Origin: Clostridia bacterium
Lineage (GTDB): Bacteria > Bacillota > Clostridia > UBA1212 > UBA1255
Assembly (NCBI GenBank): GCA_017620915.1
Contig: JAFZSK010000089.1
Coordinates: 1 to 41,455, forward strand
Direction of reading: 5' to 3'
DNA: 41,455 nt
Under the pieces are notes generated by a model that searched no databases, was not told the DNA's origin, and worked only from the letters and a program-made list of their open reading frames with translations. The translations under genes and the position numbers were made by a program. Shown piece by piece: positions 1 to 41,455 of the stretch; position 1 is the stretch's first letter, and each line of letters starts with the position of its first letter.

Positions 1-33
1 AAGCATGTTTCAGAACAAGAATATTTGTCTTTT

Positions 34-108
34 CACACTAAATTCAATCGCTTTTTCTGCTTTCTCACACTTATTTCAGCTGCATTTCTCACACTAAATC
101 CAATCGCT
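34..108. repeat. 19-bp direct repeat, two copies 56 bp apart
   Basis: Positions 34-52 read CACACTAAATTCAATCGCT and positions 90-108 repeat this with one mismatch. A shorter partial copy (TTTCTCACACTTATTT) lies between them at 61-76. No function is assigned. The repeat marks the left edge of the repeat-rich island. Confidence 0.7.
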
Positions 109-144
109 CCTAACTGTGGGAGTTACTTTGGGAATTTACGAAAA

Positions 145-204
145 AAAGCTCTGCTCATGATTTCGTGGCACGGTCAAGCCGCGCGATTGACGGCGCTCGG
201 TCGT
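145..204 (+). repeat. Left arm of a long imperfect inverted repeat
   Basis: This arm pairs imperfectly with 622-681 read on the other strand. Shared blocks in order are GCTCTGCTC, GATTTCG, GGTC, GCGCGA and CGGCGCT, with small gaps between them. The two arms bracket about 420 bp of AT-rich DNA that contains the hairpin array. They could be ends of a decayed mobile element or two inverted copies of an intergenic repeat. No transposase is present. Confidence 0.5.
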
Positions 205-217
205 TCGAAAGGTAGAT

Positions 218-561
218 TTGGATAAAAATGCATATTTCTTGTTCTATTATACCATGCCGGGCGCCTTCTAAGGGGATCTGCATGCTAATGCGTATTGCCT
301 ACTTGGATAAAAATATAATTCTATGATTGTTTTATACCAGATTGGGCGCCTTCTCTCGACAACCGGCTCTATCGAATCTTGAGCGATTAGGATTAAATGG
401 TCTTAGATTCATTTTTATATACCAAGTGCGCTTCAAATGATAGGATTAATTTAATCCTTTTCAATGCTTATATACCAATTTTTGAGTTTCTCGTTTTTGA
501 AAATGAGCGAGATTGAATAAAGACTGGTATTAAACTATACGAATTCAGACTGTTTATACCA
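218..561. repeat. Array of five imperfect 35-bp hairpin units (island A)
   Basis: Five units end in TATACCA at 254, 339, 424, 477 and 561, giving spacings of 85, 85, 53 and 84 bp. In the first four, GGAT starts exactly 35 bp before the final A (220, 305, 390, 443); the fifth starts GGTAT at 526. The two ends of a unit pair with each other. In unit 2, TGGATAAAA pairs with TTTTATACCA leaving one unpaired base. In unit 5, TGGTATTAAAC pairs with GTTTATACCA, again with one extra base. Units 1 and 2 are followed after 5 nt by GGCGCCTTCT (260-269, 345-354). Copies A (218-269) and B (303-354) are both 52 bp long. The exact motif AAAATGAGCGAGA lies at 500-512. Function unknown. Confidence 0.65.
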
Positions 562-621
562 AATATGGCAAAAAAAATGAAAATGAACCAGCCACAATGG
601 AATAAGAAAGGCGGACAAGCA

Positions 622-681
622 AAGCAGAGCAAGCGCCGACGGTCGCGCGACCAGGGTTTCTGCGAAATCGAGAGCAGAGCA
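622..681 (-). repeat. Right arm of a long imperfect inverted repeat
   Basis: Reverse-strand partner of 145-204, sharing GCTCTGCTC, GATTTCG, GCGCGA and CGGCGCT blocks in the same order. It ends about 8 bp from the ecfT stop. A further weak relative may lie at about 4400-4430 in island B, where AAGCTC, CATGA, TTCG and GGCC occur in similar order. Confidence 0.5.
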
Positions 682-688
682 TGCTAAA

Positions 689-1498
689 TCACGGCAGTGT
701 TTTAAATACGTACGTCAGCAGGATCACGCCCGCGGTGTACAGCAGGAATACGAACAGCGCAATCAGGTCGTCTTTGCCGAAGCGCAGCACGCGGAACTTC
801 GTACGGCCTTTGCCGCCGCGGTAGCAGCGCGCATTCATGGCATTGGCCAGCTCGTCCGCCCGGCGCCACGCGCTGATGAACAGCGGGATCAGTACGGGGA
901 TGTAGCTTTTGACCTTCTGTGTCAATTTTTTGCTGTCAAAATCCGAGCCGCGCGCGGTCTGCGCCTTCATTATACGGTCGGTCTCGTCGGCGAAGATCGG
1001 GATGAAGCGGAGGGCAATGCTCATCATCATTGCCGCCTCGTGCGCCGGGAAGTGCACGATCTTGAGCGGGCTCATCAGCGATTCGAGGCCGTCCGTGAGG
1101 TTGACCGACGTGGTGGTGTACGTGACCACCGACGCGCCGATGACCAGCATGATGATGCGCAGCGCCATTTTCGTGCTGAAAATTATGCCGTCTTTGTAAA
1201 TATGCAGGAACTTCCAGGACCAGAGCAGGTCGTGGCCATGATAGAAGAACAGGTTGATCACAAATGTCACGCCGATCACGAACAGCACCGCGCGAATGCT
1301 CCGGAGCACGTATTTGGGCGAGATGCGGGCCGCCGCGAATACCAACGCCAGGAACAGCGCGGTCAATGCGTACGCGGTAAACGATTTGATCAGCAGCACC
1401 AGCACCATGAACGCCAGCGTGCCCAGCAGCTTGGTGCGCGGGTCGCAGCGGTGGACAATAGTATTTCCGGGGATGTATTGACCGAAGGTGATCCTCAT
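689..1498 (-). CDS. ecfT: EcfT, transmembrane subunit of an energy-coupling factor transporter
   Basis: A 269-residue polytopic membrane protein, the scaffold that links the EcfA ATPases to interchangeable vitamin- or metal-binding S components. Hydrophobic segments lie at about 24-58, 67-86, 111-128, 160-171, 198-212 and 245-265. The two conserved X-Arg-X coupling motifs are visible as ARG at 182-184 and ARC at 223-225 (within NARCYRGG), on the cytoplasmic coupling helices. The ATG overlaps the stop of the fused ecfA as ATGA, so translation is probably coupled. No S component is adjacent, so this looks like a shared (group II) energising module. Length is normal for the family. Confidence 0.95.
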   Translation of the reverse strand: MRITFGQYIPGNTIVHRCDPRTKLLGTLAFMVLVLLIKSFTAYALTALFLALVFAAARISPKYVLRSIRAVLFVIGVTFVINLFFYHGHDLLWSWKFLHIYKDGIIFSTKMALRIIMLVIGASVVTYTTTSVNLTDGLESLMSPLKIVHFPAHEAAMMMSIALRFIPIFADETDRIMKAQTARGSDFDSKKLTQKVKSYIPVLIPLFISAWRRADELANAMNARCYRGGKGRTKFRVLRFGKDDLIALFVFLLYTAGVILLTYVFKTLP

Positions 1499-3615
1499 TG
1501 ACCGCTCACCTCCGCCTCATGCGCCCCGTTGTCCGCGGGCAGGTCCCGGCCCAGCAGCGCCAGTATCTCGTTGACGCCGTCCTCCACCGAGTAGATCTTG
1601 CGGGAGATGTGCACGTCCGGCAGCGCTTCGTCCAGCCGGTGGAACAGTTTGGACAACTGCGGCACCGTAAGCCCCATTTCCTCCAGCCGCGCTTCGTGCT
1701 CGAATACGTCCGCCGGTTTGCCGAACAGTTCCACGCCGCCGTGGGCCATCACCAGCACGCGATCGCATAGCCGCGCCACGTCGTCCATGCTGTGGGAGAC
1801 CAGGATCACGGTGTTGCCGTTTTCGCGGTTGAGCCGGCGGCAGATGCCGAGGATCTCGTCGCGCCCCGCCGGATCCAGTCCCGCCGCGGGTTCGTCCAGC
1901 ACGAGGATGCCCGGCTGCATGACCAGGATCCCGGCGATGGCAACGCGCCGCTTCTGTCCCCCGGACAGGTCGTATATGGATTTTTCGCGCACTTCGGCAG
2001 GGTCAAGTCCCACAAGCCGGAGCGCTTCGTCCACGCGTGCCGCGGCCTCTTCTTCGGTCAATTTATCGTTCCGGATCCCGAACGCCACGTCTTTGGCCAC
2101 GGTGGCCTCGAACAGCTGGTACTCCGGATACTGGAACACCAGGCCGACACGCCGACGCATGGCTTTTACGTTGGCGCCCGCCATCTTCTCGCCGCCGATC
2201 AGCACTTCGCCCGCGCCGGGTTTCAGCAGCCCGTTCAAGTGCTGAACCAGCGTAGATTTGCCGCAGCCGGTGTGCCCGATAATGCCCAAAAACTCGCCGT
2301 CGCCCGCTTCAAAAGTAATATCTTCAATAGCTTTTTTCTCGAAGGGCGTGCCCGGTCCGTACGTGTACGACAGGCCGGCGGCGGCAACCGAATTCGCCCC
2401 TTCCCTGTACACATACGGTGCGTGTGCCTGCTCCCGCGCCTGTTCCCGCGCCTCCATAGCCGCCGCGCTGAACCGCTCCGCTTTTGCACAGGGGTCTGTC
2501 CCTGTGTTCAAAAGTTTAACGAGCTCTGCCTGCGCCTCGTCGATGGTGATCAGGTCGCGCCGGACGTTTACGCCGGCATCTGCCAGCGCCTCCAGCAGCG
2601 CTGTAACGCCGGGCACTTCCAGCCCCCAGCTGCGCATTTTGGCCGGCTCCGAAAACAGCTCCCGCGGCGTACCGGACGCCACGACCAGCCCGTCATCCAC
2701 CACCACAGCGCGGTCGCACTCCGCCACCTCGTCCATATGATGCGTTATATGTACAATAGTTATTCCATACGTTTTATTCAGGTCCGCCGCGACTCTCATC
2801 ACTTCGCGCCGCCCCACCGGATCCAGCATCGCTGTTGCCTCGTCCAGCACGATGCACTTCGGGCGCATCGCCAGTATGCCGGCAATCGCCACCCGCTGCT
2901 TCTGCCCGCCGGACAACATATGCGGATCCGTCTTGGCCAATTCTCCGATGCCTACCGTTTCAGTGGCTTCCGCGATGCGCTCCAGCATCTCCGGCCGCGG
3001 CACGCCCAGGTTCTCCAGCCCGAACGCCACGTCTTCTTCCACGGTGGCGCCGATGATCTGATTGTCCGGATTCTGGAACACCATCCCCACCCGCGAGCGC
3101 ACTTCCCATTCCATGCCGCCCTCGGAGGTGTCAATATTGTCCACCACCACGGTCCCAGTCGCCGGCAGATACAGCGCGTTCATCAGTTTGGCCAGCGTTG
3201 ACTTGCCCGAACCGTTGCGCCCGATGACGGCAACGAACTCGCCGCGCTTTACCCGAAGGTCAATGCCCTTCAGCGCCTGCACAAGTTTTACCAGCTCCGG
3301 TTCCGGCTCTTCGGCCGCTTTCGCAGTTTTGCCGGACTTGGCGTTTTTTCTGGGCTTGGAATCTTTTTCAGGTTTAGCGTCCTGCTCCGGCTCGTCTTCC
3401 TCCGCGACCTCATACGCAAAAGTAACGTTCCGACATTCGATAATATCCGCCGGATCGCACGCTTCTGTCACGGTCTCAGAAGCACACGCTGACGCTGCGG
3501 CTTCCGATACGGACGCTGACGCCACGGCTTCTGATACAGACGCTGACGCCTGCGCCGCGCTTTGCTCTGCCGCGTTCTCCGCGCTATTCGCTTTTTTCCT
3601 GCGTTTTTTGAACAT
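1495..3615 (-). CDS. ecfA: Fused EcfA1-EcfA2 ATPase of an ECF transporter
   Basis: Two complete ABC ATPase domains in one chain of 706 residues (ATG at 3615). Domain 1 has Walker A GRNGSGKST at 132-140, Q-loop QNPDNQ at 181, signature LSGGQ at 234-238 and Walker B CIVLDEA with E259. Domain 2 has Walker A GHTGCGKST at 447-455, LSGGQ at 550-554 and LVLDEP at 571-576. It powers uptake through the downstream EcfT. Most bacteria encode the two ATPases separately. Oddities: an Ala/Ser-rich N-terminal leader of about 55 residues with a duplicated 9-residue unit, and a Lys/Glu-rich insert at about 71-108 inside the first strands of domain 1. An in-frame TTG at 3717 is less likely, because it overlaps the -35 hexamer of a good promoter. 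Confidence 0.93.
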   Translation of the reverse strand: MFKKRRKKANSAENAAEQSAAQASASVSEAVASASVSEAAASACASETVTEACDPADIIECRNVTFAYEVAEEDEPEQDAKPEKDSKPRKNAKSGKTAKAAEEPEPELVKLVQALKGIDLRVKRGEFVAVIGRNGSGKSTLAKLMNALYLPATGTVVVDNIDTSEGGMEWEVRSRVGMVFQNPDNQIIGATVEEDVAFGLENLGVPRPEMLERIAEATETVGIGELAKTDPHMLSGGQKQRVAIAGILAMRPKCIVLDEATAMLDPVGRREVMRVAADLNKTYGITIVHITHHMDEVAECDRAVVVDDGLVVASGTPRELFSEPAKMRSWGLEVPGVTALLEALADAGVNVRRDLITIDEAQAELVKLLNTGTDPCAKAERFSAAAMEAREQAREQAHAPYVYREGANSVAAAGLSYTYGPGTPFEKKAIEDITFEAGDGEFLGIIGHTGCGKSTLVQHLNGLLKPGAGEVLIGGEKMAGANVKAMRRRVGLVFQYPEYQLFEATVAKDVAFGIRNDKLTEEEAAARVDEALRLVGLDPAEVREKSIYDLSGGQKRRVAIAGILVMQPGILVLDEPAAGLDPAGRDEILGICRRLNRENGNTVILVSHSMDDVARLCDRVLVMAHGGVELFGKPADVFEHEARLEEMGLTVPQLSKLFHRLDEALPDVHISRKIYSVEDGVNEILALLGRDLPADNGAHEAEVSGQ

Positions 3616-3682
3616 CTCTGCCGTCGTGCTTCCGTTTCGGTCAATCTTAAACAGTCCCGCGGCGATATCGCTCCGGGCCGTT

Positions 3683-3712
3683 CTTATAATATTAACATTA
3701 TTTGGCGGACAA
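3683..3712 (-). promoter_or_regulatory. Sigma-A type promoter for ecfA-ecfT
   Basis: On the minus strand, TTGTCC (3712-3707) and TATAAG (3688-3683) are separated by 18 bp. Transcription would begin near 3676 and the ATG at 3615 would follow a leader of about 60 nt. I saw no riboswitch-like fold in that leader. Confidence 0.55.
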
Positions 3713-3716
3713 ATCA

Positions 3717-3803
3717 ATCAAATTACTTGGAAGGGCTCTACTCCAAAAAACGTAATTGATTTGGACAAGCGAACCGGAGTTTGGCTGATGCCGGGCGCCT
3801 TCT
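3717..3803 (+). repeat. Bulged hairpin plus GGCGCCTTCT tail
   Basis: ATCAAATTAC (3717-3726) pairs with GTAATTGAT (3752-3760) with one unpaired A, and an inner stem TTGGA/TCCAA sits inside. About 33 bp further on is the tail GGCGCCTTCT at 3794-3803. The 15 bases TGCCGGGCGCCTTCT at 3789-3803 are identical to 255-269 in island A. Confidence 0.5.
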
Positions 3804-3837
3804 CGAAGCACTCGATTGCCCCTTCGGGACCCAAAAG

Positions 3838-3887
3838 TCAACGATTTTCGTAGATTTTGCCCAAAATCGTTGAACTTGGCGCCTTCT
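3838..3887 (+). repeat. Hairpin plus GGCGCCTTCT tail
   Basis: TCAACGATTTT (3838-3848) pairs perfectly with AAAATCGTTGA (3863-3873) around a 14-nt loop. Extending outward needs one unpaired base (AGTCAAC against GTTGAACT). Four bases after the stem comes GGCGCCTTCT at 3878-3887, nearly the same spacing as units 1 and 2 of island A although the stem sequence is unrelated. Confidence 0.65.
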
Positions 3888-3930
3888 TTAGGCATTTCAA
3901 AGCCGTCGGCGGCTTCTGAACGGTCTCGAA

Positions 3931-4002
3931 GTTAGACGATAATCGGCCTGACAGGCCAAAATCGTTGAACTTTTCTGAAAATACATCAGAAAATGAGCGA
4001 GA
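3931..4002 (+). repeat. Hairpin followed after 19 nt by AAAATGAGCGAGA
   Basis: GTTAGACGATAATCGGCC (3931-3948) pairs imperfectly with GGCCAAAATCGTTGAAC (3954-3970) around a TGACA loop. After exactly 19 nt comes AAAATGAGCGAGA (3990-4002). The right arm contains AAAATCGTTGAAC, identical to 3863-3875. Confidence 0.6.
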
Positions 4003-4025
4003 ACGCCAAAAAAGTTCAACGATTT
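3959..4025. repeat. 16-bp perfect inverted repeat
   Basis: AAATCGTTGAACTTTT (3959-3974) is the exact reverse complement of AAAAGTTCAACGATTT (4010-4025), separated by 35 bp. The arms also take part in the neighbouring hairpins, so alternative pairings are possible. No T-run or coupled gene suggests a terminator. Confidence 0.8.
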
Positions 4026-4085
4026 CTGGCAGGCTTGTCTAAATTCGTTGAACTATTCAAAAAACACTTCGAAAAATGAGCGAGA
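4014..4085 (+). repeat. Bulged hairpin followed after 19 nt by AAAATGAGCGAGA
   Basis: GTTCAACGATTT (4014-4025) pairs with AAATTCGTTGAAC (4041-4053) leaving one unpaired base. After exactly 19 nt comes AAAATGAGCGAGA (4073-4085). Geometry matches the preceding unit. Confidence 0.65.
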
Positions 4086-4272
4086 GCTAAGGCTGTACTC
4101 ACTCTGCACGAAGGTAATCCAAAAACAAGCGGATTATTGTTACGATTTCGGAAGTAGAGCCACTTGGAAAGAATTAGGTTTACATCGCTTCTCGCTCGTT
4201 TTTCGGGTTTAAATTTCACACGGACCCAGCAGATTGCTTTTTTTCGAATTTTGCTATGTCGATTTTGATCAT

Positions 4273-4347
4273 TCTCGCTCATTTTAACCACGTAATATGA
4301 TGGTCAAAACACAGCAAAATCTTCCATATGGCGTTTTGCTATGTTTT
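4273..4347 (-). repeat. Reverse-oriented hairpin plus AAAATGAGCGAGA unit
   Basis: On the minus strand, a hairpin formed by 4347-4334 and 4319-4306 (13 of 14 bases pair; arms AAAACACAGCAAAA and TTTTGCTATGTTTT) is followed after 20 nt by AAAATGAGCGAGA (4285-4273). This is the same layout as the two plus-strand units but with a different stem sequence. Confidence 0.6.
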
Positions 4348-4378
4348 TCACTCGTGCAAAACAATTTAAAGTGACGTT

Positions 4379-4388
4379 AGAAGGCGCC
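4379..4388 (-). repeat. Inverted copy of the GGCGCCTTCT tail
   Basis: The plus strand reads AGAAGGCGCC, the reverse complement of the conserved tail found at 260, 345, 3794 and 3878. A GC palindrome, GCGGCC/GGCCGC with a 5-nt loop, lies at 4421-4437. Confidence 0.6.
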
Positions 4389-4440
4389 CGGGCAAGGCAA
4401 GCTCGCACAAGCATGAATTCGCGGCCATTAAGGCCGCTCC

Positions 4441-4518
4441 ACAATTCCCCAATTCCCTAATTCTATTCAAAGACTGAACCTAATTCCCTAATTCTGCCAA
4501 GGCACTAAATCTAATTCT
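4441..4518. repeat. Short octamer repeat reaching into a gene 3' end
   Basis: Read on the minus strand, six copies of RGAATTRG-like octamers occur at 4518-4511, 4495-4488, 4487-4480, 4464-4457, 4456-4449 and 4448-4441 (the last ends in T instead of G). Three adjoin the stop of the phosphatase gene, so its last codons and stop (TAG at 4488) are written in repeat sequence. The style resembles the short tandem heptamer array at 40064-40098. Confidence 0.6.
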
Positions 4519-4976
4519 TTAATTATCCATTTGAGCAGTCCTTCGCAGCCGGTGCGGATCTGGTTGCCCACGCGGTCGAAATTGCCGCTGTACCACGGGT
4601 CCTCGATGTCCCCGGGCTCGTCCGTGAAATCCCGCAGCAGCCGCACTTTGTCCATCCCGCCCGGAGGCGCGAAACGCGTCAGGTTGCGCACATTGTACCG
4701 TTCCATCGCCACGATCAGGTCGCAGTCGTCGAAATCCGCCCGCGTGATCACTCTCGCCCGCTTGCCGCCGGGGTCAATGCCCAGCCGCCGCAGATACGCC
4801 CGCGCTTCGGGATAGACAGGATTGCCCAGTTCCTCCGCCGACGTGCCCGCGGACAATACCTCCACTGCCCCATCGAGCCCCGCCCGGCGGACAATATCCA
4901 CGAATATGAACTCCGCCATCGGCGAGCGGCAGATGTTGCCGTGGCAGACAAACAGCACCCTGTACTTATCCCGCAT
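4488..4976 (-). CDS. Low-molecular-weight protein-tyrosine phosphatase
   Basis: A 162-residue cytoplasmic phosphatase that removes phosphate from tyrosine or arginine residues of proteins. The P-loop CHGNICRSP begins at C11, with R17 binding phosphate. The acid loop DPWYSG supplies the general-acid aspartate near residue 130. Length is typical. The start is the ATG at 4976, preceded by GGAGGTG with a 7-nt spacer; a longer frame exists but overlaps the upstream gene with no purpose. It overlaps the end of the membrane sensor gene by 11 bp and so belongs to the sigma-factor operon. This suggests that phosphotyrosine or phosphoarginine turnover is part of the same response. Confidence 0.92.
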   Translation of the reverse strand: MRDKYRVLFVCHGNICRSPMAEFIFVDIVRRAGLDGAVEVLSAGTSAEELGNPVYPEARAYLRRLGIDPGGKRARVITRADFDDCDLIVAMERYNVRNLTRFAPPGGMDKVRLLRDFTDEPGDIEDPWYSGNFDRVGNQIRTGCEGLLKWIIKELDLVPWQN

Positions 4977-7581
4977 CCCCGGCACCTCCGTAAGTGCGAA
5001 TAGCTTCCAGCACCTCAATGAAATTGCCGCCGGATACGACCCAGCCATCCACGTAAGAGTATACAAAAGTCATGGAGTTACAAGGAAGTTGCCCGCCCAG
5101 GCTTTCATTGATACCGGACAGGTCAACGGTGGCAGTAAAAGTGTTCTCTGTTTTGTTGACTTCAATGGTGTATGTGAGCGGATCATCGCGGAGCAAAGCA
5201 ATAAACTCCTTGTAAAGCGCAGAGCAGCTGTCGCTGAATACAAATGCTCCGTTCGCGTCTTTTTCACCGCGAATATACAGTTTGCCGTCAAAAACACCTG
5301 CCTGCGGGCCGCTCATCAGCTCTGCTGCCACGTCGCCGGTGCAGAATCCTTTCAGGTACTCACGCCATTTTTCAGGAGAATCAAGACCGGGCGGCATGAT
5401 CAGGAACGATCCTTCAGAGTTATCTACCGTTTTCCTGCCTCCGACCGGCACGCCCTCGTAGCGCAATCCCTGCCCGTTGAAGACATCATACCCGATTAGA
5501 GAAAGCGCCTTAACAGATAAAGATACTATATAACGCTGAACGTAACTCCTCAGGCTTTGTGCGCTGTCCGGACTGTATAATGTGCTTGCTTTATATGTCA
5601 GCCAGATCTCAGACCAGTCTTCGTTTACGATCGTCCACTTGCCGGTGCCGGAATAAGGAGAAACACTCTTCCCGTTTACTTCGTATCTGAGAGTATATTT
5701 TATAGGCACACTCTTTCGCTCGTCGTAACCGTACTCAGCCGAAAGATATGTGACAGAGGCGATCACTTCATTGTCCGAATTGCCGGGATAAATAGTGATG
5801 TAGTCATACGTACGGTCCGGCAAAATCTTCAGTCCGCGCGCTTCGGGAGGATATTGCTCATCGTACTCGCGCACCAGTTTTTGCGCGGTCTCCCGGATCG
5901 TAAGGCCGGATGGCGGCGAAATGATCAGGTCCAGTACGTTTCCGCCGGTGATGCGCCACCTGCCGTCGACCCGGCTGAATTCTGCCTTGTATTTCAGTTT
6001 GGTTTTGCCGTCGCGGGCAATACAAGTGATATTGACCACCGCCGTTCCGTCGCCGGTGTTGTCAACGCTGATATGATCATACAGCGTATAGTCGGAACTG
6101 AACGGGCGCACCGGACCGTCGTAATAAACCGGGTCAATATTTATTGCCCACGGCGCCTGCCCCGCCGGACCATTGTCGCCGGAATCTTCAAACAGGCCGA
6201 ATCTTTTATCTGAACCGACCGCCCATACGTACTGAGCCGGAAGCACTTTATAGAGTTGCTCCGGTACGTAATAGATATGGATCCCGTTTATCGTAAGCTC
6301 CCAGTACGCTCGCGTAGAAGGGAGATAATCAAAATGCGGCGCTCCATACCCGCCGGTCCATTTTTCCGGCGAGTATCTCAGCCCGTCATATATATCGAAG
6401 AAGATCTCCAGCGCACCGGCCGCAGTCTCTTTGGAAAGCGGTCCCGAATCCGCCTCCTTGATCCTTAAATACTCTTCCCGGGCGCGCCTGTATCGCTCTT
6501 TAAAGGATTCCAGTAACTCGGCATTGGAGGGATAGGCATAATACGGAGACTGGCTGATGATATAATTGACCGCGTCCTCTTCGCTTTCAAACAGTCTTCC
6601 ATAGTCGTAATCATCGATATATCCGCGTTCCCTGCTCGTGATTATCCTGTCTCCGCAAACAATGCTTCCTTCCATTTTGAATTCGGCGCGGATCCGGTCT
6701 TTATCTCCGGAATAAAGCAGCTCGATCTCTTCGGATGAATACAGCCGGCAGGAGAACTGCGGCGAATAATCCTGCCATCTGCAGTATTCCTGCAGTTCTG
6801 CTTTGGAAACGCCGTATCTGATGATCTCAGTCAAAACTCCGGGCATCGACGTCTGGTCGTACTCCAACGTTCGCAGATCTGACGAGTTGTACCGGCTTGA
6901 GATGGGTTCGCGATATCCGAACGCCTTTACGAAAGCGTCCGGCAGATATCGATATTTATAAGCGTACCTGCTGCCGATCCCGGACTCATATATATATTCT
7001 CCTTCCTCTTCCGGAAGTTTTTCTTCCGCCGGTTTTTCCGGAATAGCCGCGTTTTTCCAGGCTTCGTACGCCTCCGGATCCGCTTCGCGGTATCTGACCC
7101 ACGCGCTGTAATCGGTCATATAGTCCGGAAGCGGTTCGGCCGTGGGCGCCGGCGTGGCGGTGATCTCCGCGGTAGGTTCGGCCGTCGGTTCAGGAGTCGG
7201 TTCGGCCGTGGGCGTCGGGGTCTCTGTGACCTCGGCTGTAGGCGCAGCGGTGGGTTTGGTCGTGGGAGTCGCGGTATATGTTGGCCGCACCGGCGTTTCG
7301 GAGGGCGTGGGCAATTCGGAGATATAATTCGTTGTCTCCGGCGGATCGATCGTACGTTTTCTGCTGTCAATGAACAGATAAATGACCGTTCCCAGCAGCG
7401 CCACGGCAAGCACGGCCGCGGCGATCACACCGCCCAGCCGGCTTTTCCGCGTTCCTGCCGCAGTACCTCCCGCGCCGGATGTATTCGTGAGTTCCGGAGC
7501 GCCAGGCGCGAACATGTCTGCTTCTTTCACCAGATCATCCGAAATGTCCCGCATACAGTATTTCAGATCTCCGTCATTCAT
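4966..7581 (-). CDS. Membrane-anchored extracytoplasmic protein, putative anti-sigma/sensor
   Basis: 871 residues. A short cytoplasmic N-terminus (about 1-48, with an acidic helix near DISDDLVKEADMF) leads to one transmembrane helix at about 50-71. A Thr/Pro/Glu/Ala-rich stalk (about 88-150) carries a large extracellular domain. I do not recognise the outer domain. The start ATG at 7581 has GGAGGGG 8 nt upstream and overlaps the ECF sigma stop as ATGA. Position directly after an ECF sigma gene, plus cytoplasmic tail, single helix and large ectodomain, is the usual plan of an anti-sigma factor that senses outside signals. I see no zinc-binding HxxxCxxC motif, so the anti-sigma role is inferred from context only. 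Confidence 0.75.
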   Translation of the reverse strand: MNDGDLKYCMRDISDDLVKEADMFAPGAPELTNTSGAGGTAAGTRKSRLGGVIAAAVLAVALLGTVIYLFIDSRKRTIDPPETTNYISELPTPSETPVRPTYTATPTTKPTAAPTAEVTETPTPTAEPTPEPTAEPTAEITATPAPTAEPLPDYMTDYSAWVRYREADPEAYEAWKNAAIPEKPAEEKLPEEEGEYIYESGIGSRYAYKYRYLPDAFVKAFGYREPISSRYNSSDLRTLEYDQTSMPGVLTEIIRYGVSKAELQEYCRWQDYSPQFSCRLYSSEEIELLYSGDKDRIRAEFKMEGSIVCGDRIITSRERGYIDDYDYGRLFESEEDAVNYIISQSPYYAYPSNAELLESFKERYRRAREEYLRIKEADSGPLSKETAAGALEIFFDIYDGLRYSPEKWTGGYGAPHFDYLPSTRAYWELTINGIHIYYVPEQLYKVLPAQYVWAVGSDKRFGLFEDSGDNGPAGQAPWAINIDPVYYDGPVRPFSSDYTLYDHISVDNTGDGTAVVNITCIARDGKTKLKYKAEFSRVDGRWRITGGNVLDLIISPPSGLTIRETAQKLVREYDEQYPPEARGLKILPDRTYDYITIYPGNSDNEVIASVTYLSAEYGYDERKSVPIKYTLRYEVNGKSVSPYSGTGKWTIVNEDWSEIWLTYKASTLYSPDSAQSLRSYVQRYIVSLSVKALSLIGYDVFNGQGLRYEGVPVGGRKTVDNSEGSFLIMPPGLDSPEKWREYLKGFCTGDVAAELMSGPQAGVFDGKLYIRGEKDANGAFVFSDSCSALYKEFIALLRDDPLTYTIEVNKTENTFTATVDLSGINESLGGQLPCNSMTFVYSYVDGWVVSGGNFIEVLEAIRTYGGAGDAG

Positions 7582-8123
7582 GAACCAAACCCCTCCTTCT
7601 CCAGAAACTTTTTGAGGCCGCTTTTCACGCGATTCAGCGTGGAATTCACCGTACCTTCCGGCATTCCGAGCTTTCGGGCAATTTCCGTTGCCGGCGCGTC
7701 GTAATAATAGCGGGCAACAAAAATACGCCGCTTGTTTTCAGGCAGCGTATGCAGATACTCGTTTATAAGCGCGCTGAGCGCCAGTCTGTCCAGCGGGTCG
7801 TTTTCTGCCGCGGCAATATCTTCCGCAGCCGGTTCCGTTCCGCCCGGCGCCGTCCGCTTTTGCCGGGTGCGTTCTTTGAAGCGGTTGATGGCAACGTTTC
7901 TCGCCGTTGCCGCCAGATACGGTTTAAGCTTTTTGGGCGCGTTCTCCCGCCCCGCTTCCCAGACCTTCAGCAGCACGTCGTTCACGCATTCGTCCGCGTC
8001 TTCATCATTTCCCAGCACATTGAAGGCCACGGTGTGACAATACGCGCCGTACTTGCGTTCAAGCTCCGCTATAGCTTTTTCGTCCCGGCTTTCGATCAGC
8101 CTGAGAATCTCGCCGTCGGTCAA
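7578..8123 (-). CDS. ECF-family RNA polymerase sigma factor
   Basis: 181 residues from a TTG start at 8123, chosen because GAGGAGG lies 8 nt upstream (8138-8132). A further in-frame TTG at 8153 has no ribosome site. Region 2 spans about 17-85 (AIAELERKYG, DADECVNDVLLKVW, YLAATARNVAINRFK). A charged linker follows, then region 4 (about 115-175) with LPENKRRIFVARYY and a helix-turn-helix containing ATEIARKLGMPEGTVNSTLNR. No region 3 is present, as expected for ECF sigmas. The gene is first in an operon with a membrane protein and a tyrosine phosphatase. ECF operons are often self-activated; I could not find a convincing -35/-10 pair in the 60 bp upstream. Confidence 0.92.
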   Translation of the reverse strand: MTDGEILRLIESRDEKAIAELERKYGAYCHTVAFNVLGNDEDADECVNDVLLKVWEAGRENAPKKLKPYLAATARNVAINRFKERTRQKRTAPGGTEPAAEDIAAAENDPLDRLALSALINEYLHTLPENKRRIFVARYYYDAPATEIARKLGMPEGTVNSTLNRVKSGLKKFLEKEGFGS

Positions 8124-8186
8124 TCTCCGCGCCTCCTCTACACTAATAGACAACGAACGGCATGCGTTTCTTCCACTTATAGAAAA

Positions 8187-8963
8187 TTATTTGTTCTTAC
8201 CGGCTTTTTTCTTTGCGAGCACTTCGGCGACTATGACCGCCGCGATTACCACTGCGCCGCAGATCAGGCCGATGATCAGACCGGTCTTCGGGTCGCCGGA
8301 TTTATCGTCAGCATTATTGTCCGCAGGCGCATCGGTGGCAGTATTGTCCACGGGTGCGTCGGTGGGTGCCTGCGTCGGTGCGGCGGTGGGTGCCTGCGTG
8401 GGTGCTTCCGTGGGCACGTCGGTGGGTGCAGCAGTAGGTTCTACAGTCGGCTCGGAAGTAGGTTCGGCAGTCGGTTCGTCGTTCGGCCCGGCAGTAGGTT
8501 CGTCCACCGGCTCGGCGGTTGGGTTGGCAGTTGGCTCGGCTGTAGGGTTTGCAGTAGGCTCCGGTTCGTCGCCGATCTCGAAGTAAACAGGCTCCATACC
8601 GTCAAAGGGCTCGTAACCGTCGTTGGCCAAAACGATCGCAAAGTATTCACCGGGGACCAGTTCGAACCCGTTGAAAACGCCTTCGCGGTTCCGGCTGGCA
8701 ACCGCCGCATCATCCGGGAACACCCAGGTGCCGCCGTCATTGCCCACATACCACCAGACCGTTGATATCTGGTATGTGTCCTGCGCCGCCGGATAGATGC
8801 CGATCCAGTCCGTGTCTCCGAAGTCGCCGTTGACCTCGATGGTGAGCTCGCCGTCCGCAACTTCAACGGTCAATATATCCGATTCTTCCGCGCTGACCGA
8901 GATCGCTCCGCAGAGCCCGCTCAGCAATAATACCGCAACGATTACAGCAATCAGTTTTTTCAT
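8187..8963 (-). CDS. Secreted surface protein with Thr/Pro stalk and wall-sorting-like tail
   Basis: 258 residues from the ATG at 8963 (AAAGGAAG upstream). Residues 1-26 form a signal peptide (MKKLIAVIVAVLLL core, ending near SVSAEE). A compact domain of about 100 residues with a DTDWIGIYPA motif follows; DWIGIY-type strands occur in some beta-sandwich domains, but I cannot name the family. About 80 residues of A-E-P-T repeats form a stalk. The C-terminus has DPKTG, a hydrophobic helix and a Lys-rich end, the arrangement of a sortase substrate with a non-LPxTG motif; sortase processing is inferred. The protein at 29379-30761 ends the same way. The gene lies immediately upstream of the ECF sigma gene and may be co-regulated. 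Confidence 0.8.
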   Translation of the reverse strand: MKKLIAVIVAVLLLSGLCGAISVSAEESDILTVEVADGELTIEVNGDFGDTDWIGIYPAAQDTYQISTVWWYVGNDGGTWVFPDDAAVASRNREGVFNGFELVPGEYFAIVLANDGYEPFDGMEPVYFEIGDEPEPTANPTAEPTANPTAEPVDEPTAGPNDEPTAEPTSEPTVEPTAAPTDVPTEAPTQAPTAAPTQAPTDAPVDNTATDAPADNNADDKSGDPKTGLIIGLICGAVVIAAVIVAEVLAKKKAGKNK

Positions 8964-9008
8964 TTCGATCTTCCTTTCGTGCCCGGAGTTGTCCGGCGGC
9001 ATGGTCGT

Positions 9009-9014
9009 ATTATA
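9009..9014 (-). promoter_or_regulatory. -10 box for the surface protein gene
   Basis: TATAAT on the minus strand, about 45 bp upstream of the ATG at 8963. The -35 hexamer at 17 bp spacing (TACATT, 9037-9032) is weak. Confidence 0.5.
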
Positions 9015-9033
9015 GCACAATTTGAAGGTGAAA

Positions 9034-9062
9034 TGTACATTTCCTGCAATATATGCTATTAT
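9034..9062 (+). promoter_or_regulatory. Possible promoter for the YhhN-family gene
   Basis: TGTACA (9034-9039) and TATTAT (9057-9062) with 17 bp between them, followed by a leader of roughly 40 nt to the ATG at 9111. It overlaps the divergent promoter region of the surface protein gene. Confidence 0.4.
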
Positions 9063-9110
9063 TAGCCCGTCAGCCGAAACGGCTTGCAAATTGATTTAAG
9101 GAATATCTTA

Positions 9111-9812
9111 ATGACTGTTTTTATTGTTTTGCTTATACTCTCCCTCTCCCTCGCCGCGCTGTACGTCGCGGGCGTGATCAAACCGCCGCTGTTGGCCAAA
9201 ACATTGGCCTCGCTGGCGTTCGTGGCGCTGGGCGCGTACTCACTGTTTGCGCCGGGCGGCATCGGACCGCTTTCCACGCAGATCGGCTGGCATTTATCCC
9301 ACCCGTTTTACGTACGGCTGTTCTGCGGGCTGGTTGCCGGCGCGCTGGGAGATGTGCTGCTGGAATTGTTTGACAGCAAAAACAAGCTGTTTTTCCTGGG
9401 GGTGGGGGCGTTTTTTATTGGCCACGTGCTGTATGTGGCGGCGTTTAGCTATATTGACCACTCAGCGGCGTGGATCGCGCTGCTGTGCGCATTTCCGGTA
9501 GCGGCGGTGTTGACGGTGTTGTCCGCACGCCTGCTCACCTTCGAAGGCCCGCGGCGGCTGATCCTGCTGTGCTACATGTTCGCGCTGTCTTTTATGTGCG
9601 CTTACGCCTGGACGATCCTGATCCGCGGCGGCAACACGCCCTTCCTTCTGATCGCGCCGGGGGCAACGCTCTTCCTCGTCAGCGATACCACCCTCGGCCT
9701 CCAGCTGTTCGCGGGTGACCGCCTCGCGCAGCACCGCCGCCTGCTGGGGACGATATGCCTGATCACCTACTACCTGGCGCAGAACCTGATCGCGGTGTCG
9801 GTGTCAATTTAA
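9111..9812 (+). CDS. YhhN/TMEM86 family membrane protein (lysoplasmalogenase-like)
   Basis: 233 residues with seven or eight hydrophobic helices. The family signature GALGDVLLEL followed by FLGVGAFFIGHVLYVAAF is clear near residues 75-112. Animal TMEM86 proteins hydrolyse the vinyl-ether bond of lysoplasmalogens; bacterial members are mostly uncharacterised, so substrate is uncertain. Plasmalogens are common in anaerobic Clostridia, so the role would be plausible. The start is the ATG at 9111 with AAGGA 8 nt upstream; a TTG at 9084 is in frame but has no ribosome site. The stop overlaps the convergent WYL gene by 9 bp. Confidence 0.85.
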   Translation: MTVFIVLLILSLSLAALYVAGVIKPPLLAKTLASLAFVALGAYSLFAPGGIGPLSTQIGWHLSHPFYVRLFCGLVAGALGDVLLELFDSKNKLFFLGVGAFFIGHVLYVAAFSYIDHSAAWIALLCAFPVAAVLTVLSARLLTFEGPRRLILLCYMFALSFMCAYAWTILIRGGNTPFLLIAPGATLFLVSDTTLGLQLFAGDRLAQHRRLLGTICLITYYLAQNLIAVSVSI

Positions 9813-10790
9813 AGTATCATATTTTTCCGCCGCTTTCCGCAGATTCTCCGCCACCTTCTCACGAATTGACGCCGGCGCCAAGACGGTAACGTATGCGGCG
9901 TATTGCATTGCCCAGAATACCATTGCCATCGGGCTGGAGCGTACCGTTGCCAGCAGCCGGTCGCCGTCGCGGCTGAACCGCACGTCCTTGCCGAACCAGT
10001 CCACGATCTGGTCCACGACCTCCTCATCCACCTCCAGCTCGATCAGCTCCGGCTTGTCCGAAAACATGTACGGCAGCGCGGTGGTCAATACGCTGTAATC
10101 GATGCCCCGCTCGTACCCTTCGATGCTGCGCAGCGGCACCAGCGGCCGTTCGGATATCCGGATGTTGGTGATGCGGTCAACGCGCAAAAAAGACATATGC
10201 TTCCAGTACGTGCTGTATGCCATCAGGTAATAGTGCTGGTTGTGCAAGATCAGCTGATAGGGCGACTCGCGCCGGAAAGACGATTTGTGCAGCTTCTTGT
10301 CCGTACCGAAATGGTTATAGTCGCATTCGATCATTTTGCCCGCTTCTATCGCCGCGTCAATGATCTCAATGTTGTAAAACAGCTGCCGCTGCTGCGTTTT
10401 GTCCCACTGGTCGACGGTATGGATGTATTTCACGCGCCTTTTGAAATGCCGGCTGGTCAGACCGCACAGCCGGTCGATCAGGCTCTTCGAGTCCCGGGCG
10501 GAAATGTGCTTGCTCGCCAGAATGGAGTCGATGATCAGGCGCAGTTCATTGTCGTCGAACGTCCGCCCGCACAGGTAGCTGCCCTGCCGCCCCGACTCGA
10601 TATCGAAGCCGGCTTCTTCCAGCAGCGCCAGGTTGCGGCTGATCGCCTTCCGCTCGAGGGCAATGCCGTACTCCCGTTCCAATATGCGGGCAATATCCTC
10701 CTGCGTGAGCGGATGGTCAACATCGCTCTCCCGCTCCAATATCCGCAATATCCGTATTAAAGCCAGCTTTTTGGGTTCCTGATCTGTCAT
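9804..10790 (-). CDS. WYL-domain transcriptional regulator
   Basis: 328 residues. The N-terminal winged helix (about 8-70) contains LTQEDIARILEREYG and RKAISRNLALLEEAGFDIES, a DeoR-like DNA-binding domain. The WYL domain is at about 140-225 (FRRESPYQLILHNQHYYLMAY, FLRVDRITNI) and the C-terminal WCX part covers about 240-325. WYL regulators bind nucleic acid or nucleotide-like ligands and control many accessory functions. The start ATG at 10790 has AGAGGAG upstream and a strong promoter of its own. It is convergent with the YhhN gene, so its target is not evident from position. Confidence 0.9.
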   Translation of the reverse strand: MTDQEPKKLALIRILRILERESDVDHPLTQEDIARILEREYGIALERKAISRNLALLEEAGFDIESGRQGSYLCGRTFDDNELRLIIDSILASKHISARDSKSLIDRLCGLTSRHFKRRVKYIHTVDQWDKTQQRQLFYNIEIIDAAIEAGKMIECDYNHFGTDKKLHKSSFRRESPYQLILHNQHYYLMAYSTYWKHMSFLRVDRITNIRISERPLVPLRSIEGYERGIDYSVLTTALPYMFSDKPELIELEVDEEVVDQIVDWFGKDVRFSRDGDRLLATVRSSPMAMVFWAMQYAAYVTVLAPASIREKVAENLRKAAEKYDTLN

Positions 10791-10848
10791 ATGAGGCTCC
10801 TCTTTTAAATGATTCTTGCGTTTGAGAAAAAGTTGTATCTAAGTGAAA

Positions 10849-10877
10849 AGTATAGCATAAAAAGGCAATCTTTACAA
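10849..10877 (-). promoter_or_regulatory. Promoter of the WYL regulator
   Basis: TTGTAA (10877-10872), 17-bp spacer, TATACT (10854-10849) on the minus strand. Predicted start is near 10842, giving a leader of about 50 nt. Confidence 0.7.
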
Positions 10878-10890
10878 TTAGTCATCGTCT

Positions 10891-11259
10891 TTAGGATATT
10901 TGTCCTTTTCTGCTCTCTGGATAAATATCTGAATATTCCCAGTTACTTTCTCTATCCGCATGCTCTTCCCAGTATTGTGTACGGATCACCCGGGCATCTG
11001 TTATCATGATCACGTTCGAAAAGTACTTTTCGGGATCACCGCCTGCAGTCGGGTCTTCGATCGGGCAATATGTATCGGTTATTATCTGATTGTCCCAGCC
11101 TAAAAATGAATTCTCCCACACATCTGAATACATAACATAAGCGCCACATTTTTTACAGCGATATAAAACACGATAATCATCCCACCAGACAAAACCGCCT
11201 GCCAAAACTTCTAAATCACGGTTTTCAACAGCATGATTTGGATCCGGGTCCGAAAACAT
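10891..11259 (-). CDS. Small hypothetical protein with a CxxC knuckle, possibly disrupted start
   Basis: 122 residues, acidic and rich in Trp and Tyr, with a CKKCG knuckle near residue 35 that could bind metal. I do not recognise the family; small proteins of this look are sometimes immunity proteins, but nothing here proves it. Base composition is lower in GC than its neighbours, which hints at acquisition. The ATG at 11259 has no ribosome site. A strong site (AAAGGAGGGG) and ATG lie at 11286, in the same frame, but a TGA at 11265-11263 interrupts after seven codons. Either the gene is nonsense-mutated near its start or it is re-initiated after a leader minigene. Confidence 0.6.
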   Translation of the reverse strand: MFSDPDPNHAVENRDLEVLAGGFVWWDDYRVLYRCKKCGAYVMYSDVWENSFLGWDNQIITDTYCPIEDPTAGGDPEKYFSNVIMITDARVIRTQYWEEHADRESNWEYSDIYPESRKGQIS

Positions 11260-11262
11260 GCA

Positions 11263-11286
11263 TCACACTTTACGTTTATCCGCCAT
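11263..11286 (-). other. Seven-codon leader frame ahead of the small hypothetical gene
   Basis: ATG at 11286 follows AAAGGAGGGG and codes for MADKRKV before TGA (11265-11263). It is in the same frame as the 122-residue gene: the stop is followed by one Cys codon and then the ATG at 11259. This could be the true N-terminus with a nonsense mutation, or a leader for re-initiation. Confidence 0.5.
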
Positions 11287-11330
11287 TTGTTTCCCCTCCT
11301 TTTTGCCCCCCTGGGAGCAATTGGAGTTTA

Positions 11331-11361
11331 ACAAAAACTGTGTACCAAAAACGGTACACAG
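11331..11361 (-). terminator. Intrinsic terminator after the four-gene operon
   Basis: On the minus strand, CTGTGTACC (11361-11353) and GGTACACAG (11346-11338) form a 9-bp stem with a 6-nt loop, followed by TTTTTGT (11337-11331). It lies 35 bp past the stop at 11396 and separates that operon from the small gene downstream. Confidence 0.85.
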
Positions 11362-11395
11362 CACAAAGCCGTGAAAACAGGGGCAACCCGCGATA

Positions 11396-12253
11396 TCAAT
11401 CTGTTTCCGACGCAATGATGACCACAAAGCGGTCGGTGCGCTTATCATACACGGTCAGGCACAGTGCGCCCCACCACTCGTGGCCGTCGTCGAAGTAATC
11501 GGACCAGTCGGTCGACCACCGGAACACTTCCAGCGCATCGGTGCCCTTAGGGAACAGAGACACATTGACCCTCTCAAAATCCGTGTTATTATAGCCGGTC
11601 TTATGCGGCGGAAACAGAAACGCCTTGCGGTAATTGAGTTCGCCGTGCAGGTCCGCCGGAGCAAAAAACGCTGCTGTCGGGATCTCCTGCGCGTCCGCTT
11701 TGGCCACATCGTAATGCCATAAGGCATCCCCTGCAGCGTCGGAAAACAGGAATGCACAGGCCCGGACCAGCGCCCGCCGGTGGGCGTCAATGCCCTGCAC
11801 ACTGTGATCGTTTTTTACCAGGCAGTACTCCACCACACATTCAGGGTAATCCGTAACCACCGAATAAAACGGATCGCCGTAAATGATCATATCTTCAACG
11901 TTTTGGCGCTCGTCCGGCCACTGAGACTTCGCTTTTTCATCTAAATCGACCGATTCCGGGTCGGACTGATCCGAAACCGCAGACTTGCGGCGGTAGAATT
12001 CCAGCGTGTCGTTCACGATGCTGTCGATCAGCGCGGCGCGGCTCCGGAAGCCTTCTGGAATGGCCACGTACAGATACCATTTTCCCGGATAATCCCAAAC
12101 GTTCTGGAAATACGTCTCCACCGGGTTGCGGTCGATCACCGTGTCCGCCTCCGGAATGATCTCCCGGACTTTCCGCAGCGCCACTTTATGAATGCCTTCT
12201 CTGAACTCCGCCGCCGCTTCCAGGTCGCAGTCCGAGTAATCATATTCAGCCAT
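11396..12253 (-). CDS. Hypothetical protein, last gene of the phosphodiesterase operon
   Basis: 285 residues, acidic and aromatic, soluble by sequence with no signal peptide or membrane segment. I do not recognise a domain. The first third (about 1-90) reads as helix-rich with YPGKWYLYVAIPEGF, the last third as strands ending in WGALCLTVYDKRTDRFVVIIAS. I chose the ATG at 12253, which overlaps the radical-SAM stop by 8 bp; a GTG at 12262 is also possible. It is followed by an intrinsic terminator, so it closes the operon. Confidence 0.7.
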   Translation of the reverse strand: MAEYDYSDCDLEAAAEFREGIHKVALRKVREIIPEADTVIDRNPVETYFQNVWDYPGKWYLYVAIPEGFRSRAALIDSIVNDTLEFYRRKSAVSDQSDPESVDLDEKAKSQWPDERQNVEDMIIYGDPFYSVVTDYPECVVEYCLVKNDHSVQGIDAHRRALVRACAFLFSDAAGDALWHYDVAKADAQEIPTAAFFAPADLHGELNYRKAFLFPPHKTGYNNTDFERVNVSLFPKGTDALEVFRWSTDWSDYFDDGHEWWGALCLTVYDKRTDRFVVIIASETD

Positions 12254-13154
12254 TATTATCACCGCTTTCGCCGCCGGTCAGATCGAACAGGCTCAGCTGA
12301 TCGTACTTTTCCGGAAATTCGCTCAAAAAGCGGAAACACGCGTCCGGGTCGGACAGAATGCCGTTGTCACCGCAGATCTTGTGAAGCAGGCGCGTCAGTT
12401 CGGCCGACCGCGGGCTGGGCAGCACGTACGCGTTGCCGTACCGCCGGATATAGCGCGCCTTCATGCCGGGGAAATGCCTGTCCAGCGCCGCGTAATAATA
12501 CTCCCGGTCGCCTTCGCGCAGGGTCAATCCCATTCCGAAATCGATGACGCCCTTCACACCCACGCGCACGCATTCGTTCAGTATGGTGGAAATGTTCTCC
12601 GGCGTATCGTTGATGAACGGCAATATCGGCGTCAGCCACACCACCGTGGGTATCCCCCGCGCCTGCATCTCTCCCAGCACTTCGATGCGGCGCCGGGTAT
12701 TACAGACGTTTGGCTCCAGTATGGCGCACAATTCGTCATCGTACGTGGTGAGCGTCATCTGGACAACGCACTTGGCGGAGCGGTTGATCTCGTCCAGCAG
12801 GTCGATATCCCGCAGGATCCGGTCGGAGTTGGTTTGGATCGCTACGCCGAAACAATTGTCCCGGATGATCTCCAGACACCTCCGGGTCAATCCGAGTTTT
12901 TCCTCGCAGTGCATATACGGGTCCGACATGGCGCCGGTGCCGATCATGCACTTTTTGCGCTTCGATCTCAGCGCCTGCTCCAGCAGTTCCGGCGCGTTGC
13001 CCTTCACTTCGATGTCCTCGAACGGGTGCGTAAACTGATAGCACGTACTGCGGCTGTCGCAATAAATACAGCCGTGGGAGCATCCGCGGTAAATATTCAT
13101 TCCCACGCGGCCGCCGCTGCCGGAAAGTATGGTTTTGGCGTCAACAAAATGCAT
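12246..13154 (-). CDS. SPL-family radical SAM protein
   Basis: 302 residues. The CxxxCxxC cluster motif CSHGCIYC (C25, C29, C32) would bind the 4Fe-4S cluster used to cleave S-adenosylmethionine. The sequence that follows (GTGAMSDPYMHCEEKLGLTR, QTNSDRILRDIDLL, VQMTLTTYDDELC) matches the spore-photoproduct-lyase-like group often annotated Rv2578c/PA0069. That group is widespread and mostly without a proven substrate, so DNA repair should not be assumed. The start ATG overlaps the previous stop as TAATG, and its end overlaps the next gene, so it is in a tightly coupled operon. Confidence 0.88.
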   Translation of the reverse strand: MHFVDAKTILSGSGGRVGMNIYRGCSHGCIYCDSRSTCYQFTHPFEDIEVKGNAPELLEQALRSKRKKCMIGTGAMSDPYMHCEEKLGLTRRCLEIIRDNCFGVAIQTNSDRILRDIDLLDEINRSAKCVVQMTLTTYDDELCAILEPNVCNTRRRIEVLGEMQARGIPTVVWLTPILPFINDTPENISTILNECVRVGVKGVIDFGMGLTLREGDREYYYAALDRHFPGMKARYIRRYGNAYVLPSPRSAELTRLLHKICGDNGILSDPDACFRFLSEFPEKYDQLSLFDLTGGESGDNNG

Positions 13155-15010
13155 TACCGGCCGCTCCCGCTTTTGCCCGCGCTGAACGCGTAATTGAAGC
13201 GGCCATAGGGCATAGTGTCGCCATGCTGATAAAAGTCTTCAAACGATTCCAGCGTCGTGCGCGAATCCGCCCATTTGAAATTGACTGTGTAATTGTCGCC
13301 GGATATGCCCAGTTCCGCTTTGGAGATGCCCAGCATCAGCTGGTTGCCGCGGAGCCGGTAACTCACTTCCGCCGCCGGTTCGAACCCGCTGCCGTTATAC
13401 TTTTCCAGGCGCAGCTTGCCGTCGGCGGCGACGCCGTTCACCCGATATTCGTACCCGTTCCAGTTGTTCAGCAGATCGCCGTCCACATCCAGATACAGGT
13501 TCATCCAGGTACCCTCGGTATTCGTGTCGATATCCGCCTGCGTCTGGACGTAGAAATACAGGTTCGAAGCGTCTTTCGCCACCTTAGCCAGGACCATGCC
13601 GTTTCGGCCCGTGGTGTCGGTCAGGCGGCCTTTGCCGAAGGACTTGCAGTCGCGGTATTCCGTATCGGCCATATCCACGTACACGGTGTCAACGCTGTTC
13701 CATTGACCGAACCCGCCGGCAATATTGATCTTATTGTTCCGCGTGCAGACTGCTTTAGAGCCGGTGTTCTTGAACTTGCGGATATTCTCTGCCAGCTGCA
13801 TATAATAATTATCGAAAAAGCCGCCGGACATCGGTTCCGTGTCCCCGCTGTACTCCAAAGTGAATTCGTCGAATATCGCCAGCTTGCCGTCGTACGGCCA
13901 GACGCCCGCGCGCCACTCGTTCCACTGCAGCACCATGGCGGTCTCCGCGTCGGAGGCAATTGCCCGGTCCCACTCTTCCTGGAAATTGTACCCGTATTTG
14001 TACGAATCCTCGGTGATGCTGTCTTTGCCGTTGTGCCAGCTCCGGCCGCGGCTGCCGCCGGTCTCGCCGGTCATGCCGTACAGCACATTGTCCGAAAACC
14101 ACGCGTTGGGCGAACAGTTCTGGGCAACGGAAACCGGGATCACACCGTGTTTGCCGTTTACGTCGAAATATATAGACGCTTCATCGTCGAAATCGATCCA
14201 CGGATACCCGCCCGCAACTTTTTCCGCGTTGGGCCACTGCGAACGCCGCAGCGTGAAGAACGATTCGATCAGTGGCGAAGTCTCGCTGCCGATAATAAGC
14301 GGTTTGCCGTCGACCATGTACCAGGTGTCCGGGTATTTGCCGGGCTCATACACGTCGGTGTACGCCGCCATCATCGTGTTCAGCGAATCGGTGTTGGTGT
14401 AGAAGACCACCTTCGGCGCGGGCCAGCCGGCTTCGTTGTACTCGTGCAAAAGCCCCATGAGCCTGAGCGCGCTTTCGGTGTACGCGCTGCCGTTGGTGGT
14501 GTCGAACACCAGATAATCCACGCCGGCATAAATGAACATCTCGATATGCTTCCGGGTCACCCAGTTGTCTTCGGAGCGGTAGAAGTCAAACAGCGGTTTG
14601 CCCCACCAGTAGCTCCGGCCCGCGGACAGCTTTTTGCCGGCGTCCAGCCAGTCCTGGAAGATCTCCGTGCCTTCACCGCCGAAATGGTTGATATTGTAGA
14701 ACAGCGCGACCTGGCGGCCGTTGTCGCCGCTTCCGTCCGTGGACATTGCCCGGCCCAGATCGTCGGTGGCCACGACCGAGTAAACGTCAAATCCTTTCCC
14801 GCTGACCGCCACGTAATCGGGATCATCTTTATCCAGCGGGACGCCGTTATAGATACTGACGAAATTACCGCCCGCGAAGCTGCCCTGCGCGGTATTGGAT
14901 CTGTTTTCCTTCGAATTGTTCTGGTGTTTAATTAAAAGTGCCATAATGACCCCCACTATTGTAAGCGCGGCAACTGACGCGCAGATTATAATTATCTTCT
15001 TACTTTTCAT
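13154..15010 (-). CDS. Secreted or membrane-anchored glycosidase-like protein (GH99/GH71-like)
   Basis: 618 residues. A signal anchor (about 5-27) is followed by a domain with TIM-barrel character: QVALFYNINHFGG, WVTRKHIEMFIYAGVDYLVFD, PAPKVVFYTNTDS, WYMVDGKPLIIG and MVLQWNEWRAG. This string of motifs resembles the GH71/GH99 type of enzymes that act on alpha-linked mannose or glucan; I cannot identify catalytic residues with certainty. The C-terminal 170 residues (FYVQTQADIDTN, WMNLYLDVDGD, GYEYRVNG) look like a CBM9/DOMON carbohydrate-binding beta sandwich. It overlaps the phosphodiesterase gene by ATGA. Role inferred: degradation of a mannose-type glycan outside the cell. Confidence 0.65.
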   Translation of the reverse strand: MKSKKIIIICASVAALTIVGVIMALLIKHQNNSKENRSNTAQGSFAGGNFVSIYNGVPLDKDDPDYVAVSGKGFDVYSVVATDDLGRAMSTDGSGDNGRQVALFYNINHFGGEGTEIFQDWLDAGKKLSAGRSYWWGKPLFDFYRSEDNWVTRKHIEMFIYAGVDYLVFDTTNGSAYTESALRLMGLLHEYNEAGWPAPKVVFYTNTDSLNTMMAAYTDVYEPGKYPDTWYMVDGKPLIIGSETSPLIESFFTLRRSQWPNAEKVAGGYPWIDFDDEASIYFDVNGKHGVIPVSVAQNCSPNAWFSDNVLYGMTGETGGSRGRSWHNGKDSITEDSYKYGYNFQEEWDRAIASDAETAMVLQWNEWRAGVWPYDGKLAIFDEFTLEYSGDTEPMSGGFFDNYYMQLAENIRKFKNTGSKAVCTRNNKINIAGGFGQWNSVDTVYVDMADTEYRDCKSFGKGRLTDTTGRNGMVLAKVAKDASNLYFYVQTQADIDTNTEGTWMNLYLDVDGDLLNNWNGYEYRVNGVAADGKLRLEKYNGSGFEPAAEVSYRLRGNQLMLGISKAELGISGDNYTVNFKWADSRTTLESFEDFYQHGDTMPYGRFNYAFSAGKSGSGR

Positions 15011-15921
15011 AGCGCCTCCGAGGTGTGCTGCTCCCGCGAGCGCCGCGGTTCGGCGCCGGTCAGGTGTGAGATGTCCTTGTACGCCGGTATGTTGACATCC
15101 TCGAACAGGCCTTCCGGTATCTGCGAGGTCCAGCCGTCTTCATCGAATGCGGGCAATTCCAGTCCGAGCGCGTACAGCACGATCGCCGCAAGATCCCGCA
15201 CGTTCATGTCGTCAATACTCCCCGCCCGCACGCCGGGCCCCGCCGCCGCGAACGTGACGTACTTTTCCGCGTCGGTCCAGCCGCCGTGGCTGGCGCCCGC
15301 GCCGTTAAACGGAGTCCCGCCGTGGTCGGCGATCACCATGAAAAGCGTATCGTCAATTATCCCCGCGCTCTCCGCCGCTTCGTACACGTCATTGACCAGG
15401 CCGTCGACCACATGTATCCGCTCCAGATGCTCTTTTGTCCCGTACCCGAACCGGTGTCCGGCGCCGTCGACGCTGTCGTACTGGCAGAACAGGAACGTAG
15501 GCTTTTTATCTTTGACAAATGCGCTGATGACCGGCGCCAGCTCTGAATCCCGCGCGGTGTCGTGGAAGACGTTCAAATTGCCTTCTACGATGCCGTAGGT
15601 AATGGAGTTCCAGTCGCAGAAAGAGCCCAGCACCGCGTCCGGCATTGCCGCACGGATACGGCGGAACAGCGACGGAAATTCGGCATCCACCGGATACGGC
15701 GTTGACGATACGATCTCGTTTTTCAGTTTGTGGACCTCCGGCCCGACGCCGAGAAGCATCGAACCCCAGCATTCGGCGCTGATGGTGGGATTGGATGCCA
15801 GCGCGCGGTACGTGACAGCGCCGCGGGCAAATATCCGGTCGAAATGCGGCGTGTCGGCATCTTTAATAAACGCGCCGGCGCCGTCAATACCCATTACGAT
15901 GACATGCTTGTACGGTTTCAT
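15007..15921 (-). CDS. Alkaline-phosphatase superfamily phosphodiesterase
   Basis: 304 residues, type I phosphodiesterase/nucleotide-pyrophosphatase fold. Metal ligands and nucleophile are in expected order: D13 in GIDGAG, a Thr/Ser nucleophile in NPTISAE (T46 or S48), D152 and H156 in SVDGAGH, D199-H200 in ADHGG, and H212 in SHGGW. No signal peptide, so it is probably cytoplasmic. Substrates in this family range from nucleotides to glycerophosphodiesters and phosphonates; the glycosidase partner suggests a phosphorylated sugar or glycolipid head group. It is first in a four-gene operon whose promoter is shared back to back with the GH2 gene. Confidence 0.88.
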   Translation of the reverse strand: MKPYKHVIVMGIDGAGAFIKDADTPHFDRIFARGAVTYRALASNPTISAECWGSMLLGVGPEVHKLKNEIVSSTPYPVDAEFPSLFRRIRAAMPDAVLGSFCDWNSITYGIVEGNLNVFHDTARDSELAPVISAFVKDKKPTFLFCQYDSVDGAGHRFGYGTKEHLERIHVVDGLVNDVYEAAESAGIIDDTLFMVIADHGGTPFNGAGASHGGWTDAEKYVTFAAAGPGVRAGSIDDMNVRDLAAIVLYALGLELPAFDEDGWTSQIPEGLFEDVNIPAYKDISHLTGAEPRRSREQHTSEAL

Positions 15922-15967
15922 AGTCTTCTCCCTGCGTTTGCCGCGAAACAGTTTGATTTCTGTATTA

Positions 15968-15996
15968 ATTGTACACCGTATCCGCCGTGTTTACAA
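15968..15996 (-). promoter_or_regulatory. Promoter of the phosphodiesterase operon
   Basis: TTGTAA (15996-15991), 17-bp spacer, TACAAT (15973-15968) on the minus strand, about 50 bp upstream of the ATG at 15921. Its -35 box occupies almost the same bases as the -35 of the opposite promoter. Confidence 0.75.
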
Positions 15997-16018
15997 GCAC
16001 AATGCGGTATGGTATACT
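15990..16018 (+). promoter_or_regulatory. Promoter of the GH2 gene
   Basis: TTTACA (15990-15995), 17-bp spacer, TATACT (16013-16018) on the plus strand. RNA polymerase could not bind this and the divergent promoter at once, so the two operons compete or are switched together. Confidence 0.75.
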
Positions 16019-16054
16019 GGCTGCGGAATAATACGGACAGCGAGGTAATACGCT

Positions 16055-18496
16055 ATGCATACCGAGACCGCGATAGACAACTGGAGACTGTGCATTGCCC
16101 CCGACAGCAAAGTGCGCGCTGAGCAGCTGGTTTTCACCTTACCGGAAACGCTGGAAGCATCCGGGCTGGATACTATTCCGGCCGCGGTGCCGGGCAATTT
16201 CGAACTGGACCTTATCAAAGCCGGCAGGCTGCCGGAGGACATTTTTGCGGGCACGAATATTCTGAAGCTGCAGGACCTGGAATGCATGCATCTGTGGTAT
16301 TATACGCGGTTCCGGGCGGGGGCTGTTGACAACGCGTGCCTGCGGTTTGAAGGCATTGACACCGTATCCGAAATATACCTCGACGGTGCGCTGCTGGGCA
16401 CCACCGAAAACATGCTGATCCCGCACGAGTTCCCGCTTTCCGGATTCCGCCCCGGCGTGCATTCACTGGTAGTGCACATCATCCCGGTATCGGCATACGT
16501 GCGTCAGTTCGACCTGCCCGCCAAGTGCTGGGCTATGAAATATACTCAGGACTCGCTGCTGGTGCGCAAAGCGCCCGCCATGTTCGGCTGGGATATAATG
16601 CCCCGGGCGCTCTCGGGCGGTCTCTGGAAGCCCGTGAAACTGATCTCCCGGCCGCGGAACCGTATCCGCGAAAAATATCTGATCACCGCGAACATCTGCG
16701 GCAATCGAGCGGAATTGTATCTGAAGACCTGTGTTGACACCGAACTCGACGATCTGCGGGAGCTGACGCTCACGCTCAGGGGCGTGCACCGGGACGCGGC
16801 GGGCAATATCGACTCCCGCTTCGAAAAGTCCGAAACGCTGTTCTCCGTCAATCATGTGATGCAGCTCCCGGTGGACAATGCCGTGCTCTGGTGGCCGAAA
16901 AACTACGGTACGCCGGAGCTGTACGATGTGGAACTGCGCCTCACCCGCACGCCGCGGAATGAAGGCGGCGCACGCGTGTTCAACTCCCCGGAAGGCGAAC
17001 TGCTCGATCGCGTCACATTCCGTCACGGCCTGCGCACCGTCGAACTTGAACGTTCCTCCCTGGCCGGGCCCGAGGGCAAGTTCTTCTTCCGCATTAACGA
17101 CAAACGCATTTTCGCACTTGGCACCAACTGGGTGCCCGCCGACACGTTCCCGTCCCGCATCGATGACTATACTTTGCGCGGACTGGAACTGGCGGACGAT
17201 ATCGGCTGCAACATGATCCGCGTCTGGGGCGGCGGTCCCTACCCATCGGATGTTTTTTACAACTACTGCGACGCCCACGGCATTCTGGTGTGGCAGGATT
17301 TTGCCATGGCCTGCGGGCTGTATCCGGATGACGAGCGCATGTGCGGGCTGATCCGCGCGGAGGCCGTAACGGTGGTCAAAGCGCTGCGCGGCCACGCGTC
17401 GCTGGCGCTCTGGTCCGGGGATAACGAAAACGACCTCTTCTGCCGGTGGCGCGGCGGCGCGATCAATGGGCGGCCCATCAATCAGATCGATCCCAATCAC
17501 AACAAACTTACCCGCGAGGTAATTGCCGACGTGGTGGAACGCTATGACGGTTTCCGCCCGTACCTCCCCAGTTCGCCGTATATCGACGCGGCAGTGTTTG
17601 CCGCCGGCAGCCTGCCCGCGGAAGATCATCTGTGGGGACCGCGGGACTTTTTCAAAGGCGAGTATTACTACGCTCAGTCGGTGGCGCACTTTGCCTCCGA
17701 GACCGGATACCATGGCTGCCCCGCCCCCGCCTCACTGCGCCGGTTCATATCCGAAGGCGCGCTGTCCAGGCGCGGGGATGGACAATTATGCCGCGACCCG
17801 GAATGGCTCGTACACTCCGCCAGCATGGAGACCGACCCGGGCGCGCCCTTCGCGTACCGCGTGCCGCTGATGACGCGCCAAGTGGAGCGGCTGTTCGGCA
17901 AAGCGCCGGAGGATATTGACGAATACGCGCTGGAAAGCCAGATCTCGCAGGCGGAGGCAATGAAATTCTTCATCGAACTGTTCCGCATCGGCAAAGGATA
18001 CCGGGGCGGCATCATCTGGTGGAATATAATTGACGGCTGGCCGCAGATCTCCGACGCGGTGGTCGACTGGTACGGCGTCAAAAAGCTGGCATACACCTAC
18101 ATCAAACGCGCGCAGCAGCCCTTCTGTCTGATGTGCGGCGAGCCGGACGCGGACGGGTTCAACGCCCTGTATGCCGTGAGCGACCTTCAGACCCCTCTGG
18201 AGTTCTCATATTCCGTAAAAGACGCGCTCACCGGGCAGAAGATACTGTACGGAGATACGCACGCCGAAGCGGATTCGGTAACGGAACTCGGGCGTTTTAA
18301 AGCGCTTTCGGGACACTTTTATCTGCTGCGCTGGAACAGTGCGGGCGGCGCGCCGGACGGTTCGGGCGCGGTCAAAGGGCTAAACCACTTCACCGGCAAT
18401 ATCGGCGCCGGAATCGATCCGGCCGCGTATAAAGCGTTCATGCAGAATGCCGGGTTATGGGACAAGCTGGAAGGCTTCGATCAAACGAAATATTGA
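16055..18496 (+). CDS. GH2 family glycosidase, beta-mannosidase-like
   Basis: 813 residues, cytoplasmic (no signal peptide). The N-terminal sugar-binding jelly roll (about 30-200), immunoglobulin-like domains and a TIM barrel (about 340-690) follow the beta-mannosidase plan. The acid/base glutamate is E458 in WSGDNEN and the likely nucleophile is E549 in FASETGYHG. The loop NMIRVWGGGPYPSDVFYNYCDAHGILVWQDFAMAC is typical of this GH2 branch (motif from about 386). It would release terminal beta-mannose from oligosaccharides imported into the cell. The ATG has GAGG 9 nt upstream. The stop is 2 bp from the convergent nitroreductase stop, with no terminator between. Confidence 0.9.
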   Translation: MHTETAIDNWRLCIAPDSKVRAEQLVFTLPETLEASGLDTIPAAVPGNFELDLIKAGRLPEDIFAGTNILKLQDLECMHLWYYTRFRAGAVDNACLRFEGIDTVSEIYLDGALLGTTENMLIPHEFPLSGFRPGVHSLVVHIIPVSAYVRQFDLPAKCWAMKYTQDSLLVRKAPAMFGWDIMPRALSGGLWKPVKLISRPRNRIREKYLITANICGNRAELYLKTCVDTELDDLRELTLTLRGVHRDAAGNIDSRFEKSETLFSVNHVMQLPVDNAVLWWPKNYGTPELYDVELRLTRTPRNEGGARVFNSPEGELLDRVTFRHGLRTVELERSSLAGPEGKFFFRINDKRIFALGTNWVPADTFPSRIDDYTLRGLELADDIGCNMIRVWGGGPYPSDVFYNYCDAHGILVWQDFAMACGLYPDDERMCGLIRAEAVTVVKALRGHASLALWSGDNENDLFCRWRGGAINGRPINQIDPNHNKLTREVIADVVERYDGFRPYLPSSPYIDAAVFAAGSLPAEDHLWGPRDFFKGEYYYAQSVAHFASETGYHGCPAPASLRRFISEGALSRRGDGQLCRDPEWLVHSASMETDPGAPFAYRVPLMTRQVERLFGKAPEDIDEYALESQISQAEAMKFFIELFRIGKGYRGGIIWWNIIDGWPQISDAVVDWYGVKKLAYTYIKRAQQPFCLMCGEPDADGFNALYAVSDLQTPLEFSYSVKDALTGQKILYGDTHAEADSVTELGRFKALSGHFYLLRWNSAGGAPDGSGAVKGLNHFTGNIGAGIDPAAYKAFMQNAGLWDKLEGFDQTKY

Positions 18497-18498
18497 GT

Positions 18499-19257
18499 TT
18501 ACAATTTGTATATGGCATTAAGCGTGTATTTGCCTTCGCTGCCATCGTCATTGTGCAGTTCCCGTTCATACGCGATCCCCGCATGCGCCAGGCAGAGCTC
18601 TAAAAAACACATAAAGATCCCGATATCTATGCGGTTGAAAAACGGCACCATCTTCGACGGCATGATGCCGCGCCAGTCCGGCCTTCGGTACCTGTATACG
18701 CACAGTTCGCCGTTGCCCGTGTTGTGGACGAACCAGGGCTGAGAATTGCACGCGCTCGGCGCGAAGCGGACGACATCCGCCACATCCGCGATATTGTCCC
18801 CTTCCCAGATCTCTTTTACCGCCTTGCGCTTGCTTTTAAACATATCTTTACGGAATTTTGCCGGGTCATCGATCTTGCGAATCGCTATCATTATCACGAA
18901 ATCCAGTCCGTCGTACGTTTTTTCGTCCGTTTTGCCCATGCCGAACCACAGAGTGCCGATGTCTCTCGCCACCAGATACAGGTCAAGTTGTTCGCCCAGA
19001 TAACCGATGTTCTGCAGGTAACCGTCTTTCTTTTCGCTGTACAGCATCACGCAATACTGCTCGCCCCTCCGGCAGCTGGTATCGCCGCCGGGAACGATCC
19101 GGATCGCCGTACGGATCTCCGGGCAAAGCGGTTCAAAGCTCCGGTACGCCGTTTCGAGCTCCGCCAGTTCCGGCTCGGTGATCACGGCATCGCCGGTGTT
19201 TCTAAATAAGTGAAACGATTTTCTTTTGAAGATCGCGCCGTAAAGTGAATCGTCCAT
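18499..19257 (-). CDS. Nitroreductase-like flavoprotein (TM1586 type)
   Basis: 252 residues with two half-domains typical of the TM1586-like nitroreductase group. RKSFHLF near residue 12 and APSACNSQPWF at about 166-176 are the FMN-contacting segments seen in nitroreductases. These enzymes reduce nitro or quinone compounds with NAD(P)H; the physiological substrate is unknown. The ATG at 19257 has GAGG 9 nt upstream and follows the HD gene after 5 bp. It is the last gene of the long minus-strand run. Confidence 0.85.
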   Translation of the reverse strand: MDDSLYGAIFKRKSFHLFRNTGDAVITEPELAELETAYRSFEPLCPEIRTAIRIVPGGDTSCRRGEQYCVMLYSEKKDGYLQNIGYLGEQLDLYLVARDIGTLWFGMGKTDEKTYDGLDFVIMIAIRKIDDPAKFRKDMFKSKRKAVKEIWEGDNIADVADVVRFAPSACNSQPWFVHNTGNGELCVYRYRRPDWRGIMPSKMVPFFNRIDIGIFMCFLELCLAHAGIAYERELHNDDGSEGKYTLNAIYKL

Positions 19258-19262
19258 GTTCT

Positions 19263-19886
19263 TTATCCTCTGCGGTTTTCTTCTTCCGGCCCCAGTTCTT
19301 CTTCCAGCCGACGCAAATATGTCTCCAGGAACGCGTGCCGCGACGCCGCCAGCTTTCTGCCGGTATCCGTATTCATCAGATCTTTCAGGAGCAGCAGTTT
19401 GTCGTAAAAATGCCGCACGGAATCGCGCAGCGTCCGGCCGTGTTCGCCGCCGTACGCAAAAGTGCGGGCAATGCCCACCGCTCCGATGGCATCCAGCCGG
19501 TCCGCGTCCTGCACGATCCGGCCTTCAAGCGTATCCGGAGTCTGTCCCCGGTTCGAACTGAATGAGACCGAGTTGATCACGCGGCATATCTGCTCTATCT
19601 GCCCGGCGGCGATACCGCAGGCGCTGAGGAACGCGCGGGCATTGCGGTTGTCCGTTGTATTAAAGAGTTTCGGGTCGTCAACGTCGTGCAGCAGCGCAGC
19701 GAGGGCGACAATGCCGCGGTCGCAGCCGGGCTCGCCTTCCGCGATCTGAAGCGCGGTGCGGAACACGCGCATAGTGTGCTCCGCGTCGTGGCCCCCGGCA
19801 TTGCCGGCAAAAAGCTCCTCGACATATTTGAACGCCTGCTCTACTGCCAGGTCATTCAAGGCGTGCGGATCGCTGCCGGTGATCAT
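19263..19886 (-). CDS. HD-domain phosphohydrolase
   Basis: 207 residues. The metal site residues are visible: H33 in GGHDAEHT, H67-D68 in LLHDVDD and a distal aspartate in VQDADRLDAIGAVGIART near residue 127. This layout matches the YpgQ/YedJ-like single-domain group, which hydrolyses nucleotides or pyrophosphate bonds. The ATG overlaps the SGNH hydrolase stop as ATGA. Cytoplasmic. Its position after a signalling operon is suggestive of nucleotide signal turnover, but the link is positional only. Confidence 0.88.
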   Translation of the reverse strand: MITGSDPHALNDLAVEQAFKYVEELFAGNAGGHDAEHTMRVFRTALQIAEGEPGCDRGIVALAALLHDVDDPKLFNTTDNRNARAFLSACGIAAGQIEQICRVINSVSFSSNRGQTPDTLEGRIVQDADRLDAIGAVGIARTFAYGGEHGRTLRDSVRHFYDKLLLLKDLMNTDTGRKLAASRHAFLETYLRRLEEELGPEEENRRG

Positions 19887-20989
19887 TCGAGCACTCCCGT
19901 CTTTTTGATCGCTTTGAATATCTCCTGCGCCATGCGGTAGAAGCCCAAGTCGTTGGGATGCGTGCCGTCAACGGTGCAGTTCTCCCGGTCTTCACGGCCG
20001 AACAGGCGTTTGCCGCAAAGGAGGTACACGTTGTTGTCCCCTTCGCGCCGGGCGATGCGGTAAGTGCGGCGGACAACGTTATACCGGTCCTGCGATTCCG
20101 GATCGGTCTCCCAGCAAGGATCGGAAACCAGAATTACCGGCGTCGTTTTCTGCTGCCGGCGGAACGTGCGGTAGAGTTTTTCGTGCGTTGCCAGCAGATA
20201 CTCGGGATCATCGGCGTTGTAGTCGTAGTCGCACACAAACAGCGATATGTCGAGGGACGCCATGTATTCATTGATCGCGTCTTCCGCCATTGCCGACGCC
20301 GAAAAACCGAGGTTGATGAAGTCCACGTTGGTCCATTTGGAAATGATGCTCGGGTAGGCGTTGTCCGGGCGCGACGCGCACTGGCCGTGGGTGATCGACG
20401 AGCCGTAGTACAGTATCGGTTTCACGTCTTTGCGGTAGCTCAGGCCGTGCCCGATCTTAGCGCCTTTCGGGAAGCCCAGGATCAGTTCCTGCAGATCGTT
20501 GTACAGCGGAAAATACAGAATGTAATTGCGCATCTCGCCGCCCGCCGGGATCCGTTTCTCTAAGTAATAACTGTTCGGGCCGGAGCACTGGGCCAGAAAG
20601 CAGTAATGGCCCGGTACGATGGTGGCAACGAAATACTGCTTAACTTCGCCGTTTTCGACCCGCTCTTCGTGCAGCGTGAACCCGCCGGAACCCAGCTGGT
20701 CCATCCACGACAGGTGGTTCAGCGCGGTGAAGCTGGCGATGAGGGAGATCCGGTCCGCGTTCGTGGAAAAGCGCAGCCGGCCGCCTACCGGGTGTTCGTT
20801 CAGGAGCATCACGTTCGGGCTCACATTGGCGGCAATATCCCGCGGCATGCGGAGGAACCGTCCCGCGTCATTGTCGTAAAACACGCCGTACAGGTCAAAA
20901 CGGCTGTCCGGGATGCGGTAATAAGTATAGCCCGGTGTGACGGTCAATCCTTTTTCGGCAAATTGTGCTTCCGCTTCGCTGACTTTCAC
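19883..20989 (-). CDS. SGNH/GDSL-family hydrolase with N-terminal beta domain
   Basis: About 368 residues. The N-terminal half (to about 185) is a beta-rich domain found in front of some SGNH esterases. The catalytic part starts with YYGSSITHG (Ser nucleophile near residue 198), has an INLGFSASA oxyanion segment, and ends with DGTHPNDLGF carrying the Asp and His. It would remove acetyl or other acyl groups, probably from carbohydrates. No signal peptide, so it should act inside the cell. I prefer the GTG at 20989, which has GAGG 8 nt upstream; a GTG at 20998 is also in frame. The stop overlaps the HD gene. Confidence 0.85.
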   Translation of the reverse strand: MKVSEAEAQFAEKGLTVTPGYTYYRIPDSRFDLYGVFYDNDAGRFLRMPRDIAANVSPNVMLLNEHPVGGRLRFSTNADRISLIASFTALNHLSWMDQLGSGGFTLHEERVENGEVKQYFVATIVPGHYCFLAQCSGPNSYYLEKRIPAGGEMRNYILYFPLYNDLQELILGFPKGAKIGHGLSYRKDVKPILYYGSSITHGQCASRPDNAYPSIISKWTNVDFINLGFSASAMAEDAINEYMASLDISLFVCDYDYNADDPEYLLATHEKLYRTFRRQQKTTPVILVSDPCWETDPESQDRYNVVRRTYRIARREGDNNVYLLCGKRLFGREDRENCTVDGTHPNDLGFYRMAQEIFKAIKKTGVLE

Positions 20990-21008
20990 GGTTTTCACCT
21001 CGCTGAGT

Positions 21009-22625
21009 TCAATGCACCTGCTTTATGAGCGTCAGAACGTTTTGTCCGTTAGAATACTCGTATTTGATATCGTCCGTGACCTTCTTGGCCATAAAAATGC
21101 CGAGCCCGCCGATCCGGCGCTCCTCCGCGGAAAGCGAGACGTCCGGATCCGCCTTTTTGAGCGGATCGTACGGCTTGCCCGAATCGATGAACGTGAGTTC
21201 TACGGTGCGGATGCTGCCTGGTTCTCCGGACAGTATGAGGCGCACGGTGGCGTTGCCGGTGTACGGCGTGTAGGCGTAATTTGCGATATTGACGAATATT
21301 TCTTCCGCCGCCAGTTCCAGCTGCGTTATAAATTTGGGGCTGAGGCCCGCGGCGGCAATGCGGTCGCCGATAAAATCCATGACTCTGGGCAGATTGTCAA
21401 CGGTAGCCGGCAGCGTGAGCTCGGCGGGTGCGGAACAGCCGTTGTCAACAGAAAATACCAGCGTATCCAGCCGTTCCATCAGCGCGATGAGTTCGCGTTT
21501 CCAGAGCGCCTGCGTCGGCGCCGTGGCCGGGTCGGAGGGATCGGAATGGCGCGCAGACCAGTCCAGCAGATTGGCGTAGGAGATCACACGCACTTTGTCT
21601 TCCACATCCTTGATCACCTGTTCATCGTTCGTGCCCAGATATGCGGCCAGGCTGTCGTGCCAGAACCGGCGCGCAACGTCCGCGCTAAAGCCCTGGAAGT
21701 TCAGCACGATCTGCGGGTCGTATTCGGAAAAGCCCACATACGCGTTGTACATATGCACGAGCTCGAAGATCGGATGACCCACTGACAACGTATCCATGTC
21801 GATCAGCAGCACTTCCCCGTCCGCGACGACGATATTTTTAGTGTGATAATCACCGTGCACCATATGGTCGCTTTCGGGGATATCCTCGATCATTTTGATC
21901 AGTTTGTCGCCCATGCCGTCCGGCAGCCGGTCCCGGATCCGCCGCGCCGACTTCAGTTCATGTTCTTTGATGCGCGGCAGTTTGCCCTCGGGAACCGAAA
22001 TGCTGTGGACTTTTTTCAGCATATTGACGTATTCCCGCACGCAGAAATCGTAGCGTTCCGGCTCGCGGGCCAGTATCTTGGAAAACGACGTGGCGTTCAG
22101 CAGTTCAAACACCGAGCCGTAGCTGTCGCCCACGCGGACGATATCGTATGAGATCGCCGTCGGCACGCCCAGTATCAGCGCCAGCCGCGCCACTTCCCGC
22201 TCGTGCATGATCCCGGCCAGGGCGTTGGCGTTTTTGTAGGTCTTGACCACGTTGTCCTTATCGATGCGGTACACTTTGCCGTTGAACCCTTCGCCTATGA
22301 CCTCGCAGCCCTCCACCGAGACCACGCGGTACGCCTTCTCCACTTTCATCATTTCGGTGAAACCGGTCATATCCAGGATCTCGTACACTTCGGGACTCGC
22401 GTTGATGATCTTCAGATCCGGCACAGTCTTGCGGATACGCAGGATCACGCGCAGGCCGGCGCTGGAGATGTATTCCAGATCTGACACATCAAACACGGCG
22501 CTGCCGGGATCGCCGGCGGCGGAGAGCCGCTCCCGGATCTCCTGTTCGACCTGCGCGTTATTATTCGAGTCGATACGTCCTGTAAGTTTTATCACGGCCG
22601 TTGTCTTATTCTGATCGGTAGTCAT
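21009..22625 (-). CDS. STAS - kinase-fold - HATPase three-domain fusion (partner-switching regulator)
   Basis: 538 residues joining three domains. Residues 1-98 are a STAS (anti-anti-sigma) domain with the phosphorylatable serine in YISSAGLR (S54/S55). Residues about 99-385 are an aminoglycoside-phosphotransferase-like kinase, as in the TIGR02172 group: GEGFNGKVYRI at 111-121, VVKTY lysine K128, catalytic HGDYHTKN at 257-264 and LIDMD at 274-278. Residues about 405-538 are an RsbW-like GHKL ATPase: EEIFVNIANYAY (E441/E442, N446) at 441-452, DSGKPYD at 481-487 and GGLGIF at 506-511. STAS substrate and serine kinase on one chain could phosphorylate itself or the adjacent stand-alone STAS protein. 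The gene follows the PP2C phosphatase by 5 bp. Confidence 0.88.
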   Translation of the reverse strand: MTTDQNKTTAVIKLTGRIDSNNNAQVEQEIRERLSAAGDPGSAVFDVSDLEYISSAGLRVILRIRKTVPDLKIINASPEVYEILDMTGFTEMMKVEKAYRVVSVEGCEVIGEGFNGKVYRIDKDNVVKTYKNANALAGIMHEREVARLALILGVPTAISYDIVRVGDSYGSVFELLNATSFSKILAREPERYDFCVREYVNMLKKVHSISVPEGKLPRIKEHELKSARRIRDRLPDGMGDKLIKMIEDIPESDHMVHGDYHTKNIVVADGEVLLIDMDTLSVGHPIFELVHMYNAYVGFSEYDPQIVLNFQGFSADVARRFWHDSLAAYLGTNDEQVIKDVEDKVRVISYANLLDWSARHSDPSDPATAPTQALWKRELIALMERLDTLVFSVDNGCSAPAELTLPATVDNLPRVMDFIGDRIAAAGLSPKFITQLELAAEEIFVNIANYAYTPYTGNATVRLILSGEPGSIRTVELTFIDSGKPYDPLKKADPDVSLSAEERRIGGLGIFMAKKVTDDIKYEYSNGQNVLTLIKQVH

Positions 22626-22630
22626 TATTA

Positions 22631-24250
22631 TTACCCCCTGTATTCCAGGCAGAGCATCGTCAGGTCGTCAAACTGTTCCGCGTCCTTCACGAAGTCGTCA
22701 ACGGCCGCCCGCATATTCTTCAGCACATCTTCCGGCGGCGCGGCGGTGTCGGCGTTGAGCGCGGCGAGCATGCGGCCGGTGCCGAACAGCTCGCCTTCGG
22801 CATTAGTGGCTTCGGGCACGCCATCGGTGTACAGGAACAGTTTGGCGCCGGGTTTGAGCATTAGTTCGTATTCCTTGTATTTCATGTTGTCCATGCCGCC
22901 GATCACGAAGCCGTTTTTGTCTTTATACAGCTCGTATCGTCCGCCCGGAGCGAGAAGCACCGGGTATTCGTGACCTGCGTTGGCCGCGGTCAGTTTACCG
23001 GTGGAGATCTCCAGAATGCCCAGCCAGACGGTGACAAACATTTCTTCACGGTTGTTGGAGCAGATCGCGGTGTTGGTATCGGTGAGCACCTGCGCGGGCG
23101 ATTTGCCCATTTTGGCGTTGTTAGCCAGGATGATCTTGGAAGCCATCATAAACAGCGCCGCCGGCACGCCTTTGCCCGAAACGTCCGCGATGACCAGGCC
23201 CAGATGATCGTCGTCGATCAGGAAGAAGTCGTAGAAGTCGCCGCCCACTTCCTTTGCGGGATCCATCGAGGCGTAGATATCGAATTCGGCACGTTCCGGG
23301 AACGGCGGAAAGATGCCGGGAAGCATTGCCGCCTGGATGCGCGTTGCCAGGCCGAGTTCGGTGTTGATACGCTCTTTTTCAGCGGTGATGCGGGTGATGT
23401 TGTCCACGTAATCGTGGATCTGCTGCTCCATGTTGTCAACGGATGCCGCCAGCACGCCGATCTCGTCGTTGCTTTTTATCTTGTCCTGCAGGCGTGTCTC
23501 CGCCGGCGTATTTTCGGCGGAAAACCGCGCAGCCTCCTCCGAGATCTGGTTGAGCGGCTTCAGCAAAACCCGGTGCAGATACAGCGCCTGGCCGGCGATC
23601 ACCAGCAGCGCCAGCACGGCGAACGCCAGGAAAATGCGGCTCATATATGAACGCAGCGTTTTGGACATCACATCCATCTGGCGCTGCACGCACAGTATCG
23701 CCTTGACCTCGCCTTTGTAGTCTTTGAGGCCGATCATGGCGGTGATGTGGTTGCCCGTCTCTATATAGCCCTTGTTGCGTACGACCAGCTCGCGATCGGA
23801 TTCCAGTTCGTACAGCGCGCGGTACTTTTCGCGGTACTCGTCGTTGGTGGTGTCGCGCAGATAGCCGAAGCTGTACACGGAGTAGCTGCTGTTGTGGTCA
23901 ATGGTGGAAAACAAAAACTTTATATGCGCATAGTCGGTGCGGTCGGGCAATATGACGTAGATGAACGTTGACCCGGACGTGTTGCAAAGCGTATCCAGCG
24001 CCGCCCAGGTCTCTTCATATTTCTCGCCGGTGCCGCCGCTCTGCTCGTACTCGTCGATACTGTCGCAATCAATGAGCCGCGCCGCCGCCTTGGCGGTCAG
24101 GAACGCGCCTTCGGTGTACTGATCCATCAGCGCGCTGGAGAAGCTCCGGTAGCCGATCACGCTGACCACGGCGGCAAACACTACCAGCAGCAGCACTATG
24201 CCGACGATGCTTTTTACGGCGATGTGCCGTTTCGGTTTATTCATGGTCAT
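22631..24250 (-). CDS. Membrane-bound PP2C (SpoIIE-type) phosphatase with sensor and HAMP domains
   Basis: 539 residues. Transmembrane helices at about 12-34 and 206-226 enclose an extracytoplasmic sensor of about 170 residues. A HAMP domain (about 227-285) and a coiled coil lead to a PP2C-type serine phosphatase (about 300-539) with metal-binding GGDFYDFF, ADVSGKG and FDDLTML motifs, and LFLYTDGVPEA. In partner switching, such an enzyme dephosphorylates STAS proteins when it senses a signal. It overlaps the STAS gene by ATGA at 24250 and precedes the STAS-kinase-HATPase fusion, so phosphatase, substrate and kinase are adjacent. The outer sensor domain looks Cache-like, but I cannot assign a ligand. 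Confidence 0.92.
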   Translation of the reverse strand: MTMNKPKRHIAVKSIVGIVLLLVVFAAVVSVIGYRSFSSALMDQYTEGAFLTAKAAARLIDCDSIDEYEQSGGTGEKYEETWAALDTLCNTSGSTFIYVILPDRTDYAHIKFLFSTIDHNSSYSVYSFGYLRDTTNDEYREKYRALYELESDRELVVRNKGYIETGNHITAMIGLKDYKGEVKAILCVQRQMDVMSKTLRSYMSRIFLAFAVLALLVIAGQALYLHRVLLKPLNQISEEAARFSAENTPAETRLQDKIKSNDEIGVLAASVDNMEQQIHDYVDNITRITAEKERINTELGLATRIQAAMLPGIFPPFPERAEFDIYASMDPAKEVGGDFYDFFLIDDDHLGLVIADVSGKGVPAALFMMASKIILANNAKMGKSPAQVLTDTNTAICSNNREEMFVTVWLGILEISTGKLTAANAGHEYPVLLAPGGRYELYKDKNGFVIGGMDNMKYKEYELMLKPGAKLFLYTDGVPEATNAEGELFGTGRMLAALNADTAAPPEDVLKNMRAAVDDFVKDAEQFDDLTMLCLEYRG

Positions 24251-24546
24251 TCGATGGTGAGGATATCGGTGAAGCAGGTCACTTCGAAGATCTCCGCTAC
24301 GACCTCGTTGACGTTGCGCACGATCATTTTGCCGCGCACGTTCATCGATTTTTGCGCGGACAACAGCACGCGCAGACCGGCGGATGATATGTATTCAAGC
24401 TTTGCGAGGTCGAAGATCAGTTCGGTGACATTTTCCGGCAGATCGTGCAGTTCCTGTTCCAGTTCCGGCGCCGTAACAGTATCAAGCCGGCCTTCAAGGG
24501 CGAAGGTCATCGTCGCGTTTTCGAGGGTTTTGTTGATGTTCAGCAT
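24247..24546 (-). CDS. STAS-domain anti-sigma-factor antagonist
   Basis: 99 residues, a complete single STAS domain. The conserved phosphorylation segment is YISSAGLRVLLSA at about 51-63. It would bind a GHKL anti-sigma kinase when unphosphorylated and release the sigma factor or other partner. An AGGAGG ribosome site precedes the ATG at 24546. It is first of the three signalling genes and lies 44 bp after the secreted phosphatase-like lipoprotein. Confidence 0.92.
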   Translation of the reverse strand: MLNINKTLENATMTFALEGRLDTVTAPELEQELHDLPENVTELIFDLAKLEYISSAGLRVLLSAQKSMNVRGKMIVRNVNEVVAEIFEVTCFTDILTIE

Positions 24547-24590
24547 TTTGTCCTCCTGTATTCTTTTCTATTGCCATTTTCAATTTGCCA

Positions 24591-26459
24591 TTAATCTATC
24601 CTGAACGTTGCGTACACCGGCAGGTGGTCGGAGATCTCGTGTCCCCGCTCCTTGATCAGGAAAGTATCATAAGTCAGCGGCGCGGTGTTGGCCGGGTTGT
24701 AAAAAACGTAGTCAATGGGTTCCTTTGCCGGGTTGTACGATGTGCTGGATTCGTCGTAATTGGCCGTCATCGTGGCGATGCGGTCTTCGGGCACCGTTGA
24801 CGCCGCGTTCAGCCGGGAGTCCGCCAGGGTCATGCGGTAGCGCACACCGTTCTCGTCCTTGAACGACGATTCCCCGGTTATGAGTTTGTACAGGGCGTAG
24901 AGATTGCCCCCGCTCGTCGTGCGGCGGTTGTTAAGGTCGCCGGTCAGGAACAGCGGCAGGTCGCCGAAGCGCTGCGCGAATTTGATTATTACGCGCATCT
25001 GGTCTTTGCGGATGTTGTTGCCGGTAGTGGAATCGTTTTTACCGTTGTGGTCCAGGTGCGTGTTCATGTGGGCGAACTCGGTACCGGTGACTTTGTCGCG
25101 CAGGATCACCCAGGTGCAGATGCGCGGGTAGTTGCAGTTTTCCAGGTACGAACCGGGCACGTCGGGCGTGTCGGACAACCAGAACGTCCCGCTGTCCACC
25201 AGTTCAAATTTATCCTTGCGGTAATAAATGGAGTTGGCTTCGCCGCCCGGTGTGCGCGCCTCCCCTACGCCGGCGTACGAATCGTTGAACACCAGCGCGT
25301 CGAGCCACTTGAGCCAGTTGACCGTGACCTCCTCCATCCCCACGACGTCGGGCATCAGTTCGTCAACGAGTTTTCGGTACATTGCCGCCCGGATCCGGAA
25401 GGGCGAGGGATTGCCGTTTTCGGTCTGGATGTTGAACTGCAGTACGCTGAGCCGGTAGTCGTCCGCGCTGCGTTCCCCCTCGGGATACACGTCCGGCGTG
25501 ATATAATCTGCCGCTTCGGCCGCGGTGCAGAAGCGCAGTTCGGACAGATACAGCGTTTCGTCTTTCTGCGCGGCGAGCTGCTCGGTGATGAGGCGGAACA
25601 TGGTGAGCGTATCGGCGTTGGAGACGCTCGAGAAATCGAAGCAGATGTATTGCCATCCGCCGCCGTCCGGGATCCGGGCGAACAACTCTTTCCGCAGCGT
25701 TTCGGTGTCGGTGGTCCGTGTCGCGCCGAGCAGGCTGGCGATCGGAAGATTCAGGTTTTCGACTTTGACTTTGAGCACCACGAAGGGCTTCTCGGCGAGG
25801 CTTGCGCGCGTGACGCCGACCGCGTCGCAGAATTCTTTGTACTTAAAGAACACTGAAGGCGTGAGATTGGATGTATTATTCATTGCGCCGGTGGCAATAC
25901 GCACCACCCGGCCTGCTTCGGGGTCAACGGCTTCGCTCACCGTGCAATTCACCGCATTGGTGAAGTATTTTAAAACATCCCGCCGGAGCGCCGCGTCGAA
26001 GTCTATGCGCGCGGGATCGATCGCCGGCGGCGGTTCGGTGGGTTCGGGCGTCGCTGTGGGCGCCGGAGTGGCGGTGGGTTTTAGTGACGGTGTCGGTGCC
26101 GCGGTGGGTGCCGGAGTAGGTGTTGCGGTAGGTGCCGCGGTAGGTGCCGGAGTAGGCGTTGCGGTAGGTGCAGCGGTAGGCGCCGGAGTAGGCGTTGCGG
26201 TAGGTGCAGCGGTAGACTGCGGTGCAGGTGTCTCAGTAGGAGTTGGCGTCGGTGCAGCGGTGGGAGTCGGTGTTGCAGTGGGTTCCGGCGTGGCGGTTGG
26301 TGCCTCAGTCGGCGCTTCAGCGGGAGCGTCAGTTGGCGTGGCAGCCGGTGTATCTGTATGAATTGTGCCGGCAACACCGCATCCGGCGCAAACCGCCAGG
26401 CACAGCACCGCCAGCACTGCGATAAATAATCTAAAATACTTGCTCCGCCGCTTAATCAT
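24591..26459 (-). CDS. Lipoprotein endonuclease/exonuclease/phosphatase-family enzyme
   Basis: 622 residues. A signal sequence with a lipobox-like end (LAVCAGC; acceptor Cys 27 or 24) predicts anchoring to the outer face of the membrane. Residues 35-145 are a Thr/Pro/Ala stalk with three exact 12-residue repeats. An unassigned domain follows (about 150-330), then the catalytic domain (about 335-622). This has GMEEVT, HMNTHLDH, LTGDLNNRR and SDHLPVYATF, the conserved metal and catalytic motifs of the DNase I/sphingomyelinase/inositol phosphatase fold. The substrate may be DNA or a phospholipid and cannot be told from sequence. The ATG overlaps the flippase stop by 8 bp. Confidence 0.85.
   Translation of the reverse strand: MIKRRSKYFRLFIAVLAVLCLAVCAGCGVAGTIHTDTPAATPTDAPAEAPTEAPTATPEPTATPTPTAAPTPTPTETPAPQSTAAPTATPTPAPTAAPTATPTPAPTAAPTATPTPAPTAAPTPSLKPTATPAPTATPEPTEPPPAIDPARIDFDAALRRDVLKYFTNAVNCTVSEAVDPEAGRVVRIATGAMNNTSNLTPSVFFKYKEFCDAVGVTRASLAEKPFVVLKVKVENLNLPIASLLGATRTTDTETLRKELFARIPDGGGWQYICFDFSSVSNADTLTMFRLITEQLAAQKDETLYLSELRFCTAAEAADYITPDVYPEGERSADDYRLSVLQFNIQTENGNPSPFRIRAAMYRKLVDELMPDVVGMEEVTVNWLKWLDALVFNDSYAGVGEARTPGGEANSIYYRKDKFELVDSGTFWLSDTPDVPGSYLENCNYPRICTWVILRDKVTGTEFAHMNTHLDHNGKNDSTTGNNIRKDQMRVIIKFAQRFGDLPLFLTGDLNNRRTTSGGNLYALYKLITGESSFKDENGVRYRMTLADSRLNAASTVPEDRIATMTANYDESSTSYNPAKEPIDYVFYNPANTAPLTYDTFLIKERGHEISDHLPVYATFRID
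26103..26210 (-). repeat. 36-bp coding minisatellite, three copies
   Basis: Three tandem copies of a 36-bp unit encode AAPTATPTPAPT in the lipoprotein stalk (residues 84-119). Looser Thr/Pro repeats extend on both sides. Copy number may vary between strains. Confidence 0.85.
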
Positions 26460-28086
26460 CTTTCATCTTCAATTTCCGCGCCAGCCGCGGCGAGATCGAC
26501 TCCACATCTTCCTTCTTGAGTCCGCCGATAAACCGCAGCACGACGAAATACACAACAACAGCGATCAGCGCCGCAATACCGAACGCGATCAAGTTGGAAA
26601 CATACGCGCCGGCAAAGCTGAGCAGCCGTCTGAGCAGGAAATACGCCGGGAACGACGGCAGCAGCATCGCCGTGCTCGCGATCACCGGCCGCACCATCGG
26701 ATCCAGCAGCCGGATGCTGATGCCTTTGATCTTGCGGAGCGCAAAGGCGTTCATCACCATCGGCACCAGGTACGACACGTAAGTGGAGATCACCGCGCCG
26801 TAAATATTGAGCGCCGGGATCCCGATCAGAATATAGTTGAGCAGCGCTTTCAACAGTACGCCGACGCCTACGAAAAACGTGGACTGGTACAGCAGGTTGA
26901 CGCTCTGCATTATTGAACTCTGCAAGTGGACAATGCCCATGAACAGCACGCTCATAGCCATCGCCGTCATTATGAACGGGCGGTCAAAATCCAGCACGCC
27001 GTATATCTGCACCGCATACACCATCAGCGCGATCGAACACGGCACCGCGGCGAGGAAACACAGACGAAAACTGTCCTGAGCTTTCTGCTTGGCCTCGGCT
27101 ACACGGCGTTCGGCGTACAGGCCCGCAATTATAGGCAATACGCTGACGCACAGCGCGGTGACCAGCGCGGTCGGTACGTTGATCAGCTGGCGCGCGGCGC
27201 TGAGGTCGCCGTGCATTGCCGCCGCTTCGTTTTCCGCGAAACCCGCGTGCAGCAGGCGCGATTTGACGATGAATACGTCGATGATCGTGCCGCCGTACTG
27301 TATCGCAGCGCTCAGCGTGATCGGAATACTGTATTTAGCGAGCAGGCGCAGATAATACTTGGTATCATAATCCTGTGCCGGGAGCGTGCCGGCTTTGGAG
27401 GCAGCCGGAGCGTTGTTCCCGGCAGCCATATGGTTTGAAGATCGGGTATAGTAGTAAATAACTATCCCCAGCGCGGCGACGGAACCTGCCACCGTACCGA
27501 ACGAAGCGCCGGCTACGGCCCAGGCGAGTCCTCGCCCTCTCAGGATAAAAACAGCCGCGATCGCCACCAGCAGATGCACGATCTGCTCCACGATCTGCGA
27601 AGTGGCGGTGGGCGTCATATTTTTCAGGCCCTGCAGATAGCCGCGGTACGCGGACAATACCGAGCAGATCAGTATATTAGGCGCGATCACGACGATGCCC
27701 AGCCAGGCTTCGCTGTAGCCGGAGGCGCGGGCAATGGGTTTGGCCAGCAGCACCAGCACCGCGGTCAATACTATACCGATCCCCGCCAGCACCGTACGGG
27801 CCAGGCGGAACGAACGGCGGGCGGCGGAGGGGTTGCCCATGGACATGAATTCGGTGACGGTCTTGGAGATCGCCACCGGCAGCCCGGCCGTGGCGATAAC
27901 GTACACAAACGCATATATCTGGTTCGCGCTCGTATAGACCTGATAGCCCGCCGAACCGCCCATAAGTTTCCGGATCACCGGCACGAACAGCAGGGACAAT
28001 ATCTTCACGCCGATGCTGGCCGCGGACAATACCGCAAACCCCTTCGCCATCGACTGCGCTGTAATGCCGCCCGGTTTTTTCTTCAT
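26452..28086 (-). CDS. SpoVB/YtgP-type MOP flippase
   Basis: 544 residues with about 14 membrane helices, a member of the MATE/polysaccharide exporter superfamily. The N-terminal motif with QIYAFVYVIATAGLPVAISK is characteristic of SpoVB/YtgP proteins, which flip lipid-linked cell-wall precursors. AYRGYLQGLKNMTPTATSQIVEQ near residue 143 is another family hallmark. SpoVB acts in spore cortex synthesis; YtgP (Amj-independent flippase) in vegetative growth. Sequence alone does not separate them. It starts 20 bp after cinA and overlaps the next gene. Confidence 0.88.
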   Translation of the reverse strand: MKKKPGGITAQSMAKGFAVLSAASIGVKILSLLFVPVIRKLMGGSAGYQVYTSANQIYAFVYVIATAGLPVAISKTVTEFMSMGNPSAARRSFRLARTVLAGIGIVLTAVLVLLAKPIARASGYSEAWLGIVVIAPNILICSVLSAYRGYLQGLKNMTPTATSQIVEQIVHLLVAIAAVFILRGRGLAWAVAGASFGTVAGSVAALGIVIYYYTRSSNHMAAGNNAPAASKAGTLPAQDYDTKYYLRLLAKYSIPITLSAAIQYGGTIIDVFIVKSRLLHAGFAENEAAAMHGDLSAARQLINVPTALVTALCVSVLPIIAGLYAERRVAEAKQKAQDSFRLCFLAAVPCSIALMVYAVQIYGVLDFDRPFIMTAMAMSVLFMGIVHLQSSIMQSVNLLYQSTFFVGVGVLLKALLNYILIGIPALNIYGAVISTYVSYLVPMVMNAFALRKIKGISIRLLDPMVRPVIASTAMLLPSFPAYFLLRRLLSFAGAYVSNLIAFGIAALIAVVVYFVVLRFIGGLKKEDVESISPRLARKLKMKDD

Positions 28087-28106
28087 TTCGTTGTCCGTCC
28101 CCTGTT

Positions 28107-29366
28107 TTACGCGTTAAAATCAGCGTTGTTAAGCAAAATTCTGCGTGTCAAGTCTATTGCGTTGACAGCTGTCAGCGCCCGTATCCGTTCCCGCGAGCCC
28201 GTAAACCGGCATTCCTTCACGAGAACATTGCCCACGTACGCCGCGCCGATATATACCAGTCCGACCGGTTCATCGCTCACCCGCGGCCCGGCATATCCTG
28301 TGACCGCGACGGCAATATCCGCCCCGGAAAGCGCCCGCATCCCCTCCGCCATCTCGCGGCAGGTCTCCGCGCTGACCGCGGTAAACCGCGCCAGTGTATC
28401 GGGCTTTACCCCCAGCAGTTTCTGTTTTGCTTCGTCAGTATACGTTACACATCCGGCGCAGACTACAGCAGAGGCCCCCGGAACGGAGGTCAGTTTCTGA
28501 GAGATCATGCCGCCGGTGAGCGATTCCGCCGCGGCGACCGTGAGTCCGCGCGCTTTGAGCAGCCGGATCAAAGTCTGCTCCGGTTCTTCATCCGTAAGCG
28601 AATATACGTTGTCACCCAGCAGTCTGCAGATCGCGCGGGTGCCGTTGTCCGCCTTTTCTGTCGCTTCGGCTTCGGTATTGCCCGACGCGGTGACGCGCAC
28701 CGTCACGAGCCCGTCCTTGGCATAGGTGGCAAACGTCGGATCGGTCTGACCGTCGATCAGATCCATGAGGATCGTTTCGACTTCCGATTCTCCTTTGCCG
28801 CAGATCCGCACAAAACGCGATACGATAGCGCGGCCGGCGAGTTCGCGGTACAGCGGCATCACATATTTTTCAAACATCGGTCTGAGTTCGCCGGGCGGTC
28901 CGGGGAGCATGATGACGGTCTTGCCGTCGTATTCCCCGGTGCCGCGGATCATGCAGCCGGGCGCCGTGCCGTGGTCGTTGGCGAGCACTTCCGCGCCGCG
29001 CGGGATCAATGCCTGGCGGTAGTTGTTCACGGTGGCCTGCTTTCCGCGGGCGGCAAAAAACGCATCGATGCGGCGGCGGGACTCATCATCCTCCTCCAGC
29101 GCAAGGCCGAATTCGCGGGCGATCGTCTGCTTGGTCAGATCATCCTGCGTGGGGCCCAGACCGCCGGTGGTGATGACGATATCGGCACGGGCCAGCGCGG
29201 CGCGGAGACAGCCGGCGAGCCGCCGGTCGTTGTCCCCCACCACGGTATGATAATATACGCCCGCGCCTGCGTCCGGCAGCCGCTTCGATATGTATTGGGC
29301 ATCGGTGTTGGCGATCTGCCCCATAAGCAGTTCGGTGCCCACCGACAGTACTTCAGTAATGATCAT
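28107..29366 (-). CDS. cinA: CinA, competence/damage-inducible protein with NMN deamidase domain
   Basis: 419 residues, full length. The N-terminal COG1058 domain (MIITEVLSVGTELLMGQIANTDA motif start; TTGGLGPTQDDLT at about 65-77; MLPGPPGELRPMFE) hydrolyses ADP-ribose-like compounds in studied members. The C-terminal domain (about 265-415) has AESLTGGMISQKLT with the catalytic serine of nicotinamide mononucleotide deamidase, plus AVTGYAGP and GLVYIG. It recycles pyridine nucleotides. The ATG at 29366 is 12 bp after the surface-protein stop and lacks a clear ribosome site, which suggests coupling. Confidence 0.95.
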   Translation of the reverse strand: MIITEVLSVGTELLMGQIANTDAQYISKRLPDAGAGVYYHTVVGDNDRRLAGCLRAALARADIVITTGGLGPTQDDLTKQTIAREFGLALEEDDESRRRIDAFFAARGKQATVNNYRQALIPRGAEVLANDHGTAPGCMIRGTGEYDGKTVIMLPGPPGELRPMFEKYVMPLYRELAGRAIVSRFVRICGKGESEVETILMDLIDGQTDPTFATYAKDGLVTVRVTASGNTEAEATEKADNGTRAICRLLGDNVYSLTDEEPEQTLIRLLKARGLTVAAAESLTGGMISQKLTSVPGASAVVCAGCVTYTDEAKQKLLGVKPDTLARFTAVSAETCREMAEGMRALSGADIAVAVTGYAGPRVSDEPVGLVYIGAAYVGNVLVKECRFTGSRERIRALTAVNAIDLTRRILLNNADFNA

Positions 29367-29378
29367 CGTGTCAAACTG

Positions 29379-30761
29379 TTATTTCTTCTTTTTCTTGGAG
29401 ATCAGTATGCCGCATACGATCGCCGCAACAGCGACCACGCCGATAACGATTCCGACGATAAGACCGGTGTTGTTCTTATCTTTCTGTGTGTTGTCTTTAT
29501 CTGCGGGCTTGTCGGTGGCTTTCGCAGCGTCCGTGGGCTTCTGGGCATCGGCGGTCTTCGGCGCCTCGGTGGCGGCCGGAGCATCCGTGATCACTGCCTC
29601 GGGAGTAGCGGCGGGCTCGGCCGTAGGCGCTTTGGTGGGAGTGGGCTCCGCGGTAGGCAGCGTGCCTTCCGCCAGCCATTTGTCACCGAAATCGTTGGCC
29701 GCTTTTTCGTTGGTGAAGAATGCCATGTAGTAAAGTTCGTAGTCGCAGGGTTCGGAATTGCCGCCGAACGGGTCGAGCCGGCAGTCAGCCATTATGCCCG
29801 TCCACTTTTTGTTCTTGCCCAGATTGACATTTACATACTGCAGCGCGTCGGTCTTGTCATAATTGAACAGCGCGTCCTTGGCTTCGTCATATCCGGCATT
29901 TTCATCGGTCTGGAAATAGTACTGTCCGCGGTCGCCGGTGTTGGGATTGATGCGCACGCCCAACTGCAGGATCTTGTATTTTTCAGCATCTACCTCCAGC
30001 GGCTCATCATCGATCTCGAGCGAGCTGAACATCAGCACCACATACGGGTCGCCGACAACGTCCATAGAGATGATCACACAGCCCTTTTCGTCATCGAAAT
30101 AGATATCTTCGATCTGGTTTCTCATGGAGCTGCTGAAGAAGTTCTCATACCCCTCCTCATCGGCGAAGCTCAGGATCGGGCCAGGGGCGTTGTCCAGCGA
30201 CTCCGGATCAGGCTCGGCGGTGGGCTCGGGCGTAGCGTTGACCGCGCTGCCGTCCGCGCTGTATATGAACGAAACGGGAACCGCCGAGTTCGTCGTCATC
30301 TTGACGATGGTGCCGTCTTCAAACTGGATCAAAAAGTCAATAGTGTGGTCGCCTTCCACGGCAGAAACATCAACAGCTACATCATAGCGGCTGGCGTACT
30401 GGCAGCCCGCATTCTGCGCGGCGGCAATGACCGCGTCTTCGGTGTTGACTTTATACTCTTCTTTGATCACCGGCTCGCCGTCGTCGATAACGTATCCGAA
30501 TGCGGTGATATCCACGGCATTGCACGCCGCCCAGCCGCGCACGCCGACTGTCTGGACCGGGCCGCCCACGGCGCCGAAGTCCTCCAGGTACGTGACCGGC
30601 TCCTCGGGAGCGTTGTTCCCGTTTATCTTGATGTTGTCCCAAAGGACTATCAATAACGAGCCGAAGTCCTCAAACTCCGTAACGGATGAATCCGCAGCCG
30701 CCGGGAAAGAGAACATCGTCACCAGCAGCGCTACGATCAATAATACCGAAACCTTCCTCAT
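29379..30761 (-). CDS. Secreted surface protein with Thr/Pro stalk and wall-sorting-like tail
   Basis: 460 residues. Signal peptide (1-23, cleavage near FPAAADSS), then two beta-rich regions (about 25-185 and 205-355) separated by a short ATPEPTAEPDPE linker. I do not recognise the domains. A stalk of T-A-E-P-T-K repeats (about 368-428) precedes KNNTG, a hydrophobic helix and five lysines. This tail is very similar to that of the protein at 8187-8963. Membrane or wall attachment is likely; sortase processing is inferred. GGAGG lies 7 nt before the ATG. The gene has its own promoter and could start the long downstream operon. Confidence 0.82.
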   Translation of the reverse strand: MRKVSVLLIVALLVTMFSFPAAADSSVTEFEDFGSLLIVLWDNIKINGNNAPEEPVTYLEDFGAVGGPVQTVGVRGWAACNAVDITAFGYVIDDGEPVIKEEYKVNTEDAVIAAAQNAGCQYASRYDVAVDVSAVEGDHTIDFLIQFEDGTIVKMTTNSAVPVSFIYSADGSAVNATPEPTAEPDPESLDNAPGPILSFADEEGYENFFSSSMRNQIEDIYFDDEKGCVIISMDVVGDPYVVLMFSSLEIDDEPLEVDAEKYKILQLGVRINPNTGDRGQYYFQTDENAGYDEAKDALFNYDKTDALQYVNVNLGKNKKWTGIMADCRLDPFGGNSEPCDYELYYMAFFTNEKAANDFGDKWLAEGTLPTAEPTPTKAPTAEPAATPEAVITDAPAATEAPKTADAQKPTDAAKATDKPADKDNTQKDKNNTGLIVGIVIGVVAVAAIVCGILISKKKKK

Positions 30762-30841
30762 TGTAAAGCCTCCATTTATAGATAGATTACGGAACAGGCT
30801 GCCCGGCGCATGCCCCGGCCGCCCGTCTTTTTCTGTGCGTA

Positions 30842-30871
30842 ATTTTACACCAAAAAAGGCGAGCGTGTCAA
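30842..30871 (-). promoter_or_regulatory. Promoter of the surface-protein/cinA run
   Basis: TTGACA (30871-30866), 18-bp spacer, TAAAAT (30847-30842) on the minus strand, with a leader of about 73 nt before the ATG at 30761. Confidence 0.65.
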
Positions 30872-30883
30872 ATCATATTGCAG

Positions 30884-30912
30884 TTGACGCGGCGCCGCCG
30901 TTGTTGTATAAT
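30884..30912 (+). promoter_or_regulatory. Promoter of the LRR lipoprotein gene
   Basis: TTGACG (30884-30889), 17-bp spacer, TATAAT (30907-30912). Near-consensus sigma-A site. It is divergent from the promoter at 30842-30871, with 12 bp between the two -35 boxes. Confidence 0.85.
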
Positions 30913-30984
30913 TCAACTGAACTGCCGTGACGCCGTTTGAGCGCCCGGTGCTTTCATAAACTCAAAGCGGAGGTTTTGGTTTTC

Positions 30985-33288
30985 ATGAAAAAAGTTTCTG
31001 TCAGACTGCTCGGAAAAATAGCGCTCGTGCTGATGGCGTGCATCCTTGCCTGCACATTCTTTGCGTGCAAAGAGGAAGAGGCGGAACCCACGCCGGTACC
31101 CACCCCCGAGCCTACGCATAAAGAGCCCGATCTGAGCCCGATATATAATATTGACTACGATCCGGAGCAGTTCATCGTGACCGGCAGCACGTTGACCGAA
31201 TATATCGGCAGCGGCGGCGACGTGGAGATCCCGAACGACATCACCGTCATCGGCCCCAACGCGTTCGCAGGCGCCTCGAACGTCACCTCCGTGACCTTCC
31301 CCAAGACTGTCACATATATCGATTCTCACGCGTTTGAAGGCTGCACCGGACTGACCGGCGTATTTACTCCGCCCAAGTTCGTAACGTATGTCGGCGACTA
31401 CGCGTTCAAAGACTGTACCGGGATTACCGAGATCGCCTTTGAAAACCGCCTCGACGGTTTCGGCACTCACGTTTTCGAGGGCTGCACCGGCCTTGTCAAA
31501 GCTACGCTCCCCGAGAAATTCATTCTGCCCGGCGCGACCACCGTACTGCCGGCGTACACCTTCTCCGGCTGCACTTCCCTCACCGATGTAACTATCTTTA
31601 AAGAAGCGGTAACGATCGAGGACGGCGCTTTTGAAAACTGCACCGCGCTCACCACTATTACGATCCCGGATAAAGTAAAAGAAATGGGCAAAAATGTTTT
31701 TGCCGGCTGCACTTCGCTTTCCGATATCACTTTTAGCAAAGTTCTTTATCTCATCGGCGGCGGTTCGCTGAACGATACGCCCTGGTACACCGCGAAAATG
31801 GCCGAGACCAAAGCGGCCGTTGCCGCCGCGGCTACCGATGAAGAAAAAATGGCCGCCGGATTTGTCATCGTCGGTCAGAACGCGGTCGTAGGCTTCGCCC
31901 CGGCTTCTGAAACCGGAGACGTGGAGATCAAACTGCCCGAGACCGTTTACTCGCTGAATGAAGGCACGTTCGATCCGTTCATCGAACGCTTTACCAAACT
32001 GGAATATACGGGCAATTCCCGCCTCGAGTTCCTGGGCGATAATCTTTTCAAAGGCGCCGTAAATCTCAAAGAGATCTCGCTGCCTTCCAAACTTAAGACC
32101 ATCAGCGCCGGCCTGTTCGACGGCTGCACCGCGCTGGAGACCGTGAACATCGCCAGCCGGCTCACTTCCATCGGCGACAACGCGTTCCGCGAGTGCACTT
32201 CGCTCAAAGATATTTACCTGCCCGACGACATCAAATCCATCGGCAACAGCGCGTTCTATCACTGCACCTCGCTTACCAGCATCGTATTCCCCTCCTCCAT
32301 TGAGGATATCGGCGACTATGCGTTCAAAGACTGCGAAAACATCTCGAACTTCATATTCACGCTGAAGCTTTCCAACGTCGGCGTGCAGGCGTTCGACAAT
32401 ACTAAATGGTACGACGATCTTTCCGTCACCGAAGAGCCGCTCACCGAAAACCGTTTCCACGTATTCGGCAACGGCGTGCTCATCAAAGCGGATATCGTTG
32501 ACGAGAACGTAGTGATTCCGGACAACGTAAAATCCATCGGCGCCTTCACCTTCAACGGCTGGACCGAGATCAAGGACCGCGAATTCTACGGCTCCAAACT
32601 GCCCAAGAGCATCACGATCCCGGAGGGCGTAACGCGCATCGGCGATTACGCGTTCTATTTCTGCGAGAATCTGGACACGGTGTTCATTGCCGACACGGTT
32701 ACCGAGATCGGTGAAAAGGCGTTCTACGGCTGCAGCAACATCACCTCCGTGCACATCCCCGACGGCGTAACCAAGATCAATGACTACACCTTCTACGGCT
32801 GCACCAAGCTGACCGAAGTCAAACTGCCCGCCGGCCTCACCTCGATCGGCCGCTACGCGTTCTACAACTGCGACGCGCTGGTCACACTGGATATTCCCGA
32901 AGGCGTCACCGAAGTCGGCGCGTTCGCGTTCTCCGGTACTCCATGGTTTGAGTTCCATAACGAAAAACTGTTCATGATCGGCGGCACGCTGGTCAAGTAC
33001 AACGGCGAACCGCACGCGGCACTGCCTGACACGGTCACTTCGATCTGCGGCGGCGCGTTTGAAAACGAGTCTACCGTTTCCGTTACGCTCCCGGCGGCAA
33101 TGACAGCGATCCCCGAATACGCCTTCTCCGGCTGCGTCAATCTCAAGGAGATCAACCTGGACAACATCACCGAGATCGCCGAGCGCGCGTTCAACGGCTG
33201 CAAAGCGCTCACGGTCACCGTGGATACCGCGGCGGTCAATGTTGCCCCCGACGCCTTCACCAACTGCCCTAACGTAGTTCTAAAGTAA
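30985..33288 (+). CDS. BspA-type leucine-rich-repeat lipoprotein
   Basis: 767 residues. A lipoprotein signal (MKKVSVRLLGKIALVLMAC start; acceptor Cys 23 or 28) and a short Pro/Thr segment lead into a long series of LRR_5 repeats of about 23 residues with the pattern L-x-x-I-x-x-x-A-F-x-x-C-T-x-L. Two or three WY-containing interruptions (for example NDTPWYTAKM and NTKWYDDL) break the series, as in other BspA-like proteins. Such proteins decorate the surface and bind host or matrix molecules; ligand unknown. The ATG at 30985 follows GGAGG; an upstream TTG at 30937 is not preferred. It is a single-gene transcript with its own promoter and terminator. Confidence 0.93.
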   Translation: MKKVSVRLLGKIALVLMACILACTFFACKEEEAEPTPVPTPEPTHKEPDLSPIYNIDYDPEQFIVTGSTLTEYIGSGGDVEIPNDITVIGPNAFAGASNVTSVTFPKTVTYIDSHAFEGCTGLTGVFTPPKFVTYVGDYAFKDCTGITEIAFENRLDGFGTHVFEGCTGLVKATLPEKFILPGATTVLPAYTFSGCTSLTDVTIFKEAVTIEDGAFENCTALTTITIPDKVKEMGKNVFAGCTSLSDITFSKVLYLIGGGSLNDTPWYTAKMAETKAAVAAAATDEEKMAAGFVIVGQNAVVGFAPASETGDVEIKLPETVYSLNEGTFDPFIERFTKLEYTGNSRLEFLGDNLFKGAVNLKEISLPSKLKTISAGLFDGCTALETVNIASRLTSIGDNAFRECTSLKDIYLPDDIKSIGNSAFYHCTSLTSIVFPSSIEDIGDYAFKDCENISNFIFTLKLSNVGVQAFDNTKWYDDLSVTEEPLTENRFHVFGNGVLIKADIVDENVVIPDNVKSIGAFTFNGWTEIKDREFYGSKLPKSITIPEGVTRIGDYAFYFCENLDTVFIADTVTEIGEKAFYGCSNITSVHIPDGVTKINDYTFYGCTKLTEVKLPAGLTSIGRYAFYNCDALVTLDIPEGVTEVGAFAFSGTPWFEFHNEKLFMIGGTLVKYNGEPHAALPDTVTSICGGAFENESTVSVTLPAAMTAIPEYAFSGCVNLKEINLDNITEIAERAFNGCKALTVTVDTAAVNVAPDAFTNCPNVVLK

Positions 33289-33308
33289 ACCTGAATTACA
33301 GCAATATT

Positions 33309-33346
33309 AAAAAGAGCTGCCCGATTCGCGGGCAGCTCTTTTTTCG
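33309..33346. terminator. Bidirectional intrinsic terminator
   Basis: GAGCTGCCCG (33314-33323) pairs with CGGGCAGCTC (33329-33338) around a 5-nt loop. A-runs precede and T-runs follow, so it can stop transcription from the LRR gene and from recN on the opposite strand. Confidence 0.93.
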
Positions 33347-33363
33347 ATCTAAACCGGCCGCGG

Positions 33364-35100
33364 TTATTTTCCGGCGTCCCGGAGCAGTTCCTCCGCGTGG
33401 CTCACCGCGATCTCCGACAGACCTCCCCCGTCAAGCAGGCGCGCGATCTCCTCGGTGCGGCGCCGCCCGGAGAGGGGCTCGGCGGCAGTGGATGTGCTGC
33501 CGGCTTTTACGGATTTGGAGATATATACATGATTGTCCGCCGCCGCGGCCAATTGTGCGTGATGCGTCACGCAGATCACCTGACGAAGCTCAGATACCTT
33601 CTTCAGTTTCTCCGCGATCCGGCGCGCCGCCAGCCCGCTGATACCCGTATCGATCTCATCGAAGATCAGCGTGGAAACATTGTCCGAACGGTTCTGTACG
33701 GTCTTGATCGCCAGCATGATGCGGGAAAGCTCGCCTCCCGACGCGATGCGCGAGAGCGGTTTCAACGGCTGCCCCGGGTTGGGCGAGATCAGGAACTCCA
33801 CGCGGTCCAGTCCGTCCGGTCCGAACTCCGCGTCCCCGCCCGCTTCCGGTTCATAAAAGAAATCCACGTCGGTGCGGAATTCGGTAGAACCCATTTCCAG
33901 ATCCCGGAGCTCCGCCATGATGCGCGCACTGAGCGCGGAGCCCGCTTCGGTGCGGCGCTCGGACAACTTGCTCGCGAGCTTGAACAGCAGTTCCGACAGC
34001 TCGGAGATCCGCGTCGAGATCTCCGCCGCGTGCTCTTCCGAATCCGTCAGAAACGCCAGCCGTTCCGCCGCCCGGTCGCGGAATTTCATTATCTCGGCAT
34101 ACGACTCTCCGTACTTGCTTTTCAGTCGGAAGAGATAATCCAGCCGGCGGCTCACCAGTTCCGCCTCCTGAGGGTCGTATTCGGCCTTTCCCGCCGCTTC
34201 CGCGAGCTGCGCGATAAAATCTTCAAATTCAAAATAAAGCGATTCTGCGGCCTCTGAGACAGCTTTAAATTGATCGCTCAGTTCCGCCGCCCGGGCCGTT
34301 TTCGTGCGGATGCTGCCCAGCAGCGCCTGAACGCCGCCGTCGCCGGCGCCCGCCGTGTCCGCTGCGTCGCCGCCCGCTTCCGAAAGCGCGTTGTCCAAAA
34401 GTCCCCGTATCTTTTCCGCGTGGGCCAGGAACCGGCTGCGCTCCGTGAGATATTCTTCCTCATCCGGCGACAGCTGCGCGCCGTCGATCTCGCGGATCTG
34501 GTATTCCAGCAGGTCGATCGTCCGCGCCCGCTCCGCCGGACTGCCCGACAGCGCTTTCAGGCTGCGTTTCAGTTCTTTGTATTCCGCCAGCGCGGCATGG
34601 TATTTATCCAGGGTCTCCTTAAGCGCTTCGCCGCAGAACGCGTCCAGCAGCCGGAGCTGCACCTGGTCGTCCACCAGCAGCCGGCTCTCGCTCTGGCCGT
34701 GAATGTCCACCAGCGTTTCGCCGATCCGGCGCAGCGCCGCAGAGGCAACGCTGTATCCGTTGACCCGGCACACGTGCCGCCCGCCCGCGGAGATCTCGCG
34801 CTCCAGTACCAGCGAAGCATTGTCCGCCGCGGCGGGGTCAATATATTCCGGCAGCACCGAATTGACCGCTTCCGCAGTCTCCGCCGACAGCCCGAAAAAC
34901 TCGCCGCGCACCGAGCCCGCCTTGCAGCCCGTGCGGACAATATCTTTTTTGACCCGCGAGCCCAGCAGCGCCCCGATGGAATCGATAATGATGGATTTGC
35001 CCGCGCCGGTCTCGCCCGTGAGGCAGTTCATGCCGCCGCAGAATCCGATGGTTATATCCTCGATCAGCGCTATATTTTTGATCGTAAGCGTTTTGAGCAT
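33364..35100 (-). CDS. recN: DNA repair protein RecN
   Basis: 578 residues, an SMC-like ATPase for double-strand-break repair. The N-terminal Walker A is GETGAGKS at 29-36 after the typical start LKTLTIKNIALIEDI. Long coiled-coil arms occupy about 155-375. The C-terminal half has LSRIMLAIK signature-like residues, Walker B TLIFDEIDTGISG and VICVTHHAQLAAAADNHVYISK. Length is normal. It starts 6 bp after argR and ends before the bidirectional terminator. Confidence 0.96.
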   Translation of the reverse strand: MLKTLTIKNIALIEDITIGFCGGMNCLTGETGAGKSIIIDSIGALLGSRVKKDIVRTGCKAGSVRGEFFGLSAETAEAVNSVLPEYIDPAAADNASLVLEREISAGGRHVCRVNGYSVASAALRRIGETLVDIHGQSESRLLVDDQVQLRLLDAFCGEALKETLDKYHAALAEYKELKRSLKALSGSPAERARTIDLLEYQIREIDGAQLSPDEEEYLTERSRFLAHAEKIRGLLDNALSEAGGDAADTAGAGDGGVQALLGSIRTKTARAAELSDQFKAVSEAAESLYFEFEDFIAQLAEAAGKAEYDPQEAELVSRRLDYLFRLKSKYGESYAEIMKFRDRAAERLAFLTDSEEHAAEISTRISELSELLFKLASKLSERRTEAGSALSARIMAELRDLEMGSTEFRTDVDFFYEPEAGGDAEFGPDGLDRVEFLISPNPGQPLKPLSRIASGGELSRIMLAIKTVQNRSDNVSTLIFDEIDTGISGLAARRIAEKLKKVSELRQVICVTHHAQLAAAADNHVYISKSVKAGSTSTAAEPLSGRRRTEEIARLLDGGGLSEIAVSHAEELLRDAGK

Positions 35101-35106
35101 ATTAGA

Positions 35107-35556
35107 TCACTCCGCCAGACGCGTGAACCGCATGGACAGTTCCGCCGCCAGCCCTTCCGTCTTGCAGACCAGCAGCACGGTGTCATCGCCGGCGATCGAC
35201 CCCAGCACGCCCCGGAGCTGCATGGAATCCACCGCGGACGCCAGCGCTCCCGCCATGCCGGACAATGTGCGGATCACCAGCAGGTTGCCCGCAAAATCGC
35301 AGGAAACAAACGAGTTTTTGAACACCGGCATCAGCTTTTCCGGCATGTCCGCGTCCGCGTTCAAAAGCGCCGCGTACATCTGTCCGCCGTCCGGCGCCGC
35401 CTGCTTGATCAGGTTCAGCTTTTTGATGTCCCGGGAGACCGTGGCCTGCCCCACCGTAAAGCCGCGCTCGGTGAGCCGCCGGAGCAGTTCTTCCTGCGTG
35501 GAGATCGGCTCTTCGGCAATTATTTTAAGTATCTCTTCATGTCTGTCTTTTTTCAT
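35107..35556 (-). CDS. argR: Arginine repressor ArgR/AhrC
   Basis: 149 residues. The N-terminal winged helix (about 1-65) contains ISTQEELLRRLTERGF and the ATVSRDIKKL recognition segment. The C-terminal hexamerisation and arginine-binding domain ends with GVLGSIAGDDTVLLVC, the conserved GxIAGDDT motif. It controls arginine metabolism genes. The ATG at 35556 overlaps the nadK stop (ATGA); the frame extends further upstream only into nadK. The nadK-argR-recN order is common in Firmicutes. Confidence 0.95.
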   Translation of the reverse strand: MKKDRHEEILKIIAEEPISTQEELLRRLTERGFTVGQATVSRDIKKLNLIKQAAPDGGQMYAALLNADADMPEKLMPVFKNSFVSCDFAGNLLVIRTLSGMAGALASAVDSMQLRGVLGSIAGDDTVLLVCKTEGLAAELSMRFTRLAE

Positions 35557-36422
35557 GATTGATCCCTCTCCGCGCCGGCCAGCTTGCGCCGCCGTTCTTC
35601 CGCTTTGCGCCGCAGTACTTCGTAGAAATTCGGAGGATCGATGCGGACGATTCTGACGCTCCGGCCCGACGGCAGGCAGCGGCATACGTACCCTTTTTCG
35701 AAGCGGATGTTTTTGTGCCCGTCCACCGAAACGAACATGGAGTCGTGCTCCAGACACATACTGAGTTTTACTTCACTGTCGCCGCTTGCCACGATCGGCC
35801 GTCCGTCCGTAAAATGCGCGCAGACCGGAGTGACCACGATCACGTCGTTGCCCGGCTCCACGATCGGGCCGCCGGAGGACATGGAGTACGCCGTTGACCC
35901 GGTCTGGGTGGCAACAACGATACCGTTGCACGGATAATTGTCCACGAACGCCCCGCCGATGCACACGGTCACATATGCCAGCCGCGCCAGCGTACCGCGT
36001 TCCAGCACGCAGTCGTTGAGCGCGTATTCGTCGAATTTAACGTTGCCTTCCGCGTCCGTCACCAGCACCCGGAGCACCCGGCGCTCTTCGATCACGTAAT
36101 CCCTTTCCGCCAGCCGTTTGATGACCGGTTCCGGGTCGTCGTGCTCGAATTCGGTGAGCAGGCCCAGATTGCCCAGATTGAAGCCGCACACGGGCAGATC
36201 CCGCTCCAGCGCTTTCGCCGCGGTGCGCAGGAATGTGCCGTCGCCGCCCACGCTGATGAGCAGTTCCGCGCGCGCGATCACATCTTCACAGCCGCTGAGC
36301 CCCGTCACGAGCGCAGTGAGTCCGCCGCCCGTCCCGCCGGTTTTTTCCGCGGTACGCGCCAGCAGTTCCGCGTAATCGCGGCATTCAGATTTATGTTCGT
36401 CGTATACGATCCCGATAACCAT
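35553..36422 (-). CDS. nadK: NAD kinase
   Basis: 289 residues, phosphorylates NAD to NADP in the cytoplasm. Visible motifs are SVGGDGTFLR (GGDGT at 59-63), NLGNLGLLTEF, the NDCVLERG segment and ATQTGSTAYSMSSGGPIV. The ATG at 36422 has GGAGG 9 nt upstream; a longer frame to 36467 has no support and would begin at the predicted -10. It is first in nadK-argR-recN. Confidence 0.96.
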   Translation of the reverse strand: MVIGIVYDEHKSECRDYAELLARTAEKTGGTGGGLTALVTGLSGCEDVIARAELLISVGGDGTFLRTAAKALERDLPVCGFNLGNLGLLTEFEHDDPEPVIKRLAERDYVIEERRVLRVLVTDAEGNVKFDEYALNDCVLERGTLARLAYVTVCIGGAFVDNYPCNGIVVATQTGSTAYSMSSGGPIVEPGNDVIVVTPVCAHFTDGRPIVASGDSEVKLSMCLEHDSMFVSVDGHKNIRFEKGYVCRCLPSGRSVRIVRIDPPNFYEVLRRKAEERRRKLAGAERDQS

Positions 36423-36466
36423 AACGGCAAGCCTCCGCTCCGGCGCTCCGCGCCGCTTCCGGGTCA

Positions 36467-36495
36467 ATTATAGTTTGAAACCCGCCGTCTGTCAA
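36467..36495 (-). promoter_or_regulatory. Perfect consensus promoter of nadK-argR-recN
   Basis: TTGACA (36495-36490), 17-bp spacer, TATAAT (36472-36467) on the minus strand. It sits directly after the stop of the DUF2344 gene. The leader to nadK is about 38 nt. Confidence 0.9.
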
Positions 36496-36496
36496 T

Positions 36497-37240
36497 TCAC
36501 CACAGCGGAACGCACGCGCCGTCCAGATATTCCAGCTTATGCACGCGGTCAATTTCGCACGATATTCGCTCCCCATCCGGGCCGTTTTCGCACGTTTCCA
36601 CCGTTTCGGCGGCGTCAACACCGTTGATCTCGTCTAAAATCCCCCGCAGCGCCACTTCGGGCCGCAGATTTGCCTCATTTCCGGCCGCCAGCACGGCCGT
36701 AAACACGCACCCGTGCTCCGCAATGCTGCAAAAGTCCTCGCCGAAACTGTGTATCAGCGGACGGATATCCACATTTTTGACGCCGCTTTTGGATTTTTTG
36801 GCGGTAATGATCGGCTCATTGCCCTCGAGACAGCGCCGCAGCTTTTCGGGAAATATTTCCCGGAATGCCGCGTAGGGGAAACTCAGTTCCATGCGGTAGC
36901 GGCAGAATGCGACGGGGCGCATGACGTTGCCCTCTCCCGGCTCCAGGTGCCGGATCTTGAGCGGCACGATGCCCTCCGGCAGCGAACCGGACAACATTCC
37001 CAGCAGCTCATCCTCGTTTGCGGGCCCCTCCAGCTGCATATCCAGATACTCCGCCTCGCTGGTCATGCCCAGAGGCAGCGGCGCGCTGAACACCAGTTCC
37101 GCGTGGGGGTTGAAACCCTGCGAATACACCAGATCCAGCCCGGTGCGCCGGGCCATGCGGGTAAAGATCTTGAGCAGATCCAGATGGGAGATATATTTGG
37201 CGCGGCCGGTCTTACTGAACCGGATCCTGTATTTGTCCAA
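36497..37240 (-). CDS. DUF2344/TIGR03936 radical-SAM-linked protein
   Basis: 247 residues. The N-terminus YRIRFSKTGRAKYISHLDLLKIFTR and SQGFNPHAELVFSAPLPLGM are diagnostic of this family, which is encoded next to or fused with TIGR03960 radical SAM proteins. Molecular function is not established. Start is the TTG at 37240 with AAGGGGG 7 nt upstream; it lies inside the end of the radical-SAM gene (29-bp overlap), so the two are coupled. Confidence 0.9.
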   Translation of the reverse strand: MDKYRIRFSKTGRAKYISHLDLLKIFTRMARRTGLDLVYSQGFNPHAELVFSAPLPLGMTSEAEYLDMQLEGPANEDELLGMLSGSLPEGIVPLKIRHLEPGEGNVMRPVAFCRYRMELSFPYAAFREIFPEKLRRCLEGNEPIITAKKSKSGVKNVDIRPLIHSFGEDFCSIAEHGCVFTAVLAAGNEANLRPEVALRGILDEINGVDAAETVETCENGPDGERISCEIDRVHKLEYLDGACVPLW

Positions 37241-39083
37241 CGCAGATCCCCCTTCCGTATGTTTGTACGCCGCAGCCGGAGCATTGAGCCGCGCAGTTGG
37301 GCGTTACGATGCCCTGCTTTGCCCGCTCCAGTTCCCGCTTGAAGAAACGTTTTGTCACGCCGATATCGACGTGATCCCAGGGCAGCGGTTCTTCCGTATC
37401 CCGCTCGCGGCGGTTGAAATCTTCCGCGATCAGGCCGTTTTTTTCGAACGCGGCCATCCAGCGGCCGTAATCCAGGTATTCCTGCCAGGCGTCAAAACGC
37501 GCACCGGCTTTCCAGACGTCGTATATTACATTGCCGATCCGGCGGTCGCCCCGGGAGATCGCGCCTTCCAGCACCGACGTTTCCGGGTCGTGCCAGCTGA
37601 AACTGACGCGGCGTGAAAGATGCTGTTTTATGACATCCTGGCGGCGCCGGATCTCCGGGATAGAGATCTGCGGCGCCCACTGGAACGGCGTGAACGGTTT
37701 GGGCACGAATGTGGAAACGCTCACGGTGATGCTGGGGCGGCGTGCTTTGCGGCCGGCGTGCACTTCGTCGTATACCGCCAGCACTTTATGGGCCAGGTCG
37801 GCAATACCGATCAGATCGTCGTCGGTCTCGAACGGCAGGCCCAGCATAAAGTACAGTTTGACCGTGCTCCAGCCGCCCTCGAAGGCAATGCGGCAGGACC
37901 GCAGCAGATCCGCTTCATTGACACCTTTATTTATGATGTCCCGCAGCCGCTGCGTGCCCGCTTCCGGTGCGAACGTGAGCCCGCTCTTGCGCACCGCCGA
38001 CACTTTCTCCATAAGTTCGAAGGAGAACGAGTCCAGCCGGAGCGAGGGCAACGCGATACTTACCCGCTGCGGCACCGTGATCTCCAGCAGTTTGTCGGTC
38101 AATTCCCCCAGCCGCGAATAATCGCTCGTGGACAGACTGAGCATCGATATCTCTTCGTACCCGGTGGACGCGATCAGTTTGCGCGCCACTTCAGTGAGCC
38201 GCTCCGGCGAGCGCTCCCGCACCGGCCGGTAAATGAATCCGGCCTGGCAGAACCGGCAGCCGCGGGTACAGCCCCGGAATATTTCCAGCATAATGCGATC
38301 GTGAACGACTTCGGTGTTGGGGACCACCATTTTGTCCGGCAGGTATGCGTTCTCAAAACTTGACACTACACGCTTCCGGATCCGGGCCGGCGCCACATCC
38401 GCAAATTCCGGTTTGGGTGAAAGGCGGCGGAAATGGCCGTTGTCATCGTACTCGCAGTCATAAAACGAAGGCACGTACACGCCCTCGATCCGCGCGAGTT
38501 TCCGGAGCGTATCGACTTTGCCGAGCCCGGCCTGTTTGCAGGCGCGGTACGTCTCCAGTATCTCCGGCAGCATCTCTTCGCCTTCGCCCAGATTATAGAA
38601 GTCGAAGAAGTCTGCCATGGGTTCGGTGTTGTTGGCGCTGGGTCCGCCGCAGAACACGATGGGATGGGATTCATCCCGGTCCGCCGCCCGCACGGGGATG
38701 CCGGCCAGGTCCAGCATATTGAGCACGTTGGTGTAGCTCATTTCGTACTGGAGCGAAAACGCCAGCATATCCAGGTTTGCGGCCTCAGTCTGGGACTCCA
38801 GCGTGAACAGTTTGTACCCGCCCGCACGCATCTTATCTTCCAGATCCGGCCACGGCGCAAACACGCGCTCGCACCACACGCCGGGCTGATCGTTCAGCAG
38901 ATGGTACAAAAGCTTGAAGCCCAGGTGCGACATGCCGATATCGTACATATCCGCAAAGCACATGGCCATATGGATGTCGTACTCGCCCGGCGCTTTGATC
39001 ACGCTGTTCAGTTCCCCGCCGATATATCTGCCGGGCTTTTCCGCCGCCAGCAGCATGCTGTCGGGTAGATACAATTCACTCAT
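37212..39083 (-). CDS. TIGR03960-family radical SAM protein
   Basis: 623 residues. A B12-binding-like N-terminal region (about 30-190) precedes the radical SAM core with C272, C276 and C279 in RGCTRGCRFCQAG. FAPEAGTQRLRDIINKG and KLYFMLGLPFETDDD are typical. A cysteine-rich tail (NCAAQCSGCGVQTYGRGIC) may hold a second iron-sulphur cluster. The family is widespread in Clostridia and usually sits near rplU-rpmA and ribonuclease G; here nadK-argR-recN follows. It may modify a translation component, but this is unproven. Confidence 0.92.
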   Translation of the reverse strand: MSELYLPDSMLLAAEKPGRYIGGELNSVIKAPGEYDIHMAMCFADMYDIGMSHLGFKLLYHLLNDQPGVWCERVFAPWPDLEDKMRAGGYKLFTLESQTEAANLDMLAFSLQYEMSYTNVLNMLDLAGIPVRAADRDESHPIVFCGGPSANNTEPMADFFDFYNLGEGEEMLPEILETYRACKQAGLGKVDTLRKLARIEGVYVPSFYDCEYDDNGHFRRLSPKPEFADVAPARIRKRVVSSFENAYLPDKMVVPNTEVVHDRIMLEIFRGCTRGCRFCQAGFIYRPVRERSPERLTEVARKLIASTGYEEISMLSLSTSDYSRLGELTDKLLEITVPQRVSIALPSLRLDSFSFELMEKVSAVRKSGLTFAPEAGTQRLRDIINKGVNEADLLRSCRIAFEGGWSTVKLYFMLGLPFETDDDLIGIADLAHKVLAVYDEVHAGRKARRPSITVSVSTFVPKPFTPFQWAPQISIPEIRRRQDVIKQHLSRRVSFSWHDPETSVLEGAISRGDRRIGNVIYDVWKAGARFDAWQEYLDYGRWMAAFEKNGLIAEDFNRRERDTEEPLPWDHVDIGVTKRFFKRELERAKQGIVTPNCAAQCSGCGVQTYGRGICVGQIQDPVQ

Positions 39084-39105
39084 TCAAAGGTCCTCTGAAA
39101 ACACA

Positions 39106-39111
39106 ATTATA
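39106..39111 (-). promoter_or_regulatory. -10 box of the radical-SAM pair
   Basis: TATAAT on the minus strand, 23 bp before the ATG at 39083. No good -35 hexamer at 16-18 bp spacing (TGAACC at 17). Confidence 0.45.
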
Positions 39112-39131
39112 AGACTGAAAGGTCCGGCGGT

Positions 39132-40046
39132 TCAGCGCCGCAGCGTCTCCACCAGCTCCTGCATCAGCGCGTCCCGGTTTATGAAGGTGACGCGGCGCAT
39201 CGGATGACGGCGCACATCGTGGCTGTAATGGTGGTCGTACTGCGGGATCAGCGCGGGGATGATCTCCGAGAACATGAACCTGTCATGGTCGTTCAGCAGC
39301 CATGCCACGGCGGTAACGTCCCAGATCACGCGGCTCCAGACCCGGCCGGCGGCATACTGCTCCGCTGCTTCGATCGTATGGCGGGCCAGGTAGTCGCACA
39401 GCGGGTTTTGTCCCTTCAGCCAGTATTCAAGCTCCGGGCCGCTGATGATAAACGTGGACGCCACGCCCATGCACGGCAGCTGCACCAGCGGGCAGCCGCA
39501 CCCGAACACTACGCGCGCGCCGGCCACGTCCTGCATCATGTTGAACTCGTTGGTATCGAACCACTGTTCGCTGTGGCCGCCCAGCCAGACGAGGACAATT
39601 TTTTCTTTAATTTCAGGTTTCAGCAAAAGCGCGGAGGCCACGTTGGTGATGGCGCCGATGGCCACCACATACAGCGGCTTTTCGGGCGAATACTCCATTG
39701 CCAGCTCCGCCAGCCGGTGCGCCGCGGGGCTCTCCACCGGCGTTTTTTCGTCTTTCAGATACGTGCGGGAGCCTTTGTACACACACTTTTTCAGTTCTTC
39801 CTCGCCCATCAGCGTGAGCAGGTTCAGGATCTCGTCGTACGACCGCTCCATGCCGGCTTCCGGCGTAGTGGAGTTCGCGTTGAAGAACGGTGCGGCAAAT
39901 AAAGCCTTCACGTTGCACTTCGGGCTTTTCACCATCAGCGAAAGCGCGAACTGGTCGTCAATTTCGTTATACGTATCCGTGTCCAGCACGCAGTCGACCA
40001 CGCCCGCCGGCACTTCCAGGTTCTTCATAAACTGTTCATGTGTCAT
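39132..40046 (-). CDS. Nucleoside hydrolase (IunH/RihA-like)
   Basis: 304 residues. The calcium-binding aspartate cluster appears as DTDTYNEIDDQFAL at about 22-35, a slightly expanded form of the DTDxGxDDxxAL motif. VVAIGAITNVASALL, LVWLGGH and WDVTAVAWLL are further family elements. It splits ribonucleosides into base and ribose in salvage. GGGGGAG lies just before the ATG. It follows purL by 58 bp on the same strand, so both may be expressed together, linking purine synthesis and salvage. Confidence 0.9.
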   Translation of the reverse strand: MTHEQFMKNLEVPAGVVDCVLDTDTYNEIDDQFALSLMVKSPKCNVKALFAAPFFNANSTTPEAGMERSYDEILNLLTLMGEEELKKCVYKGSRTYLKDEKTPVESPAAHRLAELAMEYSPEKPLYVVAIGAITNVASALLLKPEIKEKIVLVWLGGHSEQWFDTNEFNMMQDVAGARVVFGCGCPLVQLPCMGVASTFIISGPELEYWLKGQNPLCDYLARHTIEAAEQYAAGRVWSRVIWDVTAVAWLLNDHDRFMFSEIIPALIPQYDHHYSHDVRRHPMRRVTFINRDALMQELVETLRR

Positions 40047-40063
40047 ATTAACTCCCCCGTCTC

Positions 40064-40098
40064 ACTTAAAACTTAAAACTTATAACTTAAAACTTACA
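40064..40098. repeat. 7-bp tandem repeat, five copies
   Basis: ACTTAAA, ACTTAAA, ACTTATA, ACTTAAA, ACTTACA in direct succession, in the 58-bp gap between purL and the nucleoside hydrolase gene. It resembles the short tandem heptamers known from some bacterial intergenic regions. Confidence 0.85.
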
Positions 40099-40104
40099 AT
40101 TTAA

Positions 40105-41455
40105 TTAGGCAAAGTATTTTACTGCTGCCTCAAACATCCGCATATCGTACTCGCCCGGCACGTTGCGGTACAGGTCTTTGCCCGCGCGCTCGCTGTGACC
40201 CATTTTGCCAAAGACGCGGCCGTCGGGAGAGGTTATCCCCTCTACCGCGCAGCAGGAGCCGTTGGGGTTGAACGCGATATCGTTCGACGCATGCCCGTCG
40301 AGGTCGGCGTACTGCGTGGCGATCTGGCCGTTTTCCGCCAGCTGCCGGATGAGTTCCGGCGCCGCCACGAACCGGCCTTCGCCGTGGGATATCGGCACGC
40401 TGTACACTTCGCCCACATGCGTGAACCGCAGCCAGGGCGATTTATTGGAGGCAATGCGCGTCCGCACGATCGCGGACTGATGCCGCATGATCGTATTGAA
40501 CGTCAACGTCGGGCTGTTTTCATCGGGGTCAACGATCTTGCCGTACGGCACCAGCCCCAGCTTGATCAGCGCCTGGAAGCCGTTGCAGATGCCGCACATC
40601 AGGCCGTCGCGCCGCTCCAGCAGTTCCGTAACGCCGGTCTTCACGGCCTCGCTCCGGAAGAACGCGGTGATGAATTTACCGCTGCCGTCCGGCTCGTCGC
40701 CGCCGGAGAAACCGCCCGGTATGAACACCATCTGCGCCTTCGAGAGCGCCGCGCTGAACTGCTCCACGCTGCGTTTAATATCCTCCGCGCTGCGGTTCCG
40801 GATCACGATTATTTCCGGATCCGCGCCGGCGAAGAACATTGCCTTCGCCGAATCGTATTCGCAGTTCGTGCCCGGGAACGCCGGGATCAACACTTTCGGC
40901 TTCGCGCACTTGATATGCGGTGCGGGATAATCTGCGGCCCGGTACGCCGCATCATACACTTCTGTTTTAGCGGGGGCAATATTGCAGCTGAACACCGGTT
41001 CCAATTTGTCCTCGTACGCCGCCTGCACCGCTTTGTACGGCACGGTCTCGCCGCGGAACGTGAATCCGCTGCCCTCGGCGGCCACGCGCCCCAGCACCGT
41101 GCCCCCGATCGAACGCGGGTCTGTCCCCCCGTTCAATTCCAGTATAAACGCGCCGTAGTCGTACGCAAAAATATCATTCAGTTCAAGTCCCGGATCGAAT
41201 TCGAAACCGAAGCCGCCTCCGAAGCAGCTCTTCATCACCGACTCCGCGACGCCGCCCATGCCGGGCGTGCCGCAGGACAGCGCCTGGCCGCTTCTCAGCA
41301 ACGCCGTAACTTTGCCGAACAGCGCTTTCAGCGACTCCGCGTCCGGCAGACCGTCCGCACCGGTATCGGGGCGCAGCAGGACAACGTTGTCCCCCGCCCG
41401 TTTGAACTCCGGCGATACGGCGTCGTACGCTTTGCCCGTGGTCACTGCAAAAGAC
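40105..41455 (-). CDS. purL: Phosphoribosylformylglycinamidine synthase, C-terminal part (runs off the window)
   Basis: At least 450 residues of the C-terminus; the frame is open to the right edge, so the start lies outside. The first 190 residues are the end of the second AIR-synthase-like domain (GTPGMGGVAESVMKSCFGGG). From about 185 onward is the glutamine amidotransferase domain: VLIPAFPGTNCEYDSAKAMF, IPGGFSGGDEPDGSGKF, catalytic Cys in CGICNGFQALIKLG, and His/Glu in HGEGRF. This single-chain type is the form found in many Clostridia (TIGR01857-like). It makes FGAM in purine synthesis. Confidence 0.95.
   Translation of the reverse strand, partial: SFAVTTGKAYDAVSPEFKRAGDNVVLLRPDTGADGLPDAESLKALFGKVTALLRSGQALSCGTPGMGGVAESVMKSCFGGGFGFEFDPGLELNDIFAYDYGAFILELNGGTDPRSIGGTVLGRVAAEGSGFTFRGETVPYKAVQAAYEDKLEPVFSCNIAPAKTEVYDAAYRAADYPAPHIKCAKPKVLIPAFPGTNCEYDSAKAMFFAGADPEIIVIRNRSAEDIKRSVEQFSAALSKAQMVFIPGGFSGGDEPDGSGKFITAFFRSEAVKTGVTELLERRDGLMCGICNGFQALIKLGLVPYGKIVDPDENSPTLTFNTIMRHQSAIVRTRIASNKSPWLRFTHVGEVYSVPISHGEGRFVAAPELIRQLAENGQIATQYADLDGHASNDIAFNPNGSCCAVEGITSPDGRVFGKMGHSERAGKDLYRNVPGEYDMRMFEAAVKYFA

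Follow-up and report, generated by a model that had tools for sequence, protein, structure and literature searches.

The hairpin repeats in the window (the whole stretch of 41,455 nucleotides analysed here; it is contig 113 in assembly G000, which totals 2.57 Mb) are the cargo of miniature transposable elements (MITEs), a point missed by the earlier sequence-only reading of this DNA. Arrays of these repeats form the interiors of the elements. We propose that such interiors are moved in trans by ISL3-type transposases and that their palindromes act as helix-phased duplex DNA sites for a putative dimeric protein, and we put the probability of this reading at roughly 0.62.

The window holds two such elements, at positions 147–681 (island A) and 3733–4161 (island B). 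The elements have terminal inverted repeats and no coding capacity, occur in many copies, and present a target duplication and an empty site. Island B is a MITE of 429 bp that carries TTCAACGATT palindromes between the inverted ends GGCTCTACTCC...GGAGTAGAGCC. Comparison of the ends placed its left terminal inverted repeat, GGCTCTACTCCAAAAAACGT, at 3734–3753 on the plus strand and the right one, GGCTCTACTTCCGAAATCGT, at 4142–4161 on the minus strand. The element is flanked by two copies of an 8-bp target duplication, ACTTGGAA (3725–3732 and 4162–4169), which match each other at 8/8 positions, and a 90% identical copy of the element lies elsewhere in the window genome. The corresponding site is empty in genome G005, where the flanking phosphatase and ABC transporter genes are almost adjacent. 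Island A is a complete MITE of ~535 bp with the inverted ends AGCTCTGCTCATGATTTCGT ... GCGAAATCGAGAGCAGAGCA; its alignments with at least four other copies run exactly from 148 to 680, and several more copies share one end. It is absent in genome G003 beyond a 98% identical ecfT gene, and the next gene there differs. Positions 1498–3717 of the window contain one long frame with two ABC ATPase domains (an EcfA-like fusion) that adjoins a CbiQ/EcfT gene.

Of the six other genomes of the genus, five contain the ends of island B (one of the five has just a single match, with three mismatches), and across the genus common ends enclose arrays of differing stem families. No GGCTCTACTCC end was identified in genome G002. 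Target duplications match fully around two elements only, island B and an element on contig C290 of G003 (locus L199), where AAATACCGG is repeated at 9/9 positions; they match at 6–7 of 8 positions around several other elements and are decayed or absent in others. A second type of terminal repeat, GGCTCTTTTCCTGATTCCGTGAA, surrounds a palindrome array in G003 (L065, 6165–6703), with a target duplication of 7/8 positions. Comparison of the array neighbourhoods identified no recurrent gene, mobile genes included, beside the arrays.

The repeat unit is mostly 83–85 bp long and is composed of one palindrome (a 12-nt arm, a centre of ~14 nt and a second 12-nt arm) and one conserved tail. The palindrome measures 38 nt in most stem families and 37, 39 or 40 nt in a few, and about twelve stem families adopt this single common geometry. 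The tail spans ~34 nt and consists of 2–4 nt, GGCKCCTTCTC, about 7 nt and AAAATGAGCGAGA; the units in the window retain one half of it. The sequence-only reading had described two alternative tails, corresponding to GGCGCCTTCT (tail 1) and AAAATGAGCGAGA (tail 2). Their conservation and their fixed distance from the stems held up, but not their status as alternatives: in intact units of G003 the palindrome is followed by GGGCGCCTTCTCNGAGTTTAAAATGAGCGAGAGCC, which contains tail 1 plus tail 2, so the two are halves of one tail, of which many units have one half only. In the fetched loci the stem-to-tail distance is 0–4 nt for tail 1 and 16–22 nt (mode 20) for tail 2, and a palindrome with at least 10/11 pairs accompanies 50/196 tail-1 matches and 44/135 tail-2 matches, compared with 12/600 random positions. 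AAAATGAGCGAGA occurs in 44 copies in the window genome (reversed control 0) and GGCGCCTTCT in 93 (47 for its control); the two motifs co-occur in arrays of this genome and of the same-genus loci fetched.

In island A, the motif search located tail 1 at 260–269 (unit 1) and, 85 bp beyond, at 345–354 (unit 2), and tail 2 at 500–512, all on the plus strand. The parts of island B lie on the same strand, beginning with tail 1 of the first unit at 3794–3803. Palindrome 1 (3838–3873) is followed 4 nt on by tail 1 (3878–3887), whereas a gap of 19 nt separates both palindrome 2 (3931–3970, imperfect) and palindrome 3 (4014–4053) from the tail 2 that follows (3990–4002 and 4073–4085, respectively). The centres of the three palindromes are 95 and 83 bp apart. 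Positions 4190–4388 on the minus strand are a piece of a second, probably older element of the CATAGCAAA family, recognised by its tail motifs and by covariance-model matches at 4294–4345 and 4209–4260. This piece comprises tail 1 (4388–4379), a palindrome (4345–4308, within a stem previously given as 4347–4306), tail 2 (4285–4273, 20 nt on from that stem), a further palindrome (4260–4223) and a tail-2-like sequence (4202–4190), with palindrome centres 85 bp apart. The sequence-only reading had placed four of these stems and their distances to the tails correctly, and the four units fold more stably than shuffles (z −2.7 to −4.3). The folding energies of island A units are mostly no better than those of shuffles.

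Further copies in related genomes, as anticipated, were found by covariance model and by tail matches in genomes of the same genus. The model, built without any G006 sequence, matched 76 sites in G000, 54 in G003, 38 in G006, 18 in G001 and 5 in G004; it matched nothing in G002 or G005 and gave no more than one weak match in any of 51 more distant genomes. In G002, arrays of 83-bp units (L075, L076, L078 and L080) have AAACGCCC palindromes of their own and a tail similar to the one described above. A pattern search for tandem tail 1 retrieved real arrays from the rumen MAG RUG12823 (G003) and one array-like match in RUG12588. Candidate arrays outside the genus yielded no clear case, most matches to this pattern being chance in GC-rich genomes, and no arrays were identified in the viral contigs searched. 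Among the genomes searched, the arrays are confined to one genus. In G003, repeated GCGGCCG-N-CGGCCGC palindromes lie just outside several arrays (L062, L063 and L067); they carry AGAAGGAGC, which is tail-1-like on the other strand, and possibly represent another unit family.

The stems change in both arms while geometry and tails are kept, as had been observed from the window alone. We aligned 33 units, drawn from four to five stem families, without gaps; 94.2% of the cells were paired, a percentage that is biased upward because units were chosen by one arm plus tail and their length was set for best pairing. Eight of the 11 stem pairs were changed on both sides, and 0/500 shuffles reached these values or the covariation score; sliding the pairing partners abolished the signal. 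When the arms of seven family consensus sequences were permuted, the observed arrangement was the only one of 5040 to reach the observed pairing. Because units from the same genome share descent, independent covariation events are few, approximately one per family.

Neighbouring palindromes are separated by whole helix turns. Their centre spacings cluster at ~63, 74, 84, 94, 105 and 116 bp, corresponding to whole multiples of 10.5 bp, with longer spacings at 137, 148, 157, 168, 178 and 199 bp; the window contributes the 95, 83 and 85 bp given above. With equal spacings merged within each family, 31 spacing events from 12 families gave a mean resultant of 0.89 at 10.5 bp, and 0/20,000 jittered sets were as high, although many spacings share descent and the events are not all independent. 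The mean cosine was 0.895 after removal of sums of shorter spacings (20 events) and 0.886 after removal of the 82–87 class as well (11 events). The period was first seen in 46 spacings and then tested on later-fetched loci. There, spacings outside 83–85 were 31.5, 73, 75, 94.5, 106.5, 115, 136, 147, 148 and 168, with exceptions to the whole-turn rule at 26, 153.5 and 192; without the 84 class, this small set of 17 spacings gave a resultant of 0.41. A functionless MITE satellite, in which slippage and gene conversion alone keep unit length and symmetry, would be consistent with the near-identical 84-bp unit arrays of G003 and G001 and with a site common to G004 and G001 that holds one unit in the former and two in the latter. 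Slippage, however, leaves the whole-turn spacing differences across several families unexplained, and we regard such a satellite as very unlikely.

The arrays are also phased in their A/T tracts. Runs of at least four A or T show a sharp 10.5-bp period, present in most families separately (10.4–10.55), and the value for tract pairs at 10.5 bp is 0.41–0.42, compared with 0.015 for shuffles and 0.02 for coding DNA; other intergenic DNA gives a weaker signal. Within the window by itself the tracts are only modestly phased, 15/1000 shuffles being as high. Relative to the palindrome centres, the tracts are located at approximately −43, −21, −10, 0, +10 and +41. Both the period and this placement around the centres could reflect curved DNA; the phased tracts would then bend the element, and its palindromes would have arisen incidentally through inverted duplication and arm-to-arm repair. 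Strong intrinsic curvature was considered and set aside: by wedge-angle prediction, curvature is only slightly above shuffles (60/73 arrays). Moreover, the arms change outside the tracts yet remain paired. We consider bending an improbable basis for the arrays.

The sequence-only reading had taken the units for a structured RNA or a single-stranded DNA substrate, an interpretation that the present evidence does not support. Wobble pairs occupy 2/363 cells of the 33-unit alignment, there is no strand bias of arrays relative to genes, 9 being opposite and 7 the same, and 11 of the 31 arrays with two flanking genes lie between divergent genes. Taken with the whole-turn spacing and the 10.5-bp A/T tracts, these observations argue for sites on double-stranded DNA, since a function in RNA or on a single strand predicts neither the spacing, the scarcity of wobble, the absent strand bias nor the divergent placement. 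If the units were transcribed as a terminator, stabiliser or regulator, selection on RNA pairing would keep the stems, in line with their covariation and with the good folding of several units; the tail halves of full units are also able to pair as a second hairpin. Structured transcripts are common among MITEs (PMC3049150, PMC10969869), which also speaks for this explanation. The stems, however, are without a following U-run, and an Rfam search returned no match, in agreement with the earlier remark that no named family is known with this layout. An RNA role appears unlikely.

We also considered a system like that of REP sequences and RAYT, in which a Y1 (HUH) transposase would recognise the units as hairpins of single-stranded DNA. 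The window genome encodes a single RAYT-like Y1 transposase (L168 1465–2253, on contig C76), others occur in the genus, the REP layout is likewise a hairpin plus a conserved tag, and the arms of island A show a constant one-base asymmetry. Like our units, REP/BIME sequences are numerous intergenic palindromes with a conserved tag (PMC2817692, PMC3733652); unlike them, the units here stand in direct order within an element with inverted ends, have tail halves of 10–13 nt and are unlinked to Y1. No units lie near any RAYT gene, and RAYT/Y1 was rejected as a partner because the hairpins beside those genes, where present, differ from the units. In sister genomes, GGGGACAG-type hairpins flank several of the RAYT genes and form a separate repeat system. 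G003, a genome 70% complete, is without a Y1 gene yet has the most tail-2 copies, and the elements have inverted ends and target duplications instead. Recognition by a Y1 enzyme seems highly improbable.

ISL3-family insertion sequences and their MITEs have GGCTCT ends and 8-bp target duplications, features shared by the elements described here. In G001, a DDE_Tnp_ISL3 match (PF01610, 6.8e-63) ends ~35 bp from GGCTCTACTCCCATTTTCGT (L227); the transposase adjoins a MITE-type end at one side only, the contig stopping before the other end. The annotated ISL3 element ISAtc2 has GGCTCTTCG ends, an 8-bp duplication and TTCGTCTT/TTCGTCTC beside its ends. No complete autonomous ISL3 copy was identified, and the transposase-bearing copy of G001, unlike the window MITEs, shows no visible interior palindrome array. 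Its end (L227 1414–1462) holds TTTTTATACC, which has a 9-mer in common with the island A arms, a match that may be due to chance. No ISL3 transposase gene was detected in the window genome, so either the elements there may be old or the assembly may lack the gene; mobilisation in trans by an ISL3-type transposase is what these sequence similarities suggest for this genome. Two other transposases were rejected as mobilisers. The IS30 transposase on contig C8 of G006 has its own ends and only interrupts a MITE, 20 bp in from the MITE end, where the end of this IS30-like element was located (L204 1–159), and the transposase on contig C136 of G004 belongs to the Mutator family, an unsequenced gap preceding the MITE end.

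According to our preferred reading of helix-phased duplex sites, ISL3-family transposases would mobilise the miniature elements in trans through their GGCTCT... ends, generating 8-bp target duplications, and units would multiply through tandem duplication within the element. A putative dimeric DNA-binding protein would most likely occupy each duplex palindrome, and the bound dimers would align along one helix face, with palindromes whole turns apart and A/T tracts in phase. Such an arrangement, one dimer per palindrome on a single face, predicts phased palindromes as well as arms that change symmetrically. Because each element lineage has its own, symmetrically changed arm sequence, binding specificity may diverge while geometry stays. 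We infer a bound protein from these features, and any benefit would lie in spreading, gene insulation or element maintenance. More tentatively, it is possible that this is a mobile family with diversified helix-phased palindromic operator arrays, on which putative matching DNA-binding proteins assemble in register on one face.

The array elements are BOX-like modular MITEs, and their unusual feature is the helix-phased, covarying palindrome array. BOX of Streptococcus pneumoniae is a modular MITE of the form boxA-boxB(n)-boxC, in which the number of boxB modules varies (PMC3049150). Both are intergenic, have a variable middle module and a proposed trans mobilisation by an insertion sequence, and BOX likewise shows clusters, nesting and one middle module with different end modules (PMC3049150). 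In comparison with BOX as described, the elements here have different ends, a palindromic unit, ~12 alternative stem families and whole-turn spacing. The literature searched, with partial coverage, contained no report of helix phasing for BOX or of helix-phased palindrome arrays in MITEs. Resolvase res sites and plasmid iterons are repeated symmetric or direct sites kept in helical register. The arrays share this repetition in register; unlike res sites and iterons, they have no recurrent nearby gene, contain 1–8 sites and occur as dispersed copies.

Hairpin repeats of bacterial genomes are commonly interpreted as RNA or single-strand structures, whereas the spacing found here favours the duplex. 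The test for whole-helix-turn spacing is applicable to other repeat families. If true, the symmetric divergence of sites under a fixed geometry would constitute a natural record of change in DNA-binding specificity.
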